A stretch of 53,160 nucleotides of DNA from NCBI GenBank assembly GCA_026702755.1, contig JAPPBX010000124.1:1-53160 (forward strand), given 5' to 3'. Origin of the DNA: Candidatus Poribacteria bacterium (GTDB taxonomy: Bacteria > Poribacteria > WGA-4E > WGA-3G). Shown piece by piece: positions 1 through 53,160 of this stretch. The first letter of the stretch is position 1. Each line of letters begins with the position of its first letter. Under the pieces are notes generated by a model. That model worked only from the letters and a program-made list of their open reading frames with translations, did no database searches and was not told the DNA's origin. The position numbers and the translations under genes were made by a program.

Positions 1-238
1 GGAAAGCGTCCTCGTAGTTCACGCCGTAGAAAGGGATGCCGAGTTGTGTGGCGACGCGGCGCGCATCCTCAATGCCCTCAAGTGAGCAGCAGTTGGGACG
101 CTCCGGGTCGACTTCAATCGTATCAGGCGCACCGAGGCGCATGGTGATGCCGGTGACATCATAGCCTGCGTCAACCATCATGGCAGCGGTGACCGAGCTG
201 TCTACGCCACCGCTCATTGCGACGAGAATTTTCTTCAT
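1..238 (-). CDS. mnmA: tRNA-specific 2-thiouridylase MnmA, N-terminal part (truncated by window edge)
   Basis: The reverse complement from the ATG at 236-238 reads as about 79 residues beginning MKKILVAMSGGVDSSV. The SGGVDSS PP-loop (residues 9-15) is the ATP-pyrophosphatase signature of MnmA, the cytoplasmic enzyme that thiolates U34 of tRNA for Lys, Glu and Gln. The stretch after it (NCCSLEGIEDARRVA, then LGIPFYGVNYEDAF) fits MnmA, including subfamilies with a paired Cys here. The catalytic cysteines and the tRNA-binding domain lie outside the window. The upstream ribosome-binding site is weak (an AGGG-like run about 10 bases before the ATG). A GuaA or ThiI-type PP-loop protein is less likely, because the order of motifs matches MnmA. 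Confidence 0.85.
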   Translation of the reverse strand, partial: MKKILVAMSGGVDSSVTAAMMVDAGYDVTGITMRLGAPDTIEVDPERPNCCSLEGIEDARRVATQLGIPFYGVNYEDAF

Positions 239-327
239 AGGACTACCCTGTTGAAAAGCATGGCACGTTTAAGTAGCGAGGTTGGAAATCTCGCCAGTGG
301 TGTGTTTGCTAATCTTATTTAATTATA

Positions 328-479
328 ACGCAAGTTGCCACCTATTTATAGAAATAGCACTCCTACGGAGTGCGGTCGCTTAAATACACCGTTTCTATAG
401 ACATAGCACCCCTACGGGGTGGGGAAAGAGACGAAAACCCTTTCTGAAATGGGCAAAACCTGTTAGTAGCAACTTGGGT
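328..479. mobile_element. MITE-like element, copy 1
   Basis: The left end ACGCAAGTTGCCAC and the inverted right end ACCCAAGTTGCTAC form imperfect terminal inverted repeats. The octamer TAATTATA flanks both sides (320-327 and 480-487), as expected for a target-site duplication. The interior carries two hairpins, GCACTCCTACGGAGTGC and a CACCCCTACGGGGTG-like palindrome. The element encodes no protein. Related copies lie at 8125-8273 and 35169-35332, with a truncated one ending at 37315. Confidence 0.8.
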
Positions 480-804
480 TAATTATACTACATAATAGGG
501 GATTTGTCAGGCAAAATTTGGGGCACTTCAAATTCTTGTGTCGTTGTGGCATATTTTTCGGTGCATCGTTGAATAGGCAAGCGTTGGAGAATATTATAGA
601 GCACGCACTTATCAAATGTCAGGGTGGAAGTACTGTAACCAAAGCTCGTTGACGAATAACAACACACCATAGGTGTCAATTTAGGGATATTTCGTTGTAT
701 TTTATAGGAACGTCCCTACAAATGCCGCCCCTACGGGGCTTGAGTTTTTTGGCCACACGCTGCTATAAATATGCCGTCCCTACGGGACTGAGGAGGGTTT
801 CTGA

Positions 805-911
805 CGTGTCCAAAGTTTATGGCTAAAACCCAGCGCAGTTGGAATGCAGGTCGCATTTGGGGTTTTTGCTGGGGTGTTTCTTCGCGTACGCCGCAAAACA
901 GCACTTACCGG
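805..911. repeat. 107-bp dispersed repeat, copy A
   Basis: Positions 805-911 match 38809-38915 with about five mismatches over 107 bp. The unit begins near CGTGTCCAAAGTTTATGGCT and ends at CTTACCGG. No terminal inverted repeats or open frame are evident. It lies just beyond the 3' end of the enolase-superfamily gene. Confidence 0.8.
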
Positions 912-938
912 TCCCTTAATTGGGGAAAAAATAAAAAA

Positions 939-2105
939 TCAAGAGATCTGCCAATCTTCTTTTCCGGCGTATCGGTCATCGTAGACATCTTCATTGAGTT
1001 CCAGTCCGAGTCCAGGAGTATCCGGTACTGTGAACGTGCCACCGGTGAAGGTGTAGCCAGAGGTATCAATGACATCGCTGGTGAGGGTTGCGACTTCGCC
1101 GTAGAGGAAATGCGGAATCGTCTTTGCGAATTGGAGGCTGAGAAAGAAGCCGAGCAGGGAGCCCCAGTTATGAGGTGCGCATTGGACATCGTGTGCGGCA
1201 GCCATATCAGCAAGTCGTCGCCAGCCGGTAACGCCGAGTCCCTTCATATCGTGTTGGATGACATCAATGACACCCGCCTCAAAGAAGGGATCGTAGAATT
1301 CAAGTGGTTCGCGCGTTCGAGTTTCGCCATCGGCAATGAAGGTTTTTAAGCCCTTATCTTTGATGTAAGCCTTTAGGTTGCGATATAATTCAACATCTTC
1401 TTCAAACATCTCCTCTATCCAAAAGACATTGCAGTCACTCGTCTCGTTTAGGAAGGTGATGACCTCATCGTAGGTGTATGCGTTGTTTGCATCGACGAGA
1501 ATATTGAACCCTTCTCCGGCAGTGCTGCGGGCAAGTTGGACAAGCTCTATGTCCCGTTGCAATCCCGCTTTCCGTTCCATGAGATGATTCCCGCGCCCGA
1601 TCTTCATTTTGCATGCGGTAAACCCATTAGCGAGACTGCTTTTGACATCCTCTTCGATGCGTTTGAGCCCTTCGCCTTTCGTTTCATATAGGAGATCGTT
1701 GAAATAGATGGTGCTGTCGTAAGCAGGTAACCCGTTTGAAAAAACATCGCTACCGATGAACTGATAGGCGGGCTTACCGAGGATTTTGCCTATTGTGTCC
1801 CAAAGTGCGCTTTCAAGCCCCCGGAATTCTTCAACAACGCCATCCTCAGGATTTAAGAGGTCAAACGGGTTTTGATTGAGGACGCCCTCTGCGTTTTCAG
1901 CGGTTGCTGTTCCCCAACTGCCAGCCCCCCAACCGAGTGTGCCATTGCTTGTATAGATGCGGATAATGCGTTCGTTCCATTTACCGTTCGGATCAGGTTG
2001 TTTTATTTCCTTCGCGCCGGAGTTACAACCGATGGCAGGTTGGTCAATCTCAACTGTAACCTGCTCAACTTTAGTAATCTTGATACCGGTCGGATAGTTC
2101 TGCAT
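939..2105 (-). CDS. Enolase-superfamily (mandelate racemase/muconate lactonizing type) enzyme
   Basis: The protein of about 388 residues has the enolase-superfamily layout: an N-terminal capping domain, then a TIM barrel. The KxK catalytic motif is at about 166-168 (KMKIG). Metal ligands lie at about D205 (VDANN), E231 (WIEEM) and E261 (DGET). A His at about 312 (APHNW) is a likely second base. The family removes a proton alpha to a carboxylate, usually on acid sugars, in the cytoplasm; the substrate cannot be read from the sequence. I chose the ATG at 2105 because AAGGAG lies about 10 bases upstream; an in-frame TTG three codons earlier nearly abuts that site. The gene stands alone, with an unrelated HEAT lipoprotein upstream. 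Confidence 0.85.
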   Translation of the reverse strand: MQNYPTGIKITKVEQVTVEIDQPAIGCNSGAKEIKQPDPNGKWNERIIRIYTSNGTLGWGAGSWGTATAENAEGVLNQNPFDLLNPEDGVVEEFRGLESALWDTIGKILGKPAYQFIGSDVFSNGLPAYDSTIYFNDLLYETKGEGLKRIEEDVKSSLANGFTACKMKIGRGNHLMERKAGLQRDIELVQLARSTAGEGFNILVDANNAYTYDEVITFLNETSDCNVFWIEEMFEEDVELYRNLKAYIKDKGLKTFIADGETRTREPLEFYDPFFEAGVIDVIQHDMKGLGVTGWRRLADMAAAHDVQCAPHNWGSLLGFFLSLQFAKTIPHFLYGEVATLTSDVIDTSGYTFTGGTFTVPDTPGLGLELNEDVYDDRYAGKEDWQIS

Positions 2106-2234
2106 ACTCGTCAATCTCCTTCCACTCTCCGGTAGCGAAGTTTCAGCATTTCATTTAACTAACAACCTGCCGAAAGGTATAGGGTAACAAACGCAAACAC
2201 CTACGGAAATCATCAACACTGTCCCACAATCTCC

Positions 2235-3422
2235 CTACTCAAGGACAAGGAGCAGTTCGTTGAGCGCGTCTTTCACCATATCGTTAGTTTCCTGCTCCCT
2301 GAAGAAAACGTCAAGCTTATGGGGCAGATTATCGTACTGGTCAGCCTCCTGAATCTGCTTTACTAAAGCAGGTTTCTTGAGAAGTTGAACGATACGGAGT
2401 CTATCTTCATGGTCAACGACTTCAGGGTTTGCTAACAAAACGATCAAACGTGCGGCTAATCCATCAGCGAGTCCGTTTTCGGCGTAATGGTTCAGCGTAT
2501 CAATAGCGGCTTGTTTGGTATTGAGACTGGAGCCGTTTGTGAGGATTGCCACGAGCCCGTCCACAGCACCTGCGTCAGGATATTTCATCAAAGCTTTAGC
2601 AATGTCCAGACGCACGGTGTCATCGGAATCGTCAAGCGCATCAATCAACATATCTGTGGGGTGTTCTTTGAGGAACATCATAGATTTCGCGGCGGCTCGT
2701 CGGACAACGGCGTTACCATCGGTCAAACCTTCGACGATTTTTGCTTCGGAGGCTTCGTTTCCAAGTAGATAGAGTGCGGTGTTAATTTCCATTTTCAACC
2801 CTGCATCAGTGGTTGCATTTTGGAGTGCCTCTAACCCTTGGATGGCGGATGCGTCGCCTATATTTCCTACGATACGGACCAGCTGAATTTTAACATCAGG
2901 TGGAGTTTTGCTGTCGCCAGCTGCCTGTAGAATGTCGTTAATCGCTGGGGTGCCGATATCCTGCAAGATTTGAACAAAGTCGCCATGGACATTGCGGTAC
3001 CGGTTTTTAACGAGGTCCTCCAACAGGAAAGGCACGGCTGGTGCGCCTTTGTCAACGAGGATCTGCATGCCATCCTTCTGTACCCTATGGCGTTCCCCGA
3101 GGATTTGCAGGATTTTCTTCATCTCATATTCGCCCAATTCACCAACGCGGCGGTCACGTTCGGTTTTGTATCTGGCTTCCACATCATGCGTCCTTGCCGC
3201 GCCTGTTGAAATGGCGTTACTATAAGCAAGGATCAGGAGTGCGCGGGGCTCAACTTTATTTTGTTCTTCCTGTTCAGCGCGCTCAAGATGCTGGACTGCC
3301 TCCAGTGAAAGCCCAGCGAACAACTTACCCCTCCCGACTTCAAGCTGGGTAATGACCTGTTCCTGCTGGCACCCGAAGCTCACCACTCCTATAAGTAGTA
3401 ATATCGTCAAAACTTTTTTCAT
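2235..3422 (-). CDS. HEAT-repeat lipoprotein (paralogue of the next gene)
   Basis: The protein has 395 residues. It starts with a signal peptide (MKKVLTILLLIGVVSFGC) that ends in a lipobox, so it is probably lipid-anchored at Cys18. The rest is mostly alpha-helical with HEAT/PBS-lyase-like units such as IGDASAIQGLEAL, DGNAVVRRAAAKSM and DSDDTVRLDIAKAL. These units form a solenoid used for protein-protein contacts. No catalytic motif is visible. The start is the ATG before the signal peptide; an AGGAGG lies about 16 bases upstream and the longer open frame adds no plausible sequence. The gene 3861-5057 encodes a clear paralogue of the same length and domain order, so the pair arose by tandem duplication. 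The exact role is unknown. Confidence 0.8.
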   Translation of the reverse strand: MKKVLTILLLIGVVSFGCQQEQVITQLEVGRGKLFAGLSLEAVQHLERAEQEEQNKVEPRALLILAYSNAISTGAARTHDVEARYKTERDRRVGELGEYEMKKILQILGERHRVQKDGMQILVDKGAPAVPFLLEDLVKNRYRNVHGDFVQILQDIGTPAINDILQAAGDSKTPPDVKIQLVRIVGNIGDASAIQGLEALQNATTDAGLKMEINTALYLLGNEASEAKIVEGLTDGNAVVRRAAAKSMMFLKEHPTDMLIDALDDSDDTVRLDIAKALMKYPDAGAVDGLVAILTNGSSLNTKQAAIDTLNHYAENGLADGLAARLIVLLANPEVVDHEDRLRIVQLLKKPALVKQIQEADQYDNLPHKLDVFFREQETNDMVKDALNELLLVLE

Positions 3423-3860
3423 GTTCCGTTTACCTTTTCCTCCTGGAATCTCGATTAGACCTGCCCGTCTGTGTCGCTCATCGCGTGCATACTCCATGAA
3501 GATAGCGTACCATTTAACAGTGCGCAACTTGCACGCAGATAAAAAAGAACCAATTTAACATCTTCCCAGTATGATTTGGTAACGTCAATATAGAGCAAAA
3601 CTGGTAGGTTTCTTATTATAACGAAAGACAGCTGAGGTCTTCGACATTTGCACACCTACCGAACAGGGGCTACCAATCCGGGCAAGTACTGATGTAATAA
3701 ATATTATAAAATAAATACATTTTTCTGTCAACAATTTTAAGGTACAGTTTACAAACTTCCGCTCTTGGCAATAGAGAATTTTCAGGACTCAGACAAAAAC
3801 CGCTTTTAAAACACGCGCCCGAAAATCACACCAGCGAAGAAACGTCGTCCACACAAGACC
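3423..3860. other. Intergenic region between the two HEAT lipoprotein genes
   Basis: This AT-rich gap of 438 bases holds a consensus promoter for the downstream lipoprotein (3703-3731) and a leader of about 270 bases. I see no gene or clear terminator in it. Confidence 0.6.
3703..3731 (-). promoter_or_regulatory. Sigma-70 type promoter for the 2235-3422 lipoprotein gene
   Basis: On the minus strand TTGACA (3726-3731) and TATAAT (3703-3708) are separated by exactly 17 bases, a perfect consensus. It gives the second HEAT lipoprotein its own transcript. Confidence 0.7.
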
Positions 3861-5057
3861 CTATTGGAGTGCATCAAGGAGTTGTTTAAGCGACGTTTTG
3901 ACAAGCTCGCTCGACTCTTTTTCTTTGTGATATTCATAGAGCTTGAACTCAAGATTGTCGTATAACTCGGTTGCTCGAATTTGTTTCAGGAACGGTTCCC
4001 TCTTCAGAAGTTGAACAAGATGGAGCCGACTGTCCGCGTCGCTAACGGTTCCGCCAATCAGTAGCGTTGTGATCCGTTTTGCCAAGCCTCTGGTAAGTTT
4101 GTTTTGTCCGTAAATGTCAAGCGTATCAATAGCTGCCTGCTTCGGATCTTTGCTCAATTCACCCGTGAGAATGTTTACGAGTGGGTTAACAGCGGCGACA
4201 TCCTTGTGTATTGCCAGTGCTTCTACAAGTGAGGCGACGACTTCAGAGTCGGTATCCTTTAACCCTGCAATGAGTGTTTGTGATGGGACATCACTGAGAT
4301 TGACCATGGCTTTCGCAGCGGCACGGCGGACAGCAACATCGCTATGACTTAGCCCGGCGATGATGTCTCTTTGATACGATTTTTCACCGAGTTGATAGAG
4401 CGTTGTATTAATCTCCATCATCAATCCCGGTTCCATTGTTCCAGTTTGAAGGGATTTCAACGCGTCTACGGCTTTTTCATCGCCGATTTCAGCCAAGACT
4501 TGCACAAGCCTACTCTTGACAGCAGATGGTGTCGTTTCATCGGTGAGCTTGGCGAGAACGAGGTCAAGTCCCTGAGGACCCATCTGCACAAGCATCTGTG
4601 TAAAATTGGCGTGAAGGGTTGGATATCTACCTCTGGTGAGACTGTCAAGAATCAAGACAGCAGCCTCGGGTCCCTTATCCACAAGCACCTGTAAGCCGTC
4701 TTTCTGTATACGGGAAGGTTTACTGAGAATTTGCAAGATTTGCTTCATCTCAGCCTCATTGAGTTCTTTTATGCGCTGCTCTCGCTGATTTTTGAATTTG
4801 GCTTCCACACCGAGACTACTCGCACTTCCGGTAGAAAGCCCGTGTGAATAAGCGATAACGAGTAGGGCACGCGGTTCAAGTTTATTAACCTCTTCCTCTT
4901 CTGCTTTCTCGAGATGATCAACAGCCTCCAGCGCGTTGCCGCTGTCAATCAATTTACTTCTGCCCACGGATAGATTACTCGGGCCCTTCTGCTTTGTCTC
5001 ACAACCGAAACTCGTGAGCAATAGGACAACCAGTGGAATAACGATGATTTTTTTCAT
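3861..5057 (-). CDS. HEAT-repeat lipoprotein
   Basis: The protein has 398 residues. Its signal peptide MKKIIVIPLVVLLLTSFGC ends in a lipobox with Cys19 as the acylation site. Helical HEAT-like repeats follow (for example IGDEKAVDALKSL, HSDVAVRRAAAKAMV, DTDSEVVASLVEAL), as in its downstream neighbour. The two proteins share a recognisable segment: VGR.KL near the start, then EPRALL.IAYS, then a KDG.QVLVDKG stretch. The ATG at 5057 follows a GGGAGG run about 14 bases upstream and begins the signal peptide directly. It probably acts as a scaffold at a membrane facing the periplasm. No enzymatic residues are evident, so no specific function is assigned. Confidence 0.8.
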   Translation of the reverse strand: MKKIIVIPLVVLLLTSFGCETKQKGPSNLSVGRSKLIDSGNALEAVDHLEKAEEEEVNKLEPRALLVIAYSHGLSTGSASSLGVEAKFKNQREQRIKELNEAEMKQILQILSKPSRIQKDGLQVLVDKGPEAAVLILDSLTRGRYPTLHANFTQMLVQMGPQGLDLVLAKLTDETTPSAVKSRLVQVLAEIGDEKAVDALKSLQTGTMEPGLMMEINTTLYQLGEKSYQRDIIAGLSHSDVAVRRAAAKAMVNLSDVPSQTLIAGLKDTDSEVVASLVEALAIHKDVAAVNPLVNILTGELSKDPKQAAIDTLDIYGQNKLTRGLAKRITTLLIGGTVSDADSRLHLVQLLKREPFLKQIRATELYDNLEFKLYEYHKEKESSELVKTSLKQLLDALQ

Positions 5058-5157
5058 TACCTTCTGTTTTCCTCCCTGAAAATTATTTCTTTGGGAATGA
5101 CTGCCTGATGCAACCACACGCTACAATACGTTGCGATTTTGAAATACTCCGATTGTA

Positions 5158-5186
5158 ACAATATCACAAAATTAGTAAAAAGTCAA
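5158..5186 (-). promoter_or_regulatory. Likely promoter of the 3861-5057 lipoprotein gene
   Basis: On the minus strand TTGACT (5181-5186) and TATTGT (5158-5163) are spaced by 17 bases. This is a fair sigma-70 match about 100 bases upstream of the start codon. Confidence 0.5.
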
Positions 5187-5273
5187 GTGCAGATTTTGCC
5201 GAGCACTTTGGTTCTTGGTTATATCGTGATTATCGCTAAATTCAGAGATACCTTTTACAAGAAAACTAATGGC

Positions 5274-5302
5274 TTGACACGCGTACAGGTTTTGACTATA
5301 CT
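5274..5302 (+). promoter_or_regulatory. Sigma-70 type promoter for the M14 peptidase gene
   Basis: TTGACA (5274-5279) and TATACT (5297-5302) are separated by 17 bases. The start codon at 5404 lies about 95 bases downstream of the predicted transcription start. Confidence 0.65.
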
Positions 5303-5403
5303 TGTTGATATGTACCAAAGACAGAATTCACCAAGACTGGTGGGTCTATAATAGAAGCAGGACGAAAATTAAGCCATACGCGTCTATAGAAAAGGAATCT
5401 CCT

Positions 5404-8118
5404 ATGAAAATTTTTGCCTCTTTTTACGCCACTTGTGCGTCCCCATTTTATCAACAAAAAACAGACTCACAGCAAAACAAGGCAACAATACTGCGATGCA
5501 CATTCAGTGTGTTGTTAGTGTGCGCGATGTTAGTGCAAGGATCCGCAGACGCGCAGCTTATGTCCCCAGAAGAGGTTCTCGGATTTCAAGTGGGAGCAGA
5601 TTATCAGGTAGCAGCATGGCAGACGGTCTCTGAGTATATGCGGCACGTAGCAGCGAACTCGGATCGGGTTCTGTTGGACGTACTTGGAAAAACAACAGAG
5701 GGCAACGATTTTGTAATGCTGCTAATTTCTGCCCCAGAAAACTTGGAAAATTTGGGACGCTATCAGCAAATCCAAAGACAACTTGCGCTGCCCAATAAGC
5801 CTACAACAGAGGACAGCAGCGCAGAATTGGACGCGCTTGCAGAAGAGGGGAAAGCGGTCGTACTGATTAACTGCAATCTACATTCCACGGAGATCGCCTC
5901 TTCACAGATGTCGATGGAGTTCGCATATCAATTCGCAACAGCCGAAACACCGGAAATTAAAGAGATTCTTGAAAATGTGATAATTCTGCTCGTCCCTTCT
6001 GCGAACCCCGACGGCTTAGACATCGTGGTGGACTGGTATAACCGAACTGTCGGCACCCCTTATGAAGGGTCTGAAATCCCGTGGTTGTATCATAAATACA
6101 CAGGACACGATAACAATCGCGATTGGTTTATGTTGACGCAAATAGAGACGCAGCTTCTGACGCGAGTGCTTTACGAGGAATGGTTTCCTGAAGTCGTCTA
6201 CGATGTACATGAGATGAGTTATCGCGGTCCTCGGTTTGTGATACCACCCTATTTCGAGCCGGTCAATCCGAATATTCCACCGCTCTTACAGCGGACGCTT
6301 TCGCTAATCGGGGCACAACTCGCTTTCGATTTGACGAGCGAAGGGTTTACAGGTGTGCTTTCAAGTGCTGTTTACGACACATGGTGGCACGGCGGATTTC
6401 GGACGGTGCCGTATCGTCACAACATGGTAGGCATTTTGACAGAAGCGGCACGCGTGGAAATCGCAACGCCAATTTTCCAACCGCATCACACTTTAAAAGG
6501 TTATCGGCGCGGGCTTGATAAATATACACTCCGCACGAACTTCCCGGAACCGTGGCCCGGCGGCTGGTGGCGATTGCGGGACATCGTAGACTATGAGAAG
6601 GCGGCTGCACTCTCAATCCTCGCCTTCGCCGCGGAGCATCGGGTAACACTGAAAACAAACTTTTACAAGATGGGACTCAACGCGATCGCAAAAGGGGAGG
6701 GTGAACCGCCTCGTGCGTTCCTGATTCCGACGCAACAGCGCGACATCCATACAACGCTCAAAATGCTGGATATTTTGAAACGCGGCGGCGTACAGATTCA
6801 TCAGGCAAACGCGCCGTTTACTGCCGATGGTGTAGAATATCCGGCGGACACCTACGTCGTTTCGATGTCCCAACCCTTTCGGGCACATGCCAAGGACCTG
6901 CTTGAGGTTCAACACTATCCGGAACGCCGTCCGTCGCCTGAATCACCGCCTGAACGCCCTTACGATATTGCGGGCTGGACACTGCCGTTACAGATGGGTG
7001 TCAGAACAATCGCGGTTGTGCAGCCGTTTGCGGCAGATTTAAGGCAGCTACCCGTGCTACCACAGGTGCAAGGCGCGCTGGAGAGTATCCCTGAACCGAC
7101 CAGCTACCTGTTTGAGAATCGGACGAACATGGAAGCGATTGTCCTGAATCGTCTGTTTAATGAGAAACTGCCGGATAACAGTCCGAAATATAATCTTTAC
7201 TGGGCACGACGGGACGTAGAACTCGCCGGTAAAACATTATCACGCGGGACTATCCTCATAAAGACAGTGGAACCACCACTTCAACAGATTGAGGAGATGC
7301 GGACACTCGCCTCCGAATACGGTATTCACATCCACGCCGATGCATCTATTGATGAAAAAACGCTGAGTCGCACATTCTCAAAAGTGACTGACCCGCGCCT
7401 CGGTCTCTATAAACCTTGGACAGCGAACATGGACGAAGGATGGACACGCTGGGTTTTGGACACACACGAATTCAATTATAATAGCCTCACGAACGCGGAA
7501 ATTCGCGCGGGGGATTTGGCAGCGCGTTACGACGCGATAATCTTGCCGGACTTTGGTGCTTCGGGTATTCTCAATGGACACGCCACAGGAAAATTGCCAC
7601 CCGAATACGTCGGCGGGATCGGTACAGAGGGGTTGGCGAATTTACGAGCGTTTGTGGAGGATGGCGGCACACTTATCTGCTTAAATCGTGCTACAGAGCT
7701 TCCCTTGAAATATTTCGGACTTGGTGAAAAGGGGATTGTCAATGTGGTTGAGAAAGCAAATCAATCGGGGAAAGACGAGTTCTTCTGTCCCGGCTCATTA
7801 TTACGGGTTCGGATAGATACAAGGCACCCCATCGGACGTGGACTCGATAAAGAGATGGCAATCCTTTTTAAATCGGGTCCTGTTTTTGAAGCCGGACGTG
7901 GTGGTGCCAAAGTTGTCGCGACATATCCGGAGTTTAATGCATTGATGAGCGGTTGGCTTGAAGGTGAAAAACGGATTCGACAAAAGGCGGCACTTTTGGA
8001 AACAAACTTAGGCGATGGACGCGTGATTCTGTTCGGTTTTAAACCCCAGCATCGAGGGCAATCCCATGGAACTTTTAAGTTGCTCTTCAATGCCATTCTT
8101 TACAGCACTGTCCCTTAG
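5404..8118 (+). CDS. Secreted M14-family zinc carboxypeptidase with a large C-terminal extension
   Basis: The protein has 904 residues. The N terminus is long, with a hydrophobic segment at about 32-46 that ends in a signal-peptidase-like ADA-Q site. The M14 domain shows the zinc ligands H160 and E163 (NLHSTEIASS) and H269 (VYDVHEM). An NNRDW substrate-binding motif lies at 237-241, and the likely catalytic Glu is E347 (GILTEAA). This family removes C-terminal or side-chain-linked amino acids. The region after about residue 440 is not peptidase; it resembles a glutamine-amidotransferase-like fold and probably helps substrate binding. The ATG at 5404 has AAGGA about 8 bases upstream. The stop codon lies inside the left target duplication of a MITE-like element, so that insertion borders the gene exactly. 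Confidence 0.85.
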   Translation: MKIFASFYATCASPFYQQKTDSQQNKATILRCTFSVLLVCAMLVQGSADAQLMSPEEVLGFQVGADYQVAAWQTVSEYMRHVAANSDRVLLDVLGKTTEGNDFVMLLISAPENLENLGRYQQIQRQLALPNKPTTEDSSAELDALAEEGKAVVLINCNLHSTEIASSQMSMEFAYQFATAETPEIKEILENVIILLVPSANPDGLDIVVDWYNRTVGTPYEGSEIPWLYHKYTGHDNNRDWFMLTQIETQLLTRVLYEEWFPEVVYDVHEMSYRGPRFVIPPYFEPVNPNIPPLLQRTLSLIGAQLAFDLTSEGFTGVLSSAVYDTWWHGGFRTVPYRHNMVGILTEAARVEIATPIFQPHHTLKGYRRGLDKYTLRTNFPEPWPGGWWRLRDIVDYEKAAALSILAFAAEHRVTLKTNFYKMGLNAIAKGEGEPPRAFLIPTQQRDIHTTLKMLDILKRGGVQIHQANAPFTADGVEYPADTYVVSMSQPFRAHAKDLLEVQHYPERRPSPESPPERPYDIAGWTLPLQMGVRTIAVVQPFAADLRQLPVLPQVQGALESIPEPTSYLFENRTNMEAIVLNRLFNEKLPDNSPKYNLYWARRDVELAGKTLSRGTILIKTVEPPLQQIEEMRTLASEYGIHIHADASIDEKTLSRTFSKVTDPRLGLYKPWTANMDEGWTRWVLDTHEFNYNSLTNAEIRAGDLAARYDAIILPDFGASGILNGHATGKLPPEYVGGIGTEGLANLRAFVEDGGTLICLNRATELPLKYFGLGEKGIVNVVEKANQSGKDEFFCPGSLLRVRIDTRHPIGRGLDKEMAILFKSGPVFEAGRGGAKVVATYPEFNALMSGWLEGEKRIRQKAALLETNLGDGRVILFGFKPQHRGQSHGTFKLLFNAILYSTVP

Positions 8119-8124
8119 AAATAA

Positions 8125-8273
8125 TCTAAGCCACCGGTTTGTGCACATAGCACTCCGCTGGAGTGCAAGAAGTTGTGCCCCCCGGTTTCTATAGATATAT
8201 CACCCCGCTGGGGTGGGGAAAATACCTAAACCCCTCCTTGGAGCGTTCAGAATTTGTTAGTAGCAACTTGGGT
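8125..8273. mobile_element. MITE-like element, copy 2
   Basis: The copy is bounded by an 11-bp direct repeat TTAGAAATAAT at 8115-8125 and 8273-8283. Its right end GTAGCAACTTGGGT matches the other copies. The left terminus has lost a few bases (CTAAGCCACC against CCTAAGTTGCCACC). It contains the hairpins CACTCCGCTGGAGTG and CACCCCGCTGGGGTG. It lies between the M14 peptidase and the GH32-like gene. Confidence 0.8.
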
Positions 8274-8309
8274 TAGAAATAATATGAGTTATGGAAAGGT
8301 AGGTCCATT

Positions 8310-10382
8310 ATGTTCACGACGACGGACAAGACGCTCGTCAGCTGGTTCTGCTTTGATGAGGAAGCCCCAAAGCACTGCAGCGTGATTACCGTGCAGGCGG
8401 CTGATAAGTATGACGCACTCGCTTTTGGACAGGATACGCCAGGTAAGTGGTCTACCGCCAGCGATGATAACACCCGCACACAAACTCCCGAACAACTCGC
8501 CCAAAATCCAGCGCAGGAAATTGTCCTCGGACAGTTCATGATGATGGCCGCTGTTTACAAGGACAACTCGGTCACGATTTACCGCGATGGGGAAGTGTAC
8601 GCTCACTATACCATCGAAGAGCCGTTTGATTTTCTGAACAGCCCCTACCTACAACTCGTAATTGGCGCAGTCAATCTAAATCCTAACTACACCACATCGT
8701 TTAAGGGAAAAGTCAAGGACATCCGGATTTATGCACAGGCGTTGACGCAAGATCAGATTAAAGCGTTGAGACCGAATACACCTTCAGCAATTCAACCCTT
8801 CAGCTGGTACGATTTCTCGAAAGATGGTTGGTGGGTAGATCGTGCCGGTAAATTTCCTGAACTTAGAAACATTGCGGCGATAAAAGAGAACGATGAAGAC
8901 GCGTATATTGTTTTCGATCGAGACGACAGACATATATTTACTATGGACAACGAAGCTGTCCGTATTGCCCGCGATTTTCGTCAACGGCTGATGCATGACC
9001 CGAGTCGCCCGACATATCATTTGGTTAATTCCGAAGGTGATAACGAAAGGAACTATTCGACCGATCCCAACTTCATGATTTACTGGAAAGGTCAGTATCA
9101 TTTCGGCTATATGTGCAAAGGCGACGAGCACGCTTTTGGTCACTTCACGAGTACCGACCTTGTTCATTGGCGACGGCGCGGTGATTGTGCCTTGGGCAGC
9201 GGCGGTTGTGGTACGGGCGGTACGATTATAACCAAAGATGGCAAGAAAGTTATCTTCGTCGGCATATTTGGCGGTCGTCCGACTTATGTAGAGGCTTCGG
9301 ATGAGCATCTGGAGGATTGGTCTAAACCGATTGAGATTGATGTACCTCAAGAGACACGGGATGCCGATTATTGGGTATTCTGGGATCCGACGGCTTGGGT
9401 TGAGGGAGATTACTATTACATATTCTCAGGGGACCATCCTATGGAGGATACACGACCAGGACTGGGGAATTGGTATAAACGAACGACACTGATGCGCTCC
9501 AAAGACTTTAAGAAGTGGGAATTTCTGGGTGAATTTATGACGAAAGAGTTGCCCGGACTTGAGAAACACGATCATTCCTGCACCGACTTCTTCAAACTCG
9601 GCAACAAGCACATGATGCTGCTTATCAGCCATAGTTGGGGTGCGCGGTACTATCTGGGTGAATGGAAGGATAACAAGTTCACGCCTGAGTTTCATACCAA
9701 GATGAGTTGGACCAACAATTATCGCGGCATACCCATCTATTGGGCACCCAAAACCTTCCTCACACCAGACGGACGCAGAGTTGTCATTACCAATATACAG
9801 GTTAACCTCGGCAACACTTTATGGAGCTGCATATTCTCATTGCCTTGGGAGTTGAGTCTACCTGACGATGGGATTGTGCGGATTAAGCCGGTTCGCGAAC
9901 TTGAGTGTCTCCGCTACAACGAAACGGTTGAGAACAACATTACCGTCAAAAACGGCGAGGACTATAGGCTGACGGAAATCTCAGGCGATACGGTTGAATT
10001 GAACCTCACAATCAAGCCTACCGAAGCGAAGGATTATGGTGTAAAAGTGTTCTGTGACAAAGACAACCAGAACGGGATGGAGATCTTCTACTCAGCCGAC
10101 GAGAAGACGATTTCGATAGGTGATGGCAATGAAGCGGTAAAACCGTACGGTAGTTCCCAACCTTATGGTGTCGCGCCGTTCGAGTTGAAAGCTGGAGAGG
10201 ATTTGAATTTACGGATATTCATTGACAGGGCACTCGTGGAAGTCTTCATCAATGAACGTCAGGCAGTCGTACAGAGTCAACTGCATAAGTCGGAAGATGT
10301 TGGAATCTGCCTTTACAGCAGAGGTGGGGACATTAAGGCAGACGTAACGGGTTGGAAGATGGCGGCGGCGAACCAATGGTAA
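8310..10382 (+). CDS. GH32-like (beta-fructosidase fold) protein with N-terminal LamG-like domain; acid/base Glu apparently replaced
   Basis: The protein has 690 residues and no signal peptide. Residues 1-155 look like a LamG/concanavalin-type sandwich (FKGKVKDIRIYAQALTQDQI). A five-bladed propeller similar to GH32 follows: TDPN at 251-254 (nucleophile Asp252), GHFTSTDLVHW at 277-287, and WDP at 358-360 in place of the usual RDP. The C-terminal GH32C sandwich is clear (LRIFIDRALVEVFINER). The motif that should carry the catalytic Glu (EC) reads SC at 423-424, so hydrolysis may be altered or lost. The ATG at 8310 follows a GGAAAGGTAGG run. A fructan- or sucrose-related role is the family expectation, but the actual sugar is unknown. 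Confidence 0.75.
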   Translation: MFTTTDKTLVSWFCFDEEAPKHCSVITVQAADKYDALAFGQDTPGKWSTASDDNTRTQTPEQLAQNPAQEIVLGQFMMMAAVYKDNSVTIYRDGEVYAHYTIEEPFDFLNSPYLQLVIGAVNLNPNYTTSFKGKVKDIRIYAQALTQDQIKALRPNTPSAIQPFSWYDFSKDGWWVDRAGKFPELRNIAAIKENDEDAYIVFDRDDRHIFTMDNEAVRIARDFRQRLMHDPSRPTYHLVNSEGDNERNYSTDPNFMIYWKGQYHFGYMCKGDEHAFGHFTSTDLVHWRRRGDCALGSGGCGTGGTIITKDGKKVIFVGIFGGRPTYVEASDEHLEDWSKPIEIDVPQETRDADYWVFWDPTAWVEGDYYYIFSGDHPMEDTRPGLGNWYKRTTLMRSKDFKKWEFLGEFMTKELPGLEKHDHSCTDFFKLGNKHMMLLISHSWGARYYLGEWKDNKFTPEFHTKMSWTNNYRGIPIYWAPKTFLTPDGRRVVITNIQVNLGNTLWSCIFSLPWELSLPDDGIVRIKPVRELECLRYNETVENNITVKNGEDYRLTEISGDTVELNLTIKPTEAKDYGVKVFCDKDNQNGMEIFYSADEKTISIGDGNEAVKPYGSSQPYGVAPFELKAGEDLNLRIFIDRALVEVFINERQAVVQSQLHKSEDVGICLYSRGGDIKADVTGWKMAAANQW

Positions 10383-10472
10383 GTCCTGTTTCAGTCGATC
10401 TGTCTCGCGACGATGCACTATTATTTTTCGAGATGTGCTATATTCTTTGAAAATCACTTTTGGAGATACCCA

Positions 10473-10991
10473 ATGAAACTTTTCACTTTTTCACTACTTA
10501 TTATCGCTGTTGTTTTCACACTCGGTTGCGCTGAAAATAGATTAGATGTTGTTCTTAACCAGTTGGACCGACCCACCTACGAAGTTGTCGACGATGCTGC
10601 ATTTTGTTACGATCATTTAGAGCAGGATATTGAGTTTTACTACCTCGCCCTGGATAAACTCTGTGTGGATTTGCTAATAACTGGAAAGACCCTTGACGAG
10701 CTGGCTGTTGATACGACTGTTACTGACATCTTGGCGGATACCGAGTCGTATCACGGTGAGTACGTAGAGCTTGAGGCTTTTGTAATTTTCAAAAACGATG
10801 CAGGTATAGTGATTGCAGATGTGAACAATGATCTCACCAATAATACCCTTGTTATCATTGAGAGTGGCACAGAATATATTGACAGTCTCACGCGGGGCAG
10901 TAAATATAAATTTCTGATTCAAGTTATCATCGCTGATACTGTCAACGGCGGTCAACTTTTGAGTGAACCGGTAGCAATTGAGGACGAGTGA
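10473..10991 (+). CDS. Small lipoprotein, unknown function
   Basis: The protein has 172 residues. MKLFTFSLLIIAVVFTLGC is a lipoprotein signal ending at Cys19. The mature part has a helical first half and a beta-rich second half (about 90-160) that could be an OB-like fold. I do not recognise a family. A GGAG lies about 9 bases before the ATG at 10473; the longer open frame starting at 10413 would bury the signal peptide. The gene converges with the DUF4097-type gene, with seven bases between them. Confidence 0.65.
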   Translation: MKLFTFSLLIIAVVFTLGCAENRLDVVLNQLDRPTYEVVDDAAFCYDHLEQDIEFYYLALDKLCVDLLITGKTLDELAVDTTVTDILADTESYHGEYVELEAFVIFKNDAGIVIADVNNDLTNNTLVIIESGTEYIDSLTRGSKYKFLIQVIIADTVNGGQLLSEPVAIEDE

Positions 10992-10998
10992 TTTCCGC

Positions 10999-11883
10999 CT
11001 ATTTTCTTCTCAAGCGGATTTCACCGGCAGCGGCGCGCAATTTCAGTAACGGTCCGCCGCCGTTAATCGCTCCGTTTAACCGACTTTCGACATCTCTGTG
11101 AGGTTGAATGGAAAAGTCGCTTGAGATTTTCCCTTGCGTTTGGGCATCTACCTTAACTGCGATATCCGGATGGAGCGCGACATCTATCGCTCCACTTTCG
11201 GATGTGTGTAAAGTCCACGGATGTTGTGGTTGGGTTGCCATTTCCGCACGGATATTCCCCAAAGCGGCTGTCAGGTTAACGCTACTTTGGCACCCTTTGA
11301 GCGTAATGTCTCCATTCTTGCTGGTTTTTCCCCACACTTCGCCCTGGATCTCACCAAGATGTAAGTTGCCGTCTAAAACCTCGGCATTTACTGTTCCCAT
11401 CAAGTTGTCAACGTGGATATCGCCGGAAGCGGCAGTTTTGAGCGTGACACTATACTGACGCGGTACTGTCACGTGAACATCAACTGTAAACCACTTCAAC
11501 CCTTCTCGCCAATGCTCTCGTCCACGTTTGAACTTTCCCTCAATTTTAATATCTGATTGGGTCCCTGAGTCGCTATTTTTGGTTGTGATCTCAAAATCCC
11601 CGGGCAATTTACTAATCCATTTGGTAGACTTTGGTCGCAGTTCCCGCAGCTTTGCGTTCCATTCCTTTGTGCCAGCGATATTGATATGATCCTCATCTGT
11701 AGTTTCTATACGAATCGTACCAAACTCTGTATCAACCGTTAAGTGTCCGGTAGGATTAACGGGGAATTCTGATCGGTCCGTGCGTGAGTGTTCGACATCT
11801 CCTATAAACAGGACAAAGATAACCACTGATAGAAACAGGAGAGGAAGGACCAGAAAAGCGACTAACCGCTTAGACTTTGTCAC
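10999..11883 (-). CDS. DUF4097-type membrane-anchored beta-repeat protein
   Basis: The protein has 294 residues. A single hydrophobic segment at about 8-28 anchors it. A right-handed beta-helix-like region follows with short repeated strands: GTIRIETTDEDHINIAG, SGDIHVDNLMGTVNAEVLDG and NGDITLKGCQSSVNLTAALG. This is the pattern of DUF4097/adhesin-like proteins of unknown role. The start codon is GTG at 11883, with AGGAG six bases upstream. It is a plausible envelope protein, but no partner is visible nearby. Confidence 0.75.
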   Translation of the reverse strand: MTKSKRLVAFLVLPLLFLSVVIFVLFIGDVEHSRTDRSEFPVNPTGHLTVDTEFGTIRIETTDEDHINIAGTKEWNAKLRELRPKSTKWISKLPGDFEITTKNSDSGTQSDIKIEGKFKRGREHWREGLKWFTVDVHVTVPRQYSVTLKTAASGDIHVDNLMGTVNAEVLDGNLHLGEIQGEVWGKTSKNGDITLKGCQSSVNLTAALGNIRAEMATQPQHPWTLHTSESGAIDVALHPDIAVKVDAQTQGKISSDFSIQPHRDVESRLNGAINGGGPLLKLRAAAGEIRLRRK

Positions 11884-12307
11884 TATGGACTCCTTTTGTT
11901 AGTGTTGGGATTCATCAATGGAGTAACCATAGCCGTCAATTTAAGAAAAAACTGTGTCATGGCATCGTAGGTTGGGTTGAACGGATTCCAGGAAAACCGT
12001 AAAATCATAGAAAAATGAACTTTTCTCCTGACACGCTACATCGACCAAAGACCGAGTGAAACCCAACGCTTTTGTTGTGAAGTGCCACAACTCTGACAGT
12101 ATGAAGTTGGGTTTCACTATGTTTTTGAGTGTATAGGGCAGCCTCTTGGATTTGAGGTGTGTTTGAAACACCGACATCCGCCCTTTCAATGCCGTTCAAC
12201 CCAACCTACGAAACTCGGTTCGGTTAGGAAACCGAACCTACCGGACTTGGTCCGGGACGGTTGTTTTTTCTAAAATTGACCCCTATGGAATCATTTTTTC
12301 ACGTTAC
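11884..12307. repeat. Intergenic element with a 19-bp perfect terminal inverted repeat
   Basis: CGTAGGTTGGGTTGAACGG at 11966-11984 is matched exactly in inverted orientation at 12192-12210, enclosing about 207 bp. Internal segments carry GTGAAACCCAACG, a motif seen in many dispersed bacterial repeats. Short open frames inside it have no support as genes. Beyond the right arm, a second inverted sequence, CGGTTCGGTTAGGAAACCGAACC, lies at about 12219-12241. Confidence 0.7.
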
Positions 12308-13549
12308 CTATTCTTGGTATGTTCCTACTAATGCTTCCTTCAAGACCTCCCGATAGAGACTTCCGCCTTTATAATAAAACGAGAAACCAGATTTTCCCAT
12401 AAAATCGTTAAGAGGTAGGCTCATAAGCATTTCTAAGTCTTTTGAAATCACTTGACAATCCACCGGTGATCCCTTATTCCATCCGCTAATGATCGCCCGT
12501 TCCAATGGTGAAATATCCTCAACACCTTTAGCCTCACGATGCTGTCTGAGATCACGGTTTAAAACCCAGACATTCACAAAATTAGCGTTCAGATACCTAA
12601 TTGTTTTCTTATCGGAGAGGACAACTGCCCTCAGAGATTTTCCACTGCCTCAGCACGACTCATCCATAAAGACACCCTCCGCTGACACGACGTGAATAGG
12701 ACGGTTAAGCACTCTTGCTTTTTCTAATGCCGCATCTAAAGGCACCCATTCAATTTCCTGTGCCTTGTAAAACCGTCTTGCGAGGGCGAGTTGTGCTTCC
12801 TCGACAGGAAGTTCTGACGAGAAAGTGATCTCCTTGGTGCTATCTTCCCCAGCGGTCATTTCAATGCGACAGACACCATTACCAGTAACGGTATACCCAT
12901 CCGGATGTTTTCTATTAACATCAAAGTTCAATGTGCTTTCTGGGACGGACATCTGAAAATAAATTAATTCTCGCGAGTGTCTGTCAAGTATGAGCCGTCC
13001 TGCAAATTGCGAGGGTGTAAAAAAGCCATCTTCCAAGACAAACTCGGCATGAATGCGGAACACAATTTCGGCGTAAGTCTCATTGTATGCTCGAAGCAAT
13101 GCCCACAACCCATCTGTGTCCCTGCCTATCTCGAAAGTTTTACTACCGATATTGATTTTTATAGTACCAGGACTGATGCGCATTTTAAATTGCGGCTTCT
13201 CAGCAAGTTGCTTGAGCAATTGAAGTGCATCTTCACGATCAATTTTCCAGGTCTCGCCGACGGAAACGGGTTTTCTGGGGAGAAAGCCCTGAAATACTGA
13301 CCTTGGATGATCTCTATGTCGTTCTACCTCTCTCAGGTTTGCGAGGGATTTCCATTTAAGATGGAAGTCGCCAGTAGAAGATGTAATTGGTGCGATAGAT
13401 GCTTGAACCGGAATCTGTGTTGGACCTTTTAACGCAAGGCGGATCTTTTTGGTACCACCCATATAAGAAGATATAGCACACCCAGAAAAGAACAGTGCCA
13501 AGCATAAACAGAGTGAAATACTTTTGTAAACAACCAACTTCTTGTGCAT
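12308..13549 (-). CDS. Selenocysteine-containing thioredoxin-like lipoprotein (UGA read through)
   Basis: The frame runs 413 codons if the UGA at 12650-12652 is read as Sec300. MHKKLVVYKSISLCLCLALFFSGC is a lipoprotein signal with Cys24. After a domain of unknown type, the region from about residue 272 is thioredoxin-like: a helix with DAALEKARVLNRP, then a strand, then DES-C299-U300-GSGKSLRAVVLSD, then TIRYLNANFVNVWVLN. The alignment to thioredoxin-like folds continues across the UGA with no frame change, so the stop is not a simple gene end. A SECIS-like hairpin follows the UGA (12617-12632). The ATG at 13549 has AAGGGG about 6 bases upstream. Without recoding, two partial products would be predicted. 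A cysteine homologue at this position would confirm the reading. It probably acts as a thiol/selenol redox protein outside the cytoplasm. Confidence 0.8.
12617..12652 (-). promoter_or_regulatory. Bacterial SECIS-like hairpin after the UGA codon
   Basis: In the mRNA the UGA (12650-12652) is followed by 17 bases and then a hairpin. The arms GAGGGC (12632-12627) and GUCCUC (12622-12617) pair fully, with one G-U, around the loop AGUU. A guanosine is among the first two loop bases and the UGA-to-loop distance is about 23 bases. Both features fit the published bacterial SECIS pattern. Confidence 0.65.
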
Positions 13550-13895
13550 TTTTGTCCCCTTCACAATTTATCTCATAAAGAAGTTGTATGGAAACCGAGC
13601 CAGAGAAAATGCAAAAGAGGTTTCGATTTACTCCTAAATCATAACCGAGACTCGGTCCCACGGCAAGTATTTATGAGATGGTGTATAAAAAATCAGAATT
13701 TTAATGAAAAGATTGGTGATTTTGTCTATTAGAGACACTTGAGATGAAAAAAGATAGTGGAAACTATACGAGGTAGAGAAAAGGGACTTTTTATTTGACA
13801 CAATCAACGGATTATGCCACAGTAACATACCTTGTATTATATTTTGACGTGCGCGCTGTCAGGCGCGCTTCTTCTAAGGAAAGGAGATTCTAACA
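13550..13895. other. Intergenic region between divergent genes
   Basis: This 346-base AT-rich gap separates the divergent selenoprotein and VOC genes. A GCGCGC-TGTCAG-GCGCGC inverted repeat lies at 13851-13868 in the leader of the VOC gene. I see no gene here. Confidence 0.5.
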
Positions 13896-14264
13896 ATGGC
13901 AGTTACGTTTCACCACGTCCATCTTCGGTGCGAGGACTTGGACGGTGCAGTCAGTTATTACGAAAAAATCTTTGACGGAAAAGTCTTAGAAACAGCCGAT
14001 GTCGGTGGGTTAAAAGTCGTCCGTATGGAAATCGGCGGGGAACGGATATACCTCTCCTCTAAATTAGGGGATATGGAGGTAGAAGATACCAGCGGCAATC
14101 CACGCTGGGGGCTCTACCAACTTGCCTTCACTGTAGAAGACCTCGACGCGACCGTCGAAGAACTCCAAGCGAAAGGCGCAGAACTCGACTATCTGAGACC
14201 TGAGATCAAAAGGGCGTTCTTCAAGGGACCTGATAACGTTCAGATCGAACTCATTGAGATGTAA
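13896..14264 (+). CDS. VOC-family (glyoxalase/dioxygenase fold) protein
   Basis: The protein of 122 residues covers one complete VOC module of two beta-alpha-beta-beta-beta units: VTFHHVHLRCEDLDGAVSYYE at the start, GLYQLAFTVEDLDATVEEL in the middle and NVQIELIEM at the end. His9 and the C-terminal Glu could be metal ligands. The usual His of the GxxHIAF motif is Gln here (GLYQLAF), so the site may be unusual. The family includes glyoxalase I, extradiol dioxygenases and resistance proteins, and the substrate cannot be told from the sequence. AAGGAAAGGAG precedes the ATG by about 10 bases. Confidence 0.85.
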   Translation: MAVTFHHVHLRCEDLDGAVSYYEKIFDGKVLETADVGGLKVVRMEIGGERIYLSSKLGDMEVEDTSGNPRWGLYQLAFTVEDLDATVEELQAKGAELDYLRPEIKRAFFKGPDNVQIELIEM

Positions 14265-14462
14265 TTGTTTTCAGAAACCGCACCCTCATCCTAACAAATC
14301 GTGTTGGGTGAGGTCGCGTTCCTCACCCTTCTCTATATCTATCTACAGTGTATTGGTAATTGAAAACTTACCATAACGTGAGTAAGGTTGAGGTTACCTC
14401 ATTACACAAAAAAGTTCTTTTTATATCAAAAACTTTCAGGTTTCCGAACTCATATTAAAATT

Positions 14463-15362
14463 ATGATAGAAAAAGAATTTAGAAATGAAGATCCGCCCGG
14501 TAAAATTATTGCTCTTGTATTGTCTACCGTTTCTCTCTTGGGCGGGAATTCGCTCGCTGTTAAGATCAGTTTGCAAGGCATTCCGCCGCTGAAAATGGCA
14601 CTTCTTCGTTATATATTAGGGGTTCTTGCTGTTGGTGGTGTGGGCTTTTTCCAGGGAATGTCAATGCGGTTGCGTTTTGAGGAATTGCGCCGGTTGATCC
14701 TAATTGCGGTCTTGCATGCATTGCATACCGTTCTGCTGAACATCGGCACTGAGTTCACTATAGCTTCTCGCTCAACTATTTTCTTTACACTTTACCCAAT
14801 TTTTACTGTCATATTCGGGCACTTTTGGCTTCCGGACGATCGGCTCTCCCTTAGGAAGATATTGGGGATTCTTTCTGCCTTTGGTGGTGTTGTTGCAGCC
14901 ATCGCGCCGACCCTACGAGGCAGCGGCACTTTGGAATATCTCATGGGAGACCTGATTGTGACGCTGGCTGCCTGTTTCTTTGGACTCCGCATTACACTCA
15001 CGAAGGTGTATGTTCAAGACATTTACCCGCATCGACTCCTCATTTGGTTGCTGAGTTTAAACATTCCATGTTTTCTGGCTTTGAGTTATTTCTTCGAGCG
15101 TGGGAAACCGATCGAATTGACATTGGCAAGCGGGGCAGGAATGCTTTATCAAGGCTGGATACTCACCGGTTTCTGTTTTCTGACGTTGACATGGGTGCTA
15201 AGAAAATACAAAGCGAGCAAATTGGTAGTTTTGTATTTCTTCATGCCTGTGTCGGGTGTATTGTTTAGCAACTTGTTTTTAGGGGATGAACTGTCGTTGA
15301 GTATATTAGCAGGAACTGTATTGATAGGCGTAGGAATTTATCTTGTAAATATGAGGGATTAA
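14463..15362 (+). CDS. EamA/DMT-family transporter
   Basis: The protein has 299 residues and about ten hydrophobic helices in two EamA halves, the drug/metabolite transporter pattern. The first half begins IALVLSTVSLLGGNSLAVK and the second begins near LIVTLAACFFGLRITLTKVY. It sits in the inner membrane and probably moves a small metabolite; the substrate is unknown. I prefer the ATG at 14463 because family members begin shortly before the first helix. No good ribosome-binding site is visible there, and an in-frame TTG at 14388 is the alternative. Confidence 0.8.
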   Translation: MIEKEFRNEDPPGKIIALVLSTVSLLGGNSLAVKISLQGIPPLKMALLRYILGVLAVGGVGFFQGMSMRLRFEELRRLILIAVLHALHTVLLNIGTEFTIASRSTIFFTLYPIFTVIFGHFWLPDDRLSLRKILGILSAFGGVVAAIAPTLRGSGTLEYLMGDLIVTLAACFFGLRITLTKVYVQDIYPHRLLIWLLSLNIPCFLALSYFFERGKPIELTLASGAGMLYQGWILTGFCFLTLTWVLRKYKASKLVVLYFFMPVSGVLFSNLFLGDELSLSILAGTVLIGVGIYLVNMRD

Positions 15363-15530
15363 AGCAGGTCCCGACGTGTGGGAAAGGCACTGCATGGATT
15401 GAAGCACTTCCGAGAACAGGCTTGAATATCTTGTTGTACTGCCATCGGAAATTAGAGCCACTGTCTAAACCAAGATTGTGGTATTTGACGCATTTTAACA
15501 CCTTCGCGCAGGACGTAGATCTCAGCGTTT

Positions 15531-16112
15531 TCACTCAATATGCAGATACTGGTTTTCTTTTACTAAAAACACAACTTGATTTGCAAAATCTTCACGCCCC
15601 ATCAAGTCAGAAATTTTAACGGCTATTTGGTTAGCACGTCTTTCATGGTCAATACTGTTGACAAATTCCAAAATATCTTTACGAGCTTCTTCTGCTGCAA
15701 TATCAAGTGCTTTGTCAGCACCAAACGCTTTTATCATTTCTAACAACTCTGAATCTGATTTGTCCACAAGTCCAGTATCATACTCATCCATAAAGCGCGC
15801 TGCTACGCGCCACGCAAGTGGTGACAAAGCTGTCTCTATTTTCTCCTTACGGATTCTTTCTTTTCTTTCTCGCCATGCCTGTTGACCTAACATAAATCCG
15901 TGCACTGTATAACCTCCTATTTCAATTAAAAGTGTGGCAAGTAATAAAAACAGTGGCAGTAAAGCACTCACGTTGGTCAAGGTAGATTGTAATGAGTTCT
16001 TTGGATCTACCCATAGCCAATATGGAACAACCATTAGTGCTACAATCCATATTGCAAATTGCATCCACTGGTTTATGATCGCTCGCACATTTGTGTTTTC
16101 TTCTTTACCCAT
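15531..16112 (-). CDS. Two-helix membrane protein, unknown function
   Basis: The protein has 193 residues. Two hydrophobic segments at about 16-34 and 45-65 are followed by a basic stretch (QQAWRERKERIRKEKIE) and a soluble, charged helical C-terminal part of about 110 residues. I do not recognise the family. The ATG at 16112 follows AAAGGTG about 14 bases upstream. The gene lies between a transporter on the other strand and the sigma-54 activator. Confidence 0.6.
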   Translation of the reverse strand: MGKEENTNVRAIINQWMQFAIWIVALMVVPYWLWVDPKNSLQSTLTNVSALLPLFLLLATLLIEIGGYTVHGFMLGQQAWRERKERIRKEKIETALSPLAWRVAARFMDEYDTGLVDKSDSELLEMIKAFGADKALDIAAEEARKDILEFVNSIDHERRANQIAVKISDLMGREDFANQVVFLVKENQYLHIE

Positions 16113-16266
16113 TTGCTTAGGTGTTCACCTTTAACGGTTGCAACTCAGTGATGGATCTCCAAATTTCCACTCACGTATTACTATACCACAAAAAAGACTA
16201 AGACCTCAAGTCAAAATGCTCTCAAATGTTATTATGGAAAATCGCTTTTCCATAAAACTTCTCCAC

Positions 16267-17727
16267 TTATTCTTGAGCATCTACATTGTTATTGACTTCC
16301 TGTCTGTAAGCGTCCAATTTGCGGTGTAGTGTTCGCACCCCGATGTCGAGAATTTTCGCTGCTTCCGTTTTATTGCCGCCCGCCTCGGCGAGGGTCTTTT
16401 GGATCGCTGCCCGCTCAATTTCTGCCATTGTCATACCGACCCTACCGATGACCTCTTCCGCATCAAGCACTGGTAGATATTCACCCTGTGAACCACCCTG
16501 CTGCCCCACCGGCGCAGCAATCGGGACTTTTGAAGATTGACTTCTTGCAAGTGTCGCCAAACTTGCCTCCTGTGCCCGATTCTCAAGCACCTTGGCTATC
16601 GTTGAAAGCACCTCCAACGCTTTTTTGAGGACACCCGCCGCATCATCCGTTTCACTAATTTGCATCCAACTGGTATCCTCATCTGGGATTAGAAACGGCA
16701 TCTCCTCATTACTGGTGGCGGCAGCTGGTTCAAGCAGACGGATTGCAGAGAGGATAAGCCCCAGAATCGTTTTGTAAATGGCTATATTTTCTGTTGCGAT
16801 TGCACTACTGGTCGTATCGACGACTTGTAAAGCTTCCCCGGTTACATCAAGAAGTTCGGTGTCATCGTCGGTTGTGTCAACGACCCGCGTAGGTGCGAGT
16901 TGTGTGCCAGGGGCTTCCACAGGGAGCAAGGAAACCTGTTCAGGTTCCGCATCCATCGGGAAATCTTTAAGCTGCAGCTCCTCGGTGGTGGTTAAAATAA
17001 TAGCGGTTTCTATGGCGTTTTTAAGTTCGCGTACGTTGCCGTACCAAGTAGCATTCTGGAGATAATTGAGTGCTTCTGAGGTTATACCGGTAATGGGTTT
17101 ACCATGTTCTGCGCTTAATTCAGAGATGAAGGCAGAAACAAAGAACGGAATATCCTCGCGACGATCGCGCAGCGGTGGAATCTGGATACGAAAGAGATTG
17201 AGGCGGTAATAGAGATCTTGTCTGAACTTTTTTTCCTTAACCGATGCCGCAAGATCAACATTTGTAGCGGCGATAATTCGGACATCAACCTTAATATTTC
17301 TTTCACCACCGAGCCGTGTGAATTCTTGTGTCTCAAGGACACGCAGAAACTTCACCTGGACTTCGGGTGACATTTCGGCGACTTCATCTAAAAAGAGCGT
17401 GCCACCATCTGCCTGTTCAAACACGCCACGCCGTTGGGTTGTCGCACCGGTAAAAGACCCTTTTTCATGCCCGAAGAGTTCACTCTGAAGGAGGTCCTTG
17501 TAGAACGCACCGCAGTTGACCGCTTTGAACGGTCTATCTTTACGTGGACTACTTTCGTGGATTGCTTGCGCGATGACATCTTTACCAACACCCGTTTCGC
17601 CTGTGATGAGGACAGTCGCTTTCGTAGGCGCGACCTGCGCGACTTGACGCAAAACGACCTGCATCGGTGCGGATTCACCGATAATGCGTCGTGAATTATT
17701 GCTGATAACGGGTTTTGGAAGATTCAT
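16267..17727 (-). CDS. Sigma-54-dependent AAA+ transcriptional activator
   Basis: The protein has 486 residues. The AAA+ core spans about 15-245 with Walker A GETGVGKD (43-50), the sigma-54-contacting loop GSFTGA (90-95), Walker B LFLDEV and an arginine-finger region (FRQDLYYRLN). The C terminus (about 425-475) is a Fis-type helix-turn-helix with NKTEAAKILDIGVRTLHRKL. No receiver, PAS or GAF domain precedes the core, so the input signal is not evident. The linker between the ATPase and the helix-turn-helix is about 170 residues, longer than usual, and rich in acidic and Thr/Ser residues; it may be the sensing part. It activates transcription by remodelling sigma-54 polymerase. Confidence 0.9.
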   Translation of the reverse strand: MNLPKPVISNNSRRIIGESAPMQVVLRQVAQVAPTKATVLITGETGVGKDVIAQAIHESSPRKDRPFKAVNCGAFYKDLLQSELFGHEKGSFTGATTQRRGVFEQADGGTLFLDEVAEMSPEVQVKFLRVLETQEFTRLGGERNIKVDVRIIAATNVDLAASVKEKKFRQDLYYRLNLFRIQIPPLRDRREDIPFFVSAFISELSAEHGKPITGITSEALNYLQNATWYGNVRELKNAIETAIILTTTEELQLKDFPMDAEPEQVSLLPVEAPGTQLAPTRVVDTTDDDTELLDVTGEALQVVDTTSSAIATENIAIYKTILGLILSAIRLLEPAAATSNEEMPFLIPDEDTSWMQISETDDAAGVLKKALEVLSTIAKVLENRAQEASLATLARSQSSKVPIAAPVGQQGGSQGEYLPVLDAEEVIGRVGMTMAEIERAAIQKTLAEAGGNKTEAAKILDIGVRTLHRKLDAYRQEVNNNVDAQE

Positions 17728-17765
17728 CTTTTCTCATCCATTATCCTCACGGAACGAAGTTTCGA

Positions 17766-18509
17766 CTATTGACCGTGGGCAATTTCAAGGAGTCGTTGGG
17801 GGTCTTTCTTGACTTGTTCAAACACGTGGAAGCCATCGCGACACGCAGCTTCACACAATCGTCTCAACACAACCCCTTTTAAAGCCCAATTTGTGGTGCG
17901 AAGGCTTTTTTGTAGAGCACTTCCAGTCTCAACAACGTGGAGGTTCGGTAAATCTTCATTAACGACATGCTTGTGACTTTTTGCAAGCAAGAAAATTAGC
18001 GTTGTCGCTCGCTCTACTTCAAAAACACGTTGCAGTGATAAAATGTCGTCCTGTCTCAACAACGAGAAAACGAGATCGTAACTTTCGATTAACGCAACCG
18101 TGCGTTCAGGGACACCACTCTCATCAAATTCTAAAACCTCCAGCTCGTGGAGTGGGGCAGTATCAAAGGGAACGATAATATCGCTCTCGCTAACAGGGTC
18201 GTCTTTTCCGTCAACACGACAAAAATACCACGGGAAATACAGATCAAGCGTTGTCTCACCGTATTGATCGTGTTCCCGAATTTGTTTTAAGCCTGCCCGC
18301 AATTGTGTATTCAAAGGTCCCGTAAACATTTCTCCGGCGGGTGCGGTGTAGTCCCTGCTTTCATGATACCAACCCTCAGTATTGTAACCACTCAATTCTT
18401 TTATGCGCGCCTCAAGGCGTTCAGGTGTACTGCAATCTTCACGTTGGAGCGGGTTATCAGGTTTCTGCTTTTGTCCGGTTGTGTAAGGACTCAAGACCAA
18501 TATTTTCAT
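17766..18509 (-). CDS. Conserved-looking hypothetical protein
   Basis: The protein has 247 residues and no signal peptide or membrane segment. It begins MKILVLSPYTTGQKQ, like the first strand of a nucleotide-binding or Rossmann-like fold. Two regions look ordered: a central segment rich in aromatics (LDLYFPWYFCRVDG) and a C-terminal helical part. I could not assign a family. It lies 38 bases upstream of the sigma-54 activator on the same strand, so the two may be co-transcribed. Confidence 0.55.
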   Translation of the reverse strand: MKILVLSPYTTGQKQKPDNPLQREDCSTPERLEARIKELSGYNTEGWYHESRDYTAPAGEMFTGPLNTQLRAGLKQIREHDQYGETTLDLYFPWYFCRVDGKDDPVSESDIIVPFDTAPLHELEVLEFDESGVPERTVALIESYDLVFSLLRQDDILSLQRVFEVERATTLIFLLAKSHKHVVNEDLPNLHVVETGSALQKSLRTTNWALKGVVLRRLCEAACRDGFHVFEQVKKDPQRLLEIAHGQ

Positions 18510-18524
18510 ACGTATTTACTTCAC

Positions 18525-18650
18525 AGAGTTGGTTTGTTGGGTTTCGCTATATTCTATCGGCACAAACGTATCATTGAAAACCAGAAGGCTCTCTATAAAC
18601 AAGAGCCTCCTCTACTTTTACCACTCAACCCAACCTACGTCTACACTGTT
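18525..18650. repeat. Dispersed repeat with TTGGGTT/AACCCAA ends
   Basis: TTGTTGGGTTTCGCT at about 18534-18548 and CTCAACCCAACCTACG near 18626-18641 have the sequence signature of the inverted-repeat element at 11961-12210. It fills the gap between the hypothetical gene and secF. Confidence 0.5.
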
Positions 18651-18662
18651 CACTGACAAAGA

Positions 18663-19829
18663 TTAAGCTTCTTGCGGTGGTTGCCTTCGACTCCAGAGAT
18701 ACAGAATCGGACTCGCGATGAACACCGAAGAGTACGTGCCTACCATCACACCTACGATAAGTGCTAAAGCAAATGTGTTAATTTCTTCCCCCGCACCGGT
18801 GACGAGGAAAATAACCAGCACAACAAATAGCGTTGTTAAGGAGGTGATAACCGTCCGGCTGAGGGATTGATTGATGCTTCTGTTTAAAACCGTAACGTAG
18901 TCAGTCCCGCGTAAAGTTTGCGAGTTTTCCCGAATTCGGTCGAACACAACGATTGTGTCATTGAGCGAATATCCAATAATCGTGAGGAACGCTGCTACGG
19001 TAGGCAGGTTAATCTCCTTTGATAACACTGCAAAGAGACCTAAAGTGATAAGTACATCGTGAACGAGGGCAGCGATCGCACCGATGGCAAAACGGAATTC
19101 AAACCGCCAAGAGATATACAGCAATAAGATAGCGATTGCGCCAAGCACTGACCAAAGCGCTGCCCATTTGAGATCTTGTCCAACGCTCGGCCCGACTTCA
19201 GAGACATTGACCCCACCAGCGAGTGCTTGCCAGCCGTCTCCACCTTCAAGGAGGACATCTGTGAGAATTCTACCGACACTTGCTTGGACTTGGACAGTGG
19301 CGTTTCCGCTCAAGTCAATTCCGAAAGGTTTTGCGAACGTCAACTGAATCGTACCATCTTCGGCAGCATCATCACGTGCGACAATCTCGTTGCGTTGCTG
19401 CATACTACCATCAATGAGTTGAACGGTTTCACCGACCTCTAACAGGTGCGCTTTCTGGACAGTGCTGCTTACTTGAAGACTGGTAGCGGTTGCATCACCC
19501 GGATCCGCCATGATAGGCATATTAATCAACTGCTGCTGAAATTCAGGTTGATGCCCCATGGAAATGAACGCTTCGTTTTTGCTGGCATCTATTTGGATCT
19601 TGGTGCGTTCATAGCCGACTTCGGTGAGTTTAATTTGTAATTCGGCTTCAGTGACTGCTCTGTTGAACTTCGCTTGGATCTTAACACCACCACGGAAGTC
19701 GATCCCGAAATTCGGACCTTGATGAATTCCAAGGAAAACCAAACCGATAAGGATGATTATCGCTGAAATGACGAATCCGGTGCGATGTTTACTGATAAAA
19801 TCAAAGTTTGTATTTTTAAGTAATTCCAA
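18663..19829 (-). CDS. secF: Protein translocase subunit SecF
   Basis: The protein has 388 residues. The first transmembrane segment (FVISAIIILIGLVFLGIHQG) leads to the SecF signature FGIDFRGG. Five more membrane helices follow, ending in a conserved block (LNDTIVVFDRIRENSQTL). SecF with SecD uses the proton motive force to complete protein export through SecYEG. The periplasmic loop is long, making the protein larger than typical SecF proteins of about 310 residues. The start codon appears to be TTG at 19829, since no ATG lies near the N terminus and no clear ribosome-binding site is seen. secD lies upstream on the same strand, across a repeat-filled gap. Confidence 0.9.
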   Translation of the reverse strand: MELLKNTNFDFISKHRTGFVISAIIILIGLVFLGIHQGPNFGIDFRGGVKIQAKFNRAVTEAELQIKLTEVGYERTKIQIDASKNEAFISMGHQPEFQQQLINMPIMADPGDATATSLQVSSTVQKAHLLEVGETVQLIDGSMQQRNEIVARDDAAEDGTIQLTFAKPFGIDLSGNATVQVQASVGRILTDVLLEGGDGWQALAGGVNVSEVGPSVGQDLKWAALWSVLGAIAILLLYISWRFEFRFAIGAIAALVHDVLITLGLFAVLSKEINLPTVAAFLTIIGYSLNDTIVVFDRIRENSQTLRGTDYVTVLNRSINQSLSRTVITSLTTLFVVLVIFLVTGAGEEINTFALALIVGVMVGTYSSVFIASPILYLWSRRQPPQEA

Positions 19830-19854
19830 ATTTTTTAATAGTTGTCAGAGTTAC

Positions 19855-20054
19855 TGGAGGTCAGCCATCAGCCATCGGCTTTCAGCAAAGAGGTCCTTCG
19901 TTTAACCGAATCCACTCTACTGACTGCTGGTGGCTATTAAAACCTATTCATCCAACAACCATTCCTCCCTGTCAGAGTCATCAGTTATCAGTAGGCGTGT
20001 AGCAGTTGCAAACGTTTTGTTCGCCACAAGCGAGCGACTGACGACTGATAACTC
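19855..20054. repeat. Two CAGTTATC-type palindromic repeats between secD and secF
   Basis: Runs such as GTCAGCCATCAGCCATCGG (about 19860) and AGTCATCAGTTATCAGT (19977) with inverted GACTGACGACTGATAACT (about 20036) mark two members of a short inverted-repeat family. The same motifs recur at 25201-25260, 42985-43098 and inside the coding region at 32757-32851. Confidence 0.6.
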
Positions 20055-22001
20055 TTAAATGCTAAGTTTTTGCACGTCCCTATTTCCGATTGTGAAGCCG
20101 TATATCTCGCGCGTGACGACAATCGCTGTGAACATACTCGCGAGGATACCAATACCCAGCGTTATTGCAAACCCTTTAATCGGACCTGTCCCGAAATGAT
20201 AAAGGACAAGTGCCGTAAAGAATGTGGTAAGGTTGGCATCTAAAATCGTTATAAACGCCCGTTGATAGCCGTTCTCGATAGCCGACCAGACAGTTTTACC
20301 GGTTCGCAACTCCTCGCGAATACGCTCAAAAATTAGCACATTCGCGTCAACAGCCATGCCAATCGTCAGCACAAGCCCGGCGATACCCGGAAGCGTCAAC
20401 GCTGCACCGAAACCCGCCAACGCACCGAGAATGATGAGCATATTAAAAACGAGCGCGATAATGGCAACTATTCCAGATAAACGGTAGTAAATCAACATGA
20501 AAACCAGAACGCCGCCCAAACCGATGAGCGCAGCGAGAATACCGTCTTCAATGGATTCTTGACCGAGGGTCGGACCGACAGTGCGCTCCTCAGCGATCTG
20601 GACCCCTACCGGAAAAGCACCGGCTTTCAGAATATTAGAAAGGTAACTCGCTTCCTCATACGTGAAGTTCCCCTGAATAATAGCGTTTCCGACAATTTGG
20701 TCCTGGATGACAGGAGCAGACTGGACTTTTTCATCAAGGAGAATCGCTAAGTGTTCACCGACATGATCCCCCGTAACTTGTGCAAACTTGCGTCTGCCAA
20801 TGCTATCAAAGCTCATCGAAACGACGATATCAAAACTGGTTCTACCTGTAGAGGGCCCAGCATCGGTAATACGGTCACCGCTCAACAGAACAGGACTTTG
20901 TAACACATACCAGTTGCCGGTCTCATAGTGATAACGGATTTCAGTACCTTCAGGAATATTATCCGGTATAGGTGTATCGGAAGTCCCGCTCCAGAAATTT
21001 CCACCGGTAGGGGCCTTCTCAACAAGTTTAAACTCAAGCCTCCCCATCGTCTTAACGATTTGTAGCGGCTTTGAGGAATCCTTGGCACCGGGCAATTCAA
21101 CAATAATTCTGGGACGATTTGCCTCTCGTCGGATAGAGGGTTCAGAAACGCCGAATGCGTCAACGCGGTTTCGCAAGACAATCAGCACCTGTTCAATCGC
21201 CTGCTCGCTATACCTCTGAATGCCGCGATCACTGAGTGTCAACTGGTATGTGGACTGCATCTCCGATTCGGCACTAACTTGGGCATCTTCAAAAAATTCG
21301 ATCTCGTTGAGGAGACGTTGGGCTTTCTCCAGATACTCCGCCTTTTCACCCGAATCTGACCGGAGTCTCGAAGGGATGCCGACAAATACGTCCAACGCAT
21401 CTTGCCCATCTATCTGTTTAACTTCTCGACACAAAACGTCCTCAGTGCGAAGCCGTTCGGGGATCGAGATGATATGTTCGCGGAGTAACTCTGTTTTGGA
21501 TGTTTCTAAGTCTACCTCAAGAACGAGATGAACACCACCTTTGAGGTCCAACCCTAATTTCAATCGGTTATCGGGTATAAGCCGCCGGAGGACTGTGGGG
21601 AGGCTGCCATATAGGTTCAAATTGTCGAGTGTTGCGCGTGGGTTCTGACGCGCTTTCTCTGAGATCAGCCGGACATAAAATTCGCGTGCTTCAGTGGTAT
21701 CAAATTCGTAATCAAGCGTCTCTTGAAGTTCAAGTTTCGTTAAATGGACTCGGAAGACATCTTGAAGTTCAAAGGTTGCATCCTGGAAGTTAACTCCTTC
21801 GGGGTATTCGACATCTGCAAGGTTCACCTTCAAAGCGTTGTCTTCGGTTACTTCAAAGAGTGGGAGTTTTTCCTGCATCCAAAGCGGTAGGTTTCCATAC
21901 AATGGATTGTAAAAGCGATCCGGGGTTGGGATGAGGTATAGCACAGAAAACAGCAAAACCCCGACGATTAAAACAATTTTCCAGATACTAAATCTGTACA
22001 T
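20055..22001 (-). CDS. secD: Protein translocase subunit SecD
   Basis: The protein has 648 residues. One N-terminal membrane segment (IWKIVLIVGVLLFSVLYLIP) is followed by the large periplasmic P1 domain. It carries the SecD block LGLDLKGGVHLVLEVD and the conserved stretch with VDAFGVSEP. Five C-terminal helices contain DANVLIFERIREEL. SecD works with SecF at the inner membrane. The ATG at 22001 follows AAAGGAAC by about 9 bases; a TTG one codon earlier is the only alternative. The gene order secD-secF is conserved, though the two are separated here by about 225 bases. Confidence 0.92.
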   Translation of the reverse strand: MYRFSIWKIVLIVGVLLFSVLYLIPTPDRFYNPLYGNLPLWMQEKLPLFEVTEDNALKVNLADVEYPEGVNFQDATFELQDVFRVHLTKLELQETLDYEFDTTEAREFYVRLISEKARQNPRATLDNLNLYGSLPTVLRRLIPDNRLKLGLDLKGGVHLVLEVDLETSKTELLREHIISIPERLRTEDVLCREVKQIDGQDALDVFVGIPSRLRSDSGEKAEYLEKAQRLLNEIEFFEDAQVSAESEMQSTYQLTLSDRGIQRYSEQAIEQVLIVLRNRVDAFGVSEPSIRREANRPRIIVELPGAKDSSKPLQIVKTMGRLEFKLVEKAPTGGNFWSGTSDTPIPDNIPEGTEIRYHYETGNWYVLQSPVLLSGDRITDAGPSTGRTSFDIVVSMSFDSIGRRKFAQVTGDHVGEHLAILLDEKVQSAPVIQDQIVGNAIIQGNFTYEEASYLSNILKAGAFPVGVQIAEERTVGPTLGQESIEDGILAALIGLGGVLVFMLIYYRLSGIVAIIALVFNMLIILGALAGFGAALTLPGIAGLVLTIGMAVDANVLIFERIREELRTGKTVWSAIENGYQRAFITILDANLTTFFTALVLYHFGTGPIKGFAITLGIGILASMFTAIVVTREIYGFTIGNRDVQKLSI

Positions 22002-22331
22002 CAATCACTGTTCCTTTAAATCTACATATTTAGGGACAAATCTATAGACTTGAAATTCCTGTTTTATCTACCCTCGCCTCCAATTTGAGGTCTTACAGAG
22101 TATCTATCAGGCGTTTAAGTTCTCCGCCGAACCGACGGGGATGTCTGTTAATGTTTGTTAAATTGACAGCAGCATGACATCACGGTTTTCCACGAAACCA
22201 CAACTTACACATAGTAACACTGCCTATCTATCAACGATAGTGTTCTTTTTTATGTCCATCGGATATTCGGACTGTAGTTCAGATGCTCAATATCTGCTTC
22301 ACGTGTCCGAACCGAGGGTCAAAATTTCAAA
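22002..22331. other. Intergenic region upstream of secD
   Basis: About 330 bases separate secD from the tRNA-Arg gene. I see no gene in it. A plus-strand open frame covering part of this gap and the tRNA (22174-22482) is the usual antisense artefact of a tRNA. Confidence 0.5.
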
Positions 22332-22404
22332 CGCGCCTGGGAGGAATCGAACCCCCGACACGAGGCTTAGGAAGCCCCTGCTCTATCCCCTGAGCTACAG
22401 GCGC
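22332..22404 (-). tRNA. tRNA-Arg (anticodon CCT)
   Basis: The minus strand folds as a 73-base cloverleaf: acceptor GCGCCTG with CAGGCGC, D arm GCTC/GAGC, anticodon loop TTCCTAA (anticodon CCT, codon AGG) and a T arm with GGTTCGATTC. The discriminator base is G. No CCA is encoded. Confidence 0.9.
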
Positions 22405-22416
22405 AAGTGTTATAGT

Positions 22417-22932
22417 CTAATACTTAATGAGCGAAAAAATATTGTAGTCCGGAAGCTTCTCCCTCCCTTTGAGTTCCAGTAACTCAATTAAGACAGCAAT
22501 ACCAACGATGTGTCCTTCCAGTTTTTCAATGAGTTCAACTGATGCAGCAAGTGTCCCTCCAGTTGCTAAGAGATCATCACATAACAGAATCTTGCTGTGT
22601 TCCGGAAACGCGTCGCGATGAATTTCAAGCGTATCACTCCCGTACTCAAGACTATAAGTGGCTTCGTGCGTATCGTGAGGCAATTTGCCTTTCTTTCGGA
22701 TAGGGACAAAACCGGCACCGAATCGATAGGCGAGTGCGGTACCGAAAATGAAACCACGCGCCTCAGTTCCAGCAACAACATCAATGGTCTCAGATTTATA
22801 ACGGAGTGCGAACTCATCAAGCACCCTATGAAATGCATTTGCATTTCCTATAAGTGGGGTGATGTCTTTGAAGAGAATGTCCGGTTTCGGAAAATCGGGT
22901 ACTTCTCGAATAAATCTCGAAAAATCGTGCAT
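22417..22932 (-). CDS. apt: Adenine phosphoribosyltransferase
   Basis: The protein has 171 residues, normal for the family. It joins adenine to PRPP to give AMP in purine salvage. The PRPP-binding loop LLCDDLLATGGTLAAS lies at about 116-131, and the FKDITPLI (21-28) and GTEARGFIFG (55-64) blocks are typical of Apt. Its ATG overlaps the stop of the upstream dehydrogenase (TAATG, one base), so translation is probably coupled. Confidence 0.92.
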   Translation of the reverse strand: MHDFSRFIREVPDFPKPDILFKDITPLIGNANAFHRVLDEFALRYKSETIDVVAGTEARGFIFGTALAYRFGAGFVPIRKKGKLPHDTHEATYSLEYGSDTLEIHRDAFPEHSKILLCDDLLATGGTLAASVELIEKLEGHIVGIAVLIELLELKGREKLPDYNIFSLIKY

Positions 22933-23990
22933 TACGTGCTTTTCTCCTCCTGATGTGGATGAATCATAATTTTCATCCCTTGTCGGGATTCCATTGCCTC
23001 AAACGCTTCGCCGATCTCAACAAGCGAAAAATGATGTGTAATAAGGGGTTTCACACGCACCAACCCCTTCTCAAGGAGCCGGACTGCCAATTCATGGTGT
23101 CGTGGCACACACCCGTGTGAACCTGTGACGAAACATTCTTTATAGTGGATAACATTGGAGAGAACACTCATAGGACGCATGGTCTTCGGTAATCCACCAA
23201 ACAAGTTGACATACCCCCGATGTGCTACCATTTCAACGGCTTGCTCATGTGCTTCAACGGACGCACATGTGGTAACGACGATATCGGGTCCTTCGCCTCC
23301 GGTTTCTTCTTTGCACCTTTCAATCACGTCTTCCTCTTCGGAGGCGATGTAAGCATCCGCCTCATAGAACTTTGCGATCTCCATCCGGAGTTTGCTGCGT
23401 TGGACACCGATAACTTTCGTTGCCCCCATAATCCGTGCGAGGTCAATCATCATACATCCAATTGGTCCAAGCCCGATGATGACGACAGTTTTTCCGAGGG
23501 ACATATTGACGAGTTCAAGACCATTGATAGCACAAGCGAGAGGCTCGGCGAGGGCAGCTTCATCAAAACTGAGTGTTGCATCAAATGGCGTAACCGGCCC
23601 CTCCTCCAAAACGAGGCGAGGCAGTTTCATATATTGCGCGAAAGCACCCGGAATTTGATAGCCGATGGCGTAATTGATGTCGCAGTTGTTTCCGAGTCCA
23701 TCTCGACACCAATGACACTGCCCGCAAGGGACATCCGCACCGATCGACACTCGATCCCCCTCCTTGACGCGCGTTACATTTTTGCCTGTTTTAACGATGA
23801 CACCGGAATTTTCATGCCCAATAATGGTGGGGGGTTTGACTCTTGGGTTACCGTGATGGAGAATACGGACATCAGAGCCACATATACTGACGGCTTCAAT
23901 GCGCATTAAAGCGGCATCATCGTCAATTTCGGGTTCAGGTACTTCTTGCACGCTTAGATTGTCAAGACTTTCAAGTATAGCCGCTTTCAT
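22932..23990 (-). CDS. Zinc-dependent medium-chain alcohol/polyol dehydrogenase
   Basis: The protein of about 352 residues is a medium-chain dehydrogenase. It has the catalytic zinc region (SICGSDVR and a GHE block), a structural zinc cluster with four Cys (CGQCHWCRDGLGNNC) and a Rossmann NAD(P) site (IIGLGPIG). It probably oxidises a sugar alcohol or threonine-like substrate. I use the ATG at 23990; the longer frame starts at a TTG inside a CAGTTATC-type repeat, and neither start has a good ribosome-binding site. It is the first gene of an operon with apt. Confidence 0.85.
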   Translation of the reverse strand: MKAAILESLDNLSVQEVPEPEIDDDAALMRIEAVSICGSDVRILHHGNPRVKPPTIIGHENSGVIVKTGKNVTRVKEGDRVSIGADVPCGQCHWCRDGLGNNCDINYAIGYQIPGAFAQYMKLPRLVLEEGPVTPFDATLSFDEAALAEPLACAINGLELVNMSLGKTVVIIGLGPIGCMMIDLARIMGATKVIGVQRSKLRMEIAKFYEADAYIASEEEDVIERCKEETGGEGPDIVVTTCASVEAHEQAVEMVAHRGYVNLFGGLPKTMRPMSVLSNVIHYKECFVTGSHGCVPRHHELAVRLLEKGLVRVKPLITHHFSLVEIGEAFEAMESRQGMKIMIHPHQEEKST

Positions 23991-24076
23991 TTTTTTATAG
24001 TTATCAGTCGTCAATCCAGAGATGTTTGTGGCAGGAAAATAGAATGCAACCGCCGCAGAAGCTCACTGAAAACTGA

Positions 24077-25135
24077 CTACCATTTCTCCGATGGATGAAT
24101 TAAAACTTTTGCGTAAAATTCGGTTTTGTCTCGCATCTTATGTAACATGTCAGGACTATCTGCCAGTGGAACTTTATGCGTTATCAGCGGCATAAGTGTT
24201 AGTACACCCGCTGCCATCGCTTGAAGCACAGTCCGCCAATCATCGTCGTTGCCCGTTGCACTATAATCGGAATTCCACGTTCCGAAGATGGATACCTCCC
24301 GCCGCATTACTTGCGATATAAGCGCAGCGGGTAGCGTCACATCCGCAGCAGGATTGCCGAGCAAAACAACACTTCCGCCGCGTCCAACACTGCCGAGGGC
24401 ATTGCGATAGGTAGCAGGCACCCCGGCCGCCTCAATACAGACATGCGCGCCTTTATCAGCAGTCTGCGCATTTATAACTTCAATCGGTTCCTCAGTCGCG
24501 CTATTAAAAAGGTTATCAAAGCCGAGGTGTCTCGCCAATTCCAATTTTTCTGCAACAATATCGAAGAGCAAAACCTCTGCCGCGCCCATTATTCTTGCCC
24601 ACTGGGCTGCCATCAATCCGATCGGTCCGGCACCGAAGATAGCAACAGTCTTTCCAACAGGCGACGTTTGTGCTCGACGGAGCGCGTGCAGGGCGACCGC
24701 AGCAGGCTCAGTCATCGATGCCTCTTCCAGTGTCACGCCTTGCGGGACAGGTATCAAGTTTGCCGCCGGTGCGACGACATATTCCGCGAAGGCACCGTCG
24801 CTTCGCGAGCCGAGATAGTCATAATCGTGGCATTGAACATATTGTCCCTGTTCACACGCCGGACAGGTGCCACACCAGAGTAGCGGGAAAACAGCGACGG
24901 CATCACCCGGTGCAAAACCCTCAACGCCAGGACCGCACGCATCAACAATACCAGCAAATTCGTGCCCACAAACCGTTGGAAAACTATAAGTGCCGTTGAC
25001 AAAAATCCTCGGAATATCAGAACCGCAGACACCACAGAACCCGATTCGGACGCGGACCTCTCCCTCAGAGAGATGCGGTACTGGAATCTGTTCCAATCGT
25101 AAATCTCCAACGCTATGAAGGACAAGTGCTTCCAT
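24077..25135 (-). CDS. Zinc-dependent medium-chain dehydrogenase, galactitol/sorbitol-phosphate dehydrogenase-like
   Basis: The protein has 352 residues. Zinc ligands are seen in FCGVCGSD and CGHEF, and the structural zinc cluster is CGTCPACEQGQYVQC. The NAD site is IFGAGPIGLMAA. The GTWNSDYS motif near 288-295 is typical of galactitol-1-phosphate 5-dehydrogenase relatives, so a polyol phosphate is a reasonable but unproven substrate. It follows the epimerase gene on the same strand, which fits pentose or hexulose metabolism. A 15-bp perfect inverted repeat (25148-25162 and 25186-25200) lies just upstream in its leader. Confidence 0.85.
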   Translation of the reverse strand: MEALVLHSVGDLRLEQIPVPHLSEGEVRVRIGFCGVCGSDIPRIFVNGTYSFPTVCGHEFAGIVDACGPGVEGFAPGDAVAVFPLLWCGTCPACEQGQYVQCHDYDYLGSRSDGAFAEYVVAPAANLIPVPQGVTLEEASMTEPAAVALHALRRAQTSPVGKTVAIFGAGPIGLMAAQWARIMGAAEVLLFDIVAEKLELARHLGFDNLFNSATEEPIEVINAQTADKGAHVCIEAAGVPATYRNALGSVGRGGSVVLLGNPAADVTLPAALISQVMRREVSIFGTWNSDYSATGNDDDWRTVLQAMAAGVLTLMPLITHKVPLADSPDMLHKMRDKTEFYAKVLIHPSEKW

Positions 25136-25147
25136 TTTTTAGTAGTT

Positions 25148-25260
25148 TTAACCATCAACTCGCCTCCGTTATAAATGTTAAAGCACGAGTTGATGGTTAA
25201 AGTAATCAGTTGTCGGTTAAAGAGGGTTTTTGATGCGTCAGTGCCCTCTTTTAACTAATA
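25148..25260. repeat. Inverted repeats upstream of the MDR dehydrogenase gene
   Basis: TTAACCATCAACTCG (25148-25162) pairs perfectly with 25186-25200. A second imperfect pair, GTTAAAGAGGG and CCCTCTTTTAAC, spans about 25216-25255 and reaches the stop codon of the epimerase gene. The motifs (ATCAGTTGTCGGTTAAAGAGG) match the CAGTTATC-type repeat family. Confidence 0.65.
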
Positions 25261-25980
25261 ACTATTGGTTTTTCTCTTTGCGAGTCCGAGTGTAATAGCC
25301 TGCTGCGTCCGTTGGACATTCTCAGCGCGTGAACCGGATTTTTGGAAAACGCTACTCGTGCCACCGACTAAAATATCCGCCCCAGCGGATACCATCTTCG
25401 GGATATTTTCAAAACTCACGTTACCATCAACTTCAATGGGTAGGCTAATACCGCGTTTGTCCAAAAAAGTACGACACTCCGCAATTTTCTGGAGGGTCGC
25501 TGGCACGACTTTCTGTCCTGCAAATCCGGGATTCACCGTCATAATGAGCACAAAATCAAGCCGCTCCAAGACATAATGTAACACAGAAAGAGGTGTTGCT
25601 GGATTGAGTGCCGCCCCTGCTTTAATGCCGTGTGCTTGAATAAGAGATAACGTTCTATCAAGATGTGTCGCCGATTCAACATGAACCGCCACCTGCTGAA
25701 CCCCAACCTCTGCGACTGCGTCAACAAAGAAATCGTTATTTTCCACCATGAGGTGAATGTCAAAAGTGCAGTCCGTCTTTGAGCGCAATTGCTGGATAAG
25801 TGCAAGCCCAATCGGCATATTCGGAACGAAATGCGCGTCCATCAAATCAAAATGGAGCATATTAATGCCAGCGGCTTCTAATTCCCGAATATCGGTTTCT
25901 AAGTTGCATAAATCCGCGCACATCACCGATGGCGCGATATGGACGTACGGCTCTAAAGACACCGCATTTACAACAGACAA
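25255..25980 (-). CDS. rpe: Ribulose-phosphate 3-epimerase family protein
   Basis: The protein has 241 residues and is a (beta/alpha)8 barrel. Metal ligands lie in MLHFDLMDAHF and FDIHLMV. The loop MTVNPGFAGQ and the phosphate site (EVDGNVS then VGGTSSVF) match the family. It interconverts ribulose-5-P and xylulose-5-P, but allulose-6-phosphate epimerase (AlsE) belongs to the same fold and the polyol dehydrogenase neighbours leave that open. The frame opens with TTG at 25980, with GGGAAG about 9 bases upstream; no ATG occurs before the first conserved block. Confidence 0.85.
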   Translation of the reverse strand: MSVVNAVSLEPYVHIAPSVMCADLCNLETDIRELEAAGINMLHFDLMDAHFVPNMPIGLALIQQLRSKTDCTFDIHLMVENNDFFVDAVAEVGVQQVAVHVESATHLDRTLSLIQAHGIKAGAALNPATPLSVLHYVLERLDFVLIMTVNPGFAGQKVVPATLQKIAECRTFLDKRGISLPIEVDGNVSFENIPKMVSAGADILVGGTSSVFQKSGSRAENVQRTQQAITLGLAKRKTNSY

Positions 25981-26073
25981 AATAACACTTCCCAGCGTCG
26001 AAATTTCTATATTTTTCCAAGACAGATTTACGTCATGAAACTCTTAATAGTATAGCATAAAACGAAGAATTTG

Positions 26074-27135
26074 TCAAATTTTTGGATGGTGTGCGCGGTT
26101 AGAACGCGACAAAACTTCGCGAAGTTGTGAATCAAGGTCTATGGGAGGATCAAAAGGGATATCAATCGGTTTGCAAGAGATCGTACTCGCATAGATACCC
26201 AAAATCGCGTTGAACTGATGCAACGCCAGTTTCAGATTTGTCCCAACTGGACGGTCATCGTCCTCAATCCAGTCGAACATGGCTTCTGTCAGACGCGCTT
26301 GCGCGAGGTCGTTGTTTTCACGCCATTCATCAGGAGTCGTTTGATGGTTTTCTATTTTTTGTTTGGAAAAGATTTCCCACCCACCGAATTCCTCAAAGAG
26401 AACATGACCATTTTCGCTGTATGCGGCAACACGACAGTGTTTGTAGATAGCTTCGTCGTCTATGATGCGAGGAGACGTAAAACCGGTGTTCCAGAACCCA
26501 TAGACACCATTTTCAAACAGGACCTGGCACGAAGACGCATCCGGGGCTGGATAGGTACTGTCAAGCGACGCAACACCACTCACAGTTCCAAAGACTCTGA
26601 CGATTGGCGAATCGTTATTCAGAGACATCGCCCAATCGATGATGTGCGTACCTTGGGCGGAGAGGTTCATCCCACACGAAAAATCTAAAAGGTGAATGTT
26701 TCCTAATTCACCACTCTGCACTATCTTTTGGCAACTGATAAGTCCGGGGTGCCAGCGGTATTGTTTTCCTACGCCAAATTTCGTAGTCGTTCGCTTTTCC
26801 AATTCGCACAACAAACGCCAATCTTCAACACCACAGGCGACCGGTTTTTCAACAATGCACGCCGGTACGCCAAGTTCCGATACCATCGGCATGAGTTCGC
26901 GCCACTGATCGGGCATCGTAACGAGATGAACCACATCAGGTTGCTCCGTGCGGAGCATCTGTTCGGCATCCGCATAGCCGGTGATACCGAAGGTCTCGGC
27001 GAATTTTTCGCGTCGGGCGACATCGGATCGGTTTGCGCACGCGACCAATTCACCTCGCGAAATCTGTTGATAGGCATTCGCGTGACCGTAGGCTCTACCG
27101 CCACAGCCAATGATCGCACTCCGATATTTCGACAT
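26074..27135 (-). CDS. Gfo/Idh/MocA-family oxidoreductase
   Basis: The protein has 353 residues. The N-terminal Rossmann domain begins SAIIGCGGRAYGHANAY, and the family EKPVA motif (with the Lys used in catalysis) is at about 96-100. The C-terminal alpha/beta domain carries GTHIIDWAMSL, which places a His near the active site. Members oxidise or reduce sugars and inositols with NAD(P). AAGGAAAA lies about 10 bases before the ATG. It is transcribed towards the epimerase gene, and the whole stretch 22417-27135 looks like a sugar-metabolism group. Confidence 0.88.
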   Translation of the reverse strand: MSKYRSAIIGCGGRAYGHANAYQQISRGELVACANRSDVARREKFAETFGITGYADAEQMLRTEQPDVVHLVTMPDQWRELMPMVSELGVPACIVEKPVACGVEDWRLLCELEKRTTTKFGVGKQYRWHPGLISCQKIVQSGELGNIHLLDFSCGMNLSAQGTHIIDWAMSLNNDSPIVRVFGTVSGVASLDSTYPAPDASSCQVLFENGVYGFWNTGFTSPRIIDDEAIYKHCRVAAYSENGHVLFEEFGGWEIFSKQKIENHQTTPDEWRENNDLAQARLTEAMFDWIEDDDRPVGTNLKLALHQFNAILGIYASTISCKPIDIPFDPPIDLDSQLREVLSRSNRAHHPKI

Positions 27136-27321
27136 TTTTCTAATTTTCCTTGCGGTCCGTTCAGGTGGGTTTGAGGTTATCGGTTGATATATTACGGAAT
27201 TAAAATATACACCATCTTACCTTTAAGGTGCCGCAGATGTCAATACAAAAAATATGTGCAGCTTTGTACTAAATCTGATAAAATAACAATAACAAACAAT
27301 TAAGGTAGGAGGTAAACGAAG

Positions 27322-28092
27322 ATGAAAAGGCTAACTGTTTTGATGCTCCTCGTGAGCATTTTTTTCTGTTTTGGCGTTGCTGGCGAACTTCAAAACACAA
27401 ATGCCGAAGCGATCGGCGTATGGCTCTTTGATAAAGGCAATGGCAACAAGGTTAAAGATGCGTCAGGTAATGGACACGACGGCGAAATTATCGGCGAAGT
27501 AGCATGGGTTGATGGAAAATTTGAGAAGGCACTCGAATTTGACGGTGGACATGTCCGTGTGCCACATGAAGATGTCATGAACCTCAGACAGTGGACGATG
27601 ACGGCGTGGATAAAAGTGCCCAAGATTGTTGACCCATACCAAGTGATCGTCGGCAAAGAGACGTGGCCAAACCGAAATTATACGATGTGGATCCGTCCAG
27701 GTGTGATGACATTTGGATTCACACTCCCCGGCGGGGCACAAGATTTGCAAGTAGGTAGCAAAGAGGTAACGGACAATCAATGGCACTTTGTCGCAGGTGT
27801 ATATGACGAGAAGAACCTCATCCCCTACGTCGATGGTGAACAATTCAATCCACGAGGTGCCGCTGGAAAGCCTGCAACGAGTGGCGCGCCTTTGATCATC
27901 GGCGCGCAAGGACCCAACGGAAGAAACGGCCCCTTGAAAGGTATCATTGATGAGGTCGCCGTTTATAACACGGCGTTAGATGAAGACGAAATCACCGAGG
28001 TAATGGAAGGACTCACAAAGCAATTTCAGGCAGTGGAAGCGGCAGGCAAATTAGCCATAACATGGGGATATATTAAAGAAAGTGGCGAATAG
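27322..28092 (+). CDS. Secreted LamG-domain protein
   Basis: The protein has 256 residues. A signal peptide (MKRLTVLMLLVSIFFCFGVAG) is followed by one concanavalin/LamG-type sandwich at about 30-235: GVWLFDKGNGNKVKDASGNG, AWIKVPKIVDPYQVIVGK, NQWHFVAGVYD and GIIDEVAVYNTALDEDEI. LamG domains bind carbohydrates or other ligands outside the cell. TAGGAGG lies 7-8 bases before the ATG, an excellent ribosome-binding site. The short C-terminal tail (after about 235) ends without an anchor. Confidence 0.85.
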   Translation: MKRLTVLMLLVSIFFCFGVAGELQNTNAEAIGVWLFDKGNGNKVKDASGNGHDGEIIGEVAWVDGKFEKALEFDGGHVRVPHEDVMNLRQWTMTAWIKVPKIVDPYQVIVGKETWPNRNYTMWIRPGVMTFGFTLPGGAQDLQVGSKEVTDNQWHFVAGVYDEKNLIPYVDGEQFNPRGAAGKPATSGAPLIIGAQGPNGRNGPLKGIIDEVAVYNTALDEDEITEVMEGLTKQFQAVEAAGKLAITWGYIKESGE

Positions 28093-28110
28093 CCCCACGG
28101 TTGAAAAGCG

Positions 28111-28137
28111 CGCCACAATTTTATAAAAATTGTGGCG
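28111..28137. terminator. Hairpin after the LamG gene
   Basis: CGCCACAATTTT and AAAATTGTGGCG form a perfect 12-bp stem with the loop ATA, 19 bases after the LamG stop codon. No long U run follows, so it may be a terminator or an mRNA-stabilising hairpin. Confidence 0.55.
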
Positions 28138-28364
28138 TTACAAAAATATATGTAAACACAAAGTCCTAATTTTTCGTTTTTACTCAAGATTGCGAATCAT
28201 GCAATTTAGGCATCTATGAAAACGTCAAGATGGTATTGGGATCCACTTGTGCGCAATTCAACCCATAGGCATTGGAATTTGTAAAATATTCTTTTTATAT
28301 CGAAATCATGTGGCAAAACTTATATTTACTTTAAAAATACTAAAAACAATCGAGAATACACGCT

Positions 28365-31300
28365 TTGAAAAACCCTTTGTCAAAATTTGCAGTTTGCCAA
28401 AACCTGCTTTTTAAAATTGGACTTATCCTCATCATTGTAATTTCTTTAACGTCTGACGTTGCCGTAAGTCGTATCGCTGAAGAAGAGACAGAAACCAAAG
28501 ACGAAACGCAAAAAGACTCCACAACCTCTCCCCAACGCGCTATCGTGCCTCCCGATGAACTCGATACACCCTCGGAAAATCAGAACTCTACCGAGTTTGG
28601 ATTGTTCAATCAAAATGTTTTCAACAGAGATAGCGAATCAAAGCATTTCATTTGGCAAGATGAACAGGAACAGAAGGAACAGGTCGAGGTCCCCGATGAG
28701 ACCGAGACGGAAAAAAATCTCCTCATACAACCCTACTTAGATAGCCTGCGGAGATGGCGGAACCCTCCTGAATTAACCGACTTCAGTAAACTTTACAATT
28801 GGAAACCGAAGGCAAAACGCGATGAAAAAGGCATTGCCCTCCCGATGGATTCTAATCTTCGGATAACCGGCTTACAATCCGTAACGGTAGAGGCAAACAA
28901 AACACACTATTTTGGCGAAGGCGATCTGAATCGATACGGTGGGTATGGTTACGGCGGTGGTTACGGGGGCTATTCATCGGGACTTGATTTAGGGCTTACC
29001 TCATCTTACGGCTATGAGGATTTCGGTTATGGCGGCGGCTTCGGTGGCGGATACGGTTCGGGATACGGAAGCAGCTACGGTTCAAGCTACGGTTCGAGTT
29101 ACGGTGGTTATAGCAGCTACGGCAGTGGTGGTGTCCCGCGCGCAACGGGTTTCAACCTACGCCAGATCCAGCAATTCGGTCTTCACGGACGTGTCGGACA
29201 ACAGGTGCATATCGCAGTAGATTATAGTGCTGGTGGCAGTAGCTTCGGCAGCGGCGGATTTGGCGGTGGATACGGCGGCTACGGTGGTGGCTATGGCGGC
29301 GGCTATGGTCTCGGCGGTACGAAGGAACAGAAAATTAAAATCTGGTATGAAGGTAAACCGGGGCAAATCATAAAAACCCTCTCCTTCGGTGACATCACAC
29401 TCAGCTTGCCGAACACCCGTTTTTTAAATATCAACCGAAATCTGTTCGGACTTGAAGGGGTCTTTGAATGGAAGAACGCGCGTTTTACTTCCTTCCTATC
29501 TCGAAGTAAGGGAATACGTGAGGTGCGCACCTTCCGCGGGCAGTCTCGGCGTGCTGGCGGCTACGGTTATGGACCGCGTGGGAATCAGATACCAGATGCC
29601 AACTACATCAAAAATCGGTACTACCTCATTCACAAAGGTGAAAATGGCTTACTACAGAAAGCATTACTCCCCATCAAACCGAGAAGTGAGCAAATCTACA
29701 TTGACGATGGTGTCGTAGGAAACAACCAAGGGGGTCAACGAACGAGTCAAGGATATTTCAATCTGCAATTTGCTGGTCAGGACTACAATATCGACTACGA
29801 GACCGGTGAAATAGAATTCCTTTCCCCGATCTCCGCAAATTATACGATTGTCGTTGCGTATGAATATTTAGGGGGTGATGGTGGCACCGTCGGCAATCCG
29901 GAGGAAGTCTTCGTCGATGAAAACCAAGACGGAACAATTGACGAGGAAGGTGAGGAGATCGGCTACATCGTGCTAAAAGAGAAGGGGTTTCGTGGCACGG
30001 AGGCAACGCACGTCTACTTTCTCGGCAATCGCAATATCAACCCTCGCGATTTCCAACTCTCACTTCTTAGAGAAGGACAAAGCGAAACTTTCCAGACGAA
30101 CACTGGTTCCGTCCCCTACATCGAAATCTTCGGTTTGGATCAAAACGGCGATGGCAACGTCGATGCACAGTTTATAGACTACGACAGAGGTTTACTCCGT
30201 TTCCCGACAACACACGGGAGACATCCATTTCAGATCACAGAGGAAAGCCATCCATATTACGCTTACCGTGACGCGATCAACAACAATGCTCTCTATCTTG
30301 AAGGCGGTACACGGACGGATGCCCAAATCTATACGATTATAGCCGACTACGCATATCAATCGGAGACGTACAATGTAGGTTTGTTTGTAATTCCAAACAG
30401 TGAAGAGGTCAGATTGAACGGTCAACTCCTGACGCGCGATACCGACTATATGATGCTTTATGAGGTCGGTACCATCCGCTTCTTCAGGCAACTTGACGAG
30501 TTTGATGAGATTGTCGTGGAATTTGAAAAGAGCCCTTTCGGCGGTTCATCGCAACAAGCGATCGCCGGGGTCTGGCTGGAATATACACATAAACCGAAAC
30601 CTAAATCAGAGAGAGAACAGAGCCTTGAGGATAGATTCGATCGGCTCGGTGGCATCCAAGGGATGGAATCCGATCTGCTCGGTGAAGGGAGAGACGCTTT
30701 CGGCGGAGGACTGTCGGGTGGGCTGCAAGGAAGGAGAGGTGGTTTGGGGGGTTTCGGGAGAAGTTCTGGATTTGGCAGGGGTTCCAGCGGCGGATTTGGC
30801 GGTGGTGGGTTTGGCAGCAGCTACGGCGGTTATGGTAGTCTCGGTGGTAGATCACGGAGTTACTACGGCGGTTACGGGGGCGGGATGAACTATTTCAACC
30901 CGGTCTTTCAAAAGGGATTTATGATTTCAACGGGTTATATTTTGAATACTGGGCAGAAACCGGCAGAGATACCAGACGTAAACGGGGTTCCAAACCGTTT
31001 GCAAGCCGTCAATATGAACACGAGTTTTGGTAGGGAATTTAACGTTGCCGGCATCTTAAACCTGTTGCCCTTTGTTAACATGAGGAATCTTCCTCTCTCA
31101 CTTGACTTCAGTGGAGAAGCAGCGTATTCACACAACAACCCAAATAGCATCGGCGTTGCCCTCATTGACAGCATGGAAGGAGCAAAGGAAGCAACGACGG
31201 TACCGACATTAAAATACAACTGGAAACCCAGCAGCGTGCCATATCTACAGGAAAATAGCAACGCAATCACCGAAGGGGACGCTTACCGTATTATACCGAC

Positions 31301-34300
31301 CGACGAAAATAGAGCGATCTTTAAGGTTCTACTGAAAGATAAAGAGGAATCGGAAGCACGGGGAAATTACATGCGGAACCGAGATGTTCCTGCCTCGTCA
31401 ATTCAACCGCTTTCCCTCTCAACTGAAGAACGCCTCATTATGGAACTCGGCTATAATTTCACAGATATCGTCGCAGAATGGGGTGGCTTTTCAAACGGCA
31501 TATCAGCCTCTGGAGCAGACTATTCGGAACGCAGCTTCCTTGAAATCTGGATGCGTGTACAAGGTGACGATGATGTGACGTTACATCTGAATCTCGGTAT
31601 CGTAAATGAAGACGTAGATAACGACCAGCGATTGGACAGCGAAGACCTCCCAAACACTTTAGTAGATACAAATGGCGACGGAAGCGTTGATGCCCTGGAT
31701 TTGGACTTGGAGAACCTTTCAGACACCGATCGCTATCGTGGGAACGGTGCCCTTGATACAGGCGAGGACGTAGGATGGAGTTATGACGGTCCGCTTGAAA
31801 GAACACCTATCGGTACGAATAACCAGATTCTGGATAGCGAAGATCTCAACGGGGACGGTGTCCTTGACCGCATAGATGCATATTTTGAGGTTTCAATACC
31901 ACTGAATGAAATTCCGAACGAATGGGTTAAAAGCAAAAACGCAAACGGTTGGATGTTTCTTAGTATTCCGCTCTCTAAACTTACACCAGCAGGTTCTCGC
32001 CCACCAAGTCTCGTTTTTGTACAACACTTCCGGTTTTGGCTAAGCAAAAACGCACCCGGTAACGTAGACGGTACGTTGCAGTGGGCATCCATTGAAATTG
32101 TTGGAAACAAATGGCAACAGGGGATTATAACTCGTACAGGTCCCGAATTAACGCCAGATATCGAGTCCATAATTAGCAACCCCGAATTCGCTGCGACTGG
32201 AGAAACCTTGTCAACAAGCACAATTGTGGAAGACACACTCGAAAGGTTCGTCGTCGGCACAAGGGACAACTTCAGTTATGACGCTTATCAAAGCGCGTAT
32301 TTAGATATTGAAGATAATGAACTCTTCAAAAAATTACACCCATTCACAGCCACCTCACTGGGTTTTCAAACACAACAGCAACGCGAACAAACGCTTAGCC
32401 TCGAATACTACCTTTTTCCCGGTTCCTACGGTGTCACCTCTAAGCAGCTGAAAGGTTTAACACAAAGCGAAGGGCAGGACTTCAGCAAACACGACACCTT
32501 GCGATTCTGGCTTTACGGCGACAAAAGCGATACAACCTTCGTTTTACAACTCGCACCGACTGTCCGTACCGGCTATCGCAGTTCCTTTTACAGTTCAGAT
32601 CCGTTCATCAATCAGACTGAGGAAGAAAAGGTCAATGTTTTCGAGAATCTAACGGATTACTATGAATATACGGTGCCGATCGATTTTGAGGGGTGGAAGT
32701 TGATTGAAATTGATTTACGTGACCAGCGTAGAAACGCGTATCCAGATGTAGATGCCAGCAATCAGCCTTCGGCAGTCAGTCAAGAGCAGTTTGTAGAAAC
32801 CGAAAGTGATACGCAACCCGCGGACCCCGACAACCAACAACTGACAACTGACGACTCTAACGCTCCAGATGGACAACCCGACGGCTTCATAGTCAGAGGT
32901 AGAAATAGTACTCGACTCTCCATTAAAAACATCGGTGGCATCCTATTAGGTATCCGTAACGACACGGGACGCGAGATCAGTGGTGAGATATGGGTCAATG
33001 AGATCCATCTCGGTGATCCGCTCGTTCGCGCTGGCTGGGCACGCCGTGGAGATCTATCCCTGTCTCTTGGTCGTATCGCTAAATTACGCGGTGGTTACGC
33101 GAGTCAAGACAAAGACTTTGAAAGCGGTGCGGGCGAAGTCGGTAGGCAACGGCTCTCTTCACGGGGGTACAGCACCACAAACGATGACTTCAATATTGAT
33201 GCAGACGTCACCTTGTTCCCGTGGCTGCCGATTCGATACGGCATTCGGCGGCAGAACACCGAAACCGAAAGTCAGCGCGGGAGTTACAGCAGTTTCCAGA
33301 GCGGGAAAAGTGAAATCCGCACCCGAGATTTCTCCGTCCAATTTAACCAAAACCCCTATCCCAACCTCGGCTTTGCGTACAACTACCAAGACTTTTGGAA
33401 CGAACGGCAAGGGACACAAATTAGCCATCTCTATACCGGCAGCTTCCGATACGAACTCGGTTCAAAACTCGGTGTCAACGCTCAGTATCGGCACGAAGAC
33501 TTGCTCGCAAAGCCCGAAACTGCAACAGATACATCTTCGACTTCGACCTCCTATTATGGTTACGGCTACGGCAGAAATCGGGACGAAAAAACGGATAGTG
33601 GCACAATAACATTCAATATCAACCCAACGAATATCTTCAGTCTGAGTCCGAGTTATGATATCCGTCGGACACTTGAAAGACGGGAAGAGCAAAATCAGCG
33701 CACAAGTTTTGTAAGCAACGTAGCGACAGAACCCGAAACTCCCGAAGAAGAATCTGCCGAAGAGATCAAATGGTCAATCGCCGAGCGAGAACACCGCCTG
33801 TCTCTGACACCACGCTTGAATCGGGACCTACTTGGTATGCGCCCTACTGTAACAAGCCGTATGAGTTTCCGTGAAAATTGGTTCAGGGAGCAAAAAAATG
33901 CCTATCTCAACGGAAACGTCAGTGTCGGTGTGAATCTCCGTATCCAAAAATGGTTCGAGTGGCTCTTTAAAAAAGAAACGCCGGAAACCGAAAGCCAATC
34001 AAACGGATCTCAAGATGGAACATCACCACCTCGTAGGGGCGAGGTAACCTCGCCCTCAGAACCCTTGGAAGATGACCCAGATACGGAAACAATTGAGCAA
34101 TTGCGAGCGAACGGTATCGACGAGACACAAATCCAAGAATTAGAGGAAAACCGCGGTGATTGGATTGAACGCGATAAAATAGCAGTCAGCAGTCAGCAGT
34201 CAGCAGTCAGCAATCAGGAAAAAGAAGGTTATGATGAATCAAGAACCCCTTCCGTAATGGGTGATAGCGGAGAGCCGACGGTTTCCGACAGCCAATACAA

Positions 34301-35135
34301 GGAGGGGATTCTACATCGAATCGTGAAAAGCTTTACCGTTAGCACTAACGCAAATTTCACTGCTACTGAATCCTATCGCGATCTCGCATCTGGGCTGTCA
34401 GCGTTAGAAATTTGGTCGCTTGAACAAGACGCGCAGGAACGAACAAACTCCCGACGCAGCAATCGCTACACACTACGCAGTTCAGTAGATCCATGGAGTT
34501 GGGCATCTCTCGGTACGAATTTCAGTACTTCTGATAACTTTCGGAAAAGTTCAGGGACGACCTACACACAACACGCCGAATCGTATGAAACCGACCTAAA
34601 ACTGAAAATTCAGGAAACCTCCAGTCTTCAACTCCGCTATAGTTTTACAAAGCGAGACAACACGACGTTGGATGCCACCCTCAGCGACAGTAAGGCACAC
34701 ATTCCGTCCCTGAGTTGGATACAGACATGGGGTAAAGAGACTCGGACAGCCTTGGGGATACGGACAACACTCCGAGATCAGCAGCGAAGCGGCATTCGGG
34801 CGAATGCGCTGATTATCACACCGAATCTGAGCATTGACTATCGCTACCGTACAGAGAACGGTATACGGGTGCCATTTTTCGGTAGAATCCCTCTGAAACA
34901 CGATTTAGAACTGACAAATACCCTTTCCTGGGCCATCCGCAGAGAGCACTTTGGTGCAAACCGTGAGGAGCGTTCCGAGCGTTACGAGACGACTTTACGT
35001 GTCGGTTACAAAATCAGCACGCATATCACAGCAAATTTCCACCTCGGCCTGAGCTACAACCACGACAGGGTTGAAGAAGGCAGAGACTTCCTTTCCATCG
35101 CAAGCGCGCTGACCGTCCGCGGCGAGATTCAGTAA
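28365..35135 (+). CDS. SprA-like giant outer-membrane protein
   Basis: The protein has 2256 residues, with an N-terminal hydrophobic segment at 13-35. Several blocks match the SprA/Sov protein that forms the type IX secretion translocon of Bacteroidetes: GRVGQQVHIAVDYS (275-288), KIKIWYEG leading to SFGDITLSLPN, IDYETGEIEFLSPI, a SGEAAYSHNNPN block just before IDSMEGA (about 934, the place of the SprA DFEG motif), and EIWVNEIHLGDP. The final ~600 residues are rich in alternating strands, as in a beta barrel. Gly/Tyr-rich inserts (189-258, 289-318, about 780-840) are not typical. Two repeat-derived stretches sit at about 1465-1497 and 1938-1952. The start is TTG at 28365, with no clear ribosome-binding site. 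No other T9SS gene lies in this window. Confidence 0.75.
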   Translation: MKNPLSKFAVCQNLLFKIGLILIIVISLTSDVAVSRIAEEETETKDETQKDSTTSPQRAIVPPDELDTPSENQNSTEFGLFNQNVFNRDSESKHFIWQDEQEQKEQVEVPDETETEKNLLIQPYLDSLRRWRNPPELTDFSKLYNWKPKAKRDEKGIALPMDSNLRITGLQSVTVEANKTHYFGEGDLNRYGGYGYGGGYGGYSSGLDLGLTSSYGYEDFGYGGGFGGGYGSGYGSSYGSSYGSSYGGYSSYGSGGVPRATGFNLRQIQQFGLHGRVGQQVHIAVDYSAGGSSFGSGGFGGGYGGYGGGYGGGYGLGGTKEQKIKIWYEGKPGQIIKTLSFGDITLSLPNTRFLNINRNLFGLEGVFEWKNARFTSFLSRSKGIREVRTFRGQSRRAGGYGYGPRGNQIPDANYIKNRYYLIHKGENGLLQKALLPIKPRSEQIYIDDGVVGNNQGGQRTSQGYFNLQFAGQDYNIDYETGEIEFLSPISANYTIVVAYEYLGGDGGTVGNPEEVFVDENQDGTIDEEGEEIGYIVLKEKGFRGTEATHVYFLGNRNINPRDFQLSLLREGQSETFQTNTGSVPYIEIFGLDQNGDGNVDAQFIDYDRGLLRFPTTHGRHPFQITEESHPYYAYRDAINNNALYLEGGTRTDAQIYTIIADYAYQSETYNVGLFVIPNSEEVRLNGQLLTRDTDYMMLYEVGTIRFFRQLDEFDEIVVEFEKSPFGGSSQQAIAGVWLEYTHKPKPKSEREQSLEDRFDRLGGIQGMESDLLGEGRDAFGGGLSGGLQGRRGGLGGFGRSSGFGRGSSGGFGGGGFGSSYGGYGSLGGRSRSYYGGYGGGMNYFNPVFQKGFMISTGYILNTGQKPAEIPDVNGVPNRLQAVNMNTSFGREFNVAGILNLLPFVNMRNLPLSLDFSGEAAYSHNNPNSIGVALIDSMEGAKEATTVPTLKYNWKPSSVPYLQENSNAITEGDAYRIIPTDENRAIFKVLLKDKEESEARGNYMRNRDVPASSIQPLSLSTEERLIMELGYNFTDIVAEWGGFSNGISASGADYSERSFLEIWMRVQGDDDVTLHLNLGIVNEDVDNDQRLDSEDLPNTLVDTNGDGSVDALDLDLENLSDTDRYRGNGALDTGEDVGWSYDGPLERTPIGTNNQILDSEDLNGDGVLDRIDAYFEVSIPLNEIPNEWVKSKNANGWMFLSIPLSKLTPAGSRPPSLVFVQHFRFWLSKNAPGNVDGTLQWASIEIVGNKWQQGIITRTGPELTPDIESIISNPEFAATGETLSTSTIVEDTLERFVVGTRDNFSYDAYQSAYLDIEDNELFKKLHPFTATSLGFQTQQQREQTLSLEYYLFPGSYGVTSKQLKGLTQSEGQDFSKHDTLRFWLYGDKSDTTFVLQLAPTVRTGYRSSFYSSDPFINQTEEEKVNVFENLTDYYEYTVPIDFEGWKLIEIDLRDQRRNAYPDVDASNQPSAVSQEQFVETESDTQPADPDNQQLTTDDSNAPDGQPDGFIVRGRNSTRLSIKNIGGILLGIRNDTGREISGEIWVNEIHLGDPLVRAGWARRGDLSLSLGRIAKLRGGYASQDKDFESGAGEVGRQRLSSRGYSTTNDDFNIDADVTLFPWLPIRYGIRRQNTETESQRGSYSSFQSGKSEIRTRDFSVQFNQNPYPNLGFAYNYQDFWNERQGTQISHLYTGSFRYELGSKLGVNAQYRHEDLLAKPETATDTSSTSTSYYGYGYGRNRDEKTDSGTITFNINPTNIFSLSPSYDIRRTLERREEQNQRTSFVSNVATEPETPEEESAEEIKWSIAEREHRLSLTPRLNRDLLGMRPTVTSRMSFRENWFREQKNAYLNGNVSVGVNLRIQKWFEWLFKKETPETESQSNGSQDGTSPPRRGEVTSPSEPLEDDPDTETIEQLRANGIDETQIQELEENRGDWIERDKIAVSSQQSAVSNQEKEGYDESRTPSVMGDSGEPTVSDSQYKEGILHRIVKSFTVSTNANFTATESYRDLASGLSALEIWSLEQDAQERTNSRRSNRYTLRSSVDPWSWASLGTNFSTSDNFRKSSGTTYTQHAESYETDLKLKIQETSSLQLRYSFTKRDNTTLDATLSDSKAHIPSLSWIQTWGKETRTALGIRTTLRDQQRSGIRANALIITPNLSIDYRYRTENGIRVPFFGRIPLKHDLELTNTLSWAIRREHFGANREERSERYETTLRVGYKISTHITANFHLGLSYNHDRVEEGRDFLSIASALTVRGEIQ
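32757..32851 (+). repeat. Dispersed repeat inserted in frame within the SprA-like gene
   Basis: The coding sequence contains ATCAGCCTTCGGCAGTCAGT and later CAACTGACAACTGACGACTC, which match intergenic repeats of the CAGTTATC type at 19860-20054. The stretch encodes a hydrophilic segment with no counterpart in SprA-like proteins (for example NQQLTTDDS). Confidence 0.6.
34037..34055. repeat. Palindromic repeat within the SprA-like coding region
   Basis: GGGCGAGGTAACCTCGCCC is a near-perfect palindrome with 9-bp arms. It encodes part of a low-complexity Pro/Arg/Ser loop in the SprA-like protein. Confidence 0.6.
34181..34215. repeat. Tandem 7-bp repeat in the SprA-like coding region
   Basis: AGCAGTC is repeated four times, followed by AGCAATC. 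Because the unit is 7 bp, the reading frame cycles and the encoded peptide repeats as AVSSQQS/AVSNQ. All frames stay open. Confidence 0.8.
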
Positions 35136-35168
35136 CTCTTGACCCTTGCGCCATCTTCTGATATACTA

Positions 35169-35332
35169 ACCTAAGTTGCCACCTATTTGTGCACATAGCA
35201 CTCCGCTGGAGTGCAAGAAGTTGTAGACCGCATTTTCTATTCTCACTGCGAAGCAATATCACCCCGCTGGGGCGAGGAAAGTGCGTGAAAAATCTCCTTG
35301 AACCTTCAAAACCTGTTAGTAGCAACTTGGGT
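35169..35332. mobile_element. MITE-like element, copy 3
   Basis: The ends ACCTAAGTTGCCAC and inverted ACCCAAGTTGCTAC pair as imperfect terminal repeats. TATACTA flanks both sides (35162-35168 and 35333-35339). It lies between the SprA-like gene and the ATPase gene and contains the CACTCCGCTGGAGTG hairpin. Confidence 0.8.
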
Positions 35333-35373
35333 TATACTAAAGAAACGAACGCTTGAACAAGGAGGAGAAAACC

Positions 35374-37008
35374 ATGAGAACTTTCGGAACACAAGGGCCT
35401 GTCAATCCTCACGATAACTACATCGTCACGCGTTCTACGGAAACCGCTGATTTCATCGCACGCGTCAAAAGTGGAAAATACATCGTCATCTTCGCGCCCC
35501 GACAGACCGGAAAAACGACATTTTTTCAACGCGCGTTGGATACCCTTACAACCCAAGAACAACACTATTTTCCTATTCAACTTAATTTTGAAGAGGCTGA
35601 AGACGATACTGCCATCGATTTTTACAGAGGTCTCTACGAAGATATCCTTGAACAGATAGAGAATGTTTTTGAGCAACGCTGCGAGGTGCCTTCTGTGCAA
35701 TTAGCAGACTTTTTGGAGAATAACAACGGCATTACCGATCACCGTTCCATGCGCAGGTTCTTTCGACAGTTTGCAAAACTTCTGTCGCGCGATACACGGA
35801 ACCCAACACAACCACCGTCCCTGACCCAGCGGGTAGTGCTTCTCATTGATGAATTTGATGGCATTCCGCGTAATGTGCTTAAAGGGTTTCTTCACTCGCT
35901 GCGCCACATTTACGTTGCCGGTAAGCCGCGCAGCCCTCACAGCGTCGGCATCGTCGGCGTTAAGAATATCAGGCAACTCAACTATGATACCTCCGTTTCT
36001 CCATTCAATATCCAAGACGAGTTCGTCGTGCCAAACTTTACTCTCGAACAGGTCAGTGAACTCCTTGCCCAATACACGGATGAAGTCGGACAACCCTTCG
36101 CTCCAGAGGTCATCCAGATGCTCCACAAAGAAACTGCTGGACAACCTTTCCTTGTCAACCGCGCAGCACAAATTCTTACTGAAGAGCTAGACATTCCAAA
36201 AACTGAGATTATCACGAGGCATCACTTCACAGTAGCACATAAGAGCCTTCTTCTCGAAAAGAACACCAACATTGAGCACCTAACGACCAATATCCGAAAA
36301 AGTCGGCAGTTTGAAAGGCTCCTGATGAGAATCATGACTTATGAAGAAGGCATTCGCTTCAATCCGCACGACGACATTATCAGTGAGCTGACAACTTATG
36401 GAGTCATACAGAATGGTGCTGATGGAAGGTGTCAGATTGTCAACCCTATCTATCTACATCACATTATGCAAGCATTCACCCCCACAGTGAATGGATTGGA
36501 GCGGGACTATTTTGCAGAGAACACAACCGGCGAATTTCAAAATTACCTCACGCCGAAAGGACATCTTGAGATAGCACGGCTCCTGGATAACTTCCGGGAT
36601 TTCATTACACGTGTAGGTTTCAAGATTCTCCAGGTACCCGAAACGCCGCGAGAGTATGTCGGCAGGCATCTCCTTCTTACCTATCTGGACTCGTTTGTCA
36701 AAGCAGTAGGCGGAGTCATGTCCTTTGAAGTACCAACAGGAGCAGGCAAAATGGATCTGTGTATCACGCATAACCAGCGGAAATATATTGTTGAAACAAA
36801 GATTTGGCGCGGAGATGTCCGCTACCAGATAGGTAAGCAGCAACTTGCAGTATATCTTAAATCAGAAGGTGTGACAGAAGGATATTATGTCGTGTTCGAT
36901 CACCGCCAAAAACCAGAACCTCGTGTAGAAACGGAAACCATGGCTGGCGTGAGCATTCGGAGTTATATCATTCCTGTCATACAAACAGCCCCTTCAAATG
37001 CCAATTGA
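35374..37008 (+). CDS. AAA ATPase with C-terminal PD-(D/E)XK nuclease-like domain
   Basis: The protein has 544 residues. The N-terminal AAA-like ATPase has Walker A at about 45-52 (APRQTGKTT) and Walker B VVLLIDEFD at about 150-158. The C-terminal part resembles the PD-(D/E)XK nuclease superfamily: KMDLCI and then YIVETKIW supply the D...ExK pattern, followed by QLAVYLKSEGVTEGYYVVFD. Proteins with this layout are common in mobile or defence-like islands but their role is not established. I prefer the ATG at 35374 because GGAGGAG lies seven bases upstream; the frame also opens with TTG at 35353. It is flanked by a MITE-like element and a direct repeat of the sprA-like 3' end, as though inserted. 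Confidence 0.8.
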   Translation: MRTFGTQGPVNPHDNYIVTRSTETADFIARVKSGKYIVIFAPRQTGKTTFFQRALDTLTTQEQHYFPIQLNFEEAEDDTAIDFYRGLYEDILEQIENVFEQRCEVPSVQLADFLENNNGITDHRSMRRFFRQFAKLLSRDTRNPTQPPSLTQRVVLLIDEFDGIPRNVLKGFLHSLRHIYVAGKPRSPHSVGIVGVKNIRQLNYDTSVSPFNIQDEFVVPNFTLEQVSELLAQYTDEVGQPFAPEVIQMLHKETAGQPFLVNRAAQILTEELDIPKTEIITRHHFTVAHKSLLLEKNTNIEHLTTNIRKSRQFERLLMRIMTYEEGIRFNPHDDIISELTTYGVIQNGADGRCQIVNPIYLHHIMQAFTPTVNGLERDYFAENTTGEFQNYLTPKGHLEIARLLDNFRDFITRVGFKILQVPETPREYVGRHLLLTYLDSFVKAVGGVMSFEVPTGAGKMDLCITHNQRKYIVETKIWRGDVRYQIGKQQLAVYLKSEGVTEGYYVVFDHRQKPEPRVETETMAGVSIRSYIIPVIQTAPSNAN

Positions 37009-37021
37009 TGCCCCACAGCAC

Positions 37022-37144
37022 ATCAGCACGCATATCATAGCAAATTTCCACCTCGGCCTGAGCTACAACCACGACAGGGTTGAAGAAGGCAGAGACTTCC
37101 TTTCCATCGCAAGCGCGCTGACCGTCCGCGGCGAGATTCAATAA
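37022..37144 (+). pseudogene. Duplicated 3' end fragment of the SprA-like gene
   Basis: Positions 37022-37144 match 35013-35135, the last 123 bases of the SprA-like gene including its stop codon, with only two differences. The fragment has no start or upstream coding sequence. With the original it forms a direct repeat around the ATPase gene. Confidence 0.85.
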
Positions 37145-37239
37145 TTTTCGACCATGCTTTGCTGTGGTGAAGATTCCATCGAAAACGGATGTCAACGGCG
37201 GCGCAACCTCCACTTTTCAGGATTTTTCAGGCGTGCGTC

Positions 37240-37315
37240 TCCGATAAGGATCGGGTGCCCCTCCGGGGTCTGCCATTCTGAAAAATGTGCAAAACTTGTT
37301 AGTAGCAACTTGGGT
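37240..37315. mobile_element. MITE-like element, truncated copy 4
   Basis: Only the right part remains: a GCCCCTCCGGGGT hairpin followed by GTTAGTAGCAACTTGGGT ending at 37315. The left terminus is missing. It follows the duplicated sprA-like fragment, as copy 3 follows the intact gene end. Confidence 0.65.
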
Positions 37316-37328
37316 GAGGTATAGGTTT

Positions 37329-38138
37329 TTATTCAAGCGTGTCCAATGGAGTTCGACAGACTCCGATTAAGTCTAAACCTGTGTAGAGTTGTACCTCGGT
37401 GACCTGAAAATCGGCAGTAGTGATGCCGTGCGTCAAGTCGTCATACGTGGCACTTATGAACGATTTTAATAACGTCCCCCCGACATCAAAACTCAGTCGT
37501 AAGAGTGGCTTGGGGAGCCAGTGCCGCATTTTTAGGATATCATAGTTGAAAATCTTTTGGATGCGCTGTGCCCGGAGCTCTTGAAATTGCTGTACTTTTG
37601 AACTCCCTTGGAGTGTATAAAGCGTCACATCTTTAAAATGCATTGAAAGAAGATTTCGGAACTCGCTGGCGTTGTATTCGCATTCGTGATAGGGCGATTG
37701 GAGACTTGTAGACTCCCGAAGTGGAGAATATCGATTCGGTGTTGAAATGAGAAGCACTGCTGCGGGGTGGACCAAGCGTTTGGCGACTTCCTCCAAGAAA
37801 TACTCGGGAGTTCTTAGGTATTCAATGAGATGAAAACAGCAGACGACATCAAACGTATAAGGAAAATATTTGTGAAGTTGTGAGACATCTTGGATGTAGA
37901 AATCGAGATTGGGGAGATCGTATTTTTGCTTTGCTTGTTGTATGGTCTTTTTGTCTTTGTCAACGGCGACGACCTCTTTTGCGTGTTGTGCCAATAGGTG
38001 GGCACCGTATCCCTCGCCGCATCCGAGGTCCAATACGCGCTGCCCCTGTGTGAATTGTGTTGCGTATTCATAGACGGCGCGATACTGACAGTAAAATGGA
38101 TGATTCTCTTTTTGTGTTGGATCTGTTCTTTCTGCCAT
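37329..38138 (-). CDS. Class I SAM-dependent methyltransferase
   Basis: The protein has 269 residues. The SAM-binding motif VLDLGCGEGYGAHLLA is at about 35-50, an acidic residue follows at VVAVDKDK, and VCCFHLIEYL supplies a post-motif region. The target (small molecule, lipid or protein) cannot be read. CAGGAG lies about 13 bases before the ATG. The small gene 38166-38348 lies 27 bases upstream on the same strand and may be co-transcribed. Confidence 0.85.
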   Translation of the reverse strand: MAERTDPTQKENHPFYCQYRAVYEYATQFTQGQRVLDLGCGEGYGAHLLAQHAKEVVAVDKDKKTIQQAKQKYDLPNLDFYIQDVSQLHKYFPYTFDVVCCFHLIEYLRTPEYFLEEVAKRLVHPAAVLLISTPNRYSPLRESTSLQSPYHECEYNASEFRNLLSMHFKDVTLYTLQGSSKVQQFQELRAQRIQKIFNYDILKMRHWLPKPLLRLSFDVGGTLLKSFISATYDDLTHGITTADFQVTEVQLYTGLDLIGVCRTPLDTLE

Positions 38139-38165
38139 GAGAAAAGGTCTCCTGATGTGTAAAAC

Positions 38166-38348
38166 CTACAATTCTGCATCGGGACAAGTAGTCGATTGAC
38201 ACAGTAGGGGTTGTATTCGAGGGTGGCAGATTTCGGGGGTCGGACGACAGGGGGACTGTGCCGCAGCGGCGATATACCGTGCGAAACTTATTGTCGCCAC
38301 GAATAAGAAAAGCTCGATGGGGACCCACCGCAAGAGGCGTGTTTTCAT
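38166..38348 (-). CDS. Small secreted or membrane peptide, Cys/Pro-rich
   Basis: The peptide has 60 residues. The N-terminal half (VPIELFLFVATISFARYIAAAA) is hydrophobic, like a signal peptide or membrane anchor. The C-terminal half is Cys- and Pro-rich (four Cys at positions 34, 41, 50 and 55). A strong AGGAG lies about 8 bases before the ATG, which supports translation. The family is unknown. A GGGGGCTGGCCCC-type hairpin lies in its leader (about 38369-38381). Confidence 0.55.
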   Translation of the reverse strand: MKTRLLRWVPIELFLFVATISFARYIAAAAQSPCRPTPEICHPRIQPLLCQSTTCPDAEL

Positions 38349-38808
38349 GTTAGGCACTCCTTTTTTTGGGGGCTGGCCCCTATAAATAACACACAACGGA
38401 AACCCGTTATTTGCTATAATAGAAACCAGCGTTGCTATACTATGACTATGGCAGTGCTACGCGTGGCAGGTGTTATCACCACCTGCTGCGCACCCCGAAA
38501 ACGGGGGAGCTGCCCCTGACGCGATCCAGGCGATGTTAGCAGATGTGCTTCAGCATGAAATCAGCGTCACATAAAGTTTACTATAAAATGCAAAAATTGT
38601 CAAATTTTTTAAATAGGACTTACTATAACCGTTACCGCGCGGCTGACGAAACACCTTCCAAATCCTGCCCAATTTTACCACTTTTTCAGGGGTCCCTAAT
38701 GAAGTTTGCGAAAGCAAATCAGTCCTGCAGTGAACCCCAACGCTTTTCTGAGTGCTTTCTTGAGATGTAACAGATGACGTGGATTCATTGATAACCGATA
38801 ACTAAAGG

Positions 38809-38915
38809 CGTGTACAAAGTTTATGGCTCAAACCCGGCGCAGTTGGAATGCAGGTCGCATTTGGGGTTTTTGCTGGGGTGTTTCTTCGCGTACGCCGCAA
38901 AACAGTGCTTACCGG
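38809..38915. repeat. 107-bp dispersed repeat, copy B
   Basis: This is about 95% identical to 805-911 in the same orientation. It lies between the small peptide gene and the GH2 gene. Confidence 0.8.
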
Positions 38916-39050
38916 ATCTGGGGCTACAAGGGTTATTGATGAATTACGCCACTACAAACGCGTTTGCTGTTCAATCGGACTTGCAAGGTTTCCTTTCCAC
39001 AAGGGGACTTCGCGACAATTGAATGGCTCTGGCAGACGGACAGAAAAAAA

Positions 39051-39079
39051 TTGATAAGAAAAGAAATTTATGATATAGT
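39051..39079 (+). promoter_or_regulatory. Likely promoter of the GH2 gene
   Basis: TTGATA (39051-39056) and TATAGT (39074-39079) are separated by 17 bases. The GH2 start at 39137 lies about 50 bases downstream of the likely transcription start. Confidence 0.55.
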
Positions 39080-39136
39080 AGTTTTCCGTTCGCCTGCTAC
39101 GCAGGTTTACTGAAAACTATAAAAAAAAGGAAAAAA

Positions 39137-41851
39137 ATGAGAGGGAACAATACAGACACACCGCGCCCAGAATATCCGCGCCCAGACTTCCAACGCGGGA
39201 CATCAGAAGGCATCGACTGGCTCTGCCTCAACGGGACATGGGAATTCGCATTCGACCCCGACGATATTGGTGAACAGAACCAATGGTTCGCAACTGTACC
39301 GACTGCCGACTCTCCGTGGACATCGCAAATACAGGTGCCTTACCCTTGGGAAAGCCTCGCAGCATGGGGCGAAGAAGAACAAGCAAGCAATGAAAATTAC
39401 TTGAGCAAAAATGCTTATCTCAACCCCGAAGAGGTTACCTGTGGCGGCTTGGACCGCGAAGGCAATTACCGAGACGAACCGAGGCATACAATCGGCTGGT
39501 ATCGTAGAATAGTCTCTATCCCCGAAAATTGGGGAGACAGACGCGTTATCTTGAAGTTCGGTGCCGTTGACTGGGAAACGACAGTCTGGGTAAACGGAAA
39601 CCAAATCGGCACATACGAAAATGGGTACTTACCCTTTGAATTTGACATCACAGACGCTCTCACGTCAGGAGAACCTACAACCATCGTTGTGCGTGCAGAG
39701 GACGCACAGGACCACAGCGAACAACTCGCTGGTAAACAGATAGGTTGGTATGTCCGCACCAGTGGTATCTGGCAAACTGTCTACCTTGAACCGAGAAGTG
39801 CGACACACATTGCGCAGTGTCACATCACACCTGACATCGATAACGCCTCTGCTACGTTCACTGTCAAAATAGATGGAGACATAGAAAATACAGGGTTAAC
39901 CCTATGTTGGAATTGCGGTGAACTCAGTGGCTCCACTCAGGTGTCCAACAATGAAACACAATTCACAGTGAGTATCCCTCCTGAACAACTCCGTCTGTGG
40001 GATGTAGACACGCCAAATCTCTACGACGTTAAACTTGAATTGGTAGCAGAAGATAGCATTATTGACAGGATCTTTACCTACTTTGGAATGCGGAAGGTTT
40101 CTATCGAAAAAGCCCCCGGCGGAGACTATCAATATATCTACCTTAACAACCGACCGGTCTATCTGCTCGGTGCGCTTAATCAGTCATTTAACCCTGAAAG
40201 CGTGTATACGTTTTTGACAGACGAAGCCATCCGCAGGGATGTTGAACGCGCAAAGGAATTCGGCTTCAATTTCCTCCGCCTCCATATTAAAGTAGATGAA
40301 CCTCGCCTTTACTACTGGGCTGACAAATTAGGGTTGCTCTTCATGTGCGACATCCCGAACTTCGGCAACTACACCGAAAAAGCGAAAGCCCGATTTGAGG
40401 AAACACTTCGCGGGAACATTGATCGTGATTATAACCATCCGTCTATCATCTCCTGGTGCAATTTCAACGAAACTTGGGGACTTGGTGGTAGGGAATACAG
40501 TGAGATGCAGGAACGGCAAGAATGGGTGCGCGAGATGTATCACCTCGCGAAATCTCTCGATACTACCCGTCTCATTGAGGATAACTCACCCTGTCTGTAT
40601 GACCATGTGGAAACGGACATTAATTCGTGGCATTTCTATATCAATGATTACGAACACGCGAAAGAACATATCGCGAACGTCGTAGAAGAGACATACCCTG
40701 GCTCAGCATTCAATTATGTCGGTGGTAATGTGCAAACCGATGCTCCCCTAATTAATAGTGAATACGGTGGTATTTCGGCAGGGGCAGGGGATAAGGATGT
40801 CTCATGGTGTTTCAAATACCTGACGAATGAACTCCGTCTTCACCCGAAAATCTGCGGTTACATCTACACCGAGTTGCAGGACATTGAGTGGGAACACAAC
40901 GGTTTCATGAACTACGACCGGTCAATAAAATCATTTGGATACGATTATCTCGACATTAATACGTTAGACTTTATCGCGATTGATTATCCACCCGGTACAA
41001 CGGTCGCCCCTGGAGATCGGATACAAGCTGATATCTATGCGAGCCACTTCTCACACAAAACTATTACAGGCGCGACACTTCACTGGCAATTGGATACGAT
41101 GTCAGCGACTGGCGACATCACACGTGGACAGGTCTCTGGAAGCGTTGATATTCCATTTCCACAGTATCAAGTACAAAAGGTTCATAAACTTGGACTTACC
41201 ATGCCTGACGTTCACCCCGCTGTTGGCACACTCCACGTCTGGGTAACAGATCACACCGGTACCGTTGCTGCCCGTAACTTCATCAATTTCGAGCATTTCG
41301 TTAAGGCAATACCGGCAATTGAATCGGATGATTCAGGAACCGTTCGCCTCAACTATACACCCGGAAACACGTCCGAATCCTCTTGGGATGAACCCACAAC
41401 CAGCGAGCAACTCTTCTCTGCAGTAGAAAGTGGCTATGTTGAATATGAGATTTCCTTACCAGAAGAGCTCGGTGGGGCAGATGTTGCAGAGATGGAACTT
41501 ATTTTTGAAGCATCCAGTTTTTATGGTGGGGCACGTCAAACGGAGCCGGAGAAATATCCATCCGATGTGACGATTTCAGTTAACGGCACTGAAATTGAAA
41601 CGGTTCGCATTCCAGATTGTCCGGCGGATGCGCGCGGTGTGCTCTCTTATATCCATGAGCAACCCGGCATCTACGGCTATTTGTACAACGTGAAAGTTGA
41701 TCCATCACTCGTTCTGAATGGCAAGGCAGATACATTAACAGTGCGGTATGAAGTGAAAGCGGATGCCGAAGCAAAAGGCGGTTTCGCACTTTATGGAGCA
41801 CGCATGGGCAGATATCCGACTGGACCATATCTGCTTATTCATCGGAAATAG
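39137..41851 (+). CDS. Glycoside hydrolase family 2 protein
   Basis: The protein has 904 residues. An N-terminal jelly-roll sugar-binding domain (about 25-220), an immunoglobulin-like domain and a TIM barrel follow the GH2 order. The acid/base Glu is E445 in WCNFNETWG and the nucleophile is E542 in NSEYGG. Retaining beta-galactosidases, beta-glucuronidases and beta-mannosidases belong here. No signal peptide is visible, so the enzyme is probably cytoplasmic. AAGGAAAAAA lies just before the ATG. A C-terminal beta domain (about 720-904) could bind substrate. A D-2-hydroxyacid dehydrogenase gene follows 49 bases downstream, with a partial repeat between. Confidence 0.87.
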   Translation: MRGNNTDTPRPEYPRPDFQRGTSEGIDWLCLNGTWEFAFDPDDIGEQNQWFATVPTADSPWTSQIQVPYPWESLAAWGEEEQASNENYLSKNAYLNPEEVTCGGLDREGNYRDEPRHTIGWYRRIVSIPENWGDRRVILKFGAVDWETTVWVNGNQIGTYENGYLPFEFDITDALTSGEPTTIVVRAEDAQDHSEQLAGKQIGWYVRTSGIWQTVYLEPRSATHIAQCHITPDIDNASATFTVKIDGDIENTGLTLCWNCGELSGSTQVSNNETQFTVSIPPEQLRLWDVDTPNLYDVKLELVAEDSIIDRIFTYFGMRKVSIEKAPGGDYQYIYLNNRPVYLLGALNQSFNPESVYTFLTDEAIRRDVERAKEFGFNFLRLHIKVDEPRLYYWADKLGLLFMCDIPNFGNYTEKAKARFEETLRGNIDRDYNHPSIISWCNFNETWGLGGREYSEMQERQEWVREMYHLAKSLDTTRLIEDNSPCLYDHVETDINSWHFYINDYEHAKEHIANVVEETYPGSAFNYVGGNVQTDAPLINSEYGGISAGAGDKDVSWCFKYLTNELRLHPKICGYIYTELQDIEWEHNGFMNYDRSIKSFGYDYLDINTLDFIAIDYPPGTTVAPGDRIQADIYASHFSHKTITGATLHWQLDTMSATGDITRGQVSGSVDIPFPQYQVQKVHKLGLTMPDVHPAVGTLHVWVTDHTGTVAARNFINFEHFVKAIPAIESDDSGTVRLNYTPGNTSESSWDEPTTSEQLFSAVESGYVEYEISLPEELGGADVAEMELIFEASSFYGGARQTEPEKYPSDVTISVNGTEIETVRIPDCPADARGVLSYIHEQPGIYGYLYNVKVDPSLVLNGKADTLTVRYEVKADAEAKGGFALYGARMGRYPTGPYLLIHRK

Positions 41852-41900
41852 TTATCGGTTATCGGTTTTCAGTTTTCGGTTAAAAAGGAAAATTAAAAAA

Positions 41901-42980
41901 ATGGCAAGTCCTGAATTTGTATTTACACGTCATCCTAACTTGGAAGTTTCTTGGCCCTTCGTACACGAACAGATGGTGAGTCGGTTAGAGGAACTCGGCG
42001 TAACGCTCGTTCTCAATACCAGCAGCCGAGATCCGATTCATGAACAGGTTGACTTAAGCGAAACCATCGGCATATCCCACTTCGGTGGAAATCTGACTGA
42101 AGCATGCATTGACAACGCCCCGAAACTTAAAGTGTTCGGAGCAATGACAGATAATTCTGGCCACGGTATCCCATACCAAGCCCTTCAGGCACGTGGTATC
42201 CCGGTCATTGAATCGACACGGGCATGGTCGCAATCTGTGGCTGAGTGTGCCTTCGGTCTTGCTTTGTCTTCGCTGCGTCGGACAGCACAGTGGCACCTGA
42301 GAATGGCAAACCGTGAAAAACTATGGGATTGGGAGAACCCAATATGGGGTGATAAACTCCCCGTTGCGCACCAATTCTGTGACGATCCAGACTTCGTCAA
42401 CGGTGACCTTGGCACCAAACAAATAGGTGTTATCGGTCTCGGTCAGATTGGAGGGAAAATTGCAAAATGGTGCCGAGTTTTCGGGGCAACAGTGATGGGA
42501 TTTGATCCTTACGTCCCAGACGAACTCCTTCAAGAATGGGACGTGCAACGTGCTGATATGGATACGCTCGCCGATAGTTCTGATATTGTCTTTGTAGCAG
42601 TTCCACCAACTCCTTCAGCGCGGCATCTGTTGAATAGAGAGCGTATCTACCACTTGCGGAAGGGCAGTTTGGTTGTCGTGATTACGCGCGCCCATGCGGT
42701 TGATATGGAAGCATTGCGCGAACGGATTGTCAAAGACGAACTCGCAGGCGCATTTGATGTTTACGATCACGAACCAGTACCCATCGACGATGAACTGCGG
42801 AATCGAGATAACGTTGTTCATACCCCACATATCGCGGGCAGAACGGAAGATTCCAACTTACGCGTGGCAGATATGACCGTGGATGATTTCGTGCGGGTGC
42901 TGAAGGGTGAAGCACCAATAGGTGCTTTAACACCAAAGGCAGTTGAAGTGAGAACTTCACCGAACCCAAGCCAACAATAG
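41901..42980 (+). CDS. D-2-hydroxyacid dehydrogenase (phosphoglycerate dehydrogenase-like)
   Basis: The protein has 359 residues. The NAD site is VIGLGQIGGKIAKWC at about 176-190. The catalytic triad is visible as the Arg in VVITRAHAVD, the Glu in YDHEP and the His in HTPHIAG. It reduces or oxidises a 2-hydroxyacid in the cytoplasm; the specific acid is unknown. The ATG at 41901 is preceded by AAAGGAAAA at about 11 bases. The longer open frame overlapping the GH2 gene is not supported. Confidence 0.87.
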   Translation: MASPEFVFTRHPNLEVSWPFVHEQMVSRLEELGVTLVLNTSSRDPIHEQVDLSETIGISHFGGNLTEACIDNAPKLKVFGAMTDNSGHGIPYQALQARGIPVIESTRAWSQSVAECAFGLALSSLRRTAQWHLRMANREKLWDWENPIWGDKLPVAHQFCDDPDFVNGDLGTKQIGVIGLGQIGGKIAKWCRVFGATVMGFDPYVPDELLQEWDVQRADMDTLADSSDIVFVAVPPTPSARHLLNRERIYHLRKGSLVVVITRAHAVDMEALRERIVKDELAGAFDVYDHEPVPIDDELRNRDNVVHTPHIAGRTEDSNLRVADMTVDDFVRVLKGEAPIGALTPKAVEVRTSPNPSQQ

Positions 42981-43098
42981 TAAATAGTCGTCAGTTAAGA
43001 GGGGACCCTACAACAATTGCCTCTCCTGGCGTACTTTAGAAAACGGTTGATTGTTATAGGAAAACCTCTTCACTGATAACTGATGACTGATGACTAAA
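42981..43098. repeat. CAGTTATC-type inverted repeat overlapping the hisC start
   Basis: AGTCGTCAGTTAAGAGGGG at about 42989 and an inverted arm ending in ACTGATAACTGATGACTGATGACT (43072-43095) enclose about 100 bases. The hisC ATG lies inside the right arm. Confidence 0.6.
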
Positions 43099-44184
43099 AA
43101 CTATAAAAACCTCATCCGTTCAGACATCGCAGACATGGCACCCTATACTCCCATCGTGCCGTTTGATGTGCTTAGCCAACGCCTCGGCATCCCAGTTGAG
43201 GACATCATTAAACTTGATGCGAATGAGAACCCCTACGGTCCCTCGCCTCGCATATACAGCGCGTTAGCGGATGAAACCTATTATCATATATATCCGGATC
43301 CAGACAGTACAGCACTTCGTGAGGCGTTGAGCCAGTACATAGGCATCGATTCAACGCATATAGTCGCTGGACAGGGCGCAGACGAACTGATCGATCTTGT
43401 AATTCGACTGTTCGTCACCCCCGGAGATGCTGTCATCAACTGCCCTCCAACATTCGGCATGTACCGTTTCGACACAGAACTTAATGGCGGAAAGATAATT
43501 GATGTCGAACGGAAAGCGGATTTTTCGTTAGACACTGAAGAAGCTACTAAAAGCATTACCAACAACGAAAACACAAAAATCCTCTTTATTACAAGTCCAA
43601 ACAATCCTGACGGGAGTATCCTTAGCGATGCATGTCTTCGGCAATTGCTTCAATTGCCGCTAATTGTTGTATTAGATGAAGCATATATCGAATTTGCTGG
43701 GAATAGCCGCGTAGACTGGGTTTTAGAACACGAAAATTTAATCGTGCTTCGGACATTCAGCAAGTGGGCAGGACTCGCAGGATTGCGAGTAGGCTACGGA
43801 GTCTTCCCCCACTGGATAATCTCGCATCTGTTGAAGATTAAACAACCGTACAATGTAAACGTTGCAGGGGGGGTTGCTGCGTTGGCTTCGTTATCGGATG
43901 TAGGTCAACTGCGGGAAAACGTACGGAAAATTGTGGCAGAACGTGAAAGACTCTACTCCGCCCTGCGAGATTTCGATTTTTTGGAGCCTTATCCGAGTGA
44001 GGCGAATTTCATTCTGTCAAGGGTTGTTGGAAGGGACGCGGCGGGGCTGAAAACTGCGTTGTCTGAGCGGGGCATTTTTATCCGATACTTTAATACATCA
44101 CGCTTACGAGATCACGTCCGGATTAGTGTCGGTAAACCGGCGCATACATCGGCTCTCCTAAATGCCCTTGCAACGCTGGAATAG
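43090..44184 (+). CDS. hisC: Histidinol-phosphate aminotransferase
   Basis: The protein has 364 residues, the size of HisC. It is a PLP-dependent class I/II aminotransferase of histidine biosynthesis. The N-terminal LDANENPYGPSP (42-53), the PLP aspartate and tyrosine in DEAY (196-199) and the Schiff-base lysine K225 (TFSKWAGLAGLRVGY) are present. The ATG lies inside a dispersed repeat with no clear ribosome-binding site. Related aminotransferases (tyrosine or cobyric-acid type) have similar motifs, but the DANENP block supports HisC. Confidence 0.85.
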   Translation: MTKNYKNLIRSDIADMAPYTPIVPFDVLSQRLGIPVEDIIKLDANENPYGPSPRIYSALADETYYHIYPDPDSTALREALSQYIGIDSTHIVAGQGADELIDLVIRLFVTPGDAVINCPPTFGMYRFDTELNGGKIIDVERKADFSLDTEEATKSITNNENTKILFITSPNNPDGSILSDACLRQLLQLPLIVVLDEAYIEFAGNSRVDWVLEHENLIVLRTFSKWAGLAGLRVGYGVFPHWIISHLLKIKQPYNVNVAGGVAALASLSDVGQLRENVRKIVAERERLYSALRDFDFLEPYPSEANFILSRVVGRDAAGLKTALSERGIFIRYFNTSRLRDHVRISVGKPAHTSALLNALATLE

Positions 44185-44258
44185 TTCTTGGAAGGATATC
44201 GCTGTTTTTGGGTTGTCAGCGAGCAGACCGTTGCTAACTAACAACTAAGGGGTGAGAA

Positions 44259-45503
44259 TTAGGTGTTGTAGGGTTCCAAGACTTCTTCTATAGAGCGGGT
44301 ATTTGGAAACCATCCGACGATTTTTTGCAATACCTCGTCAAGCAACACATCGGGGCAAGAAGCACCGGCAGTCAGCACGATGTCGGTGGGGATATTTCGC
44401 GCCGAACCAGTTTCCTCAAAAAGCCAATTCTCCGTAGTCTTCACCTGTTTTGTCTCCAATTCGAGATGGCGAATCCGTTTAGCACTGAGCAGCTCGTCTG
44501 CATCTCGAATAAAATAGGTAGGAAGATGTTGCTGACAGAGTTCCACAAGATGGCTGGTATTGGATGAATTATAACCACCGACGACGACTGCGACATCGCC
44601 ACCGTCGGCAATGAGCGCAAGAGTTGCATCTTGATTTTCCTTGGTGGCATAACAGAGGGTATCTTTTGTATCGGCGAAATGTGTTGACATCTCAGTCTCT
44701 CCGTAAGCGTTCCTGATTGCCTCTCGCAGTAAATCAGCGATCGCCTCCGTTTCAGTAGCAAGCATCGTTGTTTGGTTGACAACACCGATGCGTCTGAGAT
44801 GAATAGTAGGATCAAAGCCGTGAGAGAAACGGTCGGCAAACCTTTCAAAGAAGAACGTGGCATCCTCCACCCCAGATATCACCTTTGCTAGATCCTGTGC
44901 TTCTTTGAGGTCGCGAACAACTACAACAGGTGCACCCGCTTGTGCATGGGAAAAAGTTGCCCGCGTTTCTTCATGGTAACGTTTTCCGTGGATAACGACG
45001 GTGTAATCCTGTCTACCAATTTCCTCACTTCGCCGCCAAACTTTCTCAACGAAGGGGCATGTTGTGTTATAAGCAGTGAGCGTAACACCGCGCGCCTTAA
45101 GTGCTTGTTCCACTTCAAGTGTAGTACCGAAGGCAGGAACAATGACGACATCCTCAGGCATTAAAATATCAAAAGGGAGGAGTTGTGTGCCAGCGGTATC
45201 CATTAGGAATTGGACACCGCGCTGTCTTAAGTTTTCGTTGACACGTGGATTGTGAATAATTTCAGATAACAGGAAGATACGTTTATCCGGGTTTTCTGCC
45301 AATGCTTGATAGGCGATTTCAATGGCGTTTTCAACACCATAGCAGAAACCGAAATGGCGGGCGATTTTAAATCGAACGGGACCGAAGTTTAACAGTGTAG
45401 GCGAAAGATCTCGCTTTCGCGCATCAGTTTCTCGACGCGCGTGTTTAACTACAGAAATCACCGGACTATGGTAGAAGTGAGGTAGTTTAAAAGTTCGGGG
45501 CAT
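44259..45503 (-). CDS. ispH: 4-hydroxy-3-methylbut-2-enyl diphosphate reductase
   Basis: The protein has 414 residues. It makes IPP and DMAPP in the last step of the MEP isoprenoid pathway and carries a [4Fe-4S] cluster. The three cluster ligands are C54 (FGFCYGVENAIEIA), C149 (NTTCPFVEKVW) and C383 (GASCPDVLL). The length and motif style resemble the longer plant/cyanobacterial IspH rather than the ~320-residue form. The ATG at 45503 follows AAGGAC by about 12 bases. It lies 106 bases after rpmH on the same strand, where rnpA is usually found. Confidence 0.93.
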   Translation of the reverse strand: MPRTFKLPHFYHSPVISVVKHARRETDARKRDLSPTLLNFGPVRFKIARHFGFCYGVENAIEIAYQALAENPDKRIFLLSEIIHNPRVNENLRQRGVQFLMDTAGTQLLPFDILMPEDVVIVPAFGTTLEVEQALKARGVTLTAYNTTCPFVEKVWRRSEEIGRQDYTVVIHGKRYHEETRATFSHAQAGAPVVVVRDLKEAQDLAKVISGVEDATFFFERFADRFSHGFDPTIHLRRIGVVNQTTMLATETEAIADLLREAIRNAYGETEMSTHFADTKDTLCYATKENQDATLALIADGGDVAVVVGGYNSSNTSHLVELCQQHLPTYFIRDADELLSAKRIRHLELETKQVKTTENWLFEETGSARNIPTDIVLTAGASCPDVLLDEVLQKIVGWFPNTRSIEEVLEPYNT

Positions 45504-45609
45504 TCGCGTTTTGCGTCCTTGGATAAGGTAAGGGAATGAACTTTTCCTCGTTGTAAATTAGGTTCCTTCCAGAGATTAAAATCTGTAGATTGGCGTTTAA
45601 CAAGGCTCT

Positions 45610-45744
45610 TTAGGCACTCAGAACTTTTCGTCCTTTCGCACGGCGGCGGGCAATAGTTTGTCTTCCATGCCGCGTAGACATCCGTTTACGGAAGCCTAAC
45701 TTATTTTTTCTTTTCCGACGATGTGGTTGATATGTGCGCTTCAT
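45610..45744 (-). CDS. rpmH: 50S ribosomal protein L34
   Basis: The reverse complement encodes 44 residues beginning [18 protein letters not shown] and ending GRKVLSA. This is the exact size and sequence of L34, a basic protein of the large ribosomal subunit. A GAGGTGA ribosome-binding site lies about five bases before the ATG. A consensus promoter (45834-45862) lies about 90 bases upstream. rpmH beside dnaA is a classical origin-region arrangement. Confidence 0.97.
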
Positions 45745-45833
45745 TAACATCACCTCTTTTCTGTCTCGGCTCTGTTTTAATACCTAAAATTGAATTTGCA
45801 TTCCGCATTGGCGGTTGTATTTTTCGCTTTAAA

Positions 45834-45862
45834 ATAATACGCTATTTTTGGACGTTTGTCAA
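45834..45862 (-). promoter_or_regulatory. Consensus promoter for rpmH
   Basis: On the minus strand TTGACA (45857-45862) and TATTAT (45834-45839) are separated by 17 bases. Confidence 0.7.
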
Positions 45863-45967
45863 ATTTTTCGCTACTTTTCCCTTGATCAAATCTCAATTTT
45901 AGTCCAAAATTTTGTCTATGGAACTTAAGATATGAATTCGGAAATTTAAAATTTTTTACAAAAAATG

Positions 45968-45996
45968 TTGACATCCCTGCAATAAAATGATATGAT
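45968..45996 (+). promoter_or_regulatory. Consensus promoter towards dnaA
   Basis: TTGACA (45968-45973) and TATGAT (45991-45996) are separated by 17 bases on the plus strand. The dnaA start is about 465 bases downstream, giving a long leader. Confidence 0.6.
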
Positions 45997-46469
45997 ATTT
46001 TTACGTAAGTTCGATTTAAGAGTTGGTTGGGTTAGACAGAAAAAAATTATAATATTGAATTTATACATTATAGACAGATCACTATTTTTTACTCATATTA
46101 TTACTACTATATTTCGGACAATTTTTCATAGGTTTTCGTATGATAGATTTCTATACAGATACCACCCCTACGGGGCTGCAGCTCTTGGAAACCGATGAGA
46201 TGCTTTTTTACGAGTGATACTCGCGTGAAAACTCATAGAAAAATATCAAAAGGTTTGAACATTACGCGTCAAACAAACTTACGGTAAAGTTCACACTTAT
46301 TTGGCGATTACAGGAAGGCGAGGATATTAGAAACAACACCCCAGCAAAACTTCCTCGCCAGCGGTCATAAGCGTTGCTTTCCTGAAAACCTGTCTACATG
46401 TTTCGATCCTTACTATAAATTGTCCAAACTTTAGTATTATTATTAAACGCGAAATTTAGGAATATGCTC

Positions 46470-47861
46470 ATGCGGCACACCCCCAACGAAGTCTGGCTGG
46501 AAATATTAGAGAGGCTCAGTGACACAGCACAACAGGATGTTTACCTTCACCAAGCCGTCCCCCTTTCAATTACAGCGGAGGCATTGAACATAGCCGTCCC
46601 TTCTGCTTACACGCGTGCGCGAATTGAAGAACGATTTCGTACCGATATCCAACGGGTGTTAGCGACACTTATCGGTGCACAGTGTGCCCTAATTCTCACT
46701 GTAGATGAATCCACGTCCGAGGACAGCACCGATCTTGAAGAAACTCAGCCCGAGGGAAGTTTTAACCAATTACACGATTCAGAAAAGACTTCAGATAGAG
46801 GTGAACCCGCGTCATTGACACAAAGTGAGACGGGGTTGAATCCTAACTATCGATTTGATAGATTTATTGTCGGTTCAAGCAATATGATTTGTCACGCCAC
46901 AGCCTTGGCGGTTTCTGAAAATCCTGGACGCGACTACAATCCGCTCTTTATCTATGGTGGTGTTGGATTGGGAAAAACCCATCTGTTACATGCAATTGGC
47001 AATCGGCTTTTAGCGAACCAACCTGATAAGAAGGTCCTCTACGTCACATCAGAAACCTTCATGAATGAATATGTTGAGTCCATTGTCAATCGAGGATCGG
47101 CGCAAGGATTCCGGACAAAATACCGAACAGCAGATATGCTCTTGATTGATGACATACAGTTCTTACAACGTAAGGAGGGAACACAAGAGGAATTCTTCAA
47201 TACATTTAATGCCCTCCACATGAACTCAAATCAAATAGTCATGAGCAGTGACCGGACACCAGATAACCTCGAAAATCTCGAAGAACGCCTCCAATCCCGG
47301 TTCCAGTCAGGTATGGTAGCCGAAATTAACATGCCGCAATACGAAATACGGATCGCTATCCTGCGCCAAAAATGCCGAGATCAAGGATGGGGGAGTGTCC
47401 CCGATGAAGTACTCAGTTACATCGCTGAGGTTGTCACAACCAACATCCGAGAATTAGAAGGTACTCTTTTGCGCCTAATCGCTCAAGCTACGATACTCAA
47501 AGAAGATTTGACCTTAGAATTCGCACGGCAAGTACTGAACGATGTCGGTACCCCTTCACCGATTCGACTCCGAAAAACTGCTACATCCAAAGGAATACAG
47601 ACAGCAGTCGCCGATCACTTTGGAATTGAAATAGAGGACCTCGTGTCTCAGAAACGGACAAGGGAATTGGCGAGAGCGCGTCAGATCGCTATGTACATGT
47701 GTAGAGAACTCACACAGATGTCATATTCAAATATTGCCCAAGCTTTTAATAGGGAAGATCATACCACTATCCTCTATGCCTGCAGACAAATAGAAAAAAT
47801 GATTGCGGAAAATGACGAAGAGCAAGAAATGATTACTCTATTACTCAATCAATTCCGCTAA
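46470..47861 (+). CDS. dnaA: Chromosomal replication initiator protein DnaA
   Basis: The protein has about 463 residues. DnaA binds the origin boxes and melts the DNA to start replication. Domain III carries Walker A GGVGLGKTH (about 163-171) and Walker B MLLIDDIQF (about 223-231). Domain IV ends with the DnaA signature FNREDHTTILYACRQIE. An acidic low-complexity linker separates domain I from the AAA+ core. I chose the ATG at 46470 because AGGA lies 8 bases before it; the in-frame ATG at 46464 is too close. The origin lies immediately downstream, before recF, not upstream of dnaA. Confidence 0.95.
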   Translation: MRHTPNEVWLEILERLSDTAQQDVYLHQAVPLSITAEALNIAVPSAYTRARIEERFRTDIQRVLATLIGAQCALILTVDESTSEDSTDLEETQPEGSFNQLHDSEKTSDRGEPASLTQSETGLNPNYRFDRFIVGSSNMICHATALAVSENPGRDYNPLFIYGGVGLGKTHLLHAIGNRLLANQPDKKVLYVTSETFMNEYVESIVNRGSAQGFRTKYRTADMLLIDDIQFLQRKEGTQEEFFNTFNALHMNSNQIVMSSDRTPDNLENLEERLQSRFQSGMVAEINMPQYEIRIAILRQKCRDQGWGSVPDEVLSYIAEVVTTNIRELEGTLLRLIAQATILKEDLTLEFARQVLNDVGTPSPIRLRKTATSKGIQTAVADHFGIEIEDLVSQKRTRELARARQIAMYMCRELTQMSYSNIAQAFNREDHTTILYACRQIEKMIAENDEEQEMITLLLNQFR

Positions 47862-48233
47862 CGAAATCCGCTGGTGTTGGCATCCGAAGTTGCCACTTTT
47901 CAGTTTTACGGTGCTTTTTAAACCTGTGGATAACCTGTGGATAACCTGTGGATAACTTTGTAATTCTTTGTGGATAGATTGTGGATAACTTGTGGATAGA
48001 TTACAGGGTTTCTGCGTTTGTGGATAACCTGTGGATAAGTCAAAAAGTTATCCACAGGTTATCCACAGGGTACTTGTCAATGGTGACAAGGGTTTAAGCG
48101 AGTTATCCACTTATCCACAGCCCCTACTACTACTACTAAATTTAATACTATAATATATATATAGAAATTAGTACAAATATTAGGGGTGTGGACAAGTATC
48201 AAAAATCATCGAAAAATTATCAAATAGTACACA
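47862..48233 (+). other. oriC: Chromosomal origin of replication (oriC) with DnaA boxes and DnaA-trio region
   Basis: Twelve boxes are visible: nine perfect TTATCCACA/TGTGGATAA sites and three with one mismatch. They begin 47925, 47936, 47947, 47969, 47980, 47991, 48019, 48030, 48048, 48059, 48103 and 48111. The first three repeat at 11-bp spacing. The last box (48111-48119) is followed by a GCCCC spacer and then repeated TAC/TAA triplets (from about 48125) leading into an AT-rich run with TATATATATA. This box, GC-rich, DnaA-trio and AT-rich order is the basal unwinding layout known from Bacillus. The region has no open frame. Confidence 0.9.
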
Positions 48234-49649
48234 ATGGCGAAGGAAAATTTTTACGTTTACAAACAGATGTTATTAAGCCATATCGTTCTACGCAATTTCC
48301 GTAACTATATTGATTGCGAAGTTAACTTTCCTAAGCCTGTCAATTTAATTATTGGTGGGAACGCGCAGGGCAAAACAAGTTTGCTTGAAGCAATCTATTT
48401 CCTTTGTACCGCTGAATCACATCGTGCGACTCGCGATGGTGAACTGATTCGGCATAATGAAACGGGATTCTATTTGAAGGGAACGTTAGAAAATAGTAGT
48501 GACGATGTGATGTCTCTTGAAGCAACAAAGCGCGCACGAGGTGAGTTTAAATTGAAAAAGAACGGTGTGCTTCAAACAAAGCGTTCCGAATGGATCGGTC
48601 AGTTTAATGCTGTACTCTTCTCGCCGGAATCGCTCATATTGGTGAAAGGGGGACCGTCAGAACGGCGAAGGTTTTTAGATCTGCTTATCTCACAGATTGA
48701 CAACAACTACCTAAAAAACTTACAGCAGTACAGACTTGTTCTCAAGCAGCGAAATGAACTATTGAAGCAAATTCGCATGGCGTTAGCGAATACAGTTCAA
48801 TTAGATGTTTGGGACAAACTTTTAATTGCACACGGTACCGCAATTATTGTAAAGAGATCAGAAATTTTTCACCAATTGAAAGCCTACGCCACGCGAAATC
48901 ACCAGAGACTCACAGGAGATCAAGAAAACCTCTTATTGACGTATCGTTCTGCACTGGTGCGGAACGATACGTCAGTAAGAGATGTAGAGGATGAGACTAC
49001 GGAAAATTTGATAAACGAAGCGGAGGATGAATTAGAGGTCGGCTCCGTTGAGTCCGAGAGCGAAATCAAGGTAGCAAAGCACTTCGGTGAGGCACTGAGT
49101 GCCTCGCGGCGTGCAGATTTACAGAGAGGAACGACTCTTGTCGGACCGCACCGCGACGATTTTTTAATCGAATTGGAGAATACATTTGCAACGCACGACC
49201 TCAATTCTCAAGGCGAGAATTCTGCTAAGGTTTTAGAACTTCCAGAGATTGAGACAGAAGACCAAAAAGACACAGCGTCTGAGCCACCCCTTCCTACGCT
49301 ACCAGAAGCAGCGACACTCCAAACAAGTGAAATATTCCGGGAGGGAGCACGGGCTTATGGGTCACAGGGTCAACAGCGGACGATTGCATTAGCACTTAAA
49401 TTAGCAGAGTTAGAGTTAATACGCGCTATAACAGGTCGGGATCCAATAGTACTTCTGGATGATGTCACTTCAGAACTGGATTATAAACGGACCGGGTACC
49501 TGTTAAAGGTCCTACAGAATCTGAGCGCGCAAACTTTCATCACCGCGACACATACCGAGCCTCTCGTCCACCACCTCAATCAACCGAACGTCCTAACAGT
49601 AGAGAATGCCCAGATAAGCTGCATCTCCGAAACCAGTGAGAAATCCTAA
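48234..49649 (+). CDS. recF: DNA replication and repair protein RecF, with two insertions
   Basis: The protein has 471 residues, about 100 more than typical RecF. RecF is an SMC-like ATPase that loads RecA at gaps. Walker A GGNAQGKTSLLEA is at 41-53. The ABC signature AYGSQGQQRTIALALKL is at 374-390 and Walker B DPIVLLDDVTSELD at 403-416. Extra acidic, low-complexity stretches lie at about 242-280 and 318-370, between conserved blocks. The first contains a long inverted repeat in the DNA (48932-48979). The start at 48234 has no ribosome-binding site, and an internal ATG 11 codons later is closer to the usual RecF start. Confidence 0.93.
   Translation: MAKENFYVYKQMLLSHIVLRNFRNYIDCEVNFPKPVNLIIGGNAQGKTSLLEAIYFLCTAESHRATRDGELIRHNETGFYLKGTLENSSDDVMSLEATKRARGEFKLKKNGVLQTKRSEWIGQFNAVLFSPESLILVKGGPSERRRFLDLLISQIDNNYLKNLQQYRLVLKQRNELLKQIRMALANTVQLDVWDKLLIAHGTAIIVKRSEIFHQLKAYATRNHQRLTGDQENLLLTYRSALVRNDTSVRDVEDETTENLINEAEDELEVGSVESESEIKVAKHFGEALSASRRADLQRGTTLVGPHRDDFLIELENTFATHDLNSQGENSAKVLELPEIETEDQKDTASEPPLPTLPEAATLQTSEIFREGARAYGSQGQQRTIALALKLAELELIRAITGRDPIVLLDDVTSELDYKRTGYLLKVLQNLSAQTFITATHTEPLVHHLNQPNVLTVENAQISCISETSEKS
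48932..48979. repeat. Long inverted repeat inside recF
   Basis: TGACGTATCGTTC (48937-48949) pairs perfectly with 48962-48974. Five more outer bases pair with one mismatch, and the loop is about 12 bases. It coincides with the first inserted segment of the RecF protein. Confidence 0.8.
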
Positions 49650-49690
49650 GCGTAACAGTTCTACTCAAGAATCCTTAAAGAAATTAAAAA

Positions 49691-50185
49691 ATGTCCAAAA
49701 CCCAAGACTTACAGCAAATCCTTAAGGAACTCAATCAAAGGCTTCAGCTTGAGCCTAAGATGCTTGAACAAAAAGTGTTTACTCTCTGGCGAGAGTATCT
49801 TGGGACACCACTCGGTACAAAAACAGTCCCAGTATCGTTGTCAGACGGGACATTGAAGATTTACACAGAATATCCTCCATATAGAACAGAACTCCTATTT
49901 TACAAACAGAAGATTTTGGACGACCTGAACGCGGAATTAGGACAATTGATCATCACAGAACTTCGAATAGAACTACATCAAGTCCACGCCGCTCACGAGG
50001 AAAAAAGTGTCCCTTCAAGGAAAAAAAAGTCAAAGGCAAACTCAAGGAATTCCAAGACCATAAACCATCAGGTAAAATCCGAAAAGCTAGAGAGAATAGA
50101 GCAATCACTCGCCACTTTAACAGACACAGAAGTAAAAAAATCTTTGCGACGCCTGTTCACCACACAAAGCGAGGATGAGCCTTGA
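49691..50185 (+). CDS. dciA: DciA/DUF721-family protein, likely helicase-loading factor
   Basis: The protein has 164 residues. The N-terminal domain has the DUF721 (DciA) pattern: FTLWREYLGTPLGTKTVPVS, then DGTLKIYTEYPPYRTELLF, then INTELRIELH-like spacing. DciA helps load the replicative helicase in many bacteria lacking DnaC or DnaI. A basic, low-complexity linker (about 105-130) and a short helical tail follow. It sits between recF and gyrB, where the DUF721 gene is often found. Confidence 0.8.
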   Translation: MSKTQDLQQILKELNQRLQLEPKMLEQKVFTLWREYLGTPLGTKTVPVSLSDGTLKIYTEYPPYRTELLFYKQKILDDLNAELGQLIITELRIELHQVHAAHEEKSVPSRKKKSKANSRNSKTINHQVKSEKLERIEQSLATLTDTEVKKSLRRLFTTQSEDEP

Positions 50186-50210
50186 CAAAATAGTTGAAAC
50201 ATGTTATCCT
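50182..50210 (+). promoter_or_regulatory. Promoter and leader of gyrB
   Basis: TTGACA (50182-50187) and TATCCT (50205-50210) are spaced by 17 bases, just at the end of dciA. A leader of about 245 bases follows, with an inverted repeat AATAATCG/CGATTATT (50385-50412). Confidence 0.6.
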
Positions 50211-50382
50211 ATTTAAGACGTTAAGGTACGTATAGCGAAACGATACGCGTCCTATTCCATTCATTGAAAACCACTCACCTATCTAAAGGAGGCACATAAG
50301 GAATCGCCTGACAATCCAGCGCGTAATTCGTCATTATAGCAAGAACAAATCATATTGGTTAGTGGCGGCACCAACTCGGTAA

Positions 50383-52962
<2,580 letters not shown>

Positions 52963-53160
52963 TTTTTTATTCTTGTCCCGGCAGCCACCCATTTTAGGGA
53001 TCGACAAACTATCTATACTTTTAAGTATCCCGATCAGAAGGTTGTTCTTACAGTTGTTTGAACAACGGCTTCTGTAGATTATCCATATAGAAAGGAATAA
53101 TTAAATGAGGGTGTTTCATAAATAATAGTTGCCAAAAGTCAGGATACTGGGTATCCTTCA

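Follow-up and report, generated by a model that had tools for sequence, protein, structure and literature searches.

The gene on the minus strand between positions 13549 and 12308 of the window (the whole 53,160-nt stretch of Candidatus Poribacteria DNA that was analyzed) encodes a selenoprotein, a conclusion that we regard as practically certain even without direct detection of selenium. With high confidence, we explain it as a poribacterial homolog of selenoprotein N (SELENON) in which a hairpin directs selenocysteine (Sec) insertion and which is proposed to act as a lipid-anchored reductase resolved by Cys299; its location, chemistry, and clients are inferred.

Direct reading of the minus strand gives 299 codons, TGA (12652-12650), 113 codons, and TAG in a single frame throughout, and the junction reads C299-UGA300-GSGKS. 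The earlier note on this DNA, made from its letters alone, had described two frames joined in-frame by one UGA, as is indeed the case. Its claim that the downstream part has no usable start is also essentially right, as a mechanical GTG start at 12577 falls inside the thioredoxin-like (Trx-like) fold. By itself, the UGA join is little proof, since the window contains 12 TGA-joined pairs of open reading frames in which each side has 60 or more codons. Among these, the upstream frame of the gene considered here (305 open codons) is by far the largest, and this gene alone has a strong hairpin following the UGA (−10.3 kcal/mol), the other pairs having −5.9 kcal/mol or weaker. Both the TGA and the terminal TAG are kept in separate assemblies, in orthologs L041 (93% identical) and L040 (76%), which excludes a sequencing error at 12650-12652, an outcome that according to the earlier note would have refuted its reading. 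In comparison with L040, dN/dS was 0.34 for the part before the UGA and 0.25 for the part after it; judged from these aligned sequences, the downstream frame is under purifying selection. The downstream value for the very close L041 (0.85) is uninformative, as it rests on only 2.5 synonymous changes. Just downstream of the gene, at window positions 12200-12260, lies a palindromic GGTTCGGTTTCCTAACCGAACC, possibly a repeat element or a terminator. The sole tRNA in the window is a tRNA-Arg (CCT) at 22331-22405 (-). Features of the gene are listed in Table 1.

Table 1. Positions of the gene and of its features in the window.
Feature	Position	Strand	Basis or remark
CDS, SELENON-like selenoprotein, 413 aa with Sec300	12308..13549	(-)	ATG 13549-13547, TAG 12310-12308
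Shine-Dalgarno-like AGGGGA, 5 nt before ATG	13555..13560	(-)	Read directly
Signal peptide with lipobox-like LFFSG|C24	13478..13549	(-)	Sequence; lipoprotein inferred
N-terminal beta-rich domain, residues 45-234, with SELENON-like FRIHAEF..FTPSQFAGRL block	12848..13417	(-)	Alignment and AlphaFold model
Trx-like domain, residues 271-408	12326..12739	(-)	AlphaFold model, Foldseek, profile match to CxxC proteins
Cys299, neighbor of Sec, invariant in 87/87; proposed resolving thiol	12653..12655	(-)	Alignment
UGA codon, Sec300	12650..12652	(-)	Alignment partners: attacking Cys of CxxC; Sec462 of human SELENON
Bacterial SECIS-like hairpin GAGGGC-AGUU-GUCCUC, GU in apical loop	12617..12632	(-)	First paired base 18 nt after UGA

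The genome that carries the window (5.84 Mb, 96% complete) contains 14 members of the family, including this gene, and TGA stands at the shared position in 13 of the 14. A scan of species genomes added 78 loci, all from Poribacteria, and the family is present in 65 of the 85 genomes of the phylum, with up to 17 matches per genome. Defined by the motif DE[SA]C-x-[GA][STN]GK-x-[LM]R, the family comprises 149 distinct poribacterial members. The codon at the Sec site is TGA in 146 of them, GGA in two, and GGC in one; no Cys codon was found at this site among the 149, Gly being the only substitute. The residue present in homologs at this codon, which the earlier note had proposed as a check, thus speaks for Sec. 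Within the phylum, the taxonomic families f1 and f2 and part of f3 have these genes, and f4 to f10 lack them; either repeated loss or acquisition within a single order of Poribacteria would fit this distribution. Outside the phylum, only weak matches to the Trx domain turned up in about 300 genomes and in 132 genomes of one further phylum, and no family member was found in the viral contigs searched. Six of the matches outside Poribacteria were examined and rejected as ordinary CxxC Trx proteins.

Some members of one clade carry Gly (GGA/GGC) in place of Sec (loci L031:1170-2864 on contig C102 of the same genome, L061, L124, L127, and L129). Both Cys299 and the stem of the SECIS are retained in these members; L031 and L127 have lost the apical GU (AACU). 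The tree requires three separate Sec/Gly changes, as if Sec had been lost repeatedly to Gly. Another paralog of the same genome, L035:1441-3342 (-) on contig C122, is fused to a C-terminal AhpC/TSA domain with the active site WNSFC and a single Cys, a fusion suggesting chemistry with peroxides or disulfides. Paralogs also form tandem arrays in this genome (C17:132299-141000, C104:53500-58400, and C102:42100-49100; loci L033, L032, and L031); these have extra conserved C-terminal domains, and the one tested had no Pfam match.

Across the family, the hairpin has 6 bp, occupies positions +20 to +35 (counted from the U of the UGA), and is closed by the loop AGGU, AGUU, or GGUC (register variants). 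The mean folding energy of the +15..+42 segment is −9.0 kcal/mol versus −4.9 kcal/mol for synonymous-codon shuffles, and 137 of 137 sequences fold below the mean of their own shuffles. At the +23/+32 pair (n = 123), G-C was observed in 86 sequences, A-U in 11, and G-U in 13, with 13 unpaired in this register; the +24/+31 pair appears as G-U, G-C, A-U, or U-A and is unpaired in 6. Arg307, whose codon forms part of the stem, is encoded by AGG or AGA in 123/123 sequences versus 28% elsewhere in the same genes (p ~1e-66), and Leu313 by CTC in 118/123 versus 18% elsewhere. Codon choice is constrained by this hairpin.

Genes for Sec synthesis and insertion, which the earlier note had recommended looking for as selA, selB, selC, and selD, are all present in the same genome: selB, followed 122 nt past the end of its match by tRNA-Sec; selA (a 598-bit match); and selD at C96:159939-160862 (L126). 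The SelD protein is a selenoprotein candidate itself (KCAGU). Among the 65 genomes bearing the family, tRNA-Sec was above the cut-off in 58, and selA or selB sequence was found in five of the remaining seven. The two genomes without clear Sec machinery are 73% and 81% complete. An earlier study reported SelA and SelB in most sponge-symbiont bins and their absence from the majority of related reference genomes (PMC5649159); we infer that up to 17 family genes per genome would be a sufficient reason for Poribacteria to have Sec machinery. Together with the TGA-bearing homologs and the Trx-like fold, the sel genes support the earlier proposal of a probable selenoprotein. That proposal did not include the SECIS hairpin, the 14-member paralog set, or homology to eukaryotic SELENON.

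The AlphaFold model of the protein has a mean pLDDT of 87.6 and a pTM of 0.83. In Foldseek searches, the best PDB matches of its Trx-like domain were DsbH-type, AGR, and ERp18/19 proteins, so that the earlier suggestion of a Trx-like motif continuing past the UGA is borne out by the fold. No solved structural relative of the N-terminal beta domain was found. When the family is aligned to CxxC proteins of another phylum, Sec300 falls on the first Cys and the invariant Gly303 on the second, while Cys299 replaces Trp; by these positions, a vicinal C-U pair has taken the place of C-x-x-C in the active site. The Cys-Sec pair had been predicted in the earlier note, and the Cys is indeed found beside Sec in every one of the 87 aligned rows. 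A signal peptide and a lipobox-like site are present in both orthologs, L040 (LLLPG/C) and L041. Since a lipobox is visible in only 4 of 132 paralogs, the lipid anchor is a trait of the subgroup to which this gene belongs. We infer that the protein is probably a membrane lipoprotein.

The motif SCUGSG suggested SELENON as a relative. The search target was a 338-residue C-terminal sequence of human SELENON that was not retrieved from a database record. With a profile of the 14 paralogs, this sequence scored 214.8 bits (E 2e-65); the match consists of two collinear blocks and places Sec on Sec. None of 200 shuffled versions matched the profile, nor did the reversed SELENON sequence. The N-terminal (beta-domain) block alone scored 90 bits. 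The window protein alone matched with an E value of 3e-26 and 29% identity, and the nearest subfamily is 33-36% identical. In view of the origin of the SELENON sequence, it was tested for consistency: with Sec numbered 462, it ends at residue 590. It was also compared with published variants of SELENON, namely, the patient variants R291Q, R466Q/W, and Sec462R (PMC8967691) and R469Q, R262P, and R268C (PMC8639696). It agrees at R262, R268, R291, Sec462, R466, and R469, six positions only. At the positions of human R291, H293, G315, C461, G465, and R469, all 87 of 87 bacterial rows have the same residue, and at that of R466 they have an invariant Lys; residues mutated in SELENON myopathy are thus among those invariant in the bacterial family. 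Given the alignment to this sequence, we are very confident in inferring shared descent with SELENON over the core formed by the beta and Trx-like domains. No Pfam match to an EF-hand was found in 87 members, and there was one chance loop pattern. Calcium sensing of the endoplasmic reticulum (ER) type is therefore not expected, and we file the family as SELENON-like, not as strict SELENON.

The Sec coding signals, the homology, and, by alignment, the position of the active site are observed; the function is deduced from them. Most likely, the protein is a lipid-anchored periplasmic selenol reductase, with location, chemistry, and clients inferred. In our explanation, the adjacent hairpin directs SelB and tRNA-Sec to read the UGA as Sec, and the product is, by inference, exported and lipid-anchored. 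In the proposed mechanism, the Sec300 selenolate may then reduce disulfides, oxidized thiols, or peroxide, acting on periplasmic client proteins. Cys299 would resolve the Se-S intermediate, leaving a vicinal selenenylsulfide to be re-reduced by a periplasmic thiol donor. In human SELENON, Sec is the attacking residue, and mutants without the neighboring Cys serve to trap partners (PMC7474598), which by analogy supports the same roles for the two residues in the bacterial protein. In the absence of biochemistry, we lean toward this reductase mechanism with Cys299 as the resolving thiol, with moderate confidence.

Other readings of the UGA were weighed. If it were a real stop in a decaying or split gene, the downstream part being a remnant, the standard code would hold and the downstream GTG could be pointed to; such a gene would not, however, be expected to have TGA conserved in 146 of 149 members, a codon-constrained hairpin, and a downstream frame that is open and apparently under purifying selection, and we give this possibility almost no credence. 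Genome-wide reassignment of UGA (e.g., to Trp or Gly) could account for the Gly codons at the Sec site in one clade but not for the tRNA-Sec, selA, selB, and selD genes or the SECIS hairpin, and since 40 of the 149 members use TGA as their terminal stop, a genome-wide code change was rejected; it is as improbable as a real stop. Somewhat less remote, though still unlikely, is a selenium-responsive switch yielding the 413-aa reductase with selenium and a stable 299-aa lipoprotein with a role of its own without it. The UGA does follow a complete N-terminal domain, but termination after residue 299 cuts the Trx fold (residues 271 to 408), so the 299-aa product is probably unstable.

The remaining alternative accepts Sec and disputes the ancestry: the SCUG motif shared with SELENON would have arisen by convergence in an unrelated Trx-like selenoprotein family. 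In its favor, such folds are common, CxxC Trx proteins of another phylum give weak matches, and the SELENON sequence used was not retrieved from a database record. Yet the homology also runs, collinearly, through the N-terminal beta domain, which reaches its 90 bits alone, and R291, H293, and G315 are shared far from the Sec site. We consider convergence very unlikely and retain a SELENON-homologous selenoprotein as the preferred reading.

How this homology arose is less clear. It is possible, although we would not call it probable, that the SELENON redox core is a bacterial (poribacterial) selenoprotein or one transferred across domains, through sponge-symbiont exchange or earlier, that eukaryotes added the EF-hand, and that poribacterial expansion explains the kept Sec machinery. 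The tree has a single eukaryotic row on a long branch, so the direction of transfer is not settled. Were this origin true, SELENON would not be a eukaryotic invention. Loss of SELENON leads to muscle disease in humans, and the chemistry of this disease protein is incompletely known; no solved structure of it was found. The many natural EF-hand-free bacterial variants provide alignments, models, and expressible proteins for study of the CU active site. The family, whose hosts are sponge-associated Poribacteria, also extends the prokaryotic selenoproteome, and it opens the question of where SELENON came from to testing. Each gene of the family is expected to be split at the UGA by standard gene callers.

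The family is apparently uncatalogued among prokaryotic selenoproteins. Its core region had no match at the curated cut-offs of Pfam and NCBIfam, single-sequence and profile searches of PDB sequences revealed no relative, and it is listed neither in the 2026 inventory of 119 prokaryotic selenoprotein families nor in the deep-Sep paper. Literature searches for bacterial SELENON, Poribacteria selenoproteins, and the motif text found no report. Poribacterial SelN homologs may have been noted before, and we therefore claim no priority.

The known bacterial CU-motif selenoproteins HgcA, SaoL, SaoC, KCU-star, MbdU, and Csac_0668 (PMC13188914, Table 1) have the CU motif in common with the family; NCBIfam models of known CU selenoproteins matched none of 87 members. 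Periplasmic CxxC Trx-like proteins, by fold the group of DsbH, AGR2/AGR3, and ERp18/19, share the fold and the position of the attacking residue, whereas the family has an invariant Gly for the second Cys, a Cys before Sec, and an extra N-terminal beta domain. In thioredoxin reductase, the Cys-Sec pair sits at the flexible C-terminus. Its GCUG sequence resembles the family in being a vicinal Cys-Sec redox pair, a parallel drawn for SELENON (PMC12839072), but no sequence or fold relation is claimed. Algal SELENON is almost exclusively Sec-containing (PMC7539508), and so is the bacterial family. The bacterial proteins differ from SELENON in that their SECIS is of the bacterial type and lies within the coding sequence, the EF-hand is absent, a genome can contain as many as 17 matches, Lys stands for Arg466, and the window protein has a lipobox rather than a transmembrane anchor. 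SELENON is membrane-anchored and extracytoplasmic (PMC12839072, PMC7474598), a location only inferred for the window protein from its signal peptide and lipobox. The bacterial proteins resemble SELENON in the SCUGSG motif (PMC12839072), the vicinal Cys-Sec pair, and the collinear Trx-like and preceding beta domains.
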